Of a stretch of DNA of 64,000 bases, positions 1 to 64,000 are shown one piece after another. The notes beneath the pieces are model-generated. The model was not told the DNA's origin and ran no database searches. It saw only the letters and a list, made by a program, of their open reading frames with translations. Origin of the DNA: Variovorax sp. CF079 (GTDB lineage Bacteria; Pseudomonadota; Gammaproteobacteria; Burkholderiales; Burkholderiaceae_C); contig NZ_FMZU01000020.1 of NCBI RefSeq assembly GCF_900101545.1, positions 1 through 64,000 on the forward strand, read 5' to 3'. Numbering within the stretch: position 1 is the stretch's first letter; every line of letters starts with the position of its first letter. The translations under genes and the position numbers were made by a program.

Positions 1-170
1 CTGCTGGGACAACGCCTGCAGCGAGACCCTGTTCGGGTCATTGAAGGTGGAGCGGCTGCACGGACAACGCTTCAAGACCAAGCGCGAGGCCAAGGGATGA
101 AGCCGTCGCGTGGCTGCTCTGGTACAACCGTGCTCGACTGCACTCGACGCTGGCCTACGTCGGACGCCCT
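1..170 (+). pseudogene. IS3-family transposase (OrfB) 3' fragment, frameshifted
   Basis: The first 100 bases read as the end of an IS3-type DDE integrase core (WDNACSETLFGSLKVERL), including the region of the catalytic glutamate, and then hit a TGA at 98-100. Removing one G from the GGG at 94-96 restores the familiar continuation (DEAVAWLLWYNRARLHSTLAYV). The gene is therefore cut by the window edge and carries a +1 frameshift. After about position 165 the similarity to the usual C-terminus stops. The family call rests on motif recognition; the exact IS cannot be named from this fragment. Confidence 0.75.
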
Positions 171-239
171 TGGTGTGAAACCGATCTAAAGATTGCCTGG
201 AGCCCGCATGAATACGGCCTTCAGCAAATTCGAGAAGAC

Positions 240-263
240 TTTTGTACCCCCTTTTGTACCCCC
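240..263. repeat. Perfect tandem 12-nt repeat
   Basis: Two adjacent copies of TTTTGTACCCCC lie at 240-251 and 252-263, and a weaker copy (TGTACCCCTTT) lies near 404-414. They sit between the IS remnant and the antitoxin promoter. They could be an integrase or regulator binding site, or an island junction. Nothing else coding was seen in 171-490. Confidence 0.6.
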
Positions 264-490
264 TCCCTGAGCTCCTCTTATTAGTTGCTTTCTCGCATCA
301 TTTTGGGGCCGCCTCGACTGAGACGCGGGACTTGTGGATTAACTCGCCGGCAGTTGGCTAGCCGACAAAAGGGTTTGGCACCAGGTCGGTCGAGTCGATG
401 ACTCTGTACCCCTTTCGGCATCGTACGTGGGCGCCCTGTCGCAAACGGAGGGGGTCGGACATCTAGTCCAGCAGAGCTGGCCGATAACAC

Positions 491-544
491 GGCCATGGTT
501 GACAACGCGGCCATGTTAAGTAAAATGGCCATGTTAGATGAGCC
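491..544. repeat. Three 18-nt direct repeats (GGCCATGKT core)
   Basis: GGCCATG starts at 491, 509 and 527, exactly 18 nt apart; copies 2 and 3 share GGCCATGTTA. The repeats interleave with the -35 and -10 elements of the promoter and the third copy runs into the start codon at 538. This layout fits an autoregulatory operator for the antitoxin-like protein encoded just downstream. Confidence 0.7.
499..526 (+). promoter_or_regulatory. Sigma-70-type promoter of the AbiEi-like gene
   Basis: TTGACA at 499-504 and TAAAAT at 521-526 are separated by 16 nt, a near-consensus promoter. The predicted transcript start, around 533, is only about 5 nt before the ATG at 538, so the mRNA may be essentially leaderless. 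The -35 lies between repeats 1 and 2 and the -10 between repeats 2 and 3. Confidence 0.65.
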
Positions 545-1689
545 TACCCATGCCCGCCCCTCTGTCACCAAACAAGCGTATAGCGCCTGCTGAGCAGTAC
601 GTTGCCGACTTCTTCCGGTCCAACAATTGGACCGTGGAGGTACCGCCCGGGGCACCGGTCAGCGCAGACTTGATCATCCAACGTGGAGCGCACCGCTTCA
701 TTGTCGAGATCAAATCGCTCTCCGAAAGCCGCCCGGACCGCGTGCTACCGATGCTCTCGATGGCGATTCTTCAAGCCCAAGCCGCGGCCGAACAGTCCGG
801 CAATGCCCTCCCCCTCGCGATCATCTATGTACCAGATGCATCCCCGTCTTTGGCGAGACATGTGGACTCATTTGCCCAGAGATTCGCCAAGGATGTACCC
901 GTCGGCCTCATCTCGGGACGCGGCGAACAATATTTCAGTGATGCAGCGTTCCAAGAGCTGAACCGATTGCCGGAAGAACTCAGGCGCTCTGCCGCCACTC
1001 ATCCGCCGCAGGCCATCAATCTGTTTTCGGACCTCAATCAGTGGATGCTGAAGCTCCTCTTGGCGTGGGAACTGCCCGGAGGCTTTCTGAACGCCCCGCG
1101 GAAGAAATTTCGAAACGGCTCCGACCTGGCCGAAGCTGCACAGGTATCCGCCATGAGCGCATCTCGATTTCTGCAGCAACTGCGCAGCGAGGGATATCTG
1201 AGCGATTCAGCCCCCCATCTGAAACTCGTCCGTCGCGAAGAACTGTTTCGCCGCTGGGGCGCTGCCGCGATGCGTTCATGTCCGGAGATGCCATGCCGCT
1301 TTCTTCTACGGGCCCCTGTCCCTCAGCAAATCCGAGGGCTACTGGGTAAGCATCCGGAAGACGCTTGTCTGGGGCTTTTTGCTGCCGCCGATGAACTGGA
1401 CATCGGGCACGTCAGTGGCGTGCCTCCGTATGTCTATGTCCACAAACTGCCTAAGGTGAGTTCATCGGACTGGCCAGAGCTGATGGCCTATCCAACTGAG
1501 CGACCGGATCTGATCTTGCGACAAGCACCTTTTCCACAGTCGACGTTCAGAGGAGCCATCGATCAAAACGGGCTCATGGTGACTGACGTCATCCAGATAT
1601 GGCTGGACGTCCTGCACCACCCGGCACGGGGCGCTGAACAAGCCACCCTGATCTACGAGAAATTTCTCTTGCCGATTGTCGGCACCTAA
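538..1689 (+). CDS. AbiEi-like type IV antitoxin/transcriptional regulator with nuclease-like N-domain
   Basis: 383 aa. The C-terminal part (about 255-380, with RPDLILR, FPQSTFRG, DVIQIWLDV and HPARGAEQA) resembles the C-terminal domain of AbiEi-family antitoxins, which repress their own promoter and neutralise a nucleotidyltransferase toxin. A winged-helix-like segment lies at about 193-221. The N-terminal part has an arrangement reminiscent of a PD-(D/E)XK fold (D44, then E57-I-K59), more than the usual small antitoxin needs. The gene follows a repeat-covered promoter and is followed 5 nt later by a truncated toxin start, so it is probably an orphan. The start is ATG 538; ATG 550 is an alternative. 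Neither has a clear ribosome binding site. Confidence 0.7.
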   Translation: MSLPMPAPLSPNKRIAPAEQYVADFFRSNNWTVEVPPGAPVSADLIIQRGAHRFIVEIKSLSESRPDRVLPMLSMAILQAQAAAEQSGNALPLAIIYVPDASPSLARHVDSFAQRFAKDVPVGLISGRGEQYFSDAAFQELNRLPEELRRSAATHPPQAINLFSDLNQWMLKLLLAWELPGGFLNAPRKKFRNGSDLAEAAQVSAMSASRFLQQLRSEGYLSDSAPHLKLVRREELFRRWGAAAMRSCPEMPCRFLLRAPVPQQIRGLLGKHPEDACLGLFAAADELDIGHVSGVPPYVYVHKLPKVSSSDWPELMAYPTERPDLILRQAPFPQSTFRGAIDQNGLMVTDVIQIWLDVLHHPARGAEQATLIYEKFLLPIVGT

Positions 1690-1694
1690 AACAG

Positions 1695-1916
1695 ATGAAC
1701 GACCTAGAAGCTTTCGCGAGGCTGATCCAGGCACTGGCTCCCTGGCGCCAGCAACTAATCTTCATCGGAGGGTGGGGCCATCGTCTCCACAGACTGGACC
1801 CGAGGGCCAATCGGCCGGCTCTCTCGCGGTCCTCCATCAGTCGTGCCAACCTATCCTTGGCCGCCCTCGAACCGCTCCGGACGGCTGCGGCCAAAGAAAA
1901 AGCCCTTAAGCGTTGA
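1695..1916 (+). pseudogene. AbiEii-like nucleotidyltransferase toxin, N-terminal remnant
   Basis: The frame opens 5 nt after the antitoxin stop and reads MNDLEAFARLIQALAPW followed by IGGWGHRLHRLDP, the typical start of the nucleotidyltransferase partner in this two-gene arrangement (GGWxHRL). Similarity ends after about 40 residues; the rest runs into unrelated sequence and finally into the terminator of the neighbouring tRNA. The catalytic aspartates and more than four fifths of a normal toxin (about 300 aa) are missing, so it cannot be active. Confidence 0.65.
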
Positions 1917-1932
1917 TTCTTAAGGGCTTTTT
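1897..1932 (-). terminator. Rho-independent terminator after tRNA-Pro
   Basis: AAGCCCTTAAG and CTTAAGGGCTT form a long stem around a short loop, followed on the minus strand by a U-tract. It lies about 30 nt downstream of the tRNA 3' end. The stem has A/T runs on both sides, so it may also stop plus-strand transcription from the antitoxin locus. Confidence 0.8.
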
Positions 1933-1963
1933 GGCTGTTACCGGACGGATCCGGATACTAAAT

Positions 1964-2040
1964 TGGTCGGTGTGAAAGGATTCGAACCTTCGACCCCTTG
2001 CACCCCATGCAAGTGCGCTACCAGGCTGCGCCACACACCG
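1964..2040 (-). tRNA. tRNA-Pro (GGG)
   Basis: 77 nt read on the minus strand with encoded CCA (1964-1966), a 7-bp acceptor stem (CGGTGTG/CACACCG), the GGTTCGAATCC T-arm, and an anticodon loop ATGGGGT giving anticodon GGG, which reads CCC. A perfect TATAAT lies just upstream at 2050-2055. The 3' end faces the accessory DNA at 1-1963, a common integration target. Confidence 0.95.
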
Positions 2041-2066
2041 AAGCTCTCGATTATAGCGGTGCGTTT

Positions 2067-2528
2067 TCAGTGACCTGGTGTCAGCAGTTCGCGAATTTCG
2101 TACAGTTCGCGCCGCAGGTGGAGCAGCTGCGACGGATCGATGGTCCGGTCTGCGCCTTGCGGCATATCCGTGCCTTCCTTGAGTGCGGCTTCGAACTCTT
2201 CCTGATCGATCTCGACCGCCTCCATGCCTTCGAGCGGCACTTCGCCAGCCTTGCGGCGGTCGCGCTCCGACTGGACCATTTCCTGCAGCTTGTTGCGCGC
2301 CCCGCTGATGGTGAAGCCCTGGTCGTAGAGCAGGTCGCGGATGCGGCGGATCATCAGCACCTCGTGGTGCTGGTAGTAGCGTCGATTGCCGCGCCGCTTC
2401 ATCGGGCGCAACTGCGTGAACTCCTGCTCCCAGTAGCGCAGCACGTGCGGCTTGACGCCGCACAACTCGCCGACCTCACCGATCGTGAAGTAGCGTTTGA
2501 CGGGAATCGGTGGGAGCGTTTTCTCCAT
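2067..2528 (-). CDS. MerR-family transcriptional regulator
   Basis: 153 aa. The N-terminal MerR helix-turn-helix is clear (YFTIGEVGELCGVKPHVLRYWE, then RRYYQHHEV and IRRIRDLL), followed by a helical, acidic C-terminus. This is the MerR-like gene that habitually follows ihfA at the end of the pheST operon in proteobacteria; its effector is unknown and no metal-binding cysteine cluster is seen. ATG at 2528 is chosen over a TTG three codons upstream. The gap to ihfA is 63 nt with no obvious terminator, so cotranscription is likely. Confidence 0.85.
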   Translation of the reverse strand: MEKTLPPIPVKRYFTIGEVGELCGVKPHVLRYWEQEFTQLRPMKRRGNRRYYQHHEVLMIRRIRDLLYDQGFTISGARNKLQEMVQSERDRRKAGEVPLEGMEAVEIDQEEFEAALKEGTDMPQGADRTIDPSQLLHLRRELYEIRELLTPGH

Positions 2529-2591
2529 TGAAATCAAGACGGTGCGAGGGAAACCTTAGAGATTACTCCACGCACCGCGCGCGACCAAGCA

Positions 2592-2963
2592 CTATTCGGC
2601 GCCGAGACTCCACTCCACCTCTTGCGGCCCCTCTTCGCCGATGCTGCCGTGAATTTGTTCCTTCAGCTTGGCACTGGCGTGAAAGGTGGCGACGCGGCGC
2701 TCGCCGATCGGAATGGCCTCGCCGGTACGCGGATTGCGGCCGGGCCGTGGCGCCTTGACGCGGATCTGGAAATTGCCGAAGCCCGAGATCTTGACGTCCG
2801 TGCCTTCGATCAGGCTGGCCGCGATCAGGTCGAAGAAGGCTTCGACCATGTCCTTGGATTCGCGCTTGTTGAGGCCGATCTGCTCGAACAGCAGGTCGGC
2901 CAGGTGCGCCTTGGTGAGCGCGGGCGTTTCGAGGACTTCGAGCGTGAATTCCATGGCGTTCAT
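2592..2963 (-). CDS. ihfA: Integration host factor subunit alpha
   Basis: 123 aa member of the HU/IHF family, which bends DNA as an IHF-alpha/beta heterodimer for recombination, replication and promoter architecture. LTKAHLADLLFEQIGLNKRESKDMVEAFF forms the helical body in two stretches, and GRNPRTGE carries the intercalating proline of the beta-arm. It is longer than E. coli IhfA (99 aa) through short N- and C-terminal extensions; such extensions are common in Burkholderiales. The start codon overlaps the pheT stop by 4 nt (ATGA), as expected for the conserved pheST-ihfA operon. Confidence 0.95.
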   Translation of the reverse strand: MNAMEFTLEVLETPALTKAHLADLLFEQIGLNKRESKDMVEAFFDLIAASLIEGTDVKISGFGNFQIRVKAPRPGRNPRTGEAIPIGERRVATFHASAKLKEQIHGSIGEEGPQEVEWSLGAE

Positions 2964-5398
2964 ACCCGCAGATGCGCGCCAAGCCGCGCGCTGAGTTGCT
3001 CGAGGATCGTGGCCACCGCCGCTTCGACCTGCTCGTCGGTCAGAGTGGCGCTGTCGCTATTGAAGCTCAGGCGCACGGCCATGCTCTTCTCGCCCTGCGC
3101 CAGGCCCCCAGGGGCGACAGCGCCGTCGCGCGCCACGGGCGGCCGGTAGATGTCGAACAGCACGGCGTCGCGCAGCAAGCTGGGATCGGCGGCCGCGCGG
3201 ATGGTGCGCATCAGCGCATCGTGCGTGATCGCTTCGGCCACCACGACGGCGATGTCGCGTTCCACCGCCTGGTGCTTGGGCACCAGTTGGGCTTCGGGCA
3301 GCGGCCGCGCGATGACGGCATCGAGTTCGAGCTCGAACAGCACGGGCGCCTGGGCGAACTCCCATGTCTGGCGCCAGCGCGGGTGAAGTTCGCCCACCAC
3401 GCCGATCGCACGGCCGTCGAGCAGCACGCGGGCCGCGCGGCCCGGATGCAGCGCGGGATGCTCGGTCGCCTCGAAGCTCGGCACAAGGGGCGCGAGCAGC
3501 GCTTCGACGTCGCCCTTGATGTCGTAGAAGTCGACGCGCTGCGCCTTGCCGTCCCAGCGCGCGGCCTCGGCATCGCCCCAGGCCAGGCCTGCCACGCGCA
3601 TGGGCTGGTGGATGCCCTTCACGGTGCTGTCGGTGGTGACGACCGCGTCGTCGCGCAGGAACACGCGGCCCAGCTCGAACACGCGCACGCGCGGCGCCCG
3701 GCGATCGAGGTTGAACTTCAGCGCCTGGAGCAGCGAGCCGATCAGCGACGAGCGCATCACGCTCATCTGGCTCGCGATCGGGTTCAGCAGCTTGATCGGG
3801 TTGGCGTTGCCGGCGAGCTCCTGCTCCCAGTGCGCCTCGACGAAGCTGAAGTTGATGGTTTCCTGGTAGCCGAGCGCGGCCAGGCGATGGCGCACGGCGA
3901 AGCGGCTGCGCTGGACCTCGGGCCGCACGCGCGCGGTGATCGGTGCCAGCGGGGCCATGGTCGGCAGGTTGTTGTAGCCGACCAGGCGGGCAACCTCTTC
4001 GATCAGGTCTTCTTCGATCTGCAGGTCGAAGCGGTGCGGCGGCGGCGTGACGACCAGCGTGCCTTCGCCCTCTTCCATGGGCAGGCCGAGCCGGCGCAGC
4101 GCGTCGCCGCACTGGGCCTGGGTGAGCGGCATGCCGATCACGCGCGCAGCACGCGCCACGCGCAGCGTGACGGGCTTGGCTTCCGGCAGGCGCAGTGTCT
4201 GGTCGTCGATGGCGCCGGCCTGGCCGCCGCAGATGTCGACGATCAGCTGCGTGATGCGCTCGATGATCTGCACCGTGCGGCTCGGGTCGACGCCCCGTTC
4301 GAAGCGGTGCCCCGCGTCGGTGTTGAAATTGAAGCGGCGCGAACGGCCCTGGATGGACTCGGGCCACCAGAAGGCCGCCTCGACATAGATGTTACGGGTG
4401 TCGTCGGACACCGCCGTCGCATCGCCGCCCATGATGCCGGCCAGCGATTCGACCTCGCCGCGCTCGTCGGCGATCACGCCGACCTTCTCGTCGACCATGA
4501 CCGTGTTGCCGTTGAGCAGCTTGAGCTGTTCGCCCGGCTTGCCCCAGCGCACCGTGAGGCCGCCGTGGATCTTGTCGAGGTCGAAGATATGGGACGGCTG
4601 CCCGTACTCGAACATCACGTAGTTCGAGATGTCGACCAGCGGCGACACGCTGCGCTGACCGCAGCGCGCAAGTTGATCGACCATCCACGCCGGCGTGGCG
4701 GCCTTCGTATCGACGCCGCGGACGATGCGGCCCGAGAAGCGGCCGCACAGATCGGGGGCTGCGACCTGGACCGGCAGCTTGTCCTTCAATGCCACCGCCA
4801 CCGGGGCGATGGCAGGTGTCTTGAGCGGTGCACCGGTCAACGCCGCGAGCTCACGCGCGATGCCGTAGACGCTCAGTCCGTGCGCCAGGTTGGGCGTGAG
4901 CTTGAGCGTCAGCAGCGAATCGTCGAGCTTCAGCACCTCGCGCACGTCGGCGCCTACGGTCGCATCGGCCGGAAGTTCGAGCAGGCCGCCGTGGTCTTCG
5001 CTGAGTTTGAGCTCGCGCGCCGAGCACAGCATGCCCTGGCTTTCGACGCCGCGCAGCTTGCCCAGCTTGATCAGGAAAGGTTGGCCGTCATCGCCCGGCG
5101 GCAGCTCCGCGCCGACCAGCGCCAGCGGCACCTTGATGCCGGCGCGCGCGTTGGGCGCACCGCACACAATGTTGAGCAAGCTGCCCTGCCCCGCGTCGAC
5201 CTGGCACACGCGCAGCCGGTCGGCGTTGGGGTGCGGACCCGCTTCCTTGATCTCGCCGACCACGATCTTGGTGAAGGGCGGCGCCACCGGCCGGCGCTCC
5301 TCGACCTCGAGCCCGCCCATCGTGAGCGTCTCCGCCAGTTCTGCGCTGGAAAGCGGCGGGTTGCAGAACTCGCGCAACCAGGACTCTGGAAATTGCAT
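2960..5398 (-). CDS. pheT: Phenylalanyl-tRNA synthetase beta subunit
   Basis: 812 aa, normal length. Together with PheS it forms the cytoplasmic alpha2-beta2 enzyme that charges tRNA-Phe. Domains in order: N-terminal tRNA-binding OB-fold (about 39-150, HPNADRLRVCQVD), B3/B4 editing region (about 215-390), B5 (about 410-480), the catalytic-like core, and the C-terminal FDX-ACB anticodon-binding domain (about 715-810, KHQAVERDIAVVV). It follows pheS by 21 nt and overlaps ihfA by 4 nt. Confidence 0.97.
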   Translation of the reverse strand: MQFPESWLREFCNPPLSSAELAETLTMGGLEVEERRPVAPPFTKIVVGEIKEAGPHPNADRLRVCQVDAGQGSLLNIVCGAPNARAGIKVPLALVGAELPPGDDGQPFLIKLGKLRGVESQGMLCSARELKLSEDHGGLLELPADATVGADVREVLKLDDSLLTLKLTPNLAHGLSVYGIARELAALTGAPLKTPAIAPVAVALKDKLPVQVAAPDLCGRFSGRIVRGVDTKAATPAWMVDQLARCGQRSVSPLVDISNYVMFEYGQPSHIFDLDKIHGGLTVRWGKPGEQLKLLNGNTVMVDEKVGVIADERGEVESLAGIMGGDATAVSDDTRNIYVEAAFWWPESIQGRSRRFNFNTDAGHRFERGVDPSRTVQIIERITQLIVDICGGQAGAIDDQTLRLPEAKPVTLRVARAARVIGMPLTQAQCGDALRRLGLPMEEGEGTLVVTPPPHRFDLQIEEDLIEEVARLVGYNNLPTMAPLAPITARVRPEVQRSRFAVRHRLAALGYQETINFSFVEAHWEQELAGNANPIKLLNPIASQMSVMRSSLIGSLLQALKFNLDRRAPRVRVFELGRVFLRDDAVVTTDSTVKGIHQPMRVAGLAWGDAEAARWDGKAQRVDFYDIKGDVEALLAPLVPSFEATEHPALHPGRAARVLLDGRAIGVVGELHPRWRQTWEFAQAPVLFELELDAVIARPLPEAQLVPKHQAVERDIAVVVAEAITHDALMRTIRAAADPSLLRDAVLFDIYRPPVARDGAVAPGGLAQGEKSMAVRLSFNSDSATLTDEQVEAAVATILEQLSARLGAHLRV

Positions 5399-5419
5399 CT
5401 CGTCGTTCTCGTTCTCTGT

Positions 5420-6496
5420 TTACTGGAATTGGCTCAGGAAGCGCAGGTCGCCATCGAAGAACAGGCGCAGATCGTTGACGCCGTAGCGCAGCATCGTGAG
5501 CCGGTCCGGGCCCATGCCGAAGGCGAAACCGATGTAGCGTTCGGGGTCCAGGCCCATGTTGCGCACCACGTTCGGATGCACCTGGCCCGCGCCCGAGACC
5601 TCGAGCCAGCGGCCGGCCAGGGGGCCGGTCTGGAACTGGATGTCGATCTCCGCGCTCGGTTCGGTGAACGGGAAGAAGCTCGGACGAAAGCGCAGCACCA
5701 GGTCGTCGGTCTCGAAGAAGGTGCGGCAGAAGTCGGTGAACACGACCTTGAGGTCCTTGAAGCTCACGTTCTCGCCGAGCCAGAGGCCCTCGCACTGGTG
5801 GAACATCGGCGAGTGCGTAGCGTCGCTGTCGACGCGGTAGGTACGGCCCGGCGCGATCACGCGGATCTCGGGCGCCTTGACCGTGCCGGTGGTGTCGGCC
5901 GCCGCGGCTTCGAACTCGGCCGCGTACTTCTTGACGTGCTGATGCGCATAGCGCACCTGCATCGGGCTGGTGTGGGGGCGCAGGTTGTACGGGATGCCGT
6001 CTTCGCCGTTGATGTCGACGTAGAAAGTGTCCTGCATGGAGCGCGCGGGATGGTTCGGCGGGTTGTTGAGCGAGGTGAAACTGTGCCAGTCGCTCTCGAT
6101 CTCGGGACCGTCCGCGACATCGAAGCCCATGCTCGAGAAGATCGCCTCGATGCGCTCCATCGTACGGCTCACCGGATGCAGGCCGCCGGGCGCACGCTGG
6201 CGGCCGGGCAATGTGACATCGAGCGCCTCGGCACGCAATTGGACGGCGAGTTCCTCGTCGGCCAGCTGCTGGCGGCGCTCGGTGAGCGCGGCCTCGATGG
6301 CCTGCTTGGCAACGTTGATCGCCGCGCCGCGCGACTTCTTCTCGTCGACGGAGAGCGCGGCCATGCCCTTCATCAACTCGGTGATGCGGCCGGCCTTGCC
6401 GAGGAACTGCGCCTTGGCGTTCTCGAGTTCGGCCGGGGCCTTCGTCTTCGCGAAGGCAGCACGTGCGGTGTCGACCAGGGAGTCCAACTCGTTCAT
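5420..6496 (-). CDS. pheS: Phenylalanyl-tRNA synthetase alpha subunit
   Basis: 358 aa, normal length. Catalytic subunit of PheRS, a class II synthetase that activates phenylalanine. An N-terminal coiled-coil tRNA-binding arm occupies roughly 1-85. The class II core follows, with motif 2 ([16 protein letters not shown]) and motif 3 ([18 protein letters not shown]). It starts 111 nt after rplT, a gap that holds an intrinsic terminator, so pheST expression is probably tuned separately from the upstream ribosomal genes. Confidence 0.97.
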
Positions 6497-6515
6497 GGGG
6501 AATACTTCGAGGTGA

Positions 6516-6554
6516 AAGAAAAAAGGGCTGGAGCCCTTTCAAGCGCCAGCCCTT
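6516..6554 (-). terminator. Terminator/attenuator between rplT and pheS
   Basis: On the minus strand AAGGGCTGG (6546-6554) pairs with CCAGCCCTT (6523-6531) and a U-rich tract follows. The 3' arm can alternatively pair with a nearer copy, AAAGGGCT, in the loop, so two exclusive hairpins share one 3' arm. The structure ends about 20 nt before the pheS start, so transcripts must read through it. I see no phenylalanine-rich leader peptide ahead of it. Confidence 0.75.
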
Positions 6555-6606
6555 GTGCCGTGGGCGCAGGCCGCTGTCCCGGAAGACGGCAACCCGCTGT
6601 GCAGGA

Positions 6607-6966
6607 TCAAGCAGCCAGCTTGGCCTTGACCTGCTCCACGATGCCGGCAAAAGCGGCCTTGTCGTGCACGGCGATATCGGCCAGGACCTTGCGGTCGATC
6701 TCGATACCGGCCTTGCGGATGCCGTTGGCGAACTGGCTGTAGGTCAGGCCCAGTTCGCGCGAAGCGGCATTGATACGGGCAATCCACAGTTGGCGGAACA
6801 CGCGCTTCTTGGTGCGGCGATCACGGTAGGCGTATTGGCCTGCCTTCATCACCGCCTGCTTGGCGATGCGGAAGACATTGCCGCGGCGACCGCGGAAACC
6901 CTTGGCGAGTGCGAGAACCTTCTTGTGGCGGGCGCGAGCCGTTACACCACGTTTGACGCGAGGCAT
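6607..6966 (-). CDS. rplT: 50S ribosomal protein L20
   Basis: 119 aa, full length bL20, an early-assembly 23S rRNA-binding protein. Basic N-terminus ([18 protein letters not shown]) and conserved [18 protein letters not shown] and YSQFANGI segments are present. It follows rpmI by 24 nt. In enterobacteria L20 represses rpmI-rplT translation by binding the leader mRNA; a candidate hairpin for such control lies in the infC-rpmI gap. Confidence 0.97.
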
Positions 6967-6990
6967 GTGTGTACTCCTTGTTCGTCTGGA

Positions 6991-7194
6991 TTAAATGCCG
7001 CTGCCGGGCAACATGGCGGCCATCGAAACCATGTTGGTCTCGTGCACTGCCGTTGCACCACGCAGGTGACGCTTGTTCTTGGTGGTCTTCTTGGTCAGGA
7101 TGTGACGCTTGAAGGCTTGACCGCGCTTGACGGTGCCACCGGGACGAACGCGGAAACGCTTTTTCGCGCTGCTCTTGGTCTTCATTTTGGGCAT
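6991..7194 (-). CDS. rpmI: 50S ribosomal protein L35
   Basis: 67 aa, normal bL35. The start [16 protein letters not shown] and the [15 protein letters not shown] stretch are typical. A strong AAAGGAG ribosome binding site precedes the ATG. It sits between infC and rplT in the usual order. Confidence 0.97.
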
Positions 7195-7274
7195 GTGAAT
7201 GCTCCTTTAGTTTGTGCTCGTGAGGCGCCGCGGATATTCCACGGGCTTGTTGGCCCCGAGACACTTCTTTATCC

Positions 7275-7310
7275 CGCCCTTGCCTGCACCTTGGAGTGCT
7301 GACAAGGGCG
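7275..7310 (-). promoter_or_regulatory. Structured infC-rpmI intergenic hairpin, candidate L20 leader
   Basis: CGCCCTTG (7275-7282) and CAAGGGCG (7303-7310) form a perfect 8-bp stem with an internal GCAC/GTGC stem, inside the 147-nt infC-rpmI gap. Its position matches where L20 binds to repress rpmI-rplT in other bacteria. No U-tract follows, so it is not an ordinary terminator. The regulatory role is inference. Confidence 0.45.
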
Positions 7311-7341
7311 AAATCCCTTCGAATCCTTCTATCTCTTCAGC

Positions 7342-7944
7342 TCAGGCCGCGGCGGGTGCGGTTGTCGACTCAGCCGCCGGTTTTGCCGCGCCACCCGCCT
7401 TCTTGCGGCCCGGCGCGATCATCATGATCATCTGCCGGCCCTCGAGCTTCGGAAACTGCTCGACCACGATCGCGTCGCCGAGATCCTCACGAATGCGCTG
7501 CAACAGCGCCAGACCGAGTTCCTGGTGCGTGATCTCGCGCCCCCGGAAGCGCAGCGTGATCTTGCACTTGTCGCCCTCGTCAAGAAAACGCCGGATGTTG
7601 CGCATCTTGATGTTGTAGTCGCCTTCGTCGGTACCCGGCCGGAACTTGATTTCCTTGACCTCGATGACCTTCTGCTTCGATTTCGCTTCGGCAGCCTTCT
7701 TCTGCTCGTGGTACTTGAACTTGCCGTACTCGATCAGGCGGCAGACCGGCGGATTGGCCGCCGCGACGACTTCCACCAGATCCACGTCTTGCTCACCAGC
7801 CAGGCGCAATGCCTCGGCAAGACTCACGACACCCAATTGCTCGTTATCGGGCCCGATCAGGCGGACTTCCGGGGCCATGATTTCCCGGTTCAGGCGGTGT
7901 TGGCGTTCCTCGCGGTGGCGGCGGTCGCGAAATGCAGTAGCGAT
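7342..7944 (-). CDS. infC: Translation initiation factor IF-3, ATC start
   Basis: 200 aa. IF-3 binds the 30S subunit and checks start codon choice. The N-domain ([20 protein letters not shown]), basic linker ([16 protein letters not shown]) and C-domain ([19 protein letters not shown]) are all present. The first ATG (7878) would remove the conserved N-terminal segment; the frame extends upstream through [17 protein letters not shown] to an ATC codon at 7942-7944, with AAGGA 8 nt ahead of it. The rare start codon is the family's hallmark, since IF-3 discriminates against such codons and so limits its own synthesis. A short A/P-rich C-terminal tail is extra. Confidence 0.93.
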
Positions 7945-8052
7945 GGTCAGAATCCTTCAATCAATCTGCTACAAAAATTGTAGCGAACGCCGTAGAGTCC
8001 ACGCCCACAAGCAGCCTGATTGCTCAAAATCAGCCTTTGAACCGGTTCAAAT

Positions 8053-9960
8053 TCAAAGCTTGTGTTGGATGTCGGCGGCGATCTTTTGGGAGAACGCCTC
8101 CACCGACATGGCACCGAGATCAAGATTGCCCCGGGCGCGCACTGCGACGGCACCTGCTTCCTTCTCCTTGTCGCCCACGACGAGGATGTAGGGAAGCTTT
8201 TGCAACGAATGCTTCCGTATTTTATACGTAATCTTCTCGTTGTGCAGATCGAGCAAAACTCTAAGCCCTTGATTTTGCAGCGATTTCGCAACTTGAGATG
8301 CGTAATCCGCCTGTCCTTCGCTGATATTGAGCACCGCGACCTGCACCGGCGCCAGCCAAGCGGGCAGTGCGCCGGCGTGATGTTCGATCAACATGCCGAT
8401 GAATCGCTCGAGGCTGCCGACGATCGCGCGGTGCAGCATGACCGGATGTGCGCGGCCGCTGGACTCGGTGACGTACTCTGCGTCCAGGCGCTCGGCCATG
8501 TTGAAGTCCACCTGCATCGTGCCGCACTGCCACTGGCGGCCGATGGCGTCTCGCAGCGTGTATTCGATCTTCGGCCCGTAGAAGGCGCCTTCGCCGGGCG
8601 AGATGACGAATTCCACACCCGATCGGCGCAGTGCCTCCATCAGCGCATGCTCGGCCTTGTCCCAGAGTTCGTCGGCGCCGATGCGGTTATCGGGCCGTGT
8701 TGCCACCTTGTAGAGGATCTCGGTGAAGCCGAAATCGGCATAGACCTTGAGCAATTGCCCCGTGTAGGCCACGCATTCCTCGAGGATCTGGTCTTCGGTG
8801 CAGAAGATGTGGCCGTCGTCCTGCGTGAATCCGCGCACCCGCATGATCCCGTGCAAGCCGCCCGAGGGCTCGTTGCGGTGGCACTGGCCGAATTCGCCGT
8901 AGCGCAACGGCAGGTCGCGGTAGCTGCGCAGATCGGACTTGAAGATCAGCACATGGCCCGGGCAGTTCATCGGCTTGAGTGCGTAGTCGCGCTTTTCCGA
9001 CTCCGTCGTGAACATGTTTTCGCGGTAGTTCTGCCAGTGGCCCGTTTTTTCCCACAGGCTCTTGTCGAGGATCTGCGGGCCTTTGACTTCCTGGTAGCCC
9101 GTGTCGCGGTAAACACGGCGCATGTACTGCTCGACCTGCTGCCAGATCGCCCAGCCCTTGGGATGCCAGAACACCACGCCGGGCGCCACCTCGTCGATGT
9201 GGAACAGATCGAGCTCCTTGCCCAGCCGGCGATGGTCGCGCTTCTCGGCCTCCTCGATGCGCTGGACGTACTGGTCCAACTGCTTCTTGTCGGCCCAGGC
9301 CGTGCCGTAGATGCGCTGCAGCTGCTCGTTCTTCGCATCACCGCGCCAGTAGGCGCCGGCCAGCTTCGTGAGCTTGAAGACCTTGAGGAAGCGAGTGTTC
9401 GGCACGTGCGGGCCGCGGCACATGTCGACGTACTCCTGGTGGTAGTACAGGCCCATCGCCTTTTCGTCGGGCATGTCTTCCACCAGCCGCAGCTTGTAGT
9501 CCTCGCCGCGGGACTTGAACACCTCGATGACCTCGTCGCGCGGCGTCATCTTCTTGACCACGTCGTAGTCCCGCGCGATCAGCTCGCGCATGCGCGCCTC
9601 GATCGCCTCCATGTCCTCGGGCGTGAAAGGGCGCTCGTAGGCGATGTCGTAGTAGAAGCCCTCCTCGATCACCGGACCGATCACCATCTTCGCCGTCGGG
9701 TAGAGCTGCTTCACTGCATGGCCGACCAGGTGGGCCGTCGAGTGGCGGATGATCTCCAGGCCCTCGTCGTCCTTGGGCGTGATGATCTGCAGCTTCGCGT
9801 CATGCTCGATCAGGTCGCTGGCATCGACCAGCTGGCCGTCGACCTTGCCGGCCACGGTCATTTTCGCGAGGCCGGGGCCGATGGACTTGGCAACGTCGGC
9901 CACCGAAACCGGGCCGGGAAACTCGCGGCGCGAGTTGTCGGGGAGAGTGATCTGGATCAT
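8053..9960 (-). CDS. thrS: Threonyl-tRNA synthetase
   Basis: 635 aa, normal length. Domains: TGS (1-61), the editing/second additional domain (about 170-220), class II catalytic core (about 245-530, with MNCPGH, and [15 protein letters not shown]), and the C-terminal anticodon-binding domain (about 540-635). The ATG at 9960 (MIQITLPD) is chosen over an upstream in-frame ATG because it matches the family start and has GAGG 10 nt upstream. A terminator-like hairpin lies just 20-50 nt before this start, so expression probably depends on readthrough. Confidence 0.97.
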
Positions 9961-9980
9961 GGGAAGAAAACCTCGGCGAG

Positions 9981-10012
9981 AAAACAAAAAAGCGCGGTCT
10001 GGGACCGCGCTT
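9981..10012 (-). terminator. Intrinsic terminator in the thrS leader (candidate attenuator)
   Basis: On the minus strand AGCGCGGTC (10003-10011) pairs with GACCGCGCT (9991-9999), 3-nt loop, followed by TTTTTTGTTTT. It ends about 20 nt before the thrS ATG, too close for a separate thrS promoter downstream of it. An upstream TCCGCGC (10046-10052), right after the leader-peptide stop, could pair with the GCGCGG arm as an antiterminator; a small hairpin (10028-10043) lies between. Confidence 0.75.
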
Positions 10013-10052
10013 GGCTGTGGTTTGAGTGCTGGATGCTTCCAGCGTGCGCGGA

Positions 10053-10115
10053 CTACCGGCCTCTTCCTTCAAGGAAAAGACCGCTCATTGCTTGCGGTGT
10101 AGTTCGCGGTGTCAT
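10053..10115 (-). CDS. Candidate thrS leader peptide
   Basis: A 20-codon frame beginning ATG ACA CCG CGA ACT ACA encodes MTPRTTPQ..., with three threonines in the first six residues, and stops at TAG (10053-10055). AAAGG lies about 10 nt upstream. It sits between a possible -10 (TAGAAT, 10164-10169) and the terminator before thrS. A ribosome stalled on the threonine codons would leave TCCGCGC free to disrupt the terminator; one that reaches the stop would cover it. Predicted only; no homolog evidence is available here. Confidence 0.4.
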
Positions 10116-10181
10116 AACCAGGGTGCCTTTCTCGCTCTTGTTGCTGCTGAGACGGAGCTGCCGATTCTATCCGCAGCCCGC

Positions 10182-10493
10182 TCAGGACGCGGGCGCTGCA
10201 TTCTTGAGACCCAGCACCTCGATCGGCTCGATGGCCGGCGGTTTGGCGAACAGCTCTGGCGCCTTGGCCATCAAGGCCTGGGCGATCGGGCCGTTCAGAT
10301 GCGCCTGGCGACCGGCCTCGTCCTCGAACGCGTCGAAGACACCGAAGGTGGTGGGCGAAATGCGCAGGGCGAACCAAATCGGCGTGGTCTTCTCGTCGCG
10401 CGCCATGGAAAGCCCCGCTTCGAGAAACTGCTGGACCTCGGCTTCCTTGCCCGGCTTGGCTTCGAGGCGGGCGAACAATGCGAACTTGATCAT
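10182..10493 (-). CDS. Antibiotic biosynthesis monooxygenase (ABM) fold protein
   Basis: 103 aa. The pattern MIKFALFARLEAKPGKEAEV, FLEAG and FGVFDAFEDEAGRQAHLNG is that of small dimeric ferredoxin-like ABM-domain proteins, often quinol or aromatic monooxygenases or stress proteins. Substrate cannot be inferred. GGAG lies 6 nt before the ATG. It is divergent from the GlxA-type regulator, which may control it. Confidence 0.8.
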   Translation of the reverse strand: MIKFALFARLEAKPGKEAEVQQFLEAGLSMARDEKTTPIWFALRISPTTFGVFDAFEDEAGRQAHLNGPIAQALMAKAPELFAKPPAIEPIEVLGLKNAAPAS

Positions 10494-10607
10494 GAAGGTC
10501 TCCGGTGGACACGGAAGCGCGGGATTGCGCGTCCATGGTGGTGACTCTAGGCATGCCGCGGCATAGGACCTATTGGCATTTTTGACATCTTTGATATGGT
10601 TGTTGCC

Positions 10608-11570
10608 ATGAAGGTCAACATCCTCGCACTCGACGGCGTGTTCGACACCGGCCTGGCCACGGTACTGGACGTGTTCACCACAGCCAACGAACTGGCCGGC
10701 ATGCTCAGTCTGGATGTCACGCCTTTCGAGGCAAAGCTCACCGGCGTGAGAAAGAGGGTCCGCACCTCGCAAGGCCTGAGCGTGCCCGTGGCCTCATCGC
10801 CCGATGCCGGCAAGCCGGACTGGATCGTCGTGCCCGCGATCGGCGAGAAGATGCCCGACGGCCTCCAGTTCGCGCTGCAGCGGCGCGACGTCGCAGAGGC
10901 TGCGGCCTGCCTGCGCGCGCAATCCGGACGAGGTGTCCGCATCGCCGCAGCCTGCATCGGCACCTTCGTGCTGGCCGAGTCGGGGCTGCTCGACCACCAG
11001 CACGCCACGACCACCTGGTGGCTGGCCTCGCTGTTTCGCCAACGCTATCCCTGCGTGAAGCTCGACGAATCGCGCATGCTGGTGAGCTCCGGCGCCTTCG
11101 TCACGGCAGGCGCCGCGCTGAGCCACATCGACATGGCGCTGCTGCTGGTGCGCCAGGCCAGCCCCGAACTCGCGGCGCTGGTGGCGAAATACCTGATCGT
11201 CGACTCGCGGCCTTCACAGTCCGCCTACGTGATCACCGATCACCTGAGCCACTCGGACCCGACCGTGGAGCGCTTCGAACGCTGGGCTCGCGGCAGGCTG
11301 GCAGACGGGTTTTCGCTCGACGAGGCAGCCGCGGCGGCGGGCACCAGCAAACGCACCCTGGCGCGCCGCATGCAGCAGGTGCTCGGCAAGACGCCGCTGT
11401 CCTACTTCCAGGACCTGCGCGTGGAACGCGCCGTGCATCTGCTCAAGACCAGCGACAAGAGCCTGGAACAGATCGCGACGCTGGTGGGCTACGCCGAGGG
11501 CGTGACGCTGCGCGCACTGCTGCGCCAGCGCCTGGGCCGTGGCGTGCGCGAGCTGCGCATGGTCGACTGA
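10608..11570 (+). CDS. GlxA-family transcriptional regulator (DJ-1/PfpI + AraC HTH)
   Basis: 320 aa from ATG 10608 (an in-frame ATG lies at 10596). The N-terminal two thirds is a DJ-1/PfpI amidotransferase-like domain (ACIGTFVLAESGLLD around the nucleophile-elbow cysteine); the C-terminus is an AraC helix-turn-helix pair (SLDEAAAAAGTSKRTLARRM and SLEQIATLVGYAEGVTL). Such proteins are sensors of small metabolites. TTGGCA (10573-10578) and TATGGT (10595-10600), 16 nt apart, could give a nearly leaderless transcript. It is transcribed away from the ABM-fold gene. Confidence 0.87.
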   Translation: MKVNILALDGVFDTGLATVLDVFTTANELAGMLSLDVTPFEAKLTGVRKRVRTSQGLSVPVASSPDAGKPDWIVVPAIGEKMPDGLQFALQRRDVAEAAACLRAQSGRGVRIAAACIGTFVLAESGLLDHQHATTTWWLASLFRQRYPCVKLDESRMLVSSGAFVTAGAALSHIDMALLLVRQASPELAALVAKYLIVDSRPSQSAYVITDHLSHSDPTVERFERWARGRLADGFSLDEAAAAAGTSKRTLARRMQQVLGKTPLSYFQDLRVERAVHLLKTSDKSLEQIATLVGYAEGVTLRALLRQRLGRGVRELRMVD

Positions 11571-11584
11571 GGCGAGACGAAAAA

Positions 11585-11611
11585 AATCCCCGCGGATTGC
11601 TCGCGCGGGGA
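11585..11611 (-). terminator. Terminator after aceA
   Basis: TCCCCGCG (11587-11594) and CGCGGGGA (11604-11611) form an 8-bp GC-rich stem; on the minus strand a T7 run follows. It lies about 24 nt past the aceA stop and also between convergent genes. Confidence 0.85.
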
Positions 11612-11634
11612 CAAAACTCAAGCGCCGATGAAGA

Positions 11635-12954
11635 TCAGTGGAACTGCTCTTCCTCGGTCGAACCGGTGAGCGCCGTCACGCTCGACTTGCCGCCCTGGAT
11701 CACGGTGGTCACTTCATCGAAATAGCCGGTGCCGACTTCCTGCTGGTGCGACACGAAGGTGTAGCCGCGGTCGCGCGCCGCGAACTCGGGCTCCTGCACC
11801 TTCTCGACGTATGCCGACATGCCGCGCTTCACGTAGTCCTGCGCCAGGTCGAACATGTTGAACCACATCGAGTGGATGCCGGCCAGCGTGATGAACTGGT
11901 ACTTGTAGCCCATGGCCCCCAGCTCCTTCTGGAACTTCGCGATGGTCGCGTCGTCGAGGTTCTTCTTCCAGTTGAACGAAGGCGAGCAGTTGTACGCCAG
12001 CATCTTGCCGGGATGCACCTTGTGCACGGCTTCGGCGAACTTGCGTGCGAACTCGAGGTCGGGCGTGCCGGTTTCGCACCACACCAGGTCGGCGTAGTGG
12101 GCGTAGGCGACGGCGCGCGAGATGGCCTGGTCGATGCCCTTCTTGGTCTTGTAGAAGCCTTCGGCGGTGCGCTCGCCCGTGAGGAAGGGCTTGTCGTTCT
12201 CGTCGTAGTCGCTGGTCAGCAGGTCGGCCGCTTCGGCATCGGTGCGGGCGATCACGAGCGTCGGCGTGCCGCAGACGTCGGCAGCCATGCGCGCGGCAAT
12301 CAGCTTCTGCACCGCTTCGGTGGTCGGGACCAGCACCTTGCCGCCCATGTGGCCGCACTTCTTGACCGAAGCGAGCTGGTCTTCGAAGTGCACGCCGCCG
12401 GCGCCGGCCTTGATCATCGCCTTCATCAATTCGAAGCCGTTGAGCACGCCGCCGAAGCCTGCTTCGGCATCGGCCACGATCGGCGCGAAGTAGTCGACAT
12501 AGTCCTTGTCGCCGGGGTTGCCGCCCTTGGACCACTGGATCTCGTCGGCGCGGCGGAAGGTGTTGTTGATGCGCTCGACCACCGTCGGCACCGAGTCCAC
12601 CGGATAGAGCGACTGGTCGGGGTACATCGATGCGTAGCTGTTGTTGTCGGCGGCGACCTGCCAGCCGGACAGATAGATCGCCTTCACGCCCGCCTTGACC
12701 TGCTGCATGGCCTGGCCACCGGTGAGCGCGCCGAGGCAGTTGACGTAGGGCTCGTTGTTCACGAGATCCCAGAGCTTCTCGGCGCCGCGGCGTGCGAGGG
12801 TGTATTCGATCGGGAAGGAACCGCGCAGGCGCACCACGTCGGCTGCGCTGTAGCCGCGCTTGATGCCTTTCCAGCGCGGGTTGGTCGCCCAGTCTTTTTC
12901 GAGGGCGGCGATTTGCTGTTCGCGGCTCAGTTGTTCAGTGATGGTTTGGGGCAT
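11635..12954 (-). CDS. aceA: Isocitrate lyase
   Basis: 439 aa. Cleaves isocitrate to glyoxylate and succinate, the first step of the glyoxylate shunt for growth on C2 compounds and fatty acids. The signature KKCGHMGGK with the catalytic cysteine is present, as are [18 protein letters not shown] and WCETGTPD. The ATG at 12954 is preceded by GGAG at 5 nt; a GTG two codons upstream is less likely. No malate synthase is adjacent. The 216-nt upstream gap holds two inverted repeats that may serve a metabolite-responsive repressor. Confidence 0.96.
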
Positions 12955-13024
12955 GGTCACTCCGAGGGTTGATTGAGAGGTGGCGCTGCGGCCGTGGACT
13001 TACTGTACGACAAGGCCACACTCT

Positions 13025-13044
13025 TATGTCTTATAGAAGACATA
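13025..13044. promoter_or_regulatory. Inverted repeat upstream of aceA, candidate operator
   Basis: TATGTCTT-N4-AAGACATA, perfect 8-bp arms, lies 71-90 nt before the aceA start. A TATAAG on the minus strand falls within it, so a bound protein could cover the -10. The pattern resembles GntR-type operators; the regulator is not in this window. Confidence 0.55.
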
Positions 13045-13079
13045 TTTTTCACCGTTTAAAATCAACCACTTACGCGATG

Positions 13080-13118
13080 TTTTCTCAATGCGGAATAAAT
13101 TTTCTTGTATTGAGAAAA
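13080..13118. promoter_or_regulatory. Second inverted repeat upstream of aceA
   Basis: TTTTCTCAAT and ATTGAGAAAA form perfect 10-bp arms 19 nt apart in an AT-rich patch of an otherwise GC-rich region. The arm spacing (about 29 nt centre to centre) would place two protein half-sites nearly on one DNA face. It may be an activator or second repressor site for aceA. Confidence 0.5.
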
Positions 13119-13170
13119 AATATTGCGTCGCAGCATGCGCGGATTTCGCGATGCGCAATGAACTCTTCGC

Positions 13171-13590
13171 TCATGAAATCGGGGGCATGTGTGCCAGCCA
13201 GTCGCCGCTCGCGATCACCGGCCTGCCCACGATGCGCTTCGGATGAATCTCGTAGACCAGACACACGAGTTCCTTCGCGCCGGCTTGCACCTTCACTTCG
13301 CGCTTGACGTATTCGCCGCTGTCATCGGGCTTCACTTCTTCGAGCAGATCGAGCTGCGCTTCGAGCGCCGATGCGATCGCGTAGATCTCTCCGACCACCC
13401 GCGCAGTCCCGCCGAGCACGGCGCCCGGATAGCTCCCCAGGTCGTACAGCGTGCCGGCGATGGAGGCATCGGCCACATGCGCGGGCGCCGGCACAAAGCG
13501 TGCGATGTCGTTGCGCCCGCCACGGCGCAAGGTGCCGTAGACGAACACATGGCGGGCCGGGTCTGCAGGCGCTGCGGATTGGGGCATCAT
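13171..13590 (-). CDS. Gamma-glutamylcyclotransferase-like (AIG2/GGCT) protein
   Basis: 139 aa. The start HVFVYGTLRRGGRN is the substrate-binding loop of the GGCT/AIG2 fold, and GEIYAI with the acidic LLEEV segment follows. Members cyclise gamma-glutamyl amines or dipeptides; the exact substrate is unknown. GAGGAG is 9 nt ahead of the first of two tandem ATGs. It is divergent from the EamA exporter with only 32 nt between. Confidence 0.85.
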   Translation of the reverse strand: MMPQSAAPADPARHVFVYGTLRRGGRNDIARFVPAPAHVADASIAGTLYDLGSYPGAVLGGTARVVGEIYAIASALEAQLDLLEEVKPDDSGEYVKREVKVQAGAKELVCLVYEIHPKRIVGRPVIASGDWLAHMPPIS

Positions 13591-13622
13591 CGAATCACTC
13601 CTCGCACAACGCGCCCAGTCTA

Positions 13623-14549
13623 TTGAACACCGCCCTCCCCGCGCCCGGCCGCTTCGTGGCTTACGGTTGCCTGGCCCTGAGCATGTCGCTCGTCGGCAGC
13701 TACGTCGCGCTCTCCAAACCCTTGGTGATCGCCTTCCCTGTGCTGCTGCTCGCCTGGCTGCGCTTCGGCATTGCCGCCTTGGCGATGCCGCACTGGCTGC
13801 GCCGCCCGAGCGACGAACCCGCGATGACGGCGCGCACGCGCGGCCTGGTCTTTCTCGAGTCCTTCCTCGGCAACTTCATGTTCTCGATCTGCATGCTGTT
13901 CGGCGTGAGCCTGACCAGCGCGGTGTCGGCCGGCGTGATCATGGCGTCGATCCCCGCTGTCGTCGCGCTCACAAGCTGGCTGTTTCTGCGCGAGCGCATC
14001 ACGCTGCGCATCTGGATCGCGATCGCTTGCGCGGCGCTGGGCATCGGGCTGCTCGCGTTCGCGCCGGCGCCTGCGCAAACCCATCCGGGCAGCGACGCCT
14101 CCGCACCGCTGCCCTGGCTCGGCAACCTACTGGTCTTCTGCGCGGTGCTCTGCGAGTCCGCGTACGCGGTGATCGGCAAGTCGCTCACCGGGCGGCTCGG
14201 ACCCAAGCGCATCTCTTCGCTGATCAACCTCTGGGGCTTCGTGCTCTCGACGCCGCTGGGCATCTGGTTCGCGCTTCGCTTCGACTTCGGCGCGGTGTCA
14301 CTCGGCCTCTGGGGCCTCCTGATCGTCTATGCGCTGGCCGCGAGCATCTGGACGGTGTGGCTCTGGATGACCGGTTTGAAGGGCGTGCCGGCCTCGCAGG
14401 CCGGCGTGTTCACCGTGATGCTGCCGGTCAGCGCGGCCGTCGTCGGCGTGCTTGTTCTCGGCGAGAGTTTGTCGATGCTGCAGGTCTGCGCATTCGCGCT
14501 CGCGCTGCTCGGCGTGGTGCTCGCCACGTGGCCTTCGCGCCGCTCCTGA
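13623..14549 (+). CDS. EamA/DMT-family transporter
   Basis: About 308 aa with ten hydrophobic segments in two five-helix EamA repeats, an inner-membrane drug/metabolite exporter type. The conserved end of the first repeat (FLRERITLRIWIAIACAALGIGLL) and of the second (LGESLSMLQVCAFALALLGVVL) are clear. No upstream in-frame ATG is plausible; a TTG at 13623 keeps helix 1 (GRFVAYGCLALSMSLVG) complete, while ATG 13683 would trim it. Substrate unknown. Confidence 0.8.
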   Translation: MNTALPAPGRFVAYGCLALSMSLVGSYVALSKPLVIAFPVLLLAWLRFGIAALAMPHWLRRPSDEPAMTARTRGLVFLESFLGNFMFSICMLFGVSLTSAVSAGVIMASIPAVVALTSWLFLRERITLRIWIAIACAALGIGLLAFAPAPAQTHPGSDASAPLPWLGNLLVFCAVLCESAYAVIGKSLTGRLGPKRISSLINLWGFVLSTPLGIWFALRFDFGAVSLGLWGLLIVYALAASIWTVWLWMTGLKGVPASQAGVFTVMLPVSAAVVGVLVLGESLSMLQVCAFALALLGVVLATWPSRRS

Positions 14550-14612
14550 GACAGCTTGCGCGCCGCTCAGAGGGAAAACGAGCGCTTCTCTCCTCTGAAA
14601 AAACAACAGCTC

Positions 14613-14699
14613 CCAATGAAAAAACCGCTTTTTCCCTTGGAAACGCGTTTTTTCTCCTTTAGCATCCGCAATGCCAGTGGAGACACCGCTTTTCATTGG
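14613..14699. promoter_or_regulatory. Upstream region of the SWIB/H1-like gene with separated inverted repeat
   Basis: CCAATGAAAA (14613-14622) and TTTTCATTGG (14690-14699) are perfect 10-bp inverted copies 67 nt apart, in a run-rich A/T patch upstream of the nucleoid-like protein gene. Spacing suggests two separate binding sites more than one hairpin. No known factor can be named. Confidence 0.35.
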
Positions 14700-14732
14700 T
14701 GAAAGTGTCCAATCCAAAAAAGGAAATCAACC

Positions 14733-15149
14733 ATGGCAACTGCAAAGAAGGCTCCGGCCAAGAAAGCTCCTGCGAAGAAGGCCGCTCCGGCCAAGAAGGC
14801 GGCTCCTGCCAAGAAGGCTCCGGCGAAGAAGGCAGCACCCGCAAAGAAGGCCGCTCCCGCCAAGAAGGCTCCTGCGAAGAAGGCAGCTCCCGCCAAGAAG
14901 CGCACCCCCAACGCTGCGTTCATGAAGGCACTGACCCCCAGCCCGGCACTCGCTGCCGTGGTCGGCTCGACGCCTCTGCCGCGCACCGCTGTCGTGAGCA
15001 AGCTGTGGGACTACATCAAGAAGAACAACCTCCAAGACAAGGCCAACAAGCGCAACATCAACGCCGATGCCAAGCTGAAGGAAATCTTCGGCAAGCCGCA
15101 AGTGTCGATGTTCGAGCTCGCCTCGCTGATCGGCAAGCACGTCAAGTGA
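14733..15149 (+). CDS. Histone H1-like lysine/alanine-repeat protein with C-terminal SWIB domain
   Basis: 138 aa. Residues 1-55 are repeats of the AKKAPAKK type, a highly basic tail like bacterial histone H1 homologs that bind DNA without sequence preference. Residues about 65-138 are a SWIB/MDM2 domain (TAVVSKLWDYIKKNNLQD, NINADAKLKEIFG, MFELASLIGKHVK), a fold otherwise known from eukaryotic chromatin remodellers and chlamydiae. A strong AAAGGAAA site lies 6 nt before ATG. It is monocistronic, followed by a terminator. A nucleoid role is inferred. Confidence 0.9.
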   Translation: MATAKKAPAKKAPAKKAAPAKKAAPAKKAPAKKAAPAKKAAPAKKAPAKKAAPAKKRTPNAAFMKALTPSPALAAVVGSTPLPRTAVVSKLWDYIKKNNLQDKANKRNINADAKLKEIFGKPQVSMFELASLIGKHVK

Positions 15150-15180
15150 GCCTCGGGCGCCATCGGTGCCCGAATGAAGA

Positions 15181-15207
15181 AAGCCGGCGCGAGCCGGCTT
15201 TTTTTTT
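15181..15207 (+). terminator. Terminator after the SWIB/H1-like gene
   Basis: AAGCCGGC (15181-15188), GCGA loop, GCCGGCTT (15193-15200), then a run of T. A second GC hairpin (CGGGC...GCCCG, 15154-15172) precedes it. Confidence 0.92.
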
Positions 15208-15210
15208 GCC

Positions 15211-16935
15211 CTACGCGATCGGTCGCGCCTGCGCGGCCTTGGTGATCGACGACAGCGTGCCGCGCGTGGTGATCACCTCGGGGTCCAGCGGGATCTCGAT
15301 CAGCGTCCCCGTATCGGCCGCCAGCGCCCGCAGCAGTGCCGCTTCGAACTGGGCAGTCTCGGTCACACGTTCGGCCGCATAGCCGTAGGCGCGGGCCAGC
15401 GCGCAGAAGTCCGGATTGCGCAAGGCCGTGCCGCTCACCTTCGCCGGGTACTCGCGTTCCTGGTGCATGCGGATGGTGCCGAACATGCCGTTGTTGAGCA
15501 GCACGATGATGCTCTTGCCACCATGCTGCGAAGCGGTGGCGAGTTCCTGGCCGTTCATCAGGAAGTCGCCGTCGCCGGCGATGGTGAAGGCGATGCGCCC
15601 GGTCGCGATGTTGGCTGCAATGCCGGCGGGAACGCCATAGCCCATGGCGCCGCTGGTCGGCGCGAGCTGCGTCTTGTGGCCCTTCACGAGACCGTGGTAG
15701 CGGAAGTAGCGATGCACCCAGCTCGCGAAGTTGCCCGCGCCGTTGGTGATGGCCGCATCCTGCGGCAGGTGCTTCTGCAGCAGGCGGACCACCGCCGCCA
15801 TGTCGACCGCGCCGCGCGGCGTCTCCACCGGCAAGCCGGCGAGAGCCTGAGGCTCGAGGTTCGCCAGGTAGTCCGCGTTGGCCTGCGCGGTCCACGCCTC
15901 CCATGGCAACTCGGCCGGCGCACTCAGCACCTCGAGGCTGCGTGCGGCCGCGCTCATGCCGGCATTGATGGCCAGGTCGGCCTGGTAGACGCGGTTGAGC
16001 TCTTCGGCGCTCGCATGGATGTGCACCAGCGTCTGCTTTGCCTTCGGCGCTTCGAGCAGCGTATAGCCGCCGGTGGTCATCTCACCCAAGCGCGGGCCGA
16101 TCGCGAGGATCAGGTCGCTTTGCTTCACGCGTTCGGCCAGCTTCGGATTGATCGCGATGCCGACGTCGCCGGCATAGAGTGGGTGGTGGTTGTCGAAGGT
16201 GTCCTGGAAGCGGAAGGCATTGGCGACCGGCAGTCTCCAGTTCTCGGCGAAGCGCTGCAGCGCCTGCGCCGCCTGGACGGTCCAGCCGCCGCCGCCGGCG
16301 ATCACCAGCGGGCGTTGGGCCTTCATCAGCAGCTCGCGCAGCGTGCGCAGCGCGCCGGGGTCGCTCCAGGGTTGCACGGCCTCCACGCGGGCCAGCGGTC
16401 GCGCCGAGGTCATGGTGCGCAGCATGTCCTCTGGCAGCACGAGCACCACCGGACCCGGACGGCCGTTCATCGCCGTGGCGAAGGCGCGCGCGATGTACTC
16501 GGGAATGCGGTTCGCATCGTCGATGCGCTCCACGCGCTTGGCAAAACCCTTGGTGCTGGGGCCGAAGAAGCTGCCGTAGTCGACTTCCTGGAAGGCCTCG
16601 CGATCGCGGAAGTCGCTGCCGACATCGCCCACGAAAAGCACCATCGGCGTCGAATCCTGGAATGCGTTGTGCACGCCGATCGAAGCGTTGGTGGCGCCCG
16701 GGCCGCGGGTGACGAAGCAGATGCCCGGCCGGCCCGTGAGCTTGCCGTGCGCCTCGGCCATGAAGGCGGCCCCGCCCTCCTGGCGATTGACGATGAAGCG
16801 GATGCGCTCGCCGTAGGCATGGAAGCCGTCGAGCGCCGCCAGAAAACTCTCGCCCGGGACGCCGAAAGCCAGCTCCACGCCTTGCTCGACCAGGCACTCG
16901 ACGATCAAATGGCCTGCGGGTTGCGATGAACTCAT
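15211..16935 (-). CDS. Acetolactate synthase-like thiamine pyrophosphate enzyme
   Basis: 574 aa. Three-domain TPP enzyme of the acetolactate synthase/benzoylformate decarboxylase type: the N-terminal pyrimidine-binding domain with the activating glutamate (NRQEGGAAF, E53), a central domain, and a C-terminal pyrophosphate domain with GDGDF...NNGMF. No regulatory subunit is adjacent, so a catabolic 2-keto acid lyase or carboligase is more likely than branched-chain synthesis. It is divergent from a TetR gene whose start region holds an operator-like palindrome, and so probably belongs to the same regulon as the catabolic genes at 17775-29651. Confidence 0.85.
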   Translation of the reverse strand: MSSSQPAGHLIVECLVEQGVELAFGVPGESFLAALDGFHAYGERIRFIVNRQEGGAAFMAEAHGKLTGRPGICFVTRGPGATNASIGVHNAFQDSTPMVLFVGDVGSDFRDREAFQEVDYGSFFGPSTKGFAKRVERIDDANRIPEYIARAFATAMNGRPGPVVLVLPEDMLRTMTSARPLARVEAVQPWSDPGALRTLRELLMKAQRPLVIAGGGGWTVQAAQALQRFAENWRLPVANAFRFQDTFDNHHPLYAGDVGIAINPKLAERVKQSDLILAIGPRLGEMTTGGYTLLEAPKAKQTLVHIHASAEELNRVYQADLAINAGMSAAARSLEVLSAPAELPWEAWTAQANADYLANLEPQALAGLPVETPRGAVDMAAVVRLLQKHLPQDAAITNGAGNFASWVHRYFRYHGLVKGHKTQLAPTSGAMGYGVPAGIAANIATGRIAFTIAGDGDFLMNGQELATASQHGGKSIIVLLNNGMFGTIRMHQEREYPAKVSGTALRNPDFCALARAYGYAAERVTETAQFEAALLRALAADTGTLIEIPLDPEVITTRGTLSSITKAAQARPIA

Positions 16936-17000
16936 GGACGTGATGCCTCTGTTGCAATATCGGTGCGCGGATTATCTGCGCGCCCCGAAACCTCTTGCCT

Positions 17001-17022
17001 TAATTCACCAATTGGTTAAATT
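17001..17022. promoter_or_regulatory. Candidate TetR operator, site 1
   Basis: TAATTCACCAATTGGTTAAA lies 7 nt before the tetR start in the TPP-enzyme/tetR divergent region. It matches the site at 17736-17756 at TAATTCAC, TTGGT and the AA following one base, suggesting one regulator controls itself, the TPP enzyme and the downstream operon. Confidence 0.6.
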
Positions 17023-17028
17023 CCGCCC

Positions 17029-17676
17029 ATGAAAGCCCCATCCCCTGCGCCCGCCGAACCGCGCTCGCGCGATGCCGATCGCTCGCAGCTCGCGATCCTC
17101 GCCTCGGCGCGGGACGAGTTCGCGCAGCGTGGCCTCGCCGGCGCGCGCATGGACAGCATCGCGGCGCGCGCCGGGCTCAACAAGCGCCTGATCTACTACT
17201 ACTTCGGCAGCAAGGACGACCTGTTCCTGGCCGTGCTCGAACGCACCTATGCCGACATCCGCGAGGCCGAGCAAAGGCTGCACCTCGACGAGATCGAGCC
17301 TGTCGAAGCAGTCCGCCGGTTGATCTCCTTCACCTGGCACTACTACCTCGAGCATCCCGAGTTCATCACGCTGCTCAACAGCGAAAACCTGCACCGCGCG
17401 GCGCATCTCAAGCGCTCGGACCGCATCCAGGACATGAACTCGCCACTGGTCCAGCTGCTCGACACCGTGCTCGAGCGCGGCCGGCGCGACAACCTCTTCC
17501 GCGCCGGCGTCGACCCGGTGCAGCTCTACATCTCCATCGCCTCGCTCTGCTACTTCTACCTCTCGAACAACGACACGCTGTCAGCCGTCTTCGGCCGCGA
17601 CCTGCGCGCGCCCAAGGCCATGGCGCAGCGTCTGTCGCACATGACCGACCTGGTGCTGGGCTACGTGCTGCGCTGA
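17029..17676 (+). CDS. TetR/AcrR-family transcriptional repressor
   Basis: 215 aa. N-terminal helix-turn-helix (about 20-68; ILASARDEFAQRGLAGARM, IAARAGLNKRLIYYYFGSKDDLF) and a C-terminal ligand domain of the CefD/YsiA-like kind (FITLLNSENLHRAAHLKRS). Likely a substrate-responsive repressor of the adjacent catabolic genes: its own promoter and the promoter 60 nt beyond its stop carry the same palindromic motif. Effector unknown. Confidence 0.9.
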   Translation: MKAPSPAPAEPRSRDADRSQLAILASARDEFAQRGLAGARMDSIAARAGLNKRLIYYYFGSKDDLFLAVLERTYADIREAEQRLHLDEIEPVEAVRRLISFTWHYYLEHPEFITLLNSENLHRAAHLKRSDRIQDMNSPLVQLLDTVLERGRRDNLFRAGVDPVQLYISIASLCYFYLSNNDTLSAVFGRDLRAPKAMAQRLSHMTDLVLGYVLR

Positions 17677-17702
17677 TACGGGTATCTCCCAGGGTCCGGC
17701 CG

Positions 17703-17756
17703 TTGACGAGCCGGCGAGTGGGTTCCTAGAATCGCTAATTCACTTTTTGGTGAATT
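17703..17756 (+). promoter_or_regulatory. Promoter and operator (site 2) of the catabolic operon
   Basis: TTGACG (17703-17708) and TAGAAT (17727-17732), 18 nt apart, form a promoter. The palindrome AATTCAC-N6-GTGAATT (17737-17756) covers the expected transcript start near 17739. It is closely related to site 1 before tetR. A strong AAGGAGA ribosome binding site follows at 17763-17769. Confidence 0.65.
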
Positions 17757-17774
17757 GCACACAAGGAGACTCCC

Positions 17775-18752
17775 ATGCGACCCACCACCCGACGTACCGC
17801 CCTCATTGCCGCGCTCGCGCTCTGCACCTCGTTCGGCGCCGCGGCGCAGGGCGTCTACCCCAACAAGCCGATCCGCGTGATCGTGCCTTTCGCCGCCGGC
17901 AGCACCACCGACATCATTGCGCGCGCCATCGCCGACAAGATGGGGGCCAGCATGGGCCAGACGCTGGTGATCGACAACCGCGGCGGCGCCAGCGGCACCA
18001 TCGGCCAACAGGCCGTGGCCACAGCCGCGCCGGACGGCTACACGATCATGATCCACTCGTCCTCGCACACGGTCAGCCCCTCCACCTTCGCCAAGCTGCC
18101 CTTCGACACGGTGGGCGACTTCGCCGGCGTCACGCCGATCTCCTCGCTGCCCAACGCGCTGGTGATCTCGCCTTCCAAGAACATCAAGACGCTGAAGGAG
18201 CTGATCGCCGCCGCCAAGGCCAAGCCCGGCAGCATCAACTTCGCATCCGCGGGCCAGGGCAGCGCCACGCACCTGAACGCCGAGAAGTTCAAGCTGGCGG
18301 CCAACATAGATGCCACCAACATCCCGTTCAAGGGCTCGGCCGAGGCCGTGACCGAAGTGCTGGCCGGCCGCGTCGACTACTACTTCTCGCCGATCGCGCC
18401 GGTCATCGGCCAGATCAAGGACGGCCAGCTGCTCGCGCTGGCCGTGGGCTCGCCCAAGCGCGCGGCCGCGTTGCCCGATGTGCCGACCACGGCCGAGGCC
18501 GGGGTGCCGGGCTCCGAATTCAACTTCTGGATCGGAATGATGGCGCCGGCCAAGACGCCGCGCGAGATCGTGAACCGGCTGCACGACGAAGTCGCGAAGG
18601 CGCTCGCCAGCCCGGAAGTCAAGGAACGCTTCCTGAAGCTCGGCGCCGACGCCTGGACGCTCAAGCCCGAGCAGTTCGATGCATACATCAAGGAAGAAAT
18701 CGCCAGCAACGCCAAGCTCGTGAAGGCCGCTGGCCTCACGCCGACGCAGTAA
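17775..18752 (+). CDS. Bug/TctC-family periplasmic binding protein
   Basis: 325 aa. A signal peptide of about 25 residues (two arginines, hydrophobic core, AAAQG cleavage region) precedes a two-lobed Bug domain with the typical YPNKPIRVIVPF and GTIGQQAVATAAPDGYT segments. Bug proteins bind small carboxylates, usually for a tripartite tricarboxylate transporter. This one has no transporter partner next to it and is the first gene of the operon; it might share TctBA at 24330-26450 or act as a sensor. Confidence 0.9.
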   Translation: MRPTTRRTALIAALALCTSFGAAAQGVYPNKPIRVIVPFAAGSTTDIIARAIADKMGASMGQTLVIDNRGGASGTIGQQAVATAAPDGYTIMIHSSSHTVSPSTFAKLPFDTVGDFAGVTPISSLPNALVISPSKNIKTLKELIAAAKAKPGSINFASAGQGSATHLNAEKFKLAANIDATNIPFKGSAEAVTEVLAGRVDYYFSPIAPVIGQIKDGQLLALAVGSPKRAAALPDVPTTAEAGVPGSEFNFWIGMMAPAKTPREIVNRLHDEVAKALASPEVKERFLKLGADAWTLKPEQFDAYIKEEIASNAKLVKAAGLTPTQ

Positions 18753-18776
18753 GAACCCAGGGAAGGAAACACATAC

Positions 18777-19940
18777 ATGGCACAGCAACGACTCGGACTC
18801 ATCATGCACGGCGTCACCGGACGCATGGGCATGAACCAGCACCTGATCCGCTCGATCGTCGCGATCCGCGCGCAGGGCGGCGTCCCGCTCTCCAACGGCG
18901 ACAAGGTCATGCCCGATCCGATCCTCATCGGCCGCAACGCCGAGAAGATCGAGGCGCTGGCCAAGGCGCACGGCATCGAGCGCTGGGGCACCGACCTCGA
19001 CCGCGCGCTCGAGAACAAAGACGACACGATCTTCTTCGACGCCGGCACCACGCAGATGCGCCCCACCCTGCTGGCCAAGGCGATCCGTGCCGGCAAGCAT
19101 GTCTACTGCGAGAAGCCGATCGCCACCAACCTCAACGAAGCCGTCGAGATCGCGCGTCTGGCAGAGGGCTCGGGCCTCAAGCATGGCGCAGTGCAGGACA
19201 AGCTCTTCCTGCCCGGCCTGCGCAAGCTCGACATGCTGCGCCGCGCCGGCTTCTTCGGCCGCATGCTCTCGGTGCGCCTGGAGTTCGGCTATTGGGTGTT
19301 CGAGGGCGACCTGCAGCCGATCCAGCGCCCCTCGTGGAACTACCGCAAGGAAGACGGCGGCGGCATGATCCTGGACATGATGTGCCACTGGCGCTATGTA
19401 CTGGACAACCTGTTCGGCGAGGTGCAGTCGGTCTCCTGCCTGGGCGCCACGCACATCCCCAAGCGCTGGGACGAGGACGGCAAGCCCTACGAAGCCACCG
19501 CCGACGACGCCGCCTACGCCACCTGCGAGCTCAAAGGCCACAACGGCGAGCCGGTGATCGCGCAGCTCAACATGAGCTGGGCCACGCGCGTGCGCCGCGA
19601 CGACCTCGTGACCTTCCACGTCGACGGCACGGACGGCTCGGCCGTGGCCGGGCTCTCGTCGTGCCGAGCGCAGTCGCGCGTCGCCACGCCGCGCCCGGTG
19701 TGGAACCCGGACGAGAAGCAGAGCATGAACTTCTTCGACCAGTGGCAGGAGATCCCCGATTCGCAGGCCTACGACAACGGCTTCAAGATCCAGTGGGAGC
19801 ACTTCATTCGCCACGTGGTGGAGAACGCGCCCTACAAGTGGACCTTGCCCGAAGGCGCCAAGGGCGTGCAGCTGGTGGAGGCCGCGCTCGAATCGTGGAA
19901 GAACCGGCGCTGGATCGACGTGCCGGCGCTGAAGATCTGA
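18777..19940 (+). CDS. Gfo/Idh/MocA-family oxidoreductase
   Basis: 387 aa. N-terminal Rossmann domain with a slightly unusual nucleotide loop (GVTGRMG) and the family EKPI motif near residue 113; the C-terminal alpha/beta domain has GGGMILDMMCHW. Enzymes of this family oxidise or reduce sugars, cyclitols and their keto derivatives with NAD(P). Placed between a binding protein and DUF993, it probably performs an early redox step on an imported sugar-like acid. Confidence 0.87.
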   Translation: MAQQRLGLIMHGVTGRMGMNQHLIRSIVAIRAQGGVPLSNGDKVMPDPILIGRNAEKIEALAKAHGIERWGTDLDRALENKDDTIFFDAGTTQMRPTLLAKAIRAGKHVYCEKPIATNLNEAVEIARLAEGSGLKHGAVQDKLFLPGLRKLDMLRRAGFFGRMLSVRLEFGYWVFEGDLQPIQRPSWNYRKEDGGGMILDMMCHWRYVLDNLFGEVQSVSCLGATHIPKRWDEDGKPYEATADDAAYATCELKGHNGEPVIAQLNMSWATRVRRDDLVTFHVDGTDGSAVAGLSSCRAQSRVATPRPVWNPDEKQSMNFFDQWQEIPDSQAYDNGFKIQWEHFIRHVVENAPYKWTLPEGAKGVQLVEAALESWKNRRWIDVPALKI

Positions 19941-19948
19941 GGATTGCG

Positions 19949-21136
19949 ATGCCCCTCTCGCTCACGCTTCCCACCACCGGCGGCAAGCTCGCGCCCTACA
20001 CGCTGCGCGGCACGACACCGGTCAAGCCGCCGCCGGGCGTCCGCTTCAACCGCATCGCCTACTCGGCCGCACATGTGGTGGCCGATCCGCTGGCCGCGAT
20101 CGATCCGTGGCTGGAATGTGCGGTCGACTGGGACGCCACCATCGCCTACCGCCGCCATCTCTGGTCGCTGGGCCTGGGCGTCGCCGAGGCCATGGACACC
20201 GCGCAGCGCGGCATGGGCCTGGACTGGCCGACCTCGCTGGAGCTGATCCGCCGTTCGCTCGACGCGGCCAAGGACGTGCCGGGCGCACTGGTCGCCTCCG
20301 GCTGCGGCACCGACCATCTGAACCTGATCGACGTGAAGAACGTCGATGACGTGATCCGCGCCTACGAAGAGCAGATGGAAGCCATCGAGGCGCTCGGCGG
20401 CAAGCTGATCGTGATGGCCAGCCGCGCGCTGGCCCATGTCGCGAAGAGCCCGGCCGACTACGAGCGCGTGTACGACCGCATCCTCTCGCAGGCGAGGCAG
20501 CCGGTGGTGCTGCACTGGCTGGGCGACATGTTCGACCCGGCGCTCGCCGGCTACTGGGGTACGAAGAATGTCGACGCGGCGACGGACACCGCGCTCAGCA
20601 TCATCGCCGCCCATCCGCAGAAGGTCGACGGCATCAAGATCTCGCTGCTCGACAAGGACAAGGAGATCGCGATGCGCCGCCGCCTGCCGGCGGATGTGCG
20701 CATGTACACGGGAGACGACTTCAACTATGCCGAGCTGATCGCGGGGGACGGCTTCGGCAGCGCGCCCACGCATGGAAAGAGCGATGCACTCCTGGGCATT
20801 TTCGACGCCATCGCGCCGGCCGCGAGCGCTGCGCTCGGCGAACTGGCGCAGGGCCACACCGAGAAGTTCCACGCGATCCTGGGCCCCACGGTGGCGCTGT
20901 CGCGCCACATCTTCGCGGCGCCCACGCGCTTCTACAAGACCGGCGTGGTCTTCATGGCCTGGCTCAATGGCCACCAGAAGCATTTCGCGATGGTCGCAGG
21001 CCAGCAGAGCACGCGTTCGCTGCCGCATTTCGCCGAGCTGTTCCGACTGGCCGATGCGGCCAATCTGCTGGAGCAGCCGGAGTTGGCTGTATCGCGCATG
21101 AAAACGCTGCTCGCGATGCACGGCGTGGACAGCTGA
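19949..21136 (+). CDS. DUF993 family protein, aldolase-like TIM barrel
   Basis: 395 aa. DUF993 proteins are distant relatives of dihydrodipicolinate synthase. The segment DGIKISLLDKDKE places a lysine (K230) where a Schiff-base lysine would be expected in that superfamily; LHWLGDMFDP and MYTGDDFNY are other conserved-looking parts. The start is ATG 19949, 8 nt after the oxidoreductase stop, with GAGG upstream. Chemistry unproven; a retro-aldol step or dehydration is plausible. Confidence 0.8.
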   Translation: MPLSLTLPTTGGKLAPYTLRGTTPVKPPPGVRFNRIAYSAAHVVADPLAAIDPWLECAVDWDATIAYRRHLWSLGLGVAEAMDTAQRGMGLDWPTSLELIRRSLDAAKDVPGALVASGCGTDHLNLIDVKNVDDVIRAYEEQMEAIEALGGKLIVMASRALAHVAKSPADYERVYDRILSQARQPVVLHWLGDMFDPALAGYWGTKNVDAATDTALSIIAAHPQKVDGIKISLLDKDKEIAMRRRLPADVRMYTGDDFNYAELIAGDGFGSAPTHGKSDALLGIFDAIAPAASAALGELAQGHTEKFHAILGPTVALSRHIFAAPTRFYKTGVVFMAWLNGHQKHFAMVAGQQSTRSLPHFAELFRLADAANLLEQPELAVSRMKTLLAMHGVDS

Positions 21137-21162
21137 TTGCACACCACCCGGGAGTCGCCATC

Positions 21163-22185
21163 ATGCCGTTGCCCGACCGCTTCGAAGACCTCGAGCAGCT
21201 CGAGGACCTGATGTCGCAGCCTTCCGCGGCGCTCGTGCAGACGCTGCAGAAGATCGAGGGCGACATCCTGGTGCTGGGCGTGGGCGGCAAGATGGGCCCC
21301 ACGCTGGCCCGCATGGCCAAGCGCGCGACGCCGGGCCGGCGCGTGATCGGTGTCGCGCGTTTCTCCGAACCCGGCCTGCGCGAACGGCTCGACGGCTACG
21401 GCGTCGACTGCATCGAAGCCGACCTGCTCTCGCGCGAGGCGCTGGCCACCCTGCCCGATGCACCGAACGTGGTCTTCATGGCCGGGCGCAAGTTCGGCTC
21501 GTCCGGCAGCGAATGGCTGACCTGGGCGATGAATGCCCATGTGCCGGCACTGGTGGCGGAGCGTTGGCGCAGCTCCCGCATCGTGGCCTTCTCGACCGCC
21601 TGCGTGTACCCGTTCGCCGATGTGCACGGGCCGGGCGCACGCGAAGAGGTGCCGCCCACGCCGCCGGCCGGCGAATACGCGAACTCCTGCGTCGCGCGCG
21701 AGCGCATGTTCCAGCACTTCTCGCACCGGCACGGCACCGCGGGGCGGCTGATCCGACTCTCGTACGCGATCGACATGCGCTACGGCGTGCTGCACGACCT
21801 GGCGCAGAAGCTCATCGCGCGCGCGCCGATCGACTTGGCCATGGGCCATGCCAACATCATCTGGCAGGGCGAGGCCAACGATTGGACGCTGCGCGCCCTG
21901 GCCCACTGCGACACGCCGACCTCGCCACTCAACCTGAGCGGGCCGGCCATTTCCATCCGCGAGGCCGCGGAAGGACTCGCGCAGCGCCTCGGCGTCGAAG
22001 CGGTCTTCATCGGCCGCGAGGCCGACACCGCCTGGCTGATCGACTGCAGCCGCGCTTTCGAACTCTTCGGCCCGCAGCAGGTCACGCTCGCGCGCATGCT
22101 GGACTGGACGGCCGACTGGACGCGTCGCGGCATGGCCAGCCTCGGCAAGCCCACGCACTTCGAGGCGCGCGACGGCAAGTACTGA
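21163..22185 (+). CDS. NAD-dependent epimerase/dehydratase (extended SDR)
   Basis: 340 aa. The nucleotide loop GVGGKMG (39-45) starts a Rossmann fold and STACVYPF marks the SDR active-site strand. The usual YxxxK is Y172-A-N-S-C176, so the catalytic lysine is replaced by cysteine. That could mean altered chemistry or a binding role. It is directly followed by a DapA-type gene with 2 nt between, so the two are translationally coupled. Confidence 0.82.
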   Translation: MPLPDRFEDLEQLEDLMSQPSAALVQTLQKIEGDILVLGVGGKMGPTLARMAKRATPGRRVIGVARFSEPGLRERLDGYGVDCIEADLLSREALATLPDAPNVVFMAGRKFGSSGSEWLTWAMNAHVPALVAERWRSSRIVAFSTACVYPFADVHGPGAREEVPPTPPAGEYANSCVARERMFQHFSHRHGTAGRLIRLSYAIDMRYGVLHDLAQKLIARAPIDLAMGHANIIWQGEANDWTLRALAHCDTPTSPLNLSGPAISIREAAEGLAQRLGVEAVFIGREADTAWLIDCSRAFELFGPQQVTLARMLDWTADWTRRGMASLGKPTHFEARDGKY

Positions 22186-22187
22186 CC

Positions 22188-23255
22188 ATGCACTACTCCG
22201 AAATCCCGCCCGCCTCGCTCGCGCTGCTCAAGCGCGGCGCAGTGATTCCGGCGCACCTGCTGGCACTCGATGCCGATCGCAAGCTCGACGAGCGCCGCCA
22301 GCGCGCGATGAGCCGCTACTACCTCGACGCCGGCGCCGGCGGCCTGGCCGTGGGCGTGCACTCGACGCAGTTCGCAATCCGCGAGGCGGGCCTCTACAAG
22401 CCGGTGCTCGAACTCGCGATGCAGGAAGCGCTCACCTGGGAAACGCTGGACGGCAGGCGCCCGCTCTTCATGGTCGCCGGCCTGGCCGGCTCGACCGCGC
22501 AAGCCGGCGCCGAAGCGATCACCGCACGCGGGCTGGGCTACCACGCCGGCCTGCTGAGCCTGGCCGCGCTGAAGGGCGCGAGCGAAGACGCGCTCATCGA
22601 CCACTGCCGCGCCATCGCCGAGCTCATGCCGCTGGTGGGCTTCTACCTGCAGCCCGCGGTCGGTGGCATCCACCTGCCCACGAGCTTCTGGCGCCGCTTC
22701 GCCGCGATCGACAACGTGGTGGCCATCAAGATGGCGCCCTTCAACCGCTACCGCACGCTGGACGTGCTGCGCGGCGTGGTCGAGGCCGGCGCCGAGGCGC
22801 GCGTCACGCTCTACACCGGCAACGACGATCACATCGTGCTGGACCTGCTCACGCCCTACCGCTTCGTGCGCGACGGCAAGGAAGTGACGGTGCGCATCAA
22901 GGGTGGGCTGCTCGGCCACTGGAGCGTGTGGACGCGCCGCGCCGTGCAGCTGCTGGCGCGCATCCACGACATGGTTCCGTCCGGCGCCGTGCCCGCCGAC
23001 ATGCTCGCGCTCGACGCGCAAGTGACCGACTGCAACGCCGCCCTGTTCGACGTCGCCAACGATTTCCGCGGCTGCATCGCCGGCTGCCACGAGGTGCTCA
23101 GGCGCCAGGGCCTGCTGGCCGGCACCTGGTGCCTCGATCCGCAGGAAGGCCTGAGCCCGGGCCAGGACAGCGAACTCACGCGCGTGCACGACGCCTACCC
23201 CGATCTGCACGACGACGGCTTCGTTGCCGAACACCTGAAGCGCTGGCTGAGCTGA
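22188..23255 (+). CDS. Dihydrodipicolinate synthase (DapA/NAL)-family lyase
   Basis: 355 aa. A TIM-barrel lyase related to DapA, N-acetylneuraminate lyase and sugar-acid dehydratases; VVAIKMAPF positions the Schiff-base lysine at K181 and GFYLQP near 151 carries a tyrosine in the usual area. Longer than classical DapA (about 290 aa). A second DapA-like enzyme (DUF993) lies two genes upstream, so the pathway may use two aldol-type steps. Substrate unknown. Confidence 0.85.
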   Translation: MHYSEIPPASLALLKRGAVIPAHLLALDADRKLDERRQRAMSRYYLDAGAGGLAVGVHSTQFAIREAGLYKPVLELAMQEALTWETLDGRRPLFMVAGLAGSTAQAGAEAITARGLGYHAGLLSLAALKGASEDALIDHCRAIAELMPLVGFYLQPAVGGIHLPTSFWRRFAAIDNVVAIKMAPFNRYRTLDVLRGVVEAGAEARVTLYTGNDDHIVLDLLTPYRFVRDGKEVTVRIKGGLLGHWSVWTRRAVQLLARIHDMVPSGAVPADMLALDAQVTDCNAALFDVANDFRGCIAGCHEVLRRQGLLAGTWCLDPQEGLSPGQDSELTRVHDAYPDLHDDGFVAEHLKRWLS

Positions 23256-23322
23256 GCGCCGCTTCACTTTTCAAAGGTTCCCGCATCCCGTTTCCCCAGT
23301 CCAACTCACCCCAGGAGACACC

Positions 23323-24333
23323 ATGCAGAAGCGCACCTTGATCCGAAGCATCGCCTTCGCCGCGGCACTCGCCACGCTGGGCGGGCCCGTCCTGGCCCAG
23401 CAGTGGAAGCCCGAGCGGCCCATCACCATCATCGTGCCCTGGGCCGCCGGCGGCTCCACCGACCAGGTGACGCGCGTCACGGCGGCGGAGATCGAAAAGA
23501 CGCTGGGCCAGAAGGTGGTGATCGTCAACCAGCCCGGCGCCTCGGGCTCGATCGGCAGCAAGAGCGCGCTCGACGCGCCCAAGGACGGCTACACCTGGAC
23601 GGCGGGCGCAGCGCAGGACCTGGGCTCCTACGAGACGCTGGGCATGCTCAAGACCAAGATCGCCGACTGGCACCTGTTCCTCAATGTCGCCAACGTCCAG
23701 GTCATCGGCGTGAATGCGGCCGCGCCGTACAAGAACGCCAAGGATCTGCTGGACGCGATGAAGGCCAAGCCCGGCCAGATCAGCGTGGCCACCGCGGGCG
23801 TGACCTCGGCCGGCCACAACGCGATGGAACTCATCGCCAAGACCACGGGCGTCAAGTACCGCCACGTCACCTACGACGGCGGCAACCCGGCGGTGGTGGC
23901 AACGGTGGCCGGCGAGACCGAGGTCACGACGCAGCTCGCGGTCGAGCAGGCCGACATGATCCGCGGCAAGCGCATCCGGCCGCTGGCCACGGTGAGCGAC
24001 AAGGCGCTGGAACTCGAAGGCTTCGGCTCCATCGAGCCGCTCGCCAAGACGCTGCCCGGCTTCAAGGCGCCGGTCAACTATTTCGGCATCTTCATTCCCA
24101 AGGGCGTGCCCGACGAGGTGGTCAAGACGGTCGAGAAGATCTGGGTCGACAACGTCCCCAAGAGCGAGGTGCTGAAGAAGTACGCCACCAGCCGCGGCGC
24201 CCTCTTCGCGCCGCTCCACGGCGCCGAGGCGCAGACCGCGGTCACGCCGGCCATCCAGGCCAATGCCTGGCTGCTCTTCGACAGCGGCAAGGCCAAGGTC
24301 TCGCCCGAGACGCTCGGCATCGCGCGGCCGTGA
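23323..24333 (+). CDS. Bug/TctC-family binding protein of a TTT transporter
   Basis: 336 aa with an N-terminal signal peptide (about 1-25, ending VLAQQ) and a Bug domain (WKPERPITIIVPWAAGGSTDQ, GSIGSKSALDAPKDGYT). It directly precedes tctB and tctA with a 4-nt overlap, so this is the cognate receptor of the tripartite tricarboxylate transporter. Expected ligand: a small mono- or dicarboxylate, perhaps a sugar acid given the neighbours. Confidence 0.92.
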   Translation: MQKRTLIRSIAFAAALATLGGPVLAQQWKPERPITIIVPWAAGGSTDQVTRVTAAEIEKTLGQKVVIVNQPGASGSIGSKSALDAPKDGYTWTAGAAQDLGSYETLGMLKTKIADWHLFLNVANVQVIGVNAAAPYKNAKDLLDAMKAKPGQISVATAGVTSAGHNAMELIAKTTGVKYRHVTYDGGNPAVVATVAGETEVTTQLAVEQADMIRGKRIRPLATVSDKALELEGFGSIEPLAKTLPGFKAPVNYFGIFIPKGVPDEVVKTVEKIWVDNVPKSEVLKKYATSRGALFAPLHGAEAQTAVTPAIQANAWLLFDSGKAKVSPETLGIARP

Positions 24334-24902
24334 CGACCGACACCGCCCACAGCGCCGAACGCGCCGCGGCGGAGGCCGAGGCCGCGGCGCACGAGCGCAA
24401 GACCTCGCCGCGCGCGGACCTCTGGCAGTCGCTGGGCTGGATCGCGCTCGGCATCGCGACCACCATCGGCTCGCTGCGCATGGACCGGCTCGAGCGGCAG
24501 GACATCAACCCCTACACCGTGCCGGGCCTGCTGCCGGGCTTGCTCGGCGCGGCGATCGTGTTCTTCGGCCTCTTGATGCTCTACCGCTCGTGGCGCCGGT
24601 TGGCCAAGGCGCCGCACGTGCCGCACGCGCGCACCGAGGCCGACCACGCCGAGATGCGCCGCATGTGGACCGTGCTGGCGCTGTGCATCGGCTTCGCGGC
24701 TGGCCTGGTGGGCCATGGCCTGCCCTTCTGGCTCGCGGCCGCGATCTTCGTCACCGTCACTATCAGCCTGCTGCAGTACGCGGAGCGGACGGCGAAGAAC
24801 CAGCGCCTCCGCGGCCTGGCCTTCGCGCTGGCCGTGGGCCTGGGTGCCGGCGTCATCGTCACGCTCGTGTTCCAGGAGTTCTTCCTGGTGCGCCTGCCCT
24901 GA
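24330..24902 (+). CDS. tctB: TctB small membrane subunit of TTT transporter
   Basis: 190 aa starting at GTG 24330, which overlaps the tctC stop (GTGA). Four hydrophobic segments in the standard TctB layout: SLGWIALGIATTIGSL, VPGLLPGLLGAAIVFFGLLML, a third around MWTVLALCIGFAAGL, and a C-terminal one ending FFLVRLP. A charged N-terminus of about 30 residues precedes helix 1. Works with TctA in the inner membrane. Confidence 0.88.
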   Translation: MTTDTAHSAERAAAEAEAAAHERKTSPRADLWQSLGWIALGIATTIGSLRMDRLERQDINPYTVPGLLPGLLGAAIVFFGLLMLYRSWRRLAKAPHVPHARTEADHAEMRRMWTVLALCIGFAAGLVGHGLPFWLAAAIFVTVTISLLQYAERTAKNQRLRGLAFALAVGLGAGVIVTLVFQEFFLVRLP

Positions 24903-24923
24903 CGCGCAGACCAAGGAGACGGC

Positions 24924-26450
24924 ATGTTCGAAGGCTTGCAGATGCTGGGGCACTCCTATCTCAGCTTCCTGAACTTCTGGTCCATCACCTACGGGCTTGG
25001 CGGGGCACTGCTGGGAATCCTGGTGGGCTGCATGCCGGGCCTGTCGGCCACGCTGTGCATCGCGCTCCTGACCACGCTCACCATCAAGATGGCGCCCAAC
25101 GACGCCATCCTGATCCTGATCTGCGCCTACGTCGGCACGCTCTACGGCGGCAGCCGCAGCGCCATTCTTCTCAACATTCCCGGCACCGCGGCCAACGCAG
25201 CGTCGTGCGCCGACGGCTATGCGCTCGCGCGCAAGGGCGAGGCCGGCCGCGCCATCGGCATCGCGACCTCGGGGGCCTTCACCGGCACCTTGTTCGGCGT
25301 GCTGTGCCTGGCGATGTTCACGCCCGCGCTGGCCGAGATCGCGCTGTCCTTCGGCGCCTTCGAGTTCTTCTGGCTCGCGCTCTTCGGCGTGGCGATGTCG
25401 GGCAGCATCGTCGGCGAAGACCCGATCAAGGGCTGGCTCATGGGCTGCCTGGGCCTCCTGGTCGCGCAGATCGGCCAGGAAGGCCTCTACGCCTACGACC
25501 GCTTCACCTTCGGCTGGGACGAGCTCTCCGGCGGCATCGCGCTCATCCCCGCCTTGATCGGCGCCTTCGGTTTCGCCGAGGTGCTGACCTCGCTGGCCGA
25601 TCCCATCGAGCGCAAGATCGTCGAGATGAAGGACTCCGTGCTGCCGCGCTTCCGCGAGGTCGTGAAGTACTGGCGCACCGTGATCCGCTCCGGCGTGATC
25701 GGCGTGGTGACCGGCATCCTGCCCGGCATCGGCGAGGACTCGGGCGCGTGGATGTCCTATGCGGCCGCCAAGACGGTGAGCCCCGAGCGCGAGCAGTTCG
25801 GCAAGGGCTCGATCGACGGCCTGATGGCGGCCGAGACCGGCGACATGTCGGCCATTCCCGGCGGCATCATTCCGGCGCTGGCGCTGGGCATTCCGGGCTC
25901 GGCGCCGGCGGCGGTGCTGATGGCGGCGATGATCATCCACGGCATCCAGCCCGGCCCGATGCTCATGATCAAGACGCCGCAGTTCGTCTACGACGTGGTG
26001 GCGATGACCACGCTGGCCACCTTCAGCATCCTGATCTTCGGGCTCTTCCTGGTGCGGCCGCTGCTGCATGTGCTGCGCGTGCGCCGTTCGGTGTTGATGC
26101 CGGTGATCTTCGTGCTGTGCACCGTGGGCGCCTTCGCGATCGCCTCGCGCCTGTTCGACGTCTATTGCATGCTGGCCATCGGTGTCGGCGCCTTCTTCCT
26201 GCGCCGCCGCGGCTACGAGATGGCGCCTTTCGTGCTGGGCCTGGTGCTGGGCGAGTTGCTGGACAAGAGCCTGCGCCGCGGCCTGGTGCTGTCCGACGGC
26301 AGCATCGCGCCCTTCTTCACGCGGCCCATCTGCGCGGCGCTGGCTGCCGTCACCATCCTCACCATGCTGATGTACATCCCGGCGGTGAACGTTCGCCTGC
26401 GGCGTGCCTGGGGCGGCGCCAAACGCTTCGTGTTCCGCCGCAGTGCCTGA
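24924..26450 (+). CDS. tctA: TctA large permease subunit of TTT transporter
   Basis: 508 aa, the usual size, with about 10-12 membrane segments. Family motifs are seen: GCMPGLSATLCIALL, YGGSRSAILLNIPGTAANAA in two halves, and the repeat-related GILPGIGEDSGAW and IPGSAPAAVLMAA. It forms the transport channel with TctB and receives substrate from TctC. AAGGAG lies 7 nt before the ATG. Confidence 0.95.
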   Translation: MFEGLQMLGHSYLSFLNFWSITYGLGGALLGILVGCMPGLSATLCIALLTTLTIKMAPNDAILILICAYVGTLYGGSRSAILLNIPGTAANAASCADGYALARKGEAGRAIGIATSGAFTGTLFGVLCLAMFTPALAEIALSFGAFEFFWLALFGVAMSGSIVGEDPIKGWLMGCLGLLVAQIGQEGLYAYDRFTFGWDELSGGIALIPALIGAFGFAEVLTSLADPIERKIVEMKDSVLPRFREVVKYWRTVIRSGVIGVVTGILPGIGEDSGAWMSYAAAKTVSPEREQFGKGSIDGLMAAETGDMSAIPGGIIPALALGIPGSAPAAVLMAAMIIHGIQPGPMLMIKTPQFVYDVVAMTTLATFSILIFGLFLVRPLLHVLRVRRSVLMPVIFVLCTVGAFAIASRLFDVYCMLAIGVGAFFLRRRGYEMAPFVLGLVLGELLDKSLRRGLVLSDGSIAPFFTRPICAALAAVTILTMLMYIPAVNVRLRRAWGGAKRFVFRRSA

Positions 26451-26466
26451 ACAAAGACTGACGCCG

Positions 26467-27321
26467 ATGAAGTTCTCTCTTTGCAACGAGGTTCTGAAGC
26501 AGATGCCCTTCGAGGCGCAGTGCCGCGCCGCGGCCGCCCTCGGCTACGACGCACTGGAAGTGGCGCCCTTCACGCTCGCGGTGGACCCGATGGCCATCGG
26601 CGACGCGCAGGCGCGCGCCTTCGGCCGCATGGCGCGGGACCACGGCATCGAGATCAGTGGACTGCACTGGCTGCTGGTCGCGCCCGCGGGCCTGTCGATC
26701 GTCAGCGCCGACGCCGCTTTGCGGCAACGGACCACTGCCGTCATGCAGCGCCTGGTCGAGCTCTGCGCGCTGATGGGCGGGCGCTACCTGGTGCACGGCT
26801 CGCCGAAGCAGCGCTCGGTGCCACCGGGCGATACGCAGGCGGCGGCGCTCGAACGCGCACGCGAATGCCTGGCGGCCGCCGCGCGGTCCGCGCAGCAGTG
26901 CGGCGTGGTCTATTGCATCGAGCCGCTGTCCACAACCGAGACCGACCTGCTGAACACCGTGGCCCAGGCGGTCGAGCTGGTGCAAGCCATCGCCTCGCCC
27001 GCCTTCAAGACCATGATCGATTGCAGTGCTGCAGGCCAGGTCGAGGCCGAAGACGTGCCCGCACTGATGCGCCGCTGGATACCCACCGGCCACATTGCCC
27101 ACGTGCAGGTGAACGACCCCAACCGCCGCGGGCCGGGGCAAGGCGAGATGCGCTTCGCGCCCATCCTGGCGACCGTGCGCGAGATGCAGGACAGCGGCCA
27201 CTACGAGGGCATCGTCGCGGTCGAGCCTTTCGACTACGTGCCCGACGGCATGGGCTCGGCCGCGCGGGCCATCGGCTATTTGCGCGGGCTCGAGGAAGCC
27301 GCAGGAGCTCGCCATGGTTGA
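26467..27321 (+). CDS. Sugar phosphate isomerase/epimerase-fold (xylose isomerase-like TIM barrel) protein
   Basis: 284 aa. MKFSLCNEV, YDALEVAPF, YCIEPL, MIDCSAAG and HIAHVQVNDPNRRGPG trace an AP-endonuclease-2-type TIM barrel with metal-binding acidic residues. Such enzymes isomerise or epimerise keto sugars and cyclitols. It starts 16 nt after tctA and overlaps the enolase-superfamily gene by 8 nt. Confidence 0.85.
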   Translation: MKFSLCNEVLKQMPFEAQCRAAAALGYDALEVAPFTLAVDPMAIGDAQARAFGRMARDHGIEISGLHWLLVAPAGLSIVSADAALRQRTTAVMQRLVELCALMGGRYLVHGSPKQRSVPPGDTQAAALERARECLAAAARSAQQCGVVYCIEPLSTTETDLLNTVAQAVELVQAIASPAFKTMIDCSAAGQVEAEDVPALMRRWIPTGHIAHVQVNDPNRRGPGQGEMRFAPILATVREMQDSGHYEGIVAVEPFDYVPDGMGSAARAIGYLRGLEEAAGARHG

Positions 27322-28738
27322 GGCACCGCGCTTCGTGATCCGCGAGATCGCACTGTACGAGCGCCCGGTGGTGCTGCGCCTGCCCTTCCGCTTCGGCGTG
27401 GTGACGCTGACCGAATGTCCCCAGGTCTTCGCGCACGTTCGCATCGTGTTCGCCGACGGGCAAAGCGCCTGGGGCGCCGCCGCCGAGCTGATGGCGCCCA
27501 AGTGGTTCGACAAGAACCTCGCGCTCAGCAACGAGGACAACTTCGACCAGCTGCGCCGCGTCACCGCCCTCGCGCGCGAGGCCTACCTGAGCGACGCCAC
27601 GCCCGGGAGCGCCTTCGGCCACTTCGCGCGGCACCACGATGCGCACCGTCTGGCGGCCGGGCGGCTCGGCTTCAATCCTCTCCTGGCCAGCTACGGACCG
27701 GCGCTGCTCGACCGCGCGGTGCTCGATGCGCTGTGCCGCGCGCTGCAGATGTCCTTCTACGCAGCGGTGCGCAGCAACGCGGCCGGCATCGGGTCGGCGC
27801 GGCCCGAGTTCGACGGGTTGGGAATGGACGCTTTCCTCGCCGGTCTCGCGCCCGCCGCGCACATCGAGGCACGCCACACCGTCGGCATGGTCGACGCCAT
27901 CACTGCGACCGAGCTGAAGGAGCCCGTGGCCGACGGCCTGCCGGAAACGCTCGAGGACGTGGTGCGCGTCTACGGCCACCGCTATTTCAAGCTCAAGGTG
28001 GGCGGCGACATCGATGCCGACCTCGCGCGCCTCGGCGCGATCGAAGCCGTGCTGGACCGCACCGCCGAACCCTACTTCGTCTCGCTCGACGGCAACGAGC
28101 AATACACCGACGCGGCCGGCATCGCCGAGCTGATGGCGCGCATGCGCGAAACGCCCGCGCTTGCGCGCCTCTACGCCTCGATCCTTTTCGTCGAGCAGCC
28201 GATCGCGCGCAAGCTCGCGCTCGAGCGCGACCTTCGCGACCTGCGCAGCGCGAGCATCGGCAAGCCGGTGATCATCGACGAGTCCGACGGCGAGCTCGAC
28301 AGCTTCGTCCAGGCCCGGGCGCGCGGCTATGCCGGCGTGTCCTCGAAAACCTGCAAGGGCTTCTACAAGTCGCTGCTCAATGCGGCGCGCTGCGCGGCAT
28401 GGAACGCCGAGCCCTCGCAGATCCGCTACTTCATGTCGGCCGAGGACCTGACGACGCAGGCCGGCCTGGCCGTGCAGCAGGACCTGGCGCTGGTCAACCT
28501 GCTGGGCATCACGCACGTGGAGCGCAACGGCCACCATTACGTCGACGGCATGGCCGCGCTGCCGGTCGAAGAGCAGCGAGCTTTTCTCGATGCGCACGGC
28601 GATCTCTACGAGCGCTCGCACGGCGCGGTGCGCCTGCGTATCGCGAACGGCCGCATCGCCCTCGCCTCACTGGACTGCCCTGGTTTCGCGAGCGCCGCGA
28701 TGCCCGACTTCGACGCCATGACGGCGCTCGCCATCTGA
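27314..28738 (+). CDS. Enolase-superfamily (mandelate racemase-like) enzyme
   Basis: 474 aa. The barrel carries a KxK acid/base motif (K226-L-K228), metal ligands D259, E294 and D322 (SLDGNE, VEQP, IDESDGE), and K345 on the opposite face (SSKTC). That pattern fits racemases, dehydratases or cycloisomerases of carboxylates. It is longer than typical members (about 370-400 aa), with extended N-terminal and C-terminal parts. Probably abstracts an alpha proton from a sugar acid in the pathway. Confidence 0.83.
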   Translation: MVEAPRFVIREIALYERPVVLRLPFRFGVVTLTECPQVFAHVRIVFADGQSAWGAAAELMAPKWFDKNLALSNEDNFDQLRRVTALAREAYLSDATPGSAFGHFARHHDAHRLAAGRLGFNPLLASYGPALLDRAVLDALCRALQMSFYAAVRSNAAGIGSARPEFDGLGMDAFLAGLAPAAHIEARHTVGMVDAITATELKEPVADGLPETLEDVVRVYGHRYFKLKVGGDIDADLARLGAIEAVLDRTAEPYFVSLDGNEQYTDAAGIAELMARMRETPALARLYASILFVEQPIARKLALERDLRDLRSASIGKPVIIDESDGELDSFVQARARGYAGVSSKTCKGFYKSLLNAARCAAWNAEPSQIRYFMSAEDLTTQAGLAVQQDLALVNLLGITHVERNGHHYVDGMAALPVEEQRAFLDAHGDLYERSHGAVRLRIANGRIALASLDCPGFASAAMPDFDAMTALAI

Positions 28739-28772
28739 TTCTTCACCACCCCTTCGCTTCGAATTTTTCCCC

Positions 28773-29651
28773 ATGCGCGATTTCTCTCAAAACCACGAGT
28801 GGCTCTCCATCAACACCGCCACCGTGCGCAAGCAACGCGGCGCCGAAGTGGCGCTCGACCGCATCATCGACCAGTGCGCCGCGCGCGGCATCCGCGCCAT
28901 CAGCCCCTGGCGCGACCAGGTCGCCGCCGCCGGCATCGACAGGATCGCGAAGCAGCTCAAGGCGCACGGCATCGGCCTGTCGGGTTACTGCCGCGGCGGC
29001 TTCTTTCCGGCGCCCGATGCGGCCGGCCTCGCGGCCTCGCTGGACGACAACCGCCGCGCCATCGACGAAGCCAAGCTGCTGGGTGCGCCCTGTCTCGTGC
29101 TGGTGGTCGGCTCCCTGCCCGGCGCGCTCGAAGGCAATGCGGCCTACAAGGATCTGTCTCGCGCGCGCAGCGAAGTGCACGACGGCATCGCCGCCTCGCT
29201 CGACTACGCGCGCGGGGTCGGCATGCCGCTCGCCATCGAGCCCCTGCATCCCATGCAGGCGGCCGACCGCGCCTGCATCAACACGCTCGAGCACGCGCTG
29301 GACCTGTGCGACGAACTCGATCCGCAGCGCTCGGGCATGCTCGGCGTCGCGCTCGACATTTACCACGTATGGTGGGACCCGAAGCTGCAGCAGCAGATCG
29401 CGCGCGCCGGCAAGCAACGCCTGCTCGCCTACCACGTCTGCGACTGGCTCACACCCACGCGCGACCTGCTGAGCGACCGCGGGATGATGGGCGACGGCGT
29501 GGTCGAGCTGAAGAAGATCCGCGGCTGGGTCGAGGCCGCCGGCTTCGACGGCTTCAGCGAAGTCGAGATCTTCTCGGCGCTCGACTGGTGGCAGCGCCCC
29601 GGCGAGGAAGTGCTCGACACCTGCATCGAGCGCCATTGCAGCGCGGTCTGA
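28773..29651 (+). CDS. Second sugar isomerase/epimerase-fold TIM-barrel protein
   Basis: 292 aa, again a xylose isomerase-like barrel (ISPWRDQVAAAG, LAIEPLHPMQAADR, GVALDIYHVWWDP, YHVCDWLTP), but not a close copy of the one at 26467. The segment EVEIFS near the end holds a conserved metal-type glutamate. It is the last gene of the operon. Confidence 0.85.
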   Translation: MRDFSQNHEWLSINTATVRKQRGAEVALDRIIDQCAARGIRAISPWRDQVAAAGIDRIAKQLKAHGIGLSGYCRGGFFPAPDAAGLAASLDDNRRAIDEAKLLGAPCLVLVVGSLPGALEGNAAYKDLSRARSEVHDGIAASLDYARGVGMPLAIEPLHPMQAADRACINTLEHALDLCDELDPQRSGMLGVALDIYHVWWDPKLQQQIARAGKQRLLAYHVCDWLTPTRDLLSDRGMMGDGVVELKKIRGWVEAAGFDGFSEVEIFSALDWWQRPGEEVLDTCIERHCSAV

Positions 29652-29661
29652 GCCGCGCTGC
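29638..29661 (+). terminator. GC hairpin at the end of the catabolic operon
   Basis: GCAGCGCGG (29638-29646) and CCGCGCTGC (29653-29661), perfect 9-bp arms across the last stop codon. No U-tract follows, so it may stabilise the 3' end more than terminate. Confidence 0.4.
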
Positions 29662-29693
29662 ACGCGGCAGGCGGTTGTGCCGCAATCCGCCGC

Positions 29694-29951
29694 ATGGCTG
29701 AACCGACCCTCGACGACCTGCGCCGCTATGCCCGTGGCGCGCACCCTCTTCAAGGCCACGACCCTCCCGCGCGCGATCCGGCGCCTCGGCTTCGTGCAGG
29801 CCGATCCGATCCGCGCGCCGGCGCGCGCGCAGGACCTGACGCTGCGCCACCGCGTCGAGGACTACCGTGCGGGCGATCTCGAAAGCCGACACGCCAGGTT
29901 GGCGATCGACGAGGGCTGCCTCGTCAACTACGGCTTCCTGCCGCGCGAGGC
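29694..29951 (+). pseudogene. YcaQ/AlkZ-like winged-helix DNA glycosylase, 5' fragment
   Basis: ATG 29694 begins MAEPTLDDLRRYA; an extra C in CCC (29731-29733) then shifts the frame, and the continuation is VARTLFKATTLPRAIRRLGF, QADPIRAPARAQDLTLRHRV and DEGCLVNYGFLPRE. This is the N-terminal region of the HTH_42/AlkZ-like family, which unhooks or removes damaged bases. The match stops at about 29951. The C-terminal part resumes at about 31883, about 1.9 kb away, so the gene was split by an insertion and has also decayed by frameshift. Confidence 0.8.
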
Positions 29952-30110
29952 GCGCTCACAGTCGGTCGGCCGCACGCCGCCCTACGACCTGTGGAATCGC
30001 AACTGTGAGCACTACGCCACCTGGCTGATGGGCGAGAAGCCACAGAGCCCACAAGTGAACGGTGCCGTCGTTCTCGGGCTGCTCGGTACGGTCCTCTGGT
30101 TGGCGAAATG
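29952..30110 (+). pseudogene. LRAT-domain protein, 3' remnant
   Basis: Fused in frame behind the glycosylase fragment is PYDLWNRNCEHYATWLMGEK followed by QSPQVN and a hydrophobic tail. NCEH with the nucleophilic cysteine is the signature of LRAT/NlpC-P60-like acyltransferases; the N-terminal part with the partner histidine is missing. It probably arrived with the inserted DNA and marks its left side. Confidence 0.55.
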
Positions 30111-30138
30111 ACGCATGACTTGCTGACAAGTGATGCGT
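30111..30138. promoter_or_regulatory. 28-bp palindrome upstream of the AbiEi/AbiEii operon
   Basis: ACGCATnACTTG, 4-nt centre, CAAGTnATGCGT: arms of 12 bp with one unpaired position, 16 nt before the antitoxin start. AbiEi proteins studied in streptococci bind inverted repeats at their own promoter, so this is a likely autorepression site. Confidence 0.65.
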
Positions 30139-30154
30139 ACATTAAACTTCCCAG

Positions 30155-30760
30155 GTGCCACTTACCCAGACCGCACGCATACTCGAACTCGCCCGCCGCC
30201 AGCGACTGCTGAGCGCGGCTGATCTGCGCTCGCACGGCTGGTCGCCGCAACTTCTCCTCAAGCTCCACCGGACCGGTCAGCTCCAACGCGTCACCCGCGG
30301 CCTCTACAGCCTGCCAGACAGCGAGATGACCGAGCACCAATCGCTTGTCGAGGTCTGCCGGCGTGTGCCCAAGGCCGTCATCTGCCTGCTCTCCGCGCTG
30401 CAGTTTCACGAGATCGGCACGCAGCTCCCCCATGAGGTCTGGATAGCGCTGCCCGAGGCGACGCAGACGCCCGCCATCGACTATCCATCGCTGCGCATCG
30501 CGCGCCTGCGCGGCATGGCCTACAGCGAAGGCATCGAGACCATCGTCGAGCATGGCTCGACGATCCGCGTCTACAGCCTGTCCAAGACCATCACTGACTG
30601 CTTCAAGTTCCGCCACAAGGTCGGGCTCGACGTGGCTCTTGAAGCGCTCAAGGAGGCCTGGCGCCAGCGCAAGCTGAACATCGATGAAGTGACACGCTAC
30701 GCCAAGATCAATCGCGTGGCCCAGGTCATGCAGCCCTACCTGGAAACCGTCGTCGCATGA
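30155..30760 (+). CDS. AbiEi-family type IV antitoxin
   Basis: 201 aa. N-terminal winged helix (ARILELARRQRLLSAADL, LHRTGQLQRVTRGLYSL) followed by the AbiEi C-terminal domain (VPKAVICLLSALQFHEIGTQLP, LSKTITDCFKFRHKVGLDVALEAL). It represses its promoter and antagonises AbiEii without stable complex formation in characterised systems. GTG at 30155 gives the normal start. It overlaps the toxin by 4 nt (ATGA). The pair lies inside a disrupted glycosylase gene, so it is recently acquired DNA. Confidence 0.92.
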   Translation: MPLTQTARILELARRQRLLSAADLRSHGWSPQLLLKLHRTGQLQRVTRGLYSLPDSEMTEHQSLVEVCRRVPKAVICLLSALQFHEIGTQLPHEVWIALPEATQTPAIDYPSLRIARLRGMAYSEGIETIVEHGSTIRVYSLSKTITDCFKFRHKVGLDVALEALKEAWRQRKLNIDEVTRYAKINRVAQVMQPYLETVVA

Positions 30761-31665
30761 CGGCAAACCTCGGGGCCTCGGTGCTTGCCCGCCTGTTGAA
30801 CCTGGCGAAGCAGCGCGGCGACGACTACAACCTGCTGCTGAACCGCTTCGCGCTGGAACGACTGCTGTGCCGCGTCGCTGCGTCCGCGCACGCGGACCGC
30901 TTCCTGCTCAAAGGTGCCCTGCTCTTCTCGCTCTGGTACGACCAGCCCCACCGTCCGACGCGTGACGCCGACCTGCTGGGCTTTGGCCCCGACGACGCCG
31001 AGACACTGATCGCGACCTTCCGCGATATCGCCGCCATCGACCTCCACGACGGCATCGCCTTCGATCCCCAGTCTGTTCGCGCCGATGTGATCCGCGAGGA
31101 CAACCGCTACGGCGGACTGCGCGTGCGCCTCACCGGCCGCATCGGCAACGTGCGCTGCGCTCTGCAGATTGACGTCGGGTTCGGCGACGCAGTCACACCC
31201 GAGCCCCAGACCATCGTGTTCCCGGTGCTTCTCGATGACTTGGCCGCGCCCACGCTCAAGGTCTACCCAATCTATACCGTCATCGCCGAGAAGTTCCACG
31301 CGATGACAGTGCTCGGCTTGGCCAACACCCGCATGAAGGACTTCTTCGACATCGCCTTCATCGCGCAGCGGACCGATCTCGACGGCGCCACGTTGGCGCG
31401 CGCCATTGCGGCCACCTTTGCGCGCCGCGGCACCGCCCTGCCCACCCAGGCTCCGACTGCGCTGACCCCGGCATTCGGCGATGACGACGTCAAGCGTCGC
31501 CAATGGCAGGCTTTCCTGAACAAGAGCCGCATCGCTGTCGCAGCCGGCACCCTGCCGGAGACCGTCACTCTGCTCCATACCCTGCTGTGGCCGGCGACCC
31601 AGGTCGCCGGCAGCGGCAGCAACGCCACCGCTGCATGGAAAGCTCCGGAGAAGCAGTGGCGCTGA
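30757..31665 (+). CDS. AbiEii-family nucleotidyltransferase toxin
   Basis: 302 aa, full length. The nucleotidyltransferase core is clear: FLLKGALLFSLW (K52, G53), then RPTRDADLLG with the catalytic pair D70 and D72, followed by a helical C-terminal domain with the conserved KFHAM and RMKDFFDIAF segments. AbiEii toxins block growth by NTP transfer (to tRNA in related MenT enzymes) and can give phage abortive infection. All key residues seen are intact, unlike the truncated toxin at 1695. A hairpin terminator follows. Confidence 0.92.
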   Translation: MTANLGASVLARLLNLAKQRGDDYNLLLNRFALERLLCRVAASAHADRFLLKGALLFSLWYDQPHRPTRDADLLGFGPDDAETLIATFRDIAAIDLHDGIAFDPQSVRADVIREDNRYGGLRVRLTGRIGNVRCALQIDVGFGDAVTPEPQTIVFPVLLDDLAAPTLKVYPIYTVIAEKFHAMTVLGLANTRMKDFFDIAFIAQRTDLDGATLARAIAATFARRGTALPTQAPTALTPAFGDDDVKRRQWQAFLNKSRIAVAAGTLPETVTLLHTLLWPATQVAGSGSNATAAWKAPEKQWR

Positions 31666-31667
31666 TA

Positions 31668-31689
31668 GGTCTGACAGTGATGTCAGACC
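31668..31689 (+). terminator. Hairpin after AbiEii
   Basis: GGTCTGACA (31668-31676), GTGA loop, TGTCAGACC (31681-31689), a perfect 9-bp stem starting 3 nt after the toxin stop; a short pyrimidine-rich CTTTCGCTCTT follows. Confidence 0.65.
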
Positions 31690-31699
31690 GCTTTCGCTC

Positions 31700-31867
31700 T
31701 TAGCGTGCAGGCGCTGGTGTAGGCGCACGCGGCAGGAATCGGCCAGACTCCAAGAGCACGGCCGCGAGCTTGTAGAGCATCGTCTTCTGTGCAACCCCAT
31801 GCCCGGTCGTGACGATCACCGCTGAGGCGTTCGGCGTGGCCAAGATCACGTCCCCGCGAAGATAAAA
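31700..31867 (-). other. Unrecognised coding-like remnant at right side of the insert
   Basis: On the minus strand the frame reads FYLRGDVILATPNASAVIVTTGHG and VAQKTMLYKLAAVLLESGRF before a stop at 31700. It looks protein-coding but its upstream part runs into the glycosylase fragment on the other strand, so it is probably the 3' end of a gene truncated at the insertion edge. I do not recognise the family. Confidence 0.35.
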
Positions 31868-31882
31868 CGTCCACGCCGGCTC

Positions 31883-32125
31883 GCGCCTGCGAAACGCCAG
31901 TTCGGCTACTACGCGCTGCCCCTGTTGTGGCACGACCGCGTGATCGGCTGGGCCAACGTCACAGCGCGCGAAGGCCGGCTGCAACCGGCCTTCGGCTATG
32001 CCGGCGCGAAGCCGCGCGACGCGGCCTTTCGCGCGGCGCTCGACGACGAGCTGCAGCGCGTGAGCGAGTTCATGGCCAGGCGGCCACCGGCGCTCAATCC
32101 TCTACGGCCACCTTCAGCCGCATGA
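31883..32125 (+). pseudogene. YcaQ/AlkZ-like DNA glycosylase, 3' fragment
   Basis: The frame reads APAKRQFGYYALPLLWHDRV, IGWANVTAREGRLQPAFGYA and ends after RPPALNPLRPPSAA. This is the C-terminal end of the family whose N-terminal part lies at 29694-29951. The middle of the protein (roughly 200 residues) is absent, so the insertion also replaced sequence. The end overlaps the convergent arsR gene by 32 nt. Confidence 0.78.
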
Positions 32126-32450
32126 GCGCCTGATCCCACTGCTGGGCGATGGCGTCGAGCGAACGCCGGCCTTCTTCCAGCCGCGCCCGCTCGAGCTCCC
32201 AGAGCCGTTCGCGCCCGACCTTCAGGTCATGCACCAGGCCCGCGCCGGCCAGCACCTGCAGGTGCTTGGTGACGGCTTGCCGCGTGATCTCGGTGCCGGA
32301 TGTGAGCTGCGCGATCGACATCGCGCCGCCAGCGCACAGCACGGTGACCAGGCGCAGGCGCGTCTCGTCGCCCAGCGCCGCGAAGATCGACGCCGAGTTC
32401 TTCAGGGCCAGCTTCTTCAGCTTCACCGGCGCGCTAGGGCGTGGCGACAT
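32094..32450 (-). CDS. ArsR-family transcriptional regulator
   Basis: 118 aa. Winged helix of the ArsR type (IFAALGDETRLRLVTVL, TEITRQAVTKHLQVLAGAGLV) with a helical C-terminus and no obvious metal-binding cysteines. It overlaps the end of the SRPBCC gene by 17 nt, an arrangement in which the regulator and the AHSA1-like protein form one unit. A perfect inverted repeat over the operon's ribosome binding site is the probable operator. Confidence 0.9.
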   Translation of the reverse strand: MSPRPSAPVKLKKLALKNSASIFAALGDETRLRLVTVLCAGGAMSIAQLTSGTEITRQAVTKHLQVLAGAGLVHDLKVGRERLWELERARLEEGRRSLDAIAQQWDQALMRLKVAVED

Positions 32451-32895
32451 GCTTCTCGATGTTCTTCATCTGCTCGTCCCAGCCGCCGCTGTTCATGCGG
32501 AAGGCCTCCAGCCGGCGTTCCGGCGGGATCTTGTCGAAGCCGGATTCGACCAGCGTGAGCAAGGTGCCGCCCTCGACTTCGGTAAGCTCGAACTCGACCA
32601 GCGTGGTCGGCTCCTTCGAATAGTCGACAGCGGCATCGATCGCGGCCGGATGCCAGCGCAGGGCCAGCAGGCGCTCCGGTTCGATGCGCTCGACCAGCAC
32701 ATCGAAGACCAGATGTTCGTAACCCGGATAGGTGATGTGTCCCCGTGCGCGCTGGCCGGCGACGAAGGCCTGCCCCTTCAGCGACACGCGAAACCATTCG
32801 CCGAACTCCTCGGCGTTCGACAGCGCGCGCCAGACCCGCGAGCGCGCGGCCTTGAGCAGGATCTTTCTTTCGATGCGGTCCGTGGATGCATTCAT
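32434..32895 (-). CDS. SRPBCC/AHSA1-domain protein
   Basis: 153 aa. Starts with IERKILLKAARSRVWRALSN and continues with WFRVSL, VFDVLVERIEPERLLALRW and GGWDEQMKNIEKHV, the START/Bet v1-like AHSA1 fold with a hydrophobic ligand cavity. Function unknown; these are often paired with ArsR regulators. ATG 32895 is preceded by AGGAGG at 6 nt, so the upstream TTG is rejected. Confidence 0.88.
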   Translation of the reverse strand: MNASTDRIERKILLKAARSRVWRALSNAEEFGEWFRVSLKGQAFVAGQRARGHITYPGYEHLVFDVLVERIEPERLLALRWHPAAIDAAVDYSKEPTTLVEFELTEVEGGTLLTLVESGFDKIPPERRLEAFRMNSGGWDEQMKNIEKHVATP

Positions 32896-32917
32896 ATGCA
32901 ACCTCCTGGCTGCATAT
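32894..32917. promoter_or_regulatory. Operator-like inverted repeat over the SRPBCC/arsR ribosome binding site
   Basis: ATATGCA (32894-32900) and TGCATAT (32911-32917), perfect 7-bp arms with a 10-nt centre that contains the Shine-Dalgarno sequence. The arrangement suits an ArsR dimer controlling its own operon. Confidence 0.55.
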
Positions 32918-33063
32918 TAGGCAGTGCGAACGTAAAACGCAACCATTTCATTGCATTTCCAGCGAAAGCCCCGCGCCACGCGAGGTCTGCCGCACGCGCG
33001 ACAACCGGCTCGCCGCCCGGCTCCTAGAATCGCCGGGCCGCCGCACGAAAGCGCAGCGGCAAA

Positions 33064-33216
33064 GCGTTCTCAGGGCGGGGTGGAATTCCCCACCGGCGGT
33101 GATGGCGACACGTTCGCACGAGCCCGCGAGCGCCTGCGGCGTGCAATGCGCCGCAGGGTCAGCAGACCTGGTGAGATCCCGGGGCCGACGGTCACAGTCC
33201 GGATGAAAGAGAGCGC
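33064..33216 (+). ncRNA. FMN riboswitch (RFN element)
   Basis: All hallmark pieces are present in order: CAGGGCGGGGTGGAATTCCC, CACCGGCGGT, GAGCCCGCGAGCG, GGTCAGCAGACCTGGTGAGA and CCGGGGCCGACGGTCACAG, ending GGATGAAAGAGAGCG. P1 closes with GCGTTCTC against GAGAGCGC. A TAGAAT -10 box lies at 33025-33030. Between the aptamer and ribH is a GC-rich hairpin (GGCAGGCGCG, TTCG, CGCGCGTGCC with one mismatch) that may form the expression platform. FMN binding should shut off ribH. Confidence 0.95.
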
Positions 33217-33307
33217 GATCCCGTTGCCGGGCAGGCGCGTTCGCGCGCGTGCCGGGCCTCGGGTTCGTGCGCCCTGATTCAGGAAACCCTTCTTCAAAAG
33301 GCAAACC

Positions 33308-33820
33308 ATGAGTCAGATCAACGACCTTCCCCTCTCCGCCGTCGCGTCGACGGAAGCACCGCGCGGCCGGCGCATCGCCTTCGTGCAGGCGCAATGGCAT
33401 TCGGATATCGTCCACCAGGCGCGCGACGCCTTCCTCGAGGAAATGCAGCGCCAAGGCGTGCCGCAGGACAGCATCGACATCTTCGACGTGCCCGGCGCCT
33501 TTGAGATCCCGCTGCATGCCAAGCGGCTCGCCAACTCGGGGCGCTATGCCGGCATCGTCGGCTGCGCGCTGGTGGTCGACGGCGGAATCTACCGCCACGA
33601 GTTCGTCGCCAGCACGGTGGTCCAGTCGTTGATGCAGGTGCAGCTCGAGACCGACGTGCCGGTCTTCTCGGCCGTGCTCACGCCACACCACTTCCACGAA
33701 CACATCGAGCACCGCAAGTACTTCCACCGCCATTTCGCGGTCAAGGGCACGGAAGTGGCCGAGGCCTGCGTGAAGACCCTGGAGGGATTGCGGCGCGTCG
33801 ATGCGCTGCTCGCCGCCTGA
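33308..33820 (+). CDS. ribH: 6,7-dimethyl-8-ribityllumazine synthase, type II (RibH2-like)
   Basis: 170 aa. Condenses the pyrimidine intermediate with 3,4-dihydroxy-2-butanone 4-phosphate in riboflavin synthesis. FDVPGAFEIPLHAKRL marks the substrate-binding region. The usual active-site stretch is GGIYRHEFVAS, typical of the RibH2 paralogs that form decamers in rhizobia and Brucella. It stands alone behind an FMN riboswitch, without other rib genes, so it is probably a regulated second copy. Confidence 0.88.
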   Translation: MSQINDLPLSAVASTEAPRGRRIAFVQAQWHSDIVHQARDAFLEEMQRQGVPQDSIDIFDVPGAFEIPLHAKRLANSGRYAGIVGCALVVDGGIYRHEFVASTVVQSLMQVQLETDVPVFSAVLTPHHFHEHIEHRKYFHRHFAVKGTEVAEACVKTLEGLRRVDALLAA

Positions 33821-33836
33821 GCTCTAGGCTTTCGCG

Positions 33837-34511
33837 ATGAACACCATCGCCAAGCCCTACACCCTCTACGGCGCGCCCGGTTCCGGCGCGACGCCGGCGC
33901 ATGCCGCGCTCACGCTCATCGGTGCCCCCTGCACCATCGTCGACGTCGCGCCCTGGGAGAGCGAAGCCGAGCGCGACCGCCTGCTGCCGGTCAACGCGAT
34001 GCGGCAGGTGCCGGTACTGGTGCTGCCTTCGGGCGAGCTCATGACCGAGAGCGCCGCGATCCTGGTCTGGCTCGGCGACCGCCATCCGGAGGCGGGTCTC
34101 GCCCCCGCCATCGACGATCCGCAGCGCGCGCAGCACCTGCGCTGGATGAGCTTCGTCTCCGCCGCGATCTATTCGCTATTCTGGGCGCGCGATATGCCGT
34201 CGCGGCTGGCGGCCGATGCGGCGGCCGAGAAGGTGATCCTCGAGCGCACGGAAGAACGCATCGCCGAATGCTGGCGCCTCATGGATGCGCAGATGCCGCG
34301 CGGCACACCCTATCTGCTGGGCGACACCATCGGCATGCTCGACCTCTACGTGACGGTGGTCTCGCGCTGGACGCCGCGACGGCTGCGCTTCTACCGCGAG
34401 GCGCCGCGCATGGCCGAGGTGGTGCGACGCGTCGACGCGGAGCCGCGCCTGGCCCAGTTCTGGGCCGCGCGCTATCCCTTCACGCCCGGCTGGGAGGCCG
34501 CGGAGCCCTGA
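33837..34511 (+). CDS. Glutathione S-transferase family protein
   Basis: 224 aa. N-terminal thioredoxin-like domain (YTLYGAPGSGATPAHAALTLIG with a GSGA loop likely holding the catalytic serine, then VPVLVLPSGELMTESAAIL) and a helical C-terminal domain (about 95-215). Cytosolic conjugation or isomerisation of electrophiles; substrate unknown. It starts 16 nt after ribH and may be cotranscribed. Confidence 0.9.
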   Translation: MNTIAKPYTLYGAPGSGATPAHAALTLIGAPCTIVDVAPWESEAERDRLLPVNAMRQVPVLVLPSGELMTESAAILVWLGDRHPEAGLAPAIDDPQRAQHLRWMSFVSAAIYSLFWARDMPSRLAADAAAEKVILERTEERIAECWRLMDAQMPRGTPYLLGDTIGMLDLYVTVVSRWTPRRLRFYREAPRMAEVVRRVDAEPRLAQFWAARYPFTPGWEAAEP

Positions 34512-34621
34512 GCCTCCGTGAGGCCATCCAAGGGTTTGCGCTGACAAGATGGGGGTCAAACCCTGTTCCCGAGTCCCGTAAGAATTGCGTAAGATTCGCG
34601 CCCACGCCAACCAGGATCCCC

Positions 34622-35080
34622 ATGCTCGACATCGATTTGCCCGTGCCTGCTGCGGCGGTTCGCAGCCTTCTTGCCAACCACGGGATCGTCCCGGCGCTGG
34701 CCCTGCTCAACGACCGGACGCTCTATCGGTTCACGGCGATCTACAAACTGAGCGGCGAGGTGATGCATGCGGCGCACGCTTTCGACCGCATTTCCGAATA
34801 CCGCAGCTGGCTGAAGGTGGTGCCGCTCGGCAGGAGCTTCTGCCAATATGCGATCGAGCATGGCGAGTTCGTGACCAGCGATGCCTCCAAGGACCAGCGC
34901 CTGACGAACCGCCCCTACGCCGGCTTCGTCGAGTCCTACTACGGCCAGCTGCTGACGCGCGCCGACGGCACGCCCTATGGCACCTTCATCCATTTCGATC
35001 TGGAGCCGCGCAGCATTCCGGCGGAGGAAATCGCCTTCCTGCGCGAGGTGATCCCGGAGTTCATCGACTACCTGGAATGA
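34622..35080 (+). CDS. GAF-domain protein
   Basis: 152 aa, almost entirely one GAF domain (YRFTAIYKLSGEVMHAAHAF, GRSFCQYAIEHGEFVTSDAS, GTPYGTFIHFDLEPRSI). GAF domains bind small ligands or chromophores; no output domain is attached, so it may act as a free sensor or be structural. It lies 110 nt after the GST gene and converges on the TSUP gene. Confidence 0.82.
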   Translation: MLDIDLPVPAAAVRSLLANHGIVPALALLNDRTLYRFTAIYKLSGEVMHAAHAFDRISEYRSWLKVVPLGRSFCQYAIEHGEFVTSDASKDQRLTNRPYAGFVESYYGQLLTRADGTPYGTFIHFDLEPRSIPAEEIAFLREVIPEFIDYLE

Positions 35081-35081
35081 A

Positions 35082-35105
35082 CTAGGGCCCGTTAACAGGC
35101 CCTAG
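35082..35105. terminator. Symmetric hairpin between convergent genes
   Basis: CTAGGGCC (35082-35089) and GGCCCTAG (35098-35105) make a perfect 8-bp stem directly after the GAF gene and across the TSUP stop codon. No strong U-tract on either side. Confidence 0.5.
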
Positions 35106-35854
35106 CCGGTCCGCGCCAGCAGCACCGGCACCGAGGACACCAGCAGCGCCACGCCCGACAGCGTCAGGAGCCCCAGTACGACCTGGCGGAAGCGCGCCTC
35201 GCTGATGCCGATGTAGAGCCGCGCGCCGAGCAGCACCGGTACCAGCACCGCGATTGCGACGATGCCGAGCAGCGGCAGCGTCTCGGTAGCGACGAAGCCC
35301 GCGCCGAGGTAGAACGAGAAGGCCACCACCAGCATCGAGAGATTGAAGTTCTGGATCACCGAGCGCTGCACGTCCTTCTCGAGGCCGCGCAGCGTGCACC
35401 AGAGCGTCGGGATCGCGCCGGTGAAGCCGCCCAAGCCGCCGCAGACGCCGCCTATCAGGCCGATCACCGCGTCGGCCGCCCGGCCGCCCGCGCTCACGCG
35501 CGGCAGATTGCGCGCCATCAGCATGGCCGGGCACCAGAGCACCAGCAGGCCGCCGAGGCAGGCCTTGAACAGCGGCACATCGAGCCGCGGCAGCAGCCAG
35601 ACGCCGAACGGCACGCCGACGAGGCCGCCGAGGATGAAGGGCAGCAGCAGCGCCCAGTTGAAACCGCGGCGCACCGTGACGGCCGCGATCACCTGGCCGG
35701 CGAGCGCGCCGAAGGTCGCGAGCACCGCGGCCAGCTTCGGATCCACCGTCCAGGCCCAGAAGGACATCGCGACCAGCCCGAAGGCGAAGCCCGACAGGCC
35801 CTGTACGAAGCCGGCCACGACCGCGCCGAGCGCGACGATCAGGTAGAGAGACAA
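35102..35854 (-). CDS. TauE/SafE (TSUP)-family transporter
   Basis: About 250 aa with eight hydrophobic segments and the duplicated TSUP motif (GFVQGLSGFAFGLVAM and GGVCGGLGGFTGAIPTL). The family moves sulfite, sulfoacetate or other organosulfur and carboxylate anions. TTG 35854 gives the family start (LSLYLIVALGAVVAG); longer versions run into the intergenic repeat. Confidence 0.85.
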   Translation of the reverse strand: MSLYLIVALGAVVAGFVQGLSGFAFGLVAMSFWAWTVDPKLAAVLATFGALAGQVIAAVTVRRGFNWALLLPFILGGLVGVPFGVWLLPRLDVPLFKACLGGLLVLWCPAMLMARNLPRVSAGGRAADAVIGLIGGVCGGLGGFTGAIPTLWCTLRGLEKDVQRSVIQNFNLSMLVVAFSFYLGAGFVATETLPLLGIVAIAVLVPVLLGARLYIGISEARFRQVVLGLLTLSGVALLVSSVPVLLARTG

Positions 35855-35869
35855 GGGAATCGGCCGACG

Positions 35870-35938
35870 CAGGGCCGCCCCAAGGCGGCTGCGGCCCCCT
35901 CGGGGGGCAGCGAGGACACGCAGTGCCGAGCGTGGGGG
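35870..35938. repeat. GC-rich palindromic intergenic element
   Basis: GCCGCCCCAAGGCGGCTGC, then CCCCCTCGGGGGGCAGCGAGG and GAGCGTGGGGGC form nested hairpins in the TSUP-MFS gap. From memory, closely similar REP-like intergenic elements are frequent in Comamonadaceae genomes; only one copy was noticed in this window. Confidence 0.5.
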
Positions 35939-35942
35939 CTCG

Positions 35943-37184
35943 TCATGCCGAGGCAGGAACCAAGGCCTCGCGCCGCACGCGCCGCACATTGAACGCGCTG
36001 GCGATCAGCACCGCCTGCACCACCGCCAGCCCGACGATCACGCTCGCGTACTGGCCATGGTCCATCAGCCGGCCGAAGATCAGCGGCGCCACCGCCTGGC
36101 CGATATCCAGGCCCGCGTAGACCACGCCATAGACGCGGCCGGATGCATTGGCCGGCGTCGAACGCTTGACCAGCAGGTCGCGCGAAGGCCCTGCGATGCC
36201 CGAGGCGAAGCCCATCGCGCCGAACATCACCGGCACCACGATGGGCGGGAAGTCGGCCAGCGCGAGCACCAGCGCCAGCACCGCGGCCACACCGAAGGCG
36301 GCACCCACGATGCGCTCGCACCGCGAGGGGTCGGACGCCAGGAAGCCGCCCACCACCATGCCGGCGGCGCTGGCCACCATGTAGATCGTGAGGCACACCG
36401 CGATCAGCGCCACCGGCACCGCGTGCAGATGGCCGGCCGCGGCCGGAGCGAAGGTCTGCACCACGCTCAGCGCCATCGCATAGAAGAGGAAAAAGCCGAA
36501 GCACATCCAGACCGCCGGGATCTTGAGGAAGGCGAATTCGCTGCCCGCGGCCGCGTCCGATCCGGTCGCCTTGTGCACTGCCTTCGCATCGAGCGCCAAC
36601 ACGCTGCGGTTCCACCACAGCACCGCCAGCACCACCAAGGCCACCGCGCCCGCCGAGGCCAGCGCCACGCGCCACGAGAAAGCGATGGCCAGCGGCACCA
36701 CGAAAGCCGGCGCCACCGCCCAGCCCAGGCTGCCGGTGATGCCGTGCACGCTGTAGGCATGGCCCAGGCGCGTGGGTGCCACCTTGCGATTGAACAGCGT
36801 GTAGTCGACCGGATGGAACACGCCGTTGCCGACGCCCGCAACCACCGCGCTCGCGAGCAGCATCCAGTAGCTCTGCGCCAGCGCATAACCCACGGCGGCC
36901 AGGGCCAGCAGACCGAGCCCCACGAACAGTACCGGCCGCGGACCCAGCTTGTCGACCACGAAGCCCGAGGCCGCCTGCACCACGCAAGAGACCACGAAGA
37001 ACACGGTGAGCACCGCGCCGAGCTCGGTGTAGCTCACCTCGAACGCGTCCTTGAGCCACGGAAACAGCGGCGGCAGCACGAGCTGGGCGAAATGGCTGAT
37101 GGCATGCGCCAGGCCGACCAGGCCGATCAGCTTGGCGTCGGAGCGCAGGGTGGGCGTGGCGGCGGAAGCGTGGGATGAAGACAT
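35943..37184 (-). CDS. Major facilitator superfamily transporter
   Basis: 413 aa from ATG 37184 (MSSSHAS), 12 membrane segments. MFS landmarks: FVVDKLGPRPVLFVGLGLLA after helix 2-3, HPVDYTLFNRKVAP, and a second-half loop near SRDLLVKRSTPANASGRVYG. Resembles anion- or metabolite-importing MFS permeases of the AraC-linked kind. Divergent from an AraC regulator that probably controls it. Confidence 0.88.
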   Translation of the reverse strand: MSSSHASAATPTLRSDAKLIGLVGLAHAISHFAQLVLPPLFPWLKDAFEVSYTELGAVLTVFFVVSCVVQAASGFVVDKLGPRPVLFVGLGLLALAAVGYALAQSYWMLLASAVVAGVGNGVFHPVDYTLFNRKVAPTRLGHAYSVHGITGSLGWAVAPAFVVPLAIAFSWRVALASAGAVALVVLAVLWWNRSVLALDAKAVHKATGSDAAAGSEFAFLKIPAVWMCFGFFLFYAMALSVVQTFAPAAAGHLHAVPVALIAVCLTIYMVASAAGMVVGGFLASDPSRCERIVGAAFGVAAVLALVLALADFPPIVVPVMFGAMGFASGIAGPSRDLLVKRSTPANASGRVYGVVYAGLDIGQAVAPLIFGRLMDHGQYASVIVGLAVVQAVLIASAFNVRRVRREALVPASA

Positions 37185-37254
37185 GAATTGCAACAAGAAA
37201 CTGGACCGGGCACCGATCGTATTCCCGGATGCCGCGGCAGAATGCCGATACAGA

Positions 37255-37267
37255 GACAACATTTGTC
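37255..37267. promoter_or_regulatory. Small palindrome between MFS and AraC genes
   Basis: GACAA-CAT-TTGTC lies 6 nt before the AraC start within the 89-nt divergent gap. It may be an AraC-family half-site pair or a promoter-overlapping operator. Confidence 0.35.
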
Positions 37268-37273
37268 GAAATC

Positions 37274-38095
37274 ATGCCGCCCCTTGCCGCCACGCCGATC
37301 TACAGCGTCGCCTCGCTCACGCCCCATCTCTATGCGCCAGACGCGCTGCGCCCACTGCGGGCCAAGGAACACTTTCTCAAGGCCGACACCCTCGTCGAGC
37401 TGCACTCCCATCCCTGGCCGCAGCTGACCTTCTCGACGCGCGGCGTGATCCGCCTGAGCACCGAGGACGGCAGCTACATCGTGCCGCCCTCGCGCGCGCT
37501 CTGGGTGCCAGCCGACATGCCGCACAGCGTCACGCTGATCGAGGACGCCGAGCTGCGCACCGTCTACCTGCACAGCTGGCTCGGGCCGGCCTGGGAGAAA
37601 TGCGAGGTGCTCGAGATCAGCCCCTTGCTGCGCGCCCTGATGCTCGCGCTCGACACCACACCCGACGGCCTGCCGCCGTCCGACCCGCATGCGGCGCAGC
37701 GCGAGCGCTGGATCGCGCCGCTGCTGGTCGACGAGCTCGAGCGCGCGACGCAGATCCGCATCGATGTGCCGCTGCCGGCCGACAAGCGCCTGCGCCAGTT
37801 GTGCGAGACGCTGCTGCGCAACCCGGCCAGCCGCGCCACGCTGGCCGAACGCGCCGAGGCCATCGGCGCCAGCGAGCGCACCGTGGCGCGGCTGTTCCGC
37901 GACCAGCTCGGCATGAGCTGGCAGCAATGGCGCCAGCAGGCCGTGCTCGCGCATGCGCTGCCCCTGCTCGCGCGCGGCATGGCCGTGAGCCAGGTGGCGT
38001 CGGCCAGCGGCTATGCGACCGACAGCGCCTTCTGCGCGATGTTCAAGGCCGCGACGGGGAAATCGCCGACGGCGTTCCAGCACAAGAAGAAGTAG
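37274..38095 (+). CDS. AraC-family regulator with cupin sensor domain
   Basis: 273 aa. N-terminal AraC-type cupin (VELHSHPWPQLTFSTRGVI, VPPSRALWVPADMPHSV) and C-terminal double helix-turn-helix (TLAERAEAIGASERTVARLF, VSQVASASGYATDSAFCAMF, GKSPTAF). Probable ligand-responsive regulator of the divergent MFS gene. ATG 37274 fits the family N-terminus better than an upstream in-frame start. Confidence 0.9.
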   Translation: MPPLAATPIYSVASLTPHLYAPDALRPLRAKEHFLKADTLVELHSHPWPQLTFSTRGVIRLSTEDGSYIVPPSRALWVPADMPHSVTLIEDAELRTVYLHSWLGPAWEKCEVLEISPLLRALMLALDTTPDGLPPSDPHAAQRERWIAPLLVDELERATQIRIDVPLPADKRLRQLCETLLRNPASRATLAERAEAIGASERTVARLFRDQLGMSWQQWRQQAVLAHALPLLARGMAVSQVASASGYATDSAFCAMFKAATGKSPTAFQHKKK

Positions 38096-38169
38096 CTGCC
38101 GCGGCGCCTCGCAAGCGCTTTCGTATCATCGGCCGGTGCACCCCGAACAACATCCCGCGCGCTGAAGGC

Positions 38170-39861
38170 ATGGCCCTCCACCGCGACCAGCTCGTGCGCT
38201 GGCTTCCCTTCCTCGGCTGGCCCCGCCCGAGTCGCGCGCTTCTCGCCGGCGAGGCGCTGGCCGGCGTCACCGTGGCGCTGATGATGATCCCGCAGGGCGT
38301 GGCCTATGCGGCGCTGGCCGGGATGCCGCTGGTCACCGGCATCTACGCCTCGCTGCTGCCGGCGCTGATCGGCGTGCTGTTCAGTGCATCGACGAGGCTC
38401 TCGGTCGGGCCGACCGCCTTGTCCAGCCTGCTGGTCGCGGCCTCGCTCGGGCCGCTGGCCATTCCGGGCAGCGCCGAGTGGGTGGCGCTCGCGGTGTGGC
38501 TCTGTCTCATGTCCGGCGCAATCCAGCTGGTGCTCGGACTCGGCGGTTTCGGCTGGGTGCTGCGGCTGGTCAATTCGCCGGTGCTGATCGGCTTCACGCA
38601 GGCGGCCTCGGTGCTGATCATCCTGTCGCAGCTGCCGGCGCTCTTCGGCTTCACGGGCCGTAGCATCGGCCAGCTGCTGCATGGCGCGCCGCCCGACTTC
38701 CTGGCCATTGCCTTCGGGCTCGGCAGCATCGCCGCGCTGTGGCTCGCCAAGGAGCGCTGGCCGCGCTTTCCGGCCGCGATGATCGTGGTCGGCGCCTGCG
38801 CGGCCATCAGCGCCGCCATCGGCTATGCGCTGCGCGGCGGCGCCGTGATCGGCACCCTGCCCTCGGGCCTGCCGGCCTTCTACTGGCCCGGCCCGCTCCC
38901 GCTCGGCAGCTTCGGCACGCTGCTGCTGCCGGCCCTGATGATCACGCTGGTGAGCTTTCTCGAAACCGCATCGAGCGCCAAGGTCGACAACGCGCGCGCC
39001 GGCAGGCTCTGGAACGAAAACCAGGACCTGATCGGCCAGGGCCTGGCCAAGATCGCCTCCGGCCTTTCGGGCGCCTTCCCCACCAGTTCCTCGTTTTCGC
39101 GCTCGGCCATCAATCTCTACGCTGGTGCGCAGACCGGCTGGGCCACCGTGTTCTGCGTGCTGCTGATCGGCGCCGCGCTGCTGTGGGCGATGCCGCTGCT
39201 CTACCACGTGCCGCAGGCGGTGCTCGCGGCGATCGTGGTCATCGCCATGCTGGGGCTGGTGCGCCCGGGGCAGTTCGTATCGCTCTGGCGCATCTCGCGC
39301 GTCGAAGCGGTCACGGCGCTGGTCACCTTCGTGCTCACGATCGCGACCGCGCCCTCGATCTACTGGGGCGTGCTGGCTGGCCTCTTGATGAGCCTGAGCC
39401 ACTACATGTACCGGCACCTGCATCCACGCATCATCGAGGTGGGCCTGCATCCCGACGGCAGCCTGCGCGACCGCCACCTGTGGAACCTGCCGCCGCTGGC
39501 GCCGCAGCTGCACGCGATGCGCATGGACGCCGAACTCGACTTCGCCACCGCGAGCACGCTGGAGCGCGCCATCACCGTCACGCTGGCGATGCGGCCCGAG
39601 CTCACCGACATCTGCCTGTTCGCGCAGCCGATCAACCGCATCGACGTGACCGGCGCGGAGGTCTTCGGTGCCATCCGCCGGCTGGTGGAATCCAAGGGCG
39701 TGCGGCTGCACCTGAGCGGGCTCAAGCTGCCGGCGCAGCAGGTGCTGGAACGCGCCGGGCTGCTGGCGCCGGGGCCGATGCTCTTCGTCTACCGGACCGA
39801 CAGCGACGCGCTGGCCGCGCTGGCCGATGCGTCGGTCCTGCAGCAGGAGAGCGTCGCATGA
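38170..39861 (+). CDS. SulP-family anion transporter with STAS domain
   Basis: 563 aa. Membrane domain of about 12-14 segments with SulP motifs (ALMMIPQGVAYAALAGMPLVTGIYAS in two halves, GPTALSSLLVA, SSAKVDNARAG, GAFPTSSSFSRSAIN) and a cytoplasmic STAS domain (about 450-550, RIDVTGAEVFGAIRRL). Family members import sulfate, bicarbonate or dicarboxylates by proton or sodium coupling. Overlaps the following phosphoesterase gene by 4 nt. Confidence 0.93.
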   Translation: MALHRDQLVRWLPFLGWPRPSRALLAGEALAGVTVALMMIPQGVAYAALAGMPLVTGIYASLLPALIGVLFSASTRLSVGPTALSSLLVAASLGPLAIPGSAEWVALAVWLCLMSGAIQLVLGLGGFGWVLRLVNSPVLIGFTQAASVLIILSQLPALFGFTGRSIGQLLHGAPPDFLAIAFGLGSIAALWLAKERWPRFPAAMIVVGACAAISAAIGYALRGGAVIGTLPSGLPAFYWPGPLPLGSFGTLLLPALMITLVSFLETASSAKVDNARAGRLWNENQDLIGQGLAKIASGLSGAFPTSSSFSRSAINLYAGAQTGWATVFCVLLIGAALLWAMPLLYHVPQAVLAAIVVIAMLGLVRPGQFVSLWRISRVEAVTALVTFVLTIATAPSIYWGVLAGLLMSLSHYMYRHLHPRIIEVGLHPDGSLRDRHLWNLPPLAPQLHAMRMDAELDFATASTLERAITVTLAMRPELTDICLFAQPINRIDVTGAEVFGAIRRLVESKGVRLHLSGLKLPAQQVLERAGLLAPGPMLFVYRTDSDALAALADASVLQQESVA

Positions 39862-40640
39862 AACTCCACATCCTCTCGGACCTGCACCTGAGCCGCGGCG
39901 TGATGCCGCATCCGCAAACCGATGCCCATCTGGTCATCCTGGCCGGCGACATCGCGCGCCCGGCCGAAGCGATGGCCTGGGCCGCGGGCTTCGACAAGCC
40001 GGTGCTCTATGTGGCTGGCAATCACGAGTTTTACGGCGCCAGCATCGACGGCACGATGCGCGAACTCAAGGCAGGCGCGGCCGGAACGCGCATCCGCGTG
40101 CTCGACGACGAGGAGGTCGTTGTCGACGGCGTGCGTTTTCTCGGCAGCACGCTGTGGACCGACTACCTGCTGTTCGGCGCCGGTGAGGCGCGCACGTCGG
40201 CGACGGCCCTGGCCGCCCAGTTCATGCGCGACTTCAGCCGCATCCGGCTGAACGAGGATTCGCCGGCCCTCTTCACGCCGGCGGACGCGGCCGCGCTGTT
40301 CCGGCGCCACGCGGCCTGGCTGGCCGACCGGCTGGCCGAGCCGCATGCAGGGCCGACCGTGGTCATCACGCACCACGCACCTTCGCCGAAGAGCATTCAT
40401 CCGCGCTTTGCCGGCTCGCCGATCAACGCCTCCTTCGTGTCCGACCTGGAAACGTTGATGCCCGGCGGCGGGCCCGAGCTCTGGATCCACGGCCACACAC
40501 ACGACAGCTTCGACTACCGCGTGAACGACACGCGCGTGCTGTGCAACCCGCGCGGCTATGCGCGCGACGGGGTCAACGAGAACGCGCTCTTCGACCCGCT
40601 GCTCGTGGTCGAGGTCGGCACGCGGAACACCGGCCGCTGA
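39858..40640 (+). CDS. Calcineurin-like metallophosphoesterase
   Basis: 260 aa. Metal-binding motifs in order: DLHLSR (D-x-H), AGDIARP (GD), GNHEFYG (GNHE), THHAPSP (H) and HGHTHDSFDY (GHTH), a complete dinuclear phosphoesterase site. Substrate unknown. ATGA overlap with the SulP gene suggests translational coupling. Confidence 0.9.
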   Translation: MKLHILSDLHLSRGVMPHPQTDAHLVILAGDIARPAEAMAWAAGFDKPVLYVAGNHEFYGASIDGTMRELKAGAAGTRIRVLDDEEVVVDGVRFLGSTLWTDYLLFGAGEARTSATALAAQFMRDFSRIRLNEDSPALFTPADAAALFRRHAAWLADRLAEPHAGPTVVITHHAPSPKSIHPRFAGSPINASFVSDLETLMPGGGPELWIHGHTHDSFDYRVNDTRVLCNPRGYARDGVNENALFDPLLVVEVGTRNTGR

Positions 40641-40647
40641 CGCGGCC

Positions 40648-40911
40648 TCAGGCGCGGGTCCGCAGCGCCGGCGGGCAACAGCCGCAAGCGCCGCCATGCC
40701 GCAGGCGCTGGTAGCCCGAACCGGCGCCCTGCTCCGACCGCAGTCCGGATCTTGGCTCCCGGCTGCCCATGCCCAGCGAAACCGGAACACTCAGCGCGCG
40801 GCCGGACTCGGCGCCGCATGCAGGGCACGGGGCGGGCTGGTCGAACAGCGCCAGGGGCCGCCGCGCGGTGAAGGGACCGCAGCGTGCACAAGCGTAGTCG
40901 TAGGTGGGCAC
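40648..40911 (-). CDS. FmdB-type zinc ribbon protein
   Basis: 87 aa. PTYDYACARCGPF followed by CPACGAE is the small FmdB zinc ribbon (four cysteines); the tail ends with GGACGCC. FmdB-like proteins are found beside amidase, acetamidase and hydantoinase genes and are thought to be regulatory. Here it is 6 nt downstream of the hydantoinase, so it closes that operon. Confidence 0.85.
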   Translation of the reverse strand: MPTYDYACARCGPFTARRPLALFDQPAPCPACGAESGRALSVPVSLGMGSREPRSGLRSEQGAGSGYQRLRHGGACGCCPPALRTRA

Positions 40912-40917
40912 AGGCGT

Positions 40918-42330
40918 TTACCAGCCGCCCGATTCGCCGCGCGGCACGTAGCGGCCGCTGCCGGTCTTGCCGAGCCAGTGCTCGCCATCGACGATGAGCT
41001 CGCCGCGCAGCAGCACCTTGCTCACCCGGCCCGTCACGCTGCGGCCTTCGAAGAGCGTGAAGTCGCAGTTGCCGTGCTGCGTGTTCGCCGAAATGACATG
41101 CTGGGCGCCGGGATCGAAGAGCACCAGATCGGCGTCGCTGCCGACCGCGATGGTGCCCTTGCGCGGAAACAGGCCGAAGAGCTTCGACGGCGCCGTCGAG
41201 GTCAGCTCGACGAAGCGGTTGAGCGAGATGCGGCCGGAGCGGACGCCGCCGTCGTAGAGGGTCGCCATGCGTGTTTCGACGCCCGGCACGCCGTTCGGGA
41301 TCTTCGAGAAATCATCGCGGCCGTACGGCTTCTGGTTGACGCGGCCCAGATGCCCTTCCTTCATGCAGAAGGGGCAGTGGTCGGTCGACACGAGCTGCAG
41401 ATCGTCGGTGCGCAGTGCGGTCCACAACGCCTGCTGCGACTCCTTGGAGCGCAGCGGCGGACTCATGACGTAGCGCGCCAGGTCGAAGTCCTCGCTGTCG
41501 TAGGCGCTTTCGTCGAAGAACAGGTAATGCGGGCAGGTTTCGGCGAACACCGGCACGCCCATGTCGCGCGCCTCGATCACATGCTTGAGCGCTTCCTTGG
41601 CCGAGAGATGCACGAAGTACACCGGCGCATCGGCGAGTTCGGCGAGCTTGATGCCGCGGTGCGTCGCTTCCCCCTCCATAAGGGCCGGCCGCGTGAGCGC
41701 GTGGTACTTGGGCGCGGTGTGGCCCTGCGCCAGCGCTTCCTGGATGAGAAGCTCGATGATGGTGCCGTTCTCGGCATGCAGCGCGATCATGCCGCCGTGC
41801 TGGCCGACCATGCGCATGGCCCGGAAGATGGCCGCGTCGTCGACCATGACCGAGCCCGGATAGGCCATGAACATCTTGAAGCTCGAGACGCCTTCGTGCC
41901 GGATCGCGTGCTGCATGTCGGCCAGGGCCTGGTCGTCGACCGCGGTCACGATGACGTGAAAGCCGTAGTCGATGCAGGCGCCCTCCACGCCCTTGGCCTG
42001 GGCGCGTGCTATCGCCTCGAGCACGCTCACCTCCTTGCGCTGGAACGCGAAGTCCACGATCGTCGTCGTGCCGCCGAAGGCGGCCGAACGCGTGCCGGAC
42101 TCGAAACTGTCGCAGGTGGTGGAGTCTCCGAAGGTGTTGTCCATGTGCGTGTGGCAGTCCACGCCGCCCGGCAGCACAAGAAGACCGGTGGCGTCGATGA
42201 CCGCGGCGTCGGGGCCCGCGTCGAGCGCGCGGCCGATGGCGACGATCCGGCCGTCATCGACCAGCAGGTCTGCGGTGTAGTCGTCCACGGCCGTGACGAT
42301 GCGGCCGTTGCGAATGATTTTGCGGGACAT
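40918..42330 (-). CDS. hydA: Dihydropyrimidinase/D-hydantoinase
   Basis: 470 aa. Cyclic amidohydrolase opening hydantoin or dihydropyrimidine rings to N-carbamoyl products. The binuclear site is complete: HTHMDN (H60, H62), carboxylated lysine in SSFKMFMAY (K152), a later histidine pair, and STDHCPF with the catalytic aspartate. AGGAG is 10 nt before ATG 42330. No N-carbamoyl amidohydrolase is adjacent, which is odd for a pyrimidine or hydantoin pathway; the DapA-type and dehydrogenase neighbours suggest an amino-acid-like substrate. Confidence 0.93.
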   Translation of the reverse strand: MSRKIIRNGRIVTAVDDYTADLLVDDGRIVAIGRALDAGPDAAVIDATGLLVLPGGVDCHTHMDNTFGDSTTCDSFESGTRSAAFGGTTTIVDFAFQRKEVSVLEAIARAQAKGVEGACIDYGFHVIVTAVDDQALADMQHAIRHEGVSSFKMFMAYPGSVMVDDAAIFRAMRMVGQHGGMIALHAENGTIIELLIQEALAQGHTAPKYHALTRPALMEGEATHRGIKLAELADAPVYFVHLSAKEALKHVIEARDMGVPVFAETCPHYLFFDESAYDSEDFDLARYVMSPPLRSKESQQALWTALRTDDLQLVSTDHCPFCMKEGHLGRVNQKPYGRDDFSKIPNGVPGVETRMATLYDGGVRSGRISLNRFVELTSTAPSKLFGLFPRKGTIAVGSDADLVLFDPGAQHVISANTQHGNCDFTLFEGRSVTGRVSKVLLRGELIVDGEHWLGKTGSGRYVPRGESGGW

Positions 42331-42356
42331 GGGTGTTGACTCCTGAAAAATCCGAG

Positions 42357-43292
42357 CTACGCGCTGACGCCGGCTTCGGCCAGCGCACGCTCCAGGGCGG
42401 CGACTTCCTCGGCCGGCAGCGGCCCCATCGGCAGCCGCATGGCATCGCTCGGAAAACGTCCGAGCAGCTTCAGGCAGGTCTTGAGCCGTGCCGTCGCGTA
42501 GCCGCCCGGCGCCGTGCCGTAGATTGCCTTGGCCAGCGGATAGATGCGCTCGTTGAGACGGCGCGCCTCGTCGAGATCCTTGCGCCGGATGGCCTGGTCG
42601 AGCGCGATCACGAGCTCCGGTACCACGACGGCCAGGCTCACCAGGCTGCCCTCGGTGCCGATGGCGAAGCAGGTGAACAGGTGTTCGTCGCCCGAAGCCA
42701 TCATCGCCACCTGCGGCGCCACGCGCTTCACCAGGCGGCGGTTGGCCTCGTAGGCTGCAGCCTCCCAGCTGCCCTCCTTGACGCCGACCACGTGCGGCAG
42801 CTGCGCGAGCTCGGCGAGCACCTCCGGCGGATAAGCCATCGCGCCCGCATTGACGCCGGCCTGGTAGAGCATCAAGGGCATCTGCGCGTTGGCGTTGGCC
42901 GTCTTGTGGTGCGTCACGGCCATGCGCGAATCCTGCGAAAGCGCCCAGGAGAACGGCGGGAAGACCAGCACCGCGTCGGCACCGGCGGCCTTGGCATCGT
43001 CGACATGGTGCCGGGCCTCGAGGCTGTCCTCGGCGTTGATGCCGCAAACCAGAATGGCGCGCTGGCCGCAGACCTCGAAGGCGATCTCGGTCACGCGGCG
43101 CTTCTCTTCGCGCGAGAGCAGGAAATTCTCGCCGGCGTGTCCGTTGATCAGCAGGCCCGTCATGCCGGGCACGGAGGCGTTGGCCTCCAGGTGGGACGCC
43201 AGCGTGGTCTCGTCGATGCGGCCATCGCCCTGCAGCGGGCACAGCGTGGCGGCATAGATGCCGTGAAAAGGGTCAGGTCGTTGAGGAATCAT
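42357..43292 (-). CDS. Dihydrodipicolinate synthase-family lyase
   Basis: 311 aa. DapA fold: ATLCPL, GLLINGHAGENFLLS, GADAVLVFPPF, LMLYQAGV (tyrosine) and VGVKEGSW with the Schiff-base lysine. In hydroxyproline catabolism a DapA-family deaminase acts on the product of a similar three-subunit dehydrogenase, so pyrroline-4-hydroxy-2-carboxylate deaminase is one candidate role. Other sugar- or keto-acid lyases remain possible. 12 nt after the DAO gene and 26 nt before the hydantoinase. Confidence 0.85.
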   Translation of the reverse strand: MIPQRPDPFHGIYAATLCPLQGDGRIDETTLASHLEANASVPGMTGLLINGHAGENFLLSREEKRRVTEIAFEVCGQRAILVCGINAEDSLEARHHVDDAKAAGADAVLVFPPFSWALSQDSRMAVTHHKTANANAQMPLMLYQAGVNAGAMAYPPEVLAELAQLPHVVGVKEGSWEAAAYEANRRLVKRVAPQVAMMASGDEHLFTCFAIGTEGSLVSLAVVVPELVIALDQAIRRKDLDEARRLNERIYPLAKAIYGTAPGGYATARLKTCLKLLGRFPSDAMRLPMGPLPAEEVAALERALAEAGVSA

Positions 43293-43304
43293 GGAGGGGA
43301 CATT

Positions 43305-44453
43305 TCAAGCGCCGGGCATCGGCATGCCCAGCAGGCGGGCGGGATCGAAAAGAGGCAGGTCGGGCTCCTGGCCGAGGATGTGCTGGGCCATGATCCGGCC
43401 CATGAACGGGCCGCTGGTGTAGCCCGAGTGCGCGCTGCCGATCACATAGGCCTGCGGCACGCCGGGCACGTCGCCGATGATGGGCATCGCATCCGCGGTC
43501 TCGGCCTCGAGGCCGAGCCAGATGCGCGCGATGCGGGCTTCGGCCAGCGCCGGTACCGCGTAGGCCGCGAGGCGCACGTTGCCCACCAGGTTCTGCGGGC
43601 GGGCCTCGACGCCGCCGCGCTCTCGGTCGCCATCGCCCTGCCAGCCGCCGCCGATCAGCACGGTGCCGTTGGCGAACTGCTTGAGCGAGAGCAGACCGCT
43701 CGCGACGCTGAGCACGGTGCGCATCACGGGGCGGATGCGCTCGGTGATGATGAGTTGGTTGATCAACACCTTGATCGGAATCTGCACGCCGAGCCAGGCC
43801 AGCATGTTCTGGATCCACACGCCGCCGGCCAGCACCACCCGCTTCGCGTGCAGCGGTGCGCGGCCGGCGGCAGCGTCGAGACGAATCACGTGGCCCGCAT
43901 CGCCCGAATCGATGGCCGCAACCGGCGCGTTTTCGAGCACCTCGACGCCGGCGTGCGTGAGCGCATGGCGGAACGCCCGGCCCGTGAGGTAGGCGCTTGC
44001 GAAACCATCAATCTCGCAGTAACCCGCCTTCAGCAGGCCGGAATGCAGGCCGGGCTCGATCTCCCGCGCACGCTCGGGCGTGATCACCTCGATCGGCGCG
44101 CCATACGCGCGGCGGGCCTTGGCGCGCAATTCGACCAGTTCGCACTCCGCCTCGGTGAAGGCCAGCGTGAGCCCGGGCACGTGGGTCGCGAGCACCCCCA
44201 TGCCGAGCCACCTCTCCGCATCCATCCACATCTGCCACGCGCGCATGGCATAGGGCACGAGCGCGGCGCGCGTCATGTGCAGCGTGAGCGTGCCGGCGTT
44301 GACGCCCGAGGCTTCGCGGCACAGCGGTCCGCGATCGACCACCGCCACCCGCATGCCGCCCTCGGCCAGATGCAGGGCGGTGGCGCAGCCCATGACCCCG
44401 CCGCCGATCACGACCGCGTCGTAGGCCGCCGCATGGCGCGTGGCCTCGCTCAC
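43305..44453 (-). CDS. FAD-dependent amine/amino acid dehydrogenase, DAO-type subunit
   Basis: 382 aa. N-terminal dinucleotide-binding fold (DAVVIGGGVMGCATALHLAEG) and the D-amino acid oxidase-like substrate domain, ending GSAHSGYTSGPFMGR. It resembles the beta subunit of heterotrimeric opine oxidases, HcnC and D-hydroxyproline dehydrogenases, which oxidise C-N bonds of substituted amino acids. It starts at GTG 44453 and overlaps the upstream subunit (GTGA), so the subunits are made together. Confidence 0.9.
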   Translation of the reverse strand: MSEATRHAAAYDAVVIGGGVMGCATALHLAEGGMRVAVVDRGPLCREASGVNAGTLTLHMTRAALVPYAMRAWQMWMDAERWLGMGVLATHVPGLTLAFTEAECELVELRAKARRAYGAPIEVITPERAREIEPGLHSGLLKAGYCEIDGFASAYLTGRAFRHALTHAGVEVLENAPVAAIDSGDAGHVIRLDAAAGRAPLHAKRVVLAGGVWIQNMLAWLGVQIPIKVLINQLIITERIRPVMRTVLSVASGLLSLKQFANGTVLIGGGWQGDGDRERGGVEARPQNLVGNVRLAAYAVPALAEARIARIWLGLEAETADAMPIIGDVPGVPQAYVIGSAHSGYTSGPFMGRIMAQHILGQEPDLPLFDPARLLGMPMPGA

Positions 44454-45898
44454 AGCGGGGCCGCCTTCGGAATGGGGATGTCGGCGTAGGTGTAGTCGCC
44501 CGCCACCTCGGCGAGCGAGACCGGACGCAGCGGCGCGCGGCCCGTGAAGCAGCCCACTGCCTCGCGACTGCCGACATGCGCTGCGAGCAGTGCCCCGGCC
44601 ACATCGCCGCAGCTTCGGCCCTGGCACGGTCCCATGCCGCAGCGGGTCCAGGCCTTGAGCTGGTTCATGTCGCGTGCACCGTCGCGCGCTGCCGCATCGA
44701 TCTCGGCGCGGGTCACGTCTTCGCAGCGGCACACGATGGTGTCCGCGGCAATGCCGGCAACCGTGCCTTCGCGCAGTGCCATCAGGCCCGCCATCGCACG
44801 CCCGAATCGTGCAGGCTTGTGCCATTGCGCCAGCAGGCGGGCGCGTTCGCTTGCATGGACCTCTGCCACCAGCCGGCCGAGGTCGTGCGCACAGGCCAAG
44901 GCTGCCAGTTCGCCATGGGCGCCGGCCGCGGCGGCGCCGGCAATGCCCGCGCCGTCCCCTGCGACGTAAAGGCCCGCGACCGAGCTGCGGCCGTCGGCGT
45001 CGGTGTCGGCGATCCAGCCGCCGCGTTCCGCGGCATAGCGATGGCGGGCGCGCAGCAGCCGGGTCACGTCGGTGCCCGGTACCAGGCCGTGCCCGACCGT
45101 CACGCCGTCGGCCACGAACACGGCTGACGGGACATCGGCAATCGGCTTGCCGGCCGCATCGACACGCAGCGCACGTACCTGAAACCCATTGCCCACCGCC
45201 TGGACGGAATGGATGCCGTGCCGGTGGAACACCGGCACACCGGCGATGCGCAGGCTGGCGTACCACTGCGCCCCTCGCCACAGCAGATCGGGGCGGCCAG
45301 TGAGCGACGGCAGCGCACGCAGCCAGTCGGCCTGCCCGGCCAGGTCGAGCACCGCGGCCACCTCGCCGCCTGCCTTGAGGATGCCGTTCGCCACCGCCAG
45401 CAGCAGCGGCCCGCTGCCTGCCACCACCGTACGGCGTCCCGGCAGCATGTTCTGCGACTTGAGCAGGATCGTCGCGGCGGCCAGGCCCATGACGCCCGGC
45501 AGGGTCCAGCCGGGAAAGGGCACGACGCGCTCGGTCGCTCCTGTCGCCACCAGCAGCGCACGCGGCTGCCAGCTGACGGTGCCATCCGGACCGATCAGGT
45601 CGGTGCGCAGACTCGTACCGACGTTCCACACCTTGTGGCCGAAGAGGCAGCGCACGCCGGCCCGGCGCAGTTCTTCGCGCAGGGCATCGCCCTGCCTCGC
45701 CTCGGTCGACAGCGCGGCGCCGCTTGCACGTGTGAATCCTGCGGGAAGCGGCCGCCACACCTGCCCGCCCGCGTCGTGGTTCTCGTCGACCAGCAGTACG
45801 CTGAGGCCGCAGCCCTGCGCGCGCAGCGCCGCCCGCGCGCCGGCCGGACCGGCACCGATCACGAGCAGATCGACGGACTGGAGCGCTGCCTCAGCCAT
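44450..45898 (-). CDS. FAD/NAD-type dehydrogenase subunit with C-terminal 2Fe-2S (BFD-like) domain
   Basis: 482 aa. Two nucleotide-binding folds (VIGAGPAGARAALRAQGCG near the start, VVAGSGPLLLAVANGILKAGG in the middle), and a C-terminal CRCEDVT...CGMGPCQGRSC pattern that fits a bacterioferritin-associated-ferredoxin-like cluster site. This is the alpha subunit type of OoxA/NoxA, HcnB and the hydroxyproline dehydrogenases. It passes electrons from the DAO subunit to the small 2Fe-2S subunit and the membrane. Confidence 0.9.
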   Translation of the reverse strand: MAEAALQSVDLLVIGAGPAGARAALRAQGCGLSVLLVDENHDAGGQVWRPLPAGFTRASGAALSTEARQGDALREELRRAGVRCLFGHKVWNVGTSLRTDLIGPDGTVSWQPRALLVATGATERVVPFPGWTLPGVMGLAAATILLKSQNMLPGRRTVVAGSGPLLLAVANGILKAGGEVAAVLDLAGQADWLRALPSLTGRPDLLWRGAQWYASLRIAGVPVFHRHGIHSVQAVGNGFQVRALRVDAAGKPIADVPSAVFVADGVTVGHGLVPGTDVTRLLRARHRYAAERGGWIADTDADGRSSVAGLYVAGDGAGIAGAAAAGAHGELAALACAHDLGRLVAEVHASERARLLAQWHKPARFGRAMAGLMALREGTVAGIAADTIVCRCEDVTRAEIDAAARDGARDMNQLKAWTRCGMGPCQGRSCGDVAGALLAAHVGSREAVGCFTGRAPLRPVSLAEVAGDYTYADIPIPKAAPL

Positions 45899-46217
45899 GA
45901 CGCTCTTCCCTGAAGGGGAGCGTTTCGACCTCCAGCCCGCCGGCCACCGGCACCTGGCAGGCGAGCAGCTTGCGCGCACCGACCCACACCAGGCATTCCT
46001 GGCAGGAGCCCATGAGGCAGAACAGGCCGCGGGGCGCCCCGTTGCGCGGACTGCACCGCAGCTCGCGCCGGCCCGCCGCGAACAGCGCCGCGGCGACGCT
46101 TTCGCCCCCGAATGCCCGGACGGTGCAACCATCGACTAGGAATTGCACCGCCGGCCCCCGCTGCACCGCCTGATCGGCACGCAGTGCCGCAGGCGCGGAA
46201 TAGGAAGACTTCGTCAT
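45891..46217 (-). CDS. Small (2Fe-2S)-binding dehydrogenase subunit
   Basis: 108 aa. RCSPRNGAPRGLFCLMGSCQEC and a later LLACQVP carry the four cysteines of a plant-type 2Fe-2S cluster (C, C-x4-C, C), as in HcnA and the gamma subunit of hydroxyproline/opine dehydrogenases. It is the first gene of the leftward operon and overlaps the alpha subunit by 8 nt. ATG 46217 lies 205 nt from the divergent ABC transporter start. Confidence 0.85.
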   Translation of the reverse strand: MTKSSYSAPAALRADQAVQRGPAVQFLVDGCTVRAFGGESVAAALFAAGRRELRCSPRNGAPRGLFCLMGSCQECLVWVGARKLLACQVPVAGGLEVETLPFREERHG

Positions 46218-46285
46218 GAAGAAAAAGCGTCGGATGAGCGATTGAAACAAGCCGGGCAAGTCCAGGCTGGACCCGCTGGATTTTA

Positions 46286-46295
46286 TTGTATACAT
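46286..46295. promoter_or_regulatory. Candidate GntR operator in the divergent promoter
   Basis: TTGTATACAT (core palindrome TGTATACA at 46287-46294) lies in an AT-rich patch between the dehydrogenase operon and the ABC transporter. It matches the FCD-type GntR consensus and closely resembles the site TTGTCTACAA upstream of the gntR gene at 50215. Confidence 0.6.
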
Positions 46296-46421
46296 TTCAT
46301 ATATCGATGTTATTTCTTTTGCAGACATCGATCGAACTGGCATTCGTCTTGCGTTCGTTCCCGCTCTGCGAACCGCGATCGGCGGTTCGATCCAACCATC
46401 CATCTCTAGGAGTTCTTCTCG

Positions 46422-47255
46422 ATGAAGCAAATCAGGAACGCAGTCCGCCGCGCCTTGCTGGCGGCCGGATCGCTTGCACTCGGCTCGACCCTGCTGGGGC
46501 TGCCGGCGTCCGCGTCGGCGCGAACGCTCGACGAGATCGTTGCCAGCAAGAAGATCGTCATCGGCGTCAATCCCACGCTGCCGCCGCTGGGCATCTTCAA
46601 CGACAAGAATGAGATCGATGGTTTCGACGTCGAAATCGCACGCAAGCTCGGCGAGCTGCTGGGCGTGAAGACCGAAATCGTGCAGGTCGGCTCGCCCGAT
46701 CGCATTCCCTTCGTGAGCAGCGGCAAGATCGATGCCGTGCTCGGCGCCATGACGATCACGGCCGAACGCCAGAAAGTCATCGACTTCACCGTGCCGCTGC
46801 ACACCGAGGTGTTGGGCGTCCTGACGACCAAGGCCAAGCCGTACAAGGACTGGATGGAGCTCAACGACCCCTCGGTCAAGCTGGTCGAGGTGCGCGGCGC
46901 CACCCCCGTGAAACTGGTGCAGGAGAAGCTGCCCAAGGCCCAGTTGCTGCTGCTGGACAACTACCCCGACGCGGTGCGTGCGATCGCCCAGGGCCGCGCC
47001 GACGCGATGATCGACGTGATGGACTTCATGACCGAGCACACCGCCAAGCACAAGATCGACTGGCGCATCGTGGACGCGCCCATCGACGTCTATTTCTGTG
47101 CCATCGGCGTGCAGAAGGGCAACGACGCGCTGCGCGAGAAGCTGAGCGGCGCGATCAAGGAACTGCACCGCAACGGTTATGTGGACGAGCGCTGGAAAAA
47201 ATGGTTCGGCGGCCCCATGCTGCATGACCCGCGCACCGCGCCGAGCTACAAGTAG
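46422..47255 (+). CDS. Polar amino acid ABC transporter, periplasmic binding protein
   Basis: 277 aa. A signal peptide (about 1-35) precedes a type II binding protein: KIVIGVNPTLPPLGIFNDKN, GFDVEIARKLGELLGV, MTITAERQKVIDFTVPL and YVDERWKKWFGGPM. It delivers a polar amino acid or derivative to the two permeases downstream. First gene of the rightward operon. Given the partner operon, the ligand is likely a modified amino acid that the dehydrogenase oxidises. Confidence 0.93.
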   Translation: MKQIRNAVRRALLAAGSLALGSTLLGLPASASARTLDEIVASKKIVIGVNPTLPPLGIFNDKNEIDGFDVEIARKLGELLGVKTEIVQVGSPDRIPFVSSGKIDAVLGAMTITAERQKVIDFTVPLHTEVLGVLTTKAKPYKDWMELNDPSVKLVEVRGATPVKLVQEKLPKAQLLLLDNYPDAVRAIAQGRADAMIDVMDFMTEHTAKHKIDWRIVDAPIDVYFCAIGVQKGNDALREKLSGAIKELHRNGYVDERWKKWFGGPMLHDPRTAPSYK

Positions 47256-47326
47256 GCGTCGCGCCGAATGATCCCGCGCCGCGCGCAGCCTGCCTGCGCG
47301 CGGCGCGCATGCACGACCGAGATCCC

Positions 47327-47995
47327 ATGCAATTCGACTACACCCCGGTCCTCGAACGTCTGCCCTACCTCATCGGCGGTGCGTGGCTGAGCCTGCAGAT
47401 CGCCTTTCTCGCTTTCGCTTTCGGCATGCTGATCGGCCTGGGCGGCGCGTCGGTGCGCGCCTACGGCCCGCGCTGGGCGCGCCGCATCGTCGGCGCCTAC
47501 GTGGTGTTCTTCACCAACACGCCGCAGCTGGTGCAGATCTTCTTCATCTTCTTCGCACTGCCTGACGCGGGCATCCTCCTGTCGCCCTACCAGGCGGTGC
47601 TGATCGGTATGACGCTCAATGCCGGTGCCTACCTCACCGAGATCCAGCGCGCGGGCTTCGAATCGGTGCGCCTGCCCGAGCTCGAGGCGGCGGAGACGCT
47701 GGGCTTTTCGCGCCTCCAGACCATCCGCCACGTGATCGTGCCGCACATCGTGCGCGTGCTGTTCCCGCCGCTTTCGAACCAGTACATCCTGATGACGCTC
47801 GGCACCTCGATGGCCGCTGTGTTCGGGGTCGAGGAACTCACCGGCCGGGCCTTCAACATCAACTCCGAAACCTTCCGCTCGATCGAGGTGTTCTCGGTCG
47901 CCGCGGTGCTCTACATCGTGATCACGCTGATCGCGACGCTGTCGCTCGCCTTCGTCGGCAAGCGCTTCTTCCGCGCCAAGATGAGGTGGTTCTGA
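47327..47995 (+). CDS. Amino acid ABC transporter permease 1
   Basis: 222 aa from ATG 47327 (MQFDYTPV); an in-frame ATG six codons earlier is less typical. HisMQ-type permease with five or so membrane segments, FFTNTPQLVQIFFIFFALPD, and the ATPase-contact EAA loop (ELEAAETLGFSRLQTIRHVIVP). The stop overlaps the next start (TGATG). Confidence 0.92.
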   Translation: MQFDYTPVLERLPYLIGGAWLSLQIAFLAFAFGMLIGLGGASVRAYGPRWARRIVGAYVVFFTNTPQLVQIFFIFFALPDAGILLSPYQAVLIGMTLNAGAYLTEIQRAGFESVRLPELEAAETLGFSRLQTIRHVIVPHIVRVLFPPLSNQYILMTLGTSMAAVFGVEELTGRAFNINSETFRSIEVFSVAAVLYIVITLIATLSLAFVGKRFFRAKMRWF

Positions 47996-48661
47996 TGTGG
48001 GACCAGATCATCGAAGAGCTGCCGCGCTTCTTCGGCTACTACAACCTGATCTTCTTCGCCAAGGCACTGGGCGCGACCTTCGCGCTGTCGGCCATCGGCT
48101 GCATCGTGGGCTTCTCGCTCGGCTTCGTGTTCGCGGCCGTGCGCCTGAGCACGCGGCCTGCGGCGAGGCCGCTGCGCGTGGTGGTGACGATCTTCACCGA
48201 GCTGTTCCGGCGCATCCCCTTCCTCGTGACGCTGATGCTGGTGTTCTTCATCTTCCAGGGGATGCATGCGGACCTCAGCATGTTCGCGGTGGCGCTGATC
48301 AGCGTGTGCCTGATCGCCACGGCCTTCATCGCCGAGATCGTGCGCAGCGGGCTCGAATCCGTGCACCGCAACCAATGGGACGCCGCCATCACGCTGAACT
48401 TCAGCTACCTGCAGACGCTGCGCCTGGTGATCGTTCCGCAAGCCTGGAAGATCATCCTGCCTCCGGTGTTCGGCTTCTTCGTGCTGTTCATCAAGGACAC
48501 GGCGCTCGCGTCGCAGATCGGCGTGGTCGAACTGGCCTTCGCCGGCAAGACGATGAACAACAAGGGCTTCTCGGCCACGCTCGTCTACGGCACGGTGCTC
48601 GCCCTCTATTTCATGCTGTCCTATCCGCTGGCGCGTTTCGGCAAATACCTGGAGAGAAAGC

Positions 48662-48684
<23 letters not shown>
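47995..48684 (+). CDS. Amino acid ABC transporter permease 2
   Basis: 229 aa. Second HisMQ-type permease: ELFRRIPFLVTLMLVFFIF, and the EAA-like loop SVHRNQWDAAITLNFSYLQT in which alanine-rich residues are partly replaced. Forms a heterodimeric channel with permease 1. Its 3' end overlaps the ATPase gene by 23 nt. Confidence 0.92.
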
Positions 48685-49399
<715 letters not shown>

Positions 49400-49414
49400 C
49401 CGCGTTCGCCCGGG

Positions 49415-50209
49415 CTATGGCGAGAACTCGCTCACCAGCCCGTTGCTGAGCCGCGAGAGCGTGTAGCGCGCGAGATTTCGCAGGTGCGCCACCACGGCCT
49501 CCTCGGCCGCCTTTTCGTTGCCCGCGATGTACGCGTCCAGGATGGCCAGATGCTCCTTGCGGTCGTCCTCGATGCGCTTGAAGGGATCGACCACCTCGAA
49601 CAGGCGGCACAGCACGCGCAGATGGGCGATGGTGTCGGCCAGCATCGCATTGCCGGAGGCGCGCGCGAACAACCCGTGGATCTCGTCATCGGCCTGCCAG
49701 TGGCTGGAGCCCTGCTGGCTCGAGTCCAGCGACAGGATGCTGGCGCGCAGGTTCCGCACCTCTTCGGCCGGCACGCGCCCCATGGCAAGCGACACCGCCT
49801 GCGACTCCAGGCGTTCGCGTACCTGCAGGCACTGGAAGTAATGCGACGCCGCGATGCGCCGCACCGCATAGGATCGCGCATTGGCGCGCACCAGCAAACC
49901 CTCGCCTTCGAGCCGCAGCAGGGCCTCGCGCAGCGGCGTGCGCGACATCTGGAGTCGCTCGGCCAAGCGCCCTTCGACCAGCACTTCCCCACCCGACAGC
50001 TCCCGCTGGAGGATGAGCCGCCGCACGACGGCGTAGGCCCGGTCGGTCAGGTTCGTCGACAACTCGGCCGGCGCCTCGGGCGCCGCGGCCTTGCGCGACG
50101 GCTTTGCAGGCGTGGCATCGGCAGCCGCGCGAGCGGCGGATTTCTTCGGCCGACCGGGCTTCCTGGCCTCCTCATGCACCGGCGCCTTGGCCGTGACTTT
50201 GGATTTCAT
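49415..50209 (-). CDS. GntR-family regulator, FCD domain
   Basis: 264 aa. A basic, alanine/proline-rich tail (about 1-45) precedes the GntR winged helix (LTDRAYAVVRRLILQREL, GRLAERLQMSRTPLREALLRLEGEGLL) and the FCD ligand domain (about 125-250; DDEIHGLFARASGN). The FCD metal-binding pattern suggests a carboxylate effector. It converges on the ABC operon; sites of the form TTGTnTACAw lie before this gene and in the divergent dehydrogenase/transporter promoter, so it is the likely repressor of the regulon. Confidence 0.92.
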   Translation of the reverse strand: MKSKVTAKAPVHEEARKPGRPKKSAARAAADATPAKPSRKAAAPEAPAELSTNLTDRAYAVVRRLILQRELSGGEVLVEGRLAERLQMSRTPLREALLRLEGEGLLVRANARSYAVRRIAASHYFQCLQVRERLESQAVSLAMGRVPAEEVRNLRASILSLDSSQQGSSHWQADDEIHGLFARASGNAMLADTIAHLRVLCRLFEVVDPFKRIEDDRKEHLAILDAYIAGNEKAAEEAVVAHLRNLARYTLSRLSNGLVSEFSP

Positions 50210-50214
50210 ATGCT

Positions 50215-50224
50215 TTGTCTACAA
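50215..50224. promoter_or_regulatory. Candidate GntR autoregulatory operator
   Basis: TTGTCTACAA, a 4+4 palindrome 6 nt upstream of the gntR start, resembling the site at 46286-46295. Position over the translation start region suggests autorepression. Confidence 0.5.
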
Positions 50225-50288
50225 ATTGTGTGCAATCGAGCGATGCCACAGCATACGGTGTTCTCGCGACCGGCGCCAAGCGCCTGCC

Positions 50289-50702
50289 TCAATCCTTCAC
50301 CGGCCCGCGCAGGCTCTTGATCTCCGAACGCTGGCTCTTGCCCTCGAGCCGCCGCTGCTTCGCGCCATAGCTGGGCTTGGTCGGCCGGCGCACGCGCGGC
50401 GGCGTGGCGACGCTGTCGACCAGCTCCTGCAGCCGCACCAGCGCGTCGGCGCGGTTCATGTCCTGGCTGCGGTGCTTCTGCGCCTTCAGCACCAGCACGC
50501 CTTCCTGCGTGATGCGGCTGTCGCGCAGCGCGAGCAGGCGTTCCTTGACGTCCTCGGGCAGCGAGCTCGCCGCGATGTCGTAGCGCAGGTGCACCGCGCT
50601 CGATACCTTGTTGACGTTCTGCCCGCCCGCGCCCTGCGCGCGGATGGCGCTGAACTCGACTTCCAGAGGGTCGATGAGGATGGGCGGACGCGGCGCGGGC
50701 AT
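50289..50702 (-). CDS. arfB: Alternative ribosome-rescue factor ArfB (YaeJ)
   Basis: 137 aa. Release-factor domain with the GGQ motif (GAGGQNVNKVSS, G26-G27-Q28) that hydrolyses peptidyl-tRNA on stalled ribosomes, and a basic C-terminal tail (KPSYGAKQRRLEGKSQRS) that enters the empty mRNA channel. Lacks the stop-codon recognition domains of RF1/RF2, as expected. Single gene. Confidence 0.93.
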   Translation of the reverse strand: MPAPRPPILIDPLEVEFSAIRAQGAGGQNVNKVSSAVHLRYDIAASSLPEDVKERLLALRDSRITQEGVLVLKAQKHRSQDMNRADALVRLQELVDSVATPPRVRRPTKPSYGAKQRRLEGKSQRSEIKSLRGPVKD

Positions 50703-50795
50703 CCGCTATTTTGGCTTGCGCGGTGGTGCCTTCATGTCGAGCCGGTTGACGCTGACCCGCGGTGAGTCCATATTCATCGCAGGAGGTGTGATGCC

Positions 50796-51602
50796 GTGCC
50801 TGCCGTTCGTCCCGCCGCGGTCGCGGGGACCTTCTACCCCGGCGATGCGCTGCAGCTGCAGCGCGAGGTCGGCGATTGCCTCGCCGCTGCCGGCAGCGCT
50901 GTCGCCGAGTCCACGAAGCCACCGAAGCTGCTGATCGTTCCGCACGCCGGCTATGTGTATTCCGGCGCCGTCGCGGCACAAGCCTATGCCCTGCTCGCAC
51001 CATGGCGCGAGCGGATCACGCGCGTCGTGCTGCTCGGTCCGGCCCATCGCTGCGCGGTGCGCGCGCTGGCGGCACCAGAAGCGGACGCCTTCGATACGCC
51101 GCTCGGTCGCATCGCACTGGAACATGCGTCCCTGGCCCTGCTCGGCAGCCCGCCGCAGGTCGTGCACGACGACTGGCCTCACGCCTTCGAGCATTCGCTG
51201 GAGGTGCAACTGCCGTTCCTGCAGACGGTGCTGAACGACTTCGCGTTGGTCCCCCTGCTCGTCGGCAACGCAAGTCCCTCCGAGGTCGCGCAGATTCTGG
51301 AACGGCTGTGGGGCGAAGACGAAACGCTGATCGTCGTCAGCTCCGACCTGTCGCACTACCTGCCGTACGCGCAGGCCCAGGCGCGCGACCGCGCGACGGT
51401 GCAGCGCATCCTCGCCTTCGACGGCGCCCTGGTTCCCGAAGAGGCTTGCGGCGCACGGGCGATCAACGGTGCGCTGCAGGCGGCACGCAGCCACCGCCTG
51501 CAGCCGCGCCTGCTGGACCTGCGCAATTCCGGCGATACCGCGGGAGACCGCCGCCGCGTGGTCGGCTACGCGGCGATCGCGTTCGAGGCGCCGGCATCAT
51601 GA
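50796..51602 (+). CDS. amrB: AmmeMemoRadiSam system protein B (MEMO1 family)
   Basis: 268 aa. MEMO fold related to class III extradiol dioxygenases: PAAVAGTFYPGD, VPHAGYVYSG (H50), LGPAHRCAV, EHSLEVQLPFLQ and SSDLSHYLPY carry the expected histidine and acidic residues. GTG 50796 is chosen because AGGAGG lies 9 nt upstream. It overlaps amrS by 4 nt. Function in the AmmeMemoRadiSam trio is still unsettled. Confidence 0.92.
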   Translation: MPAVRPAAVAGTFYPGDALQLQREVGDCLAAAGSAVAESTKPPKLLIVPHAGYVYSGAVAAQAYALLAPWRERITRVVLLGPAHRCAVRALAAPEADAFDTPLGRIALEHASLALLGSPPQVVHDDWPHAFEHSLEVQLPFLQTVLNDFALVPLLVGNASPSEVAQILERLWGEDETLIVVSSDLSHYLPYAQAQARDRATVQRILAFDGALVPEEACGARAINGALQAARSHRLQPRLLDLRNSGDTAGDRRRVVGYAAIAFEAPAS

Positions 51603-52684
51603 GCGCGAGCCATCCCGGGCGCTGGTGGCACAGGTTGGACGACGGGCGCATCCAGTGCGACCTGTGTCCGCGCGACTGCCGGCTGCACGAAGGCCAGCGC
51701 GGGATGTGCTTCGTGCGCCAGCGTGTCGGCGACGAAATGGTGCTGACGACCTACGGGCGCAGCTCGGGCTTCTGCCTCGACCCGATCGAGAAGAAGCCGC
51801 TGAACCATTTCCATCCCGGCTCCAGCGTGCTCTCCTTCGGCACCGCCGGCTGCAACCTGGCATGCAAGTTCTGCCAGAACTGGGACATCTCCAAGAGCCG
51901 CGAGATGGACCGGCTGATGGATGCCGCATCGCCGCAGCGCATCGCCGAGCTGGCGCGCCAGCGCGGCGCCCTGAGCGTGGCCTTCACCTACAACGACCCG
52001 GTGATCTTCGCCGAGTACGCGATGGACACCGCCGATGCCTGCCATGCGCTGGGCCTGTTCAGCGTCGCCGTGACCGCGGGCTACATGCACGCCGCGCCGC
52101 GGCGCGAGTTCTACGCCAGGATGGACGCGGCCAATGTCGACCTCAAGGGCTTCACCGAAGCCTTCTATTTCCAGCAGACCGGCGCCCACCTCGCGCCGGT
52201 GCTCGACACCCTGCAGTACCTGCGCCACGAGACGAGCTGCTGGTTCGAGATCACGACGCTCTTGATCCCCGGCCACAACGACAGCGATGCCGAGATCGAG
52301 GCGATGAGCCGCTGGATCGCCGAGCACCTCGGGCCGGACGTGCCGCTGCACTTCACCGCCTTCCATCCGGACTACAAGATGATGGACGTGCTGCCGACGC
52401 CGCCTGCCACGCTGACGCGCGCCCGCTCCATCGCGCTCGCCAACGGGCTGAACCATGTCTACACCGGCAATGTCCACGACGTGGAAGGCGGGACGACCTG
52501 GTGCCCGCATTGCCGCGCGCCGCTGGTGCGCCGCGACTGGTATCTCGTGCTGGGCTGCGAACTCGATGCGCGCGGCGAATGCCCGCACTGCGGCACGCCG
52601 ATCGCAGGCCGCTTCGGCGCCTTCAGCCACGGCTTCGGCCGGCGGCGCATCCCGGTGCGGGCAGCGCAATCACTGCCATCATAA
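51599..52684 (+). CDS. amrS: AmmeMemoRadiSam system radical SAM enzyme
   Basis: 361 aa. Radical SAM cluster motif CNLACKFC (C85, C89, C92), an N-terminal cysteine set (C20, C23, C27, C37) and a C-terminal zinc-ribbon-like part (CPHCRAP, CPHCGTP). Similar to PflA-like activases. Coupled to amrB by ATGA overlap. The third member, AmrA (AMMECR1), is not found nearby. Confidence 0.93.
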   Translation: MSASHPGRWWHRLDDGRIQCDLCPRDCRLHEGQRGMCFVRQRVGDEMVLTTYGRSSGFCLDPIEKKPLNHFHPGSSVLSFGTAGCNLACKFCQNWDISKSREMDRLMDAASPQRIAELARQRGALSVAFTYNDPVIFAEYAMDTADACHALGLFSVAVTAGYMHAAPRREFYARMDAANVDLKGFTEAFYFQQTGAHLAPVLDTLQYLRHETSCWFEITTLLIPGHNDSDAEIEAMSRWIAEHLGPDVPLHFTAFHPDYKMMDVLPTPPATLTRARSIALANGLNHVYTGNVHDVEGGTTWCPHCRAPLVRRDWYLVLGCELDARGECPHCGTPIAGRFGAFSHGFGRRRIPVRAAQSLPS

Positions 52685-52695
52685 AGGAGACCTCC

Positions 52696-53172
52696 ATGAG
52701 CCTGACCCTCACTTCCACCGCGTTCGCACCGGACGGCGCGATACCGCCCATCCACACCTGCGAAGGCAAGGACGTGTCGCCGCCGCTGGCGTGGAGCGGC
52801 GCACCCGCGGCGACCCTGAGCTTCGCGCTCATCGTCGACGACCCGGATGCGCCCGATCCGGCGGCGCCCAAGATGACATGGGTCCACTGGGTGCTCTACA
52901 ACATCGGCGCGGAGGCCGGCGAGCTTCCCGAAGCGGTCAAGACGGCGGCATTGCCGGCGGGCACGCGCGAGGGCGTCAACGACTGGGGCCGCACGGGCTA
53001 TGGCGGGCCTTGCCCGCCCATCGGCCGCCACCGCTACTTCCACAAGCTCTACGCGCTCGACGCCGTGCTGCCGGAACTCGAGCGCCCGGACAAGGCCGCG
53101 CTCGAGAAGGCGATGAAGGGACACGTGCTCGCACAGGCGGAGCTGGTGGGCACGTACGAGAAGCGTCGATAG
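52696..53172 (+). CDS. YbhB/YbcL-family (PEBP-like) protein
   Basis: 158 aa. PEBP fold with the ligand-pocket motifs DDPDAPDP, WVHWVLYNI, GRTGYGGPCPP and HRYFHKLYALD. Bacterial members bind small anionic ligands; role unknown. AAAGGAG lies 8 nt before the ATG and the gap to amrS is 11 nt, so it is probably cotranscribed. Confidence 0.93.
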   Translation: MSLTLTSTAFAPDGAIPPIHTCEGKDVSPPLAWSGAPAATLSFALIVDDPDAPDPAAPKMTWVHWVLYNIGAEAGELPEAVKTAALPAGTREGVNDWGRTGYGGPCPPIGRHRYFHKLYALDAVLPELERPDKAALEKAMKGHVLAQAELVGTYEKRR

Positions 53173-53175
53173 ACG

Positions 53176-54513
53176 CTACTTCAGCGCCGCCTCCACCGCC
53201 AGCGCCACCGCGGCCAGCCGCGCATCGTCGCCCTGCACCGAGGAGAGCATGAGTCCCACCGGCAATTCGCCCGCGCGGTGGCAAGGCAGGCTGAAGGCGC
53301 AGCCGTCCAGGTAGTTGATCGCGAAGGTGTTGCGCAGCAGCAGGCCGTTGGCCTTGAAGAAAGCCTCGTCCGAGCGCACCAGTTCGTCGATCGGCGGCGC
53401 GACGATGGGCACCGTCGGGCACAGCAGCGCATCGAAGCCTTCGAGCGCGCGCTCGGTGCGCGCGATCCAGGCGCGGCGCTTGTCCTGCATCGCGATGTAG
53501 TCTGCCGCGCTCGCCGTGGCACCGGTCGCGATGCGCGCGGCCACGCGCGGGTCGAATCGCTCGCGCGCCTGCGCCAGGCGCTCGCGATGCACCGCATGCG
53601 CCTCGACCGCCGAGAAGCCGCCGGGCGCGTTGAGCTGCGCGATCTCGGCCAGGTCCGGCAACCCGATGTCGACAATCAGAGCGCCGGCCGCAGACAGGAT
53701 CTTCAGCGCACGGTCGAAGGCGCTGGCCACCGCGGGCTCGATGCCGTCGAACATCAGCGTCTGCGGCACGGCGAAGCGCATGCCCGCGAGCGGCCGTTGC
53801 CGCACGGCCAGCGGCGCATCGGCGATGACGGTGTCGACCCGCAGGCAGTCCTCCACGCTGCGCGCCATCGCGCAGACCGTGTCGAGCGTGCGCGACAGCT
53901 CCAGCGCGCCGGTGCGCGGCGTGCGCGCCTGCGTGCTCTTGAAGCCGACCAGCCCGCAGAGCGCGGCCGGAATGCGGATCGAGCCGCCGGTGTCCGAGCC
54001 CAGGCCGGCGACCGCCAGCCCCAGCGCCACCGACACGGCGGCGCCCGAGGAGGAGCCGCCCGGGATGCGCGCCACCGCGGCGTCCGCCGGATTGCGCGGC
54101 GTGCCGTGGTGCGGATTGATGCCCACGCCCGAGAAGGCGAACTCCGTCATGTTGGTCTTGCCGACGATGGCGGCGCCGTTCGCGCGCAGCCGCGCCACGG
54201 CCGGCGCGTCGGCCACAGCCGGCAGCTCGTCGCGGCAGACGATGGAGCCGGCCATGGTGGTCTCCCCGGCCACGTCGTAGAGATCCTTGACCGACACCGG
54301 CAGGCCGGCGAGCGCAGGCAGCGCGACGCCCGCGCGCAGCGCCGCATCGGCATGGCGCGCCGCGGCCAGCGCGGCCTCGGCATACAGCTGCGTGAACACA
54401 TGCTGCGCACCCGAGGCCGCGGCGCCTTCCAGCGCCTGGGCGACGAGATGCTCGTGCGAGAGTTCGTCGCGCGCCATGCGGCTGCGCAGCGCGGCGATCG
54501 TCTCGCCACTCAT
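53176..54513 (-). CDS. Amidase signature family hydrolase
   Basis: 445 aa. Ser-cisSer-Lys triad: K76 (LPVSVKDLYD), the cis-serine in GGSSSGAAVS (S154/S155) and the nucleophile S178 (GSDTGGSIR). Hydrolyses an amide bond, likely of a molecule imported by the TRAP system encoded upstream. Starts by a 1-nt overlap with the DUF2848 gene (TGATG). Not GatA: no gatB or gatC nearby. Confidence 0.92.
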   Translation of the reverse strand: MSGETIAALRSRMARDELSHEHLVAQALEGAAASGAQHVFTQLYAEAALAAARHADAALRAGVALPALAGLPVSVKDLYDVAGETTMAGSIVCRDELPAVADAPAVARLRANGAAIVGKTNMTEFAFSGVGINPHHGTPRNPADAAVARIPGGSSSGAAVSVALGLAVAGLGSDTGGSIRIPAALCGLVGFKSTQARTPRTGALELSRTLDTVCAMARSVEDCLRVDTVIADAPLAVRQRPLAGMRFAVPQTLMFDGIEPAVASAFDRALKILSAAGALIVDIGLPDLAEIAQLNAPGGFSAVEAHAVHRERLAQARERFDPRVAARIATGATASAADYIAMQDKRRAWIARTERALEGFDALLCPTVPIVAPPIDELVRSDEAFFKANGLLLRNTFAINYLDGCAFSLPCHRAGELPVGLMLSSVQGDDARLAAVALAVEAALK

Positions 54514-55226
54514 CACGCCACCACCGGCAGCGGCTGGACCGCATAGCGATGCACGATGCTGCGCTTCAGGCGCGGATCGTGGATCTCGATCTCCATTTCG
54601 GGCGCAGGCCGGATGCCCTCGCCGCGTGCGTTTGGCAGCGCGCCCAGCGTGCCGCAGGTCATGAAGCATCCCTCTTCGCTGTCTTCGAAAATGCCGTCGC
54701 GCAGCGAAGCGAGCGGCCGGATCGCCGCCAGGCTGCCCTGCTGGTAGCTCACCCACTTCCCATCCTCGAGGATGCGCGAGCGCAGCTGCAGTTCGTCCTG
54801 GTAGTGGGCCACGTCGGCCCAGCGCCATGCGGCCGTGGCCACCGGCTTGGCGCACATCTGCTTGGAGACCGCGACCGAGTAGCCCTCCACCTTGCGGTCG
54901 GTGTGGTCCGAGCCGACGCTGAGCCACCATTCGCCGCGCGCGAAGAACAGCACCGGCTCGGCCTCGCCGGAACTCTGCTCGCCGAGCGCCTCGATCGCGG
55001 GCGCCTGCGTCAGAAGGTTGGCGCCGACGCGGTAGTAGAGCGGCACGCCCGAGGGACGCGGCACGCCGATGGCCTCCAGCTCCTCGATGTGGTGTGCGAT
55101 GGCGGCGGCGTCGCGGCCGGTCCAGCCCGCGACCACCAGGCGTTGCGGCGCGCTGGCGATCAGTTGCGCGGAGCGCGTGCCGTCGGCAGCGACCGACTCG
55201 CAGGCGAAATGAAGCTTCGATGGCAT
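54513..55226 (-). CDS. DUF2848 family protein
   Basis: 237 aa. MPSKLHFACESVAADGTRSA at the start, GRDAAAIAHHIEELEAIGVPRPS, SDHTDRKVEGYSVAVSKQMC and MTCGTLGALPN are conserved-looking blocks; the fold is related to fumarylacetoacetate hydrolase-like proteins. DUF2848 genes accompany transporters and amidases, which suggests a role in breaking down the imported compound, but the reaction is unknown. Confidence 0.85.
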   Translation of the reverse strand: MPSKLHFACESVAADGTRSAQLIASAPQRLVVAGWTGRDAAAIAHHIEELEAIGVPRPSGVPLYYRVGANLLTQAPAIEALGEQSSGEAEPVLFFARGEWWLSVGSDHTDRKVEGYSVAVSKQMCAKPVATAAWRWADVAHYQDELQLRSRILEDGKWVSYQQGSLAAIRPLASLRDGIFEDSEEGCFMTCGTLGALPNARGEGIRPAPEMEIEIHDPRLKRSIVHRYAVQPLPVVA

Positions 55227-55237
55227 GAATGAAAGTC

Positions 55238-56638
55238 CTAAATAAGCACGCCCGGCAGCCACAGCGCGATGGCGGGGAACACCATCAGCACGATGATCGC
55301 GAGCATGTAGACGCCCATGAAAGGCAGAACGCCGGAGAACACGTCGGTGATCGGCCCGGGCTGCCGTCGCATGCCCTGCAGCACGTAGAGCACGGTGCCG
55401 TCGGGCGGGCTGATCATCGCGATCTCGACCAGCATGGTGATCACCACGCCGAACCACACCGGGTCGTAGCCCAGCGCCGTCACCACCGGAAAGAGCAGCG
55501 GGATGGTGGTGATCACCATCGACATGCCTTCCATGAAGGTGCCCAGCGCGAGGTAGAAGCCGATGATCACCAGCATGATCACCCAGCCCGGAAAGGGCAG
55601 CCCCGTGAGGAACTTCGCCAGCATCTGCGGAATGCCCAGCGAGGAGAGGATGTAGTTGAGGAAGTAGGCGCCGAACAGGATCAGCGCGATCATCGAGGTG
55701 GTGCGCGCGGTGGCGCGCATCGATTCCGCCATCATCTTCCACGTCAGCTTGCGGTCTGCCAGCGCCAGCACCACGCTGCCGGCCACGCCCAGCGCGGCCG
55801 ATTCGGTGGGCGTGGCCCAGCCGGCGTAGATGGTGCCGAGCACTAGTGCGATCAGCAGGGCCGTCGGCACCAGGTCCGACAGGCTCGCGATGCGATGCTT
55901 CCAGGTGATGGCCTTGGAAGCCGCGTCGCCGTGCAGCTCGAGCTTGAAGCTGTAGTAGAGGATCACCGCCGTGAACAGCAGCACCACCAGGATGCTCGGC
56001 CCCACCGCAGCGAGGTAGAGCGCACCCACCGAGGTCTCGGTGATCAGCCCGTAGATGATGAAGGTGATGCCCGGCGGGATCAGGTTGCCCAAGGCACCAC
56101 CGGCCGCCAGCGAGCCCAGCACCAGCTTCGGGGGGTAGTGGCTCTTCTCGAAATACGGCAGCGCGACCGAACCCATGGTCGCGGCCGTCGCCACGCTGGA
56201 GCCGGCCACCGCCGAGAACACGCCGCAGGCCATGACGTTGGTGTGCAGCAGGCCGCCGGGCAGTCGGCCCATCCAGATGTTGAGCGCGCGGTAGAGCCGC
56301 TCGGAGAGCCCGGCGCGCAGCATGATCTCTCCCATCAGCAGGAAGAGCGGGACCGACACCAGCACGAAGTTGGTCGAGGGCCCCCAGATCATTTCGCCGA
56401 TGAAGTTCCAGAACGGCCGGTCCGACAGGCCGAAACCCGCCAGCAGCGAGAGCACGGCCAGCGCGGCGCCGACATAGATCCCGCCCGCGAAGAAGCCGAC
56501 GAAGGCGAGCAGCACCGCGGCCAGCGCCCACCAGGGCACGCCGGCCGAGGCCACGGCGGCGGCATGGCCCTGCACGCCGAACAAGGAAGCGCCGCCGATC
56601 AGGAGGCCGATCGCGACGATGAAGACGATGGCGATCAT
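55238..56638 (-). CDS. TRAP transporter large permease (DctM)
   Basis: 466 aa with about 12-14 membrane segments. Typical DctM parts: VPLFLLMGEIMLRAGLSERLY, GVFSAVAGSSVATAATMGSVALP, AAGGALGNLIPPGI, PTESAALG and EIAMISPPDGTVLYVL. Catalyses sodium-coupled uptake with DctP and DctQ. It has an extra hydrophobic stretch at the N-terminus. ATGA overlap with dctQ. Confidence 0.95.
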   Translation of the reverse strand: MIAIVFIVAIGLLIGGASLFGVQGHAAAVASAGVPWWALAAVLLAFVGFFAGGIYVGAALAVLSLLAGFGLSDRPFWNFIGEMIWGPSTNFVLVSVPLFLLMGEIMLRAGLSERLYRALNIWMGRLPGGLLHTNVMACGVFSAVAGSSVATAATMGSVALPYFEKSHYPPKLVLGSLAAGGALGNLIPPGITFIIYGLITETSVGALYLAAVGPSILVVLLFTAVILYYSFKLELHGDAASKAITWKHRIASLSDLVPTALLIALVLGTIYAGWATPTESAALGVAGSVVLALADRKLTWKMMAESMRATARTTSMIALILFGAYFLNYILSSLGIPQMLAKFLTGLPFPGWVIMLVIIGFYLALGTFMEGMSMVITTIPLLFPVVTALGYDPVWFGVVITMLVEIAMISPPDGTVLYVLQGMRRQPGPITDVFSGVLPFMGVYMLAIIVLMVFPAIALWLPGVLI

Positions 56639-57243
56639 CGGGTGGCTCCTGCGGCGGCGACGGGCTGCATGCCCTGCTGCGCTTCGGCCACGGCCTCGAG
56701 CGTTTCGGCGGCTTCGTCGATGTAGGTGCGCGCCATCAGCATGCGGTCCATCGCATCGGCATCGCCGATCGCCAGCTGGCGCAGCGCGCGCGCCGCGATG
56801 GCCAAACCGGCCAGGAGCAGCAGCGCCAGGCCCGCGGCCCACAAGCCCTGCGGAATCGCCAGCGGCGTGTGCAGCGCCGACAAGTCGGTGGCGCCGAAGT
56901 CCCACGAGTCCTTGGCGAGCGAGAACGCGCCCCAGGCGAAGAAGCCGGTGGCGACCAGCAGCGCGAGCAGCGAAGCGAGGTGCAGCCACACGCGCATCTT
57001 CAGCGGCAGCTTCTGCACCAGCACGTCGATGCGCACATGGCCGCGCTCGAACAGCGTGCCGGCCAGGCCCCAGCTCATGCCGATGGCCATCAGATAGCCG
57101 GTCACTTCGGTTGTCGCCTCGGTCGAGAAGCCCAGCAGGCGCCGCGCCCCGATGTCGAAGCAGATCAGCACCGTGATGACCAGGTAGCACCAGCCGGCGA
57201 TGGTCATCGCCTTGCCGCTGACCCATTCGAGCGCGCGGAACAT
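56635..57243 (-). CDS. TRAP transporter small permease (DctQ)
   Basis: 202 aa with four membrane segments (AMTIAGWCYLVITVLICFDI, then GYLMAIGMSWGLAGTLF, a third near LASLLALLVATGFFAWGAF, and a fourth around LWAAGLALLLLAGLAI) and DctQ features RGHVRIDVL. The C-terminus is longer than usual and soluble. Starts adjacent to the dctP stop. Confidence 0.9.
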   Translation of the reverse strand: MFRALEWVSGKAMTIAGWCYLVITVLICFDIGARRLLGFSTEATTEVTGYLMAIGMSWGLAGTLFERGHVRIDVLVQKLPLKMRVWLHLASLLALLVATGFFAWGAFSLAKDSWDFGATDLSALHTPLAIPQGLWAAGLALLLLAGLAIAARALRQLAIGDADAMDRMLMARTYIDEAAETLEAVAEAQQGMQPVAAAGATR

Positions 57244-58319
57244 CAGCGGCTCGCGGCGTACTTGATGCCGGTGATCGGCGCGATCACGTCGTTGTAGACC
57301 GCCACGCAGCGTTCGCCGCAGCGCTTGATCCAGCCGGGCAGCACGTCATCGGCGAGCTGCTTCTTGAGGGTGGCGCTCACGTCGCCCTGCGGCTTGCCCT
57401 CCACCATCGGCTTCTTGACCAGCGTGTGCAGCTTGCAATCGGCCGCGCGGCCGACATTGCAGGCGATGCCGTCGTTGGTGGCTTCGACACCGAGCTTCCA
57501 CTGCGCCTCCTGCACTTCGGACATCGTCTTCTCGAACTGCGCGCGCACGGCCGGATCGAGCTTATTCCACCAGGCCAGGTTGACGAAGTAGCCCGAGGTG
57601 GACCACGAAAGCGGCAACGTGTAGAGGTGCGTCGTGACCTCGGGCCACTTCACACCGTTGCCCGACCCCGCGCCGGTGATGCCGCAATCGACCGTGCCGC
57701 GCTCCAGCGCGGTGTAGACCTCGCCGAAGGCCAGCGACACCGGCTGCGCGCCCAGGCCCTTCATGAGGTCGGCCGCCGAGGGACCGTTGGTCCGCACTTT
57801 CAGGCCCTTCAGGTCCGCGAGGCTCGCCACCGGCTTGCGGCAGAACAGCATCTGGCCCGAGAAGGGATAGGTCGCGACCAGCTTGATGCCCAGGCGTTCG
57901 AGTTCCTTGTTGGCCACCGGCACCATCGCATCGGCCACCTTGCGGGCCTGCGCGATGTCGGCGTTCATGCCGGCCAGGTCCACGCCGTCGAGCATGGGCA
58001 CGTCGCCCGACACGGTAGTCAGCGGCGCGGCGGCGATGTCGACCTGGCCCGAGCGCACCAGGCGCAGCACTTCGGGGCCGTTGACGTTGCGTTCGGGCCA
58101 GGACGAGAGCGTGACTTCCACGCGTCCGTTGGTGGCCTTGGCCATGCCGTCGCGCAGCAGCGGCTGGTCGACCTTGGTGTACTGCGGCAGGTTGGGCGCC
58201 ACCTGGGTAATGGCCTGCACGGCGATCTTCGGGCCGGCGGGCACCTGGGCGAAGGCAGACACGGCAGCCAGCATCGCGGCGGCTGCGAGGCATGCAAGAG
58301 GAGGCAGGGAACGCTTCAT
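57243..58319 (-). CDS. TRAP transporter periplasmic binding protein (DctP)
   Basis: 358 aa with a signal peptide (about 1-25, ending AFAQV). DctP fold: PEVLRLVRSGQVDIA, LADLKGLKVRTNGPSAADLMKGLG in two stretches, and FGEVYTALERGTVDCGI with the residues that bind the ligand carboxylate (R of KVRTNG). Ligand is an organic acid, perhaps carrying an amide given the amidase downstream. Confidence 0.93.
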   Translation of the reverse strand: MKRSLPPLACLAAAAMLAAVSAFAQVPAGPKIAVQAITQVAPNLPQYTKVDQPLLRDGMAKATNGRVEVTLSSWPERNVNGPEVLRLVRSGQVDIAAAPLTTVSGDVPMLDGVDLAGMNADIAQARKVADAMVPVANKELERLGIKLVATYPFSGQMLFCRKPVASLADLKGLKVRTNGPSAADLMKGLGAQPVSLAFGEVYTALERGTVDCGITGAGSGNGVKWPEVTTHLYTLPLSWSTSGYFVNLAWWNKLDPAVRAQFEKTMSEVQEAQWKLGVEATNDGIACNVGRAADCKLHTLVKKPMVEGKPQGDVSATLKKQLADDVLPGWIKRCGERCVAVYNDVIAPITGIKYAASR

Positions 58320-58388
58320 CAGGAACTCCTGGAGGGAAACAAAGAGAAATGGAACGAGGAAGGGGGAGCGGCAGGCCGGACGGCTGCC

Positions 58389-58781
58389 TCACCCGTAGTA
58401 CTGGAATTCGAGCATCACGCAGCCCGCCGGCGACGCGAAGGGGCCGTGCCAGACGCCCGGCGGGCGGCAGGCGAAGGTGTAGGGGCCGAAGGCTTCGCCA
58501 CCCTGCCCTTCGGCATTGCAGCCGACCACGAGTTCGCCTTCGACGATGAAGACCTCCTCGTGGAAGTCATGGATCACCGGCCGGTCGATCAGCGCGCCGG
58601 CGGCCCAGCGTGCGAGCCGCGTGCGCGAGCCGGTGCGGGCCGCCGCGTCGAGGTTGTCGGCGAGCACCAGTTCCTCGATGCGACCGGCGGAAGAAGGCAC
58701 CGGCACCCAGGCGGTCGATGCCGCATCGAGCCGGATCGCGAAGAACTCGCGATGTAATTTGCTTGACATGGCCTTGTGCAT
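58389..58781 (-). CDS. Cupin-domain protein
   Basis: About 130 aa from ATG 58781; an in-frame ATG at 58769 (MSSKLHRE) is an alternative. A single cupin barrel: HDFHEEVFIVEGELVVG (metal-binding histidines and glutamate) and PGVWHGPFASPAGCVMLEF. Small cupins of this type act as isomerases, dioxygenases or sensors. First gene of the TRAP/DUF2848/amidase operon, 69 nt before dctP. Confidence 0.82.
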   Translation of the reverse strand: MHKAMSSKLHREFFAIRLDAASTAWVPVPSSAGRIEELVLADNLDAAARTGSRTRLARWAAGALIDRPVIHDFHEEVFIVEGELVVGCNAEGQGGEAFGPYTFACRPPGVWHGPFASPAGCVMLEFQYYG

Positions 58782-58920
58782 GGCGCGCAGTGTTGTCGCG
58801 CACCCCTGCCCCGTCAAACGGGAAATTTTTTTGGAGGCCGATAGGATTTTCTGATGCACGGCCCTGGCGCATGCCGCCGCCCCAGCAACGGGCGCGCGGT
58901 GTACCGAATGAGGGCAGACT

Positions 58921-59838
58921 CTAGGGCGCGAGCACGTCGTCGCGGCTGTTGGCGACGAACTGGTCGCAGGCCGCCTGGGCCATGTTGACCAGCGCCTCGG
59001 CCAGCGGCGAGGCGGGTTCCAGCCGCATGCTGGCAACCAGCGGCAGCGGGATCGGCAAGGGGTCGACGTCGAGCACGACGAGGCGCCCGAGGCGCAAGTC
59101 TTCCTGGATCACGGCGAGCGGCAGCAAAGCCGTGCCGAAGCCCGTGCGCGCGAGGTCGACCATGGCGCCCAGCGACGAGAAGTAGCTCACGCGCAGATTG
59201 GCGCAGCCGCTCGCGCCCTGTGCGATGTTGCGGTAGACGCCCGACTCGCGATGGAAGGAAATGATGGGCTGCTCGGCGATGTCGGCAAAGGACAGCAGCT
59301 TGCGCGCCGGCAGCTTCAGCGCCAGGCTCGGGCTCGCGACCCAGCGCATCGCGAAGTTCACCATGCGCCGGTTGTCGATGAAGCCCGGCGTGATCTCCTC
59401 GGAGAGGATGGCGCAGTCCAGCGTGCCGCGCAGCAGGTCGTCGCGCAGGTGCGGCGTGATGTCCGAGTCGAGCTCAAGCGTGGCGTTGGGGTAGCGCTCG
59501 GCAAAGCGCGACAGCAAGTCGGGCAGCCAGGTATGGACCACCGTCTCGATCACGCCGATGCGCAGCATGCCGGAGAAGGCATCGGCCTGGCCCATGGCAC
59601 CGATCATGCGTGCCTGCATCTCGATCATGCGTTCCGCATAGGGCATGAGCTCGGTGCCGTGGTAGGTGAGCATGACGCCGCGGTGCTCGCGGTCGAAGAG
59701 CTTGACGCCGAACTGCTGCTCCAGCGTGGCGATGCGGCTGGAGATGCCGGCCTGCGTGGTGTGCATCTTGTCGGCAGCCGCCTTGAAGCTGCCGAGCTTG
59801 GCAACCCAGACGAAGGCCTCGAGAAAACGCACGTTCAT
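58921..59838 (-). CDS. LysR-family transcriptional regulator
   Basis: 305 aa. N-terminal helix-turn-helix (FLEAFVWVAKLGSFKAAADK, TTQAGISSRIATLEQQFG, LFDREHRGVMLT) and a C-terminal effector domain of the periplasmic-binding type (about 90-295). It lies directly upstream of the cupin/TRAP operon in the same direction, so it probably senses the transported acid and controls that operon. Confidence 0.92.
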   Translation of the reverse strand: MNVRFLEAFVWVAKLGSFKAAADKMHTTQAGISSRIATLEQQFGVKLFDREHRGVMLTYHGTELMPYAERMIEMQARMIGAMGQADAFSGMLRIGVIETVVHTWLPDLLSRFAERYPNATLELDSDITPHLRDDLLRGTLDCAILSEEITPGFIDNRRMVNFAMRWVASPSLALKLPARKLLSFADIAEQPIISFHRESGVYRNIAQGASGCANLRVSYFSSLGAMVDLARTGFGTALLPLAVIQEDLRLGRLVVLDVDPLPIPLPLVASMRLEPASPLAEALVNMAQAACDQFVANSRDDVLAP

Positions 59839-59883
59839 GGGCGCAGTCTAGGCGACCCGCCGCAGTGCGGACGATGGGGGGTT

Positions 59884-60216
59884 CTACTCGCCGCGCGACA
59901 CCGGACGGGCTTCCACGTCCGTCACACGGCCCGGATCGCGCAGGCGAACGGGGCTGTCGGCGGCTTCGCCGCGCGCTCGCGCCGCAGCCACGTCGGCCGC
60001 GGTGGGCTCGGCCGGGCGCGCTGCAGCCCGAAAGCGATCGAAGCCGTGGCGTGGATCGAAGCGCATCACCCACGGCTGGACCGGCTGCCCCGTGAGACGC
60101 GCCCAGCCATAGCGCAGGCCCCAGACCGCCGCCAACAGCAGCACGGCAACTGCGAGGCTGGCCGCGAACAAGAGGCCCAAGAAGAAAAGAACGAGGCGCA
60201 AAAGTAAGTTGAGCAT
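59884..60216 (-). CDS. Small membrane protein of unknown function
   Basis: 110 aa. A long N-terminal hydrophobic region (LLLRLVLFFLGLLFAASLAV and AVLLLAAVWGL) forms one or two membrane helices, followed by a basic, alanine- and arginine-rich soluble tail. No known domain recognised. Starts 5 nt after the clpB stop, so it is probably translated from the clpB transcript. Confidence 0.7.
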   Translation of the reverse strand: MLNLLLRLVLFFLGLLFAASLAVAVLLLAAVWGLRYGWARLTGQPVQPWVMRFDPRHGFDRFRAAARPAEPTAADVAAARARGEAADSPVRLRDPGRVTDVEARPVSRGE

Positions 60217-60221
60217 CGAAG

Positions 60222-62843
<2,622 letters not shown>

Positions 62844-62864
62844 GAATGACTCCGATTCCCCGGC

Positions 62865-62893
62865 ATGTAGGGGTGGGCGGCACCGAATTCAAG
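62865..62893 (-). promoter_or_regulatory. Heat-shock (sigma-32) promoter of clpB
   Basis: On the minus strand CTTGAA (62888-62893), 14-nt spacer, CCCCTACAT (62865-62873) fits the sigma-32 consensus CTTGAA-N13/14-CCCCATnT closely. Expected transcript start is about 15 nt before ATG 62843, with GGAG between. Confidence 0.8.
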
Positions 62894-62914
62894 CGGAAAG
62901 CAACGACCCTACAC

Positions 62915-63811
62915 CTAAACAGGCAGCGAGGAAAAGAAGTCCATGATCTCGCGCCCCAGCGCCTCTTCGCCGCTGTTGAAGTGGGCCATGACGGACATGT
63001 GGTTATGGCCTCGCATCTGCAGAAAACGCGGTGCGCGCCGGCGCGCGTCGGCCAGGCGGTGAGCGAATTCGAGCCCGTAGACATCGAGCAGGGGGTTCTC
63101 GAACTCGGCGATCACGATGAAGGCGGGGATGTCGCTCAAGCCCGCAAGGCGCATCGGCGAGCGCGCTGCATAGAGCGAAACGTCGTCGCCGAAGTAGGCA
63201 CGGACGCCCGGCGCATTGGGGTTCTCGGGCGATTGGTCGGCCTGGAGGCGCGCCGAGACGAGCACTACGGCCCGCGCATGGCATCCGCCCGGCTGCAGAT
63301 CCGGATCGAATGCGTAGTTCGCCACATGCGTCCCGCCCGCGGAATGGCCGATCAGCATCATGCGGGACGGATCGCCTCCGTAATCCGCCACCTGTGCATG
63401 CAGCCAGGCCGTGGCCTGGGCCACGTCGCGCGCACCGCCGGGGTAAGGCGCCTCGGGCGCCAGCCGGTACTCGATATTGACGCCGACGAAGCCCTGCCGC
63501 GCGAACCAGTGAAGCACGTTGTCGTAGAGCTCTGCGCTCGTGCACTTGTCGCCGCGCACGAAGGCGCCGCCATGGACGAAGGCCACCACCGGCGCATGCC
63601 TCGCGCCGCTCGGGCGAAAAATGTCGAGCACCTGGCGTGCGTGCGTGCCGTAGGCCAGGTTCCGCGCCACCGCCACGCCTTTTTTGGGAGCGCTCGCGAG
63701 CAGCGGTGCGTAGGCGTCCTTGACGCGTTGACTGTGCCCTGGGAGATCGAGCGCCCAGCGCGGGCCGATCTCGGCCATCAGCGCGCGCAGGGTTTCGGGA
63801 CCCTCGATCAT
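62915..63811 (-). CDS. Alpha/beta hydrolase (BD-FAE/Hsl-like esterase)
   Basis: 298 aa. HGGAF oxyanion motif (FVHGGAFVRGD), nucleophile GHSAGG, a later acidic segment around VIAEFENPLLDVYG, and the C-terminal histidine in RGHNHMSVM: a carboxylesterase of the HSL/kynurenine-formamidase-like kind. Starts at ATG 63811, 4 nt after the stop of the Bug protein gene, so it is in the same operon. Confidence 0.88.
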   Translation of the reverse strand: MIEGPETLRALMAEIGPRWALDLPGHSQRVKDAYAPLLASAPKKGVAVARNLAYGTHARQVLDIFRPSGARHAPVVAFVHGGAFVRGDKCTSAELYDNVLHWFARQGFVGVNIEYRLAPEAPYPGGARDVAQATAWLHAQVADYGGDPSRMMLIGHSAGGTHVANYAFDPDLQPGGCHARAVVLVSARLQADQSPENPNAPGVRAYFGDDVSLYAARSPMRLAGLSDIPAFIVIAEFENPLLDVYGLEFAHRLADARRRAPRFLQMRGHNHMSVMAHFNSGEEALGREIMDFFSSLPV

Positions 63812-63815
63812 TCCG

Positions 63816-64000
63816 TCATTGCGCGAGCCCCGCGTTCTTGACGACCACCGACCACTTGCCGACTTCGCTGCGCGCAAAAGCGGCGAAGGCGTCGGGCACG
63901 GCCTCTTCGGGCTGTGCGCCGAGCTCGTGCAGGCGCTTCTGCATGTCCGGCATCCTGAGCACGGCCGTGATCTCGGCGTTGAGCCGATCGAGCACCGGCT
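63816..64000 (-). CDS. Bug/TctC-family binding protein, C-terminal part (cut by window edge)
   Basis: The last 61 codons read PVLDRLNAEITAVLRMPDMQ, KRLHELGAQPEEAVPDAFAA and FARSEVGKWSVVVKNAGLAQ, the usual C-terminus of Bug receptors. The remainder lies beyond the window. It precedes the esterase by 4 nt, suggesting uptake and hydrolysis of a related compound. Confidence 0.88.
   Translation of the reverse strand, partial: PVLDRLNAEITAVLRMPDMQKRLHELGAQPEEAVPDAFAAFARSEVGKWSVVVKNAGLAQ

Follow-up and report, generated by a model that had tools for sequence, protein, structure and literature searches.

The thrS operon of Variovorax sp. CF079 is very likely controlled by a classical ribosome-mediated transcription attenuator that senses charged tRNA-Thr, a reading drawn from the sequence of the locus and of its relatives. 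In the window, i.e. the whole stretch of 64,000 nucleotides that was analysed, the elements of this candidate lie directly upstream of thrS (Table 1): a putative short leader ORF with its ribosome-binding site, Thr codons near the start of the ORF, a site at its stop codon able to pair with the 5' arm of a hairpin, and this hairpin itself, an intrinsic terminator between leader and gene. The gene order behind the leader is thrS, infC, rpmI and rplT, identified with Pfam, then a PheS-like frame named by eye.

Organization of the thrS leader and predicted mechanism

Table 1. Elements of the thrS leader and genes behind it, in window coordinates
Feature	Position	Strand	Remarks
-10-like promoter box TAGAAT	10164..10169	-	read from sequence; TANAAT recurs in relatives
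5' block with ribosome-binding site, ACAAGAGCGAGAAAGGCACCCTGGTT	10116..10141	-	among the most conserved stretches (query 28-72; alignment A1)
Leader peptide ORF, 20 codons + stop TAG, N-terminus MTPRTT	10053..10115	-	N-terminus kept in relatives
Control codon 5, Thr ACT	10101..10103	-	codon counts in 129 leaders
Strand 1, CGCGAACTAC, pairing with strand 2 possible	10099..10108	-	helix 77.6% paired (67 leaders); pairing not a general trait of the groups
Strand 2, GTAGTCCGCGC, overlaps leader stop	10046..10056	-	antiterminator arm is its CCGCGC, 10051-10046
TCCGCGC, directly 3' of leader TAG	10052-10046	-	
Strand 3, terminator 5' arm AAGCGCGGTC	10003..10012	-	antiterminator partner of strand 2
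Strand 4, terminator 3' arm GACCGCGCTT + U-rich tail	9980..9999	-	helix counted in alignment A1
Terminator stem	10012-10003 / 9999-9990	-	10 pairs; U-rich tail to about 9980
thrS, threonyl-tRNA synthetase, ATG at 9960	8053..9960	-	Pfam TGS, tRNA_SAD, tRNA-synt_2b, HGTP_anticodon
infC (IF-3), next gene	7345..7956	-	Pfam IF3_N, IF3_C; true start inside stop-to-stop frame
rpmI (L35), stop-to-stop frame	6994..7206	-	Pfam
rplT (L20), stop-to-stop frame	6610..6990	-	Pfam

From these elements we infer the following course of events. The RNA would start near 10157, and a ribosome would begin the MTPRTT leader. When charged tRNA-Thr is scarce, this ribosome would stall at the early Thr codons (mainly codon 5, also 2 and 6) and cover strand 1. 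This would leave strand 2, which lies at the leader stop, available for pairing with strand 3; the terminator would not form, and thrS and the genes behind it would be transcribed. When Thr-tRNA is plentiful, the ribosome would reach the stop and cover strand 2, and the 3:4 terminator would form. Without any translation of the leader, strand 2 could be sequestered by strand 1 (in the window's family group), and the terminator would form in this case too. A small hairpin, GCTGGAAGCATCCAGC, lies between strand 2 and the terminator (window 10028-10043, minus strand); a similar one was seen by eye in the nearest relatives.

Signals in the window compared with chance

The window alone would not establish attenuation; it is the conservation in relatives that exceeds chance. 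The 211-nt leader folds better than 200 of 200 shuffles (z -4.1). Terminator-like sites show no excess: 4 are found in 4.2 kb versus 3.5 in shuffles. With a dinucleotide-shuffled spacer, the pairings of the window reach p 0.040 for strands 1:2 and p 0.149 for strands 2:3. The same kind of shuffle, applied leader by leader to 69 leaders, gives p <=0.05 in 23% of them for 1:2 and in 29% for 2:3; a Fisher combination of these single-leader values was not retained, the sequences being related and hence not independent. A consensus scan listed no promoter at the -10 box of Table 1. The leader of the window has no Rfam match at gathering score; as for the T-box, none was found at gathering score in the window and none in 9930-10200 up to E 10. 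Trp_leader gave a weak match to the leader (E 0.44, well below gathering score). Another weak match, ncS025 (E 0.98), was dropped, being absent from Burkholderiaceae-type leaders. Elsewhere in the window, at 33062-33218 on the plus strand, an FMN riboswitch was found with 107 bits.

An initial annotation of this DNA had already proposed attenuation logic before thrS, to be checked by aligning the leaders of relatives for Thr codons and pairing. That proposal held up: Thr codons, stop, antiterminator site and terminator are kept together in ten families, with three of 15 groups failing the swap test described below, and the alignment finds both Thr codons and pairing kept (Thr at codon 5 in 128 of 129 leaders; 2:3 pairing favoured in 12 of the 15 groups). 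The strong terminator that it placed shortly before thrS is indeed there. Two of its details are correct in part. The 20-codon frame exists, but "threonine-rich" overstates its 3 Thr in 20 codons (codons 2, 5 and 6; the share of Thr among the residues of 29 long window ORFs is 5%). The TCCGCGC at the stop, described as able to pair with the terminator arm, is present and its site at the stop recurs in relatives, but the pairing in the window itself does not stand out from shuffles, as seen above.

Leader peptide and control codon

Leader peptides were compared in 129 distinct leaders. L111, L113 and L118 were excluded as duplicates, and L010, L068, L079 and L096 stand outside this set, no terminator having been called in them. 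Five uncertain leaders (L043, L069, L088, L099 and L184, the last counted although it lacks an ATG) are included in the peptide counts and were left out of the folding model, the swap test and the stop-position test. Leader length ranges from 9 to 23 residues, with a median of 13, and the total of Thr per leader from 1 to 7. Residue 5 is Thr in 128 of the 129 leaders (codons ACT 115, ACG 13; the remaining one has ATT), a count which is partly built in, since the core by which the leaders were collected spans codon 5 and also positions 1 and 2 of codon 6. The lone exception, L069, also lacks an ATG. Residues 2 to 4 belong to the same search core and vary more than residue 5: changes affect residue 2 in 12 leaders, residue 3 in 6, residue 4 in 10 (to Pro or Leu) and residue 5 in 1. 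Residue 2 is Thr in 117 leaders and residue 6 in 87. Residues 2, 4 and 6 are variable, and outside the window's family group Thr5 is present in 53 leaders out of 53. The control codon, coding for the amino acid that the product of thrS loads, is nearly invariant.

Free of the collection bias is the count of Thr from codon 7 on: 141 of 1005 codons in frame (14.0%) versus 13 of 876 (1.5%) and 27 of 876 (3.1%) in the other frames. This count replaced an earlier one from codon 6 (20.1%), as that codon lies partly within the search anchor.

Throughout ten families the core ATGACACCGCGAAC[TG] is almost unchanged in its letters, a degree of conservation beyond what Thr coding or the 1:2 hairpin needs. 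It is possible, if rather unlikely, that this core is the sensor itself, either because one Thr codon, all but obligatory, is read amid an unvarying set of rare codons (ACA, CGA, ACT), or through a nascent MTPRT chain or a ThrRS contact that would sharpen stalling. In the long ORFs of the window ACT makes up 2.4% and ACA 4.4% of Thr codons, and CGA 5.8% of Arg codons. If the core were the sensor, one codon would do the work of the codon runs found in other attenuators.

There is a small chance that the leader works as an attenuator responding to something other than Thr-tRNA, for instance translation being slowed generally at the rare CGA-ACT pair, or the nascent MTPRT chain causing arrest. 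Codons 3 and 4 are nearly as conserved as codon 5 (CCG in 123 and CGA in 115 of 129 leaders), and the 1:2 pairing, which could explain their conservation, is not kept across groups. What speaks for Thr-tRNA as the signal is that residues 3 and 4 tolerate the changes listed above whereas residue 5 does so in a single leader, that further Thr codons accumulate behind the core, and that the controlled gene is thrS.

Terminator and antiterminator pairings

A terminator was called in 71 of the 75 leaders scanned; none passed the scan in the other 4. In alignment A1 the terminator helix is paired at 94.2%, and both sides have changed in 5 of its 9 pairs. The 2:3 helix is paired at 94.0%, 2 of its 6 pairs being changed on both sides, and its letters, as seen by eye, differ in distant groups: TCGAGG/CCTCGA in some Burkholderiaceae-type leaders, TAGTCG/CGGCTA in the Undibacterium type. 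In 106 of 124 leaders (69.2 expected from base-shuffled spacers) the site that pairs best with strand 3 has its centre at most 14 nt from the leader stop, i.e. where a terminating ribosome would sit. When partners were swapped, the 2:3 duplex energy proved better for the own partners in 12 of 15 groups (Wilcoxon test, one-sided, p 0.009; p 0.005 with a wider strand 2), groups f32, f35 and f51 failing the test. Stop position and swap test thus point to an antiterminator exclusive with the terminator, a signal that is weaker in single-sequence shuffles and in the folding model. The 1:2 helix (77.6% paired in A1, 67 leaders) favours own partners in 9 of 15 groups (p 0.18): this pairing holds well within the window's family group but is not general.

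In the folding model, the mean upstream pairing of strand 3 is 0.81 with a ribosome at Thr5, 0.62 with a ribosome at the stop, 0.49 without ribosome and 0.68 for shuffled spacers. The terminator dominates at equilibrium for both ribosome positions (0.86 and 0.94); therefore the switch would have to be kinetic. The model is mildly supportive of attenuation, a weak signal.

The chance is very small that ThrRS binds the leader RNA itself, in the style of the E. coli thrS operator, with the leader ORF mattering little. The 5' block and the first codons are highly conserved in nucleotides, and ThrRS autoregulation exists in E. coli; it is named in passing in PMC2965389, where the passages concerned mention threonyl-tRNA synthetase in this connection only. 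Against such binding, the leaders are less structured than base shuffles from o-22 to o+16 (mean z +0.72, 60 of 124 leaders), and with this lack of structure the 5' block shows no anticodon-arm-like hairpin. Moreover, the exchange of ACT for ACG at codon 5 and the in-frame enrichment in Thr point to translation of the leader, and an intrinsic terminator stands between leader and gene.

Distribution of the leader in relatives

Leader DNA matches were found in 116 of 150 genomes of the family, most of them covering the 5' block and the first codons. The leader anchor score was reached at 44 of 80 thrS loci fetched by protein and at all 30 loci fetched by leader DNA, window included (74 of 110 combined). 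We built a covariance model, R1, from 67 leaders. In 399 genomes of the order it gave 61 places with at least 33.5 bits, of which 59 have thrS directly downstream (tblastn); the remaining two show no thrS within the fetched 1.2 kb. The strong matches before thrS span 10 of the 51 families sampled (f1, f3, f8, f10, f23, f32, f35, f39, f44 and f47). Below about 33 bits R1 also catches terminators elsewhere, and for this reason leaders cannot be counted from the tallies of 62 of 369 and 118 of 399 genomes. Such weaker matches sometimes have thrS downstream (L181, L183, L184, L187); the seven class matches fetched outside the order (L141-L147) are all without thrS. The core TTATGACACCGCGAACK occurs in 45 of 399 genomes of the order, once in each, and a control pattern in none; in the class-wide set it was found in 3 of 340 genomes, all from the window's own family. 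Among the carriers are Variovorax, Acidovorax, Roseateles and Undibacterium, together with Pandoraea, placed by hand. The family groups used here (e.g. f8b, f23a) are our own splits by leader type: the remaining loci fetched by leader DNA or by protein were put in f1, L085 was placed by hand, and L084, L085 and L110 were grouped by name or by eye.

In 54 of 70 leaders a TANAAT box precedes the leader start by 20-90 nt (2.2 expected from base shuffles), the median distance being 50 nt. In the Burkholderiaceae-type loci L084, L085, L135, L153, L167 and L169, Rfam places a tRNA gene near the thrS leader, and the leader may therefore be read from the neighbouring tRNA promoter there.

The initial annotation held that attenuation would be contradicted if the hairpin were conserved without the leader frame and its pairing. 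Such loci exist: in 12 of the 80 thrS loci a hairpin of the CGCGG type is kept and the leader is absent (L046, L049, L054, L063, L064, L071, L078, L082, L086, L090, L095 and L097; the hairpin of L054 was recognized by eye). Named genera in the leaderless set are Limnohabitans, Serpentinimonas, Rhodoferax, Malikia and Hylemonella, and in 8 of the 12 loci a TANAAT box precedes the hairpin by a few tens of nt. Since leader and hairpin are found jointly in ten families, we read these loci as probable cases of leader loss in some lineages. That the hairpin simply ends transcription of the upstream gene, the ORF beside it having arisen by chance, is scarcely credible: a same-strand upstream ORF does end at 10182 (no Pfam match) and leaderless hairpins do precede thrS in some relatives, but a -10-like box recurrent in relatives separates this ORF from the hairpin, and leader, terminator and thrS stay together while the sequence further upstream differs among relatives, as judged by eye.

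Relation to known systems

Several modes of control are known for synthetase genes of this kind. In E. coli, thrS has a translational operator, a tRNA-like RNA bound by ThrRS, which is not known to have a leader ORF or terminator; autogenous control of thrS is what it would share with the attenuator described here. T-box RNAs sense tRNA charging by binding the tRNA directly, and are not known to use a leader peptide. The E. coli pheM-pheST system is a leader-peptide attenuation of a synthetase operon within the same translation gene neighbourhood; its control codons are Phe codons, and its place differs from that of the attenuator described here, which stands before thrS with the PheS-like frame a long way downstream. 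A survey by Lopatovskaya in 2010 reportedly covers attenuators at amino acid and aminoacyl-tRNA operons.

The initial annotation had taken thrS control to be known only as T-box or operator, which is too narrow: a threonine-dependent leader peptide (thrL) before thrS of Streptomyces lividans, without U-rich terminator, is listed in PMC8079986, so that Thr leader control of thrS is not unheard of. The two systems have in common a short ORF with Thr codons before thrS; the Streptomyces one differs by MKRVRPFLETTPGFVPAR, a leaderless transcript, a single hairpin and no U-rich tract, as well as by another peptide and another phylum. A thrS leader attenuator is thus of a kind already known, a Thr leader before thrS having been reported in Streptomyces. 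Attenuators before trpS and leuS in Streptomyces and before pheST in gamma-proteobacteria are given in a passage of PMC1262725; those of trpS and leuS resemble ours in being of the classical type before synthetase genes and differ in amino acid and phylum. In Bacillota, as stated in the relevant passage of PMC12452182, thrS-infC-rpmI-rplT runs are under T-box control: the run is the same, but the window leader has no T-box match. In B. cenocepacia, 82 short 5'UTRs are reported in PMC5688073, two tRNA-synthetase genes being given by locus tag; "thrS" and "threonyl" are absent from its main text. In the accessible text of PMC4603805 no passage contains the terms sought. Among the matches listed, no paper on a thrS leader peptide in Betaproteobacteria was recognized by title or abstract, which is not a claim of absence from print.

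If the proposed attenuator is real, it would add a further way of sensing Thr-tRNA at thrS, wide in the host's order, beside the E. coli operator and the T-box. It would head a run with IF-3, two ribosomal proteins and a PheS-like gene, and therefore threonine shortage could alter more than one enzyme. Its short leader, near-invariant control codon and hairpin-only relatives would open the gain and loss of attenuation to direct test.

Another conserved leader was seen at seven Xanthomonadaceae-type thrS loci (L039, L042, L044, L045, L047, L048, L053). It ends in GCGTGCGAC (GTGTGCGAC in L053), followed by an ATG and short peptides, e.g. MSTTIAHR, MDTTRSQR and METTRIPR, several of them with a hairpin and a T-run behind; this is perhaps an independent Thr leader.
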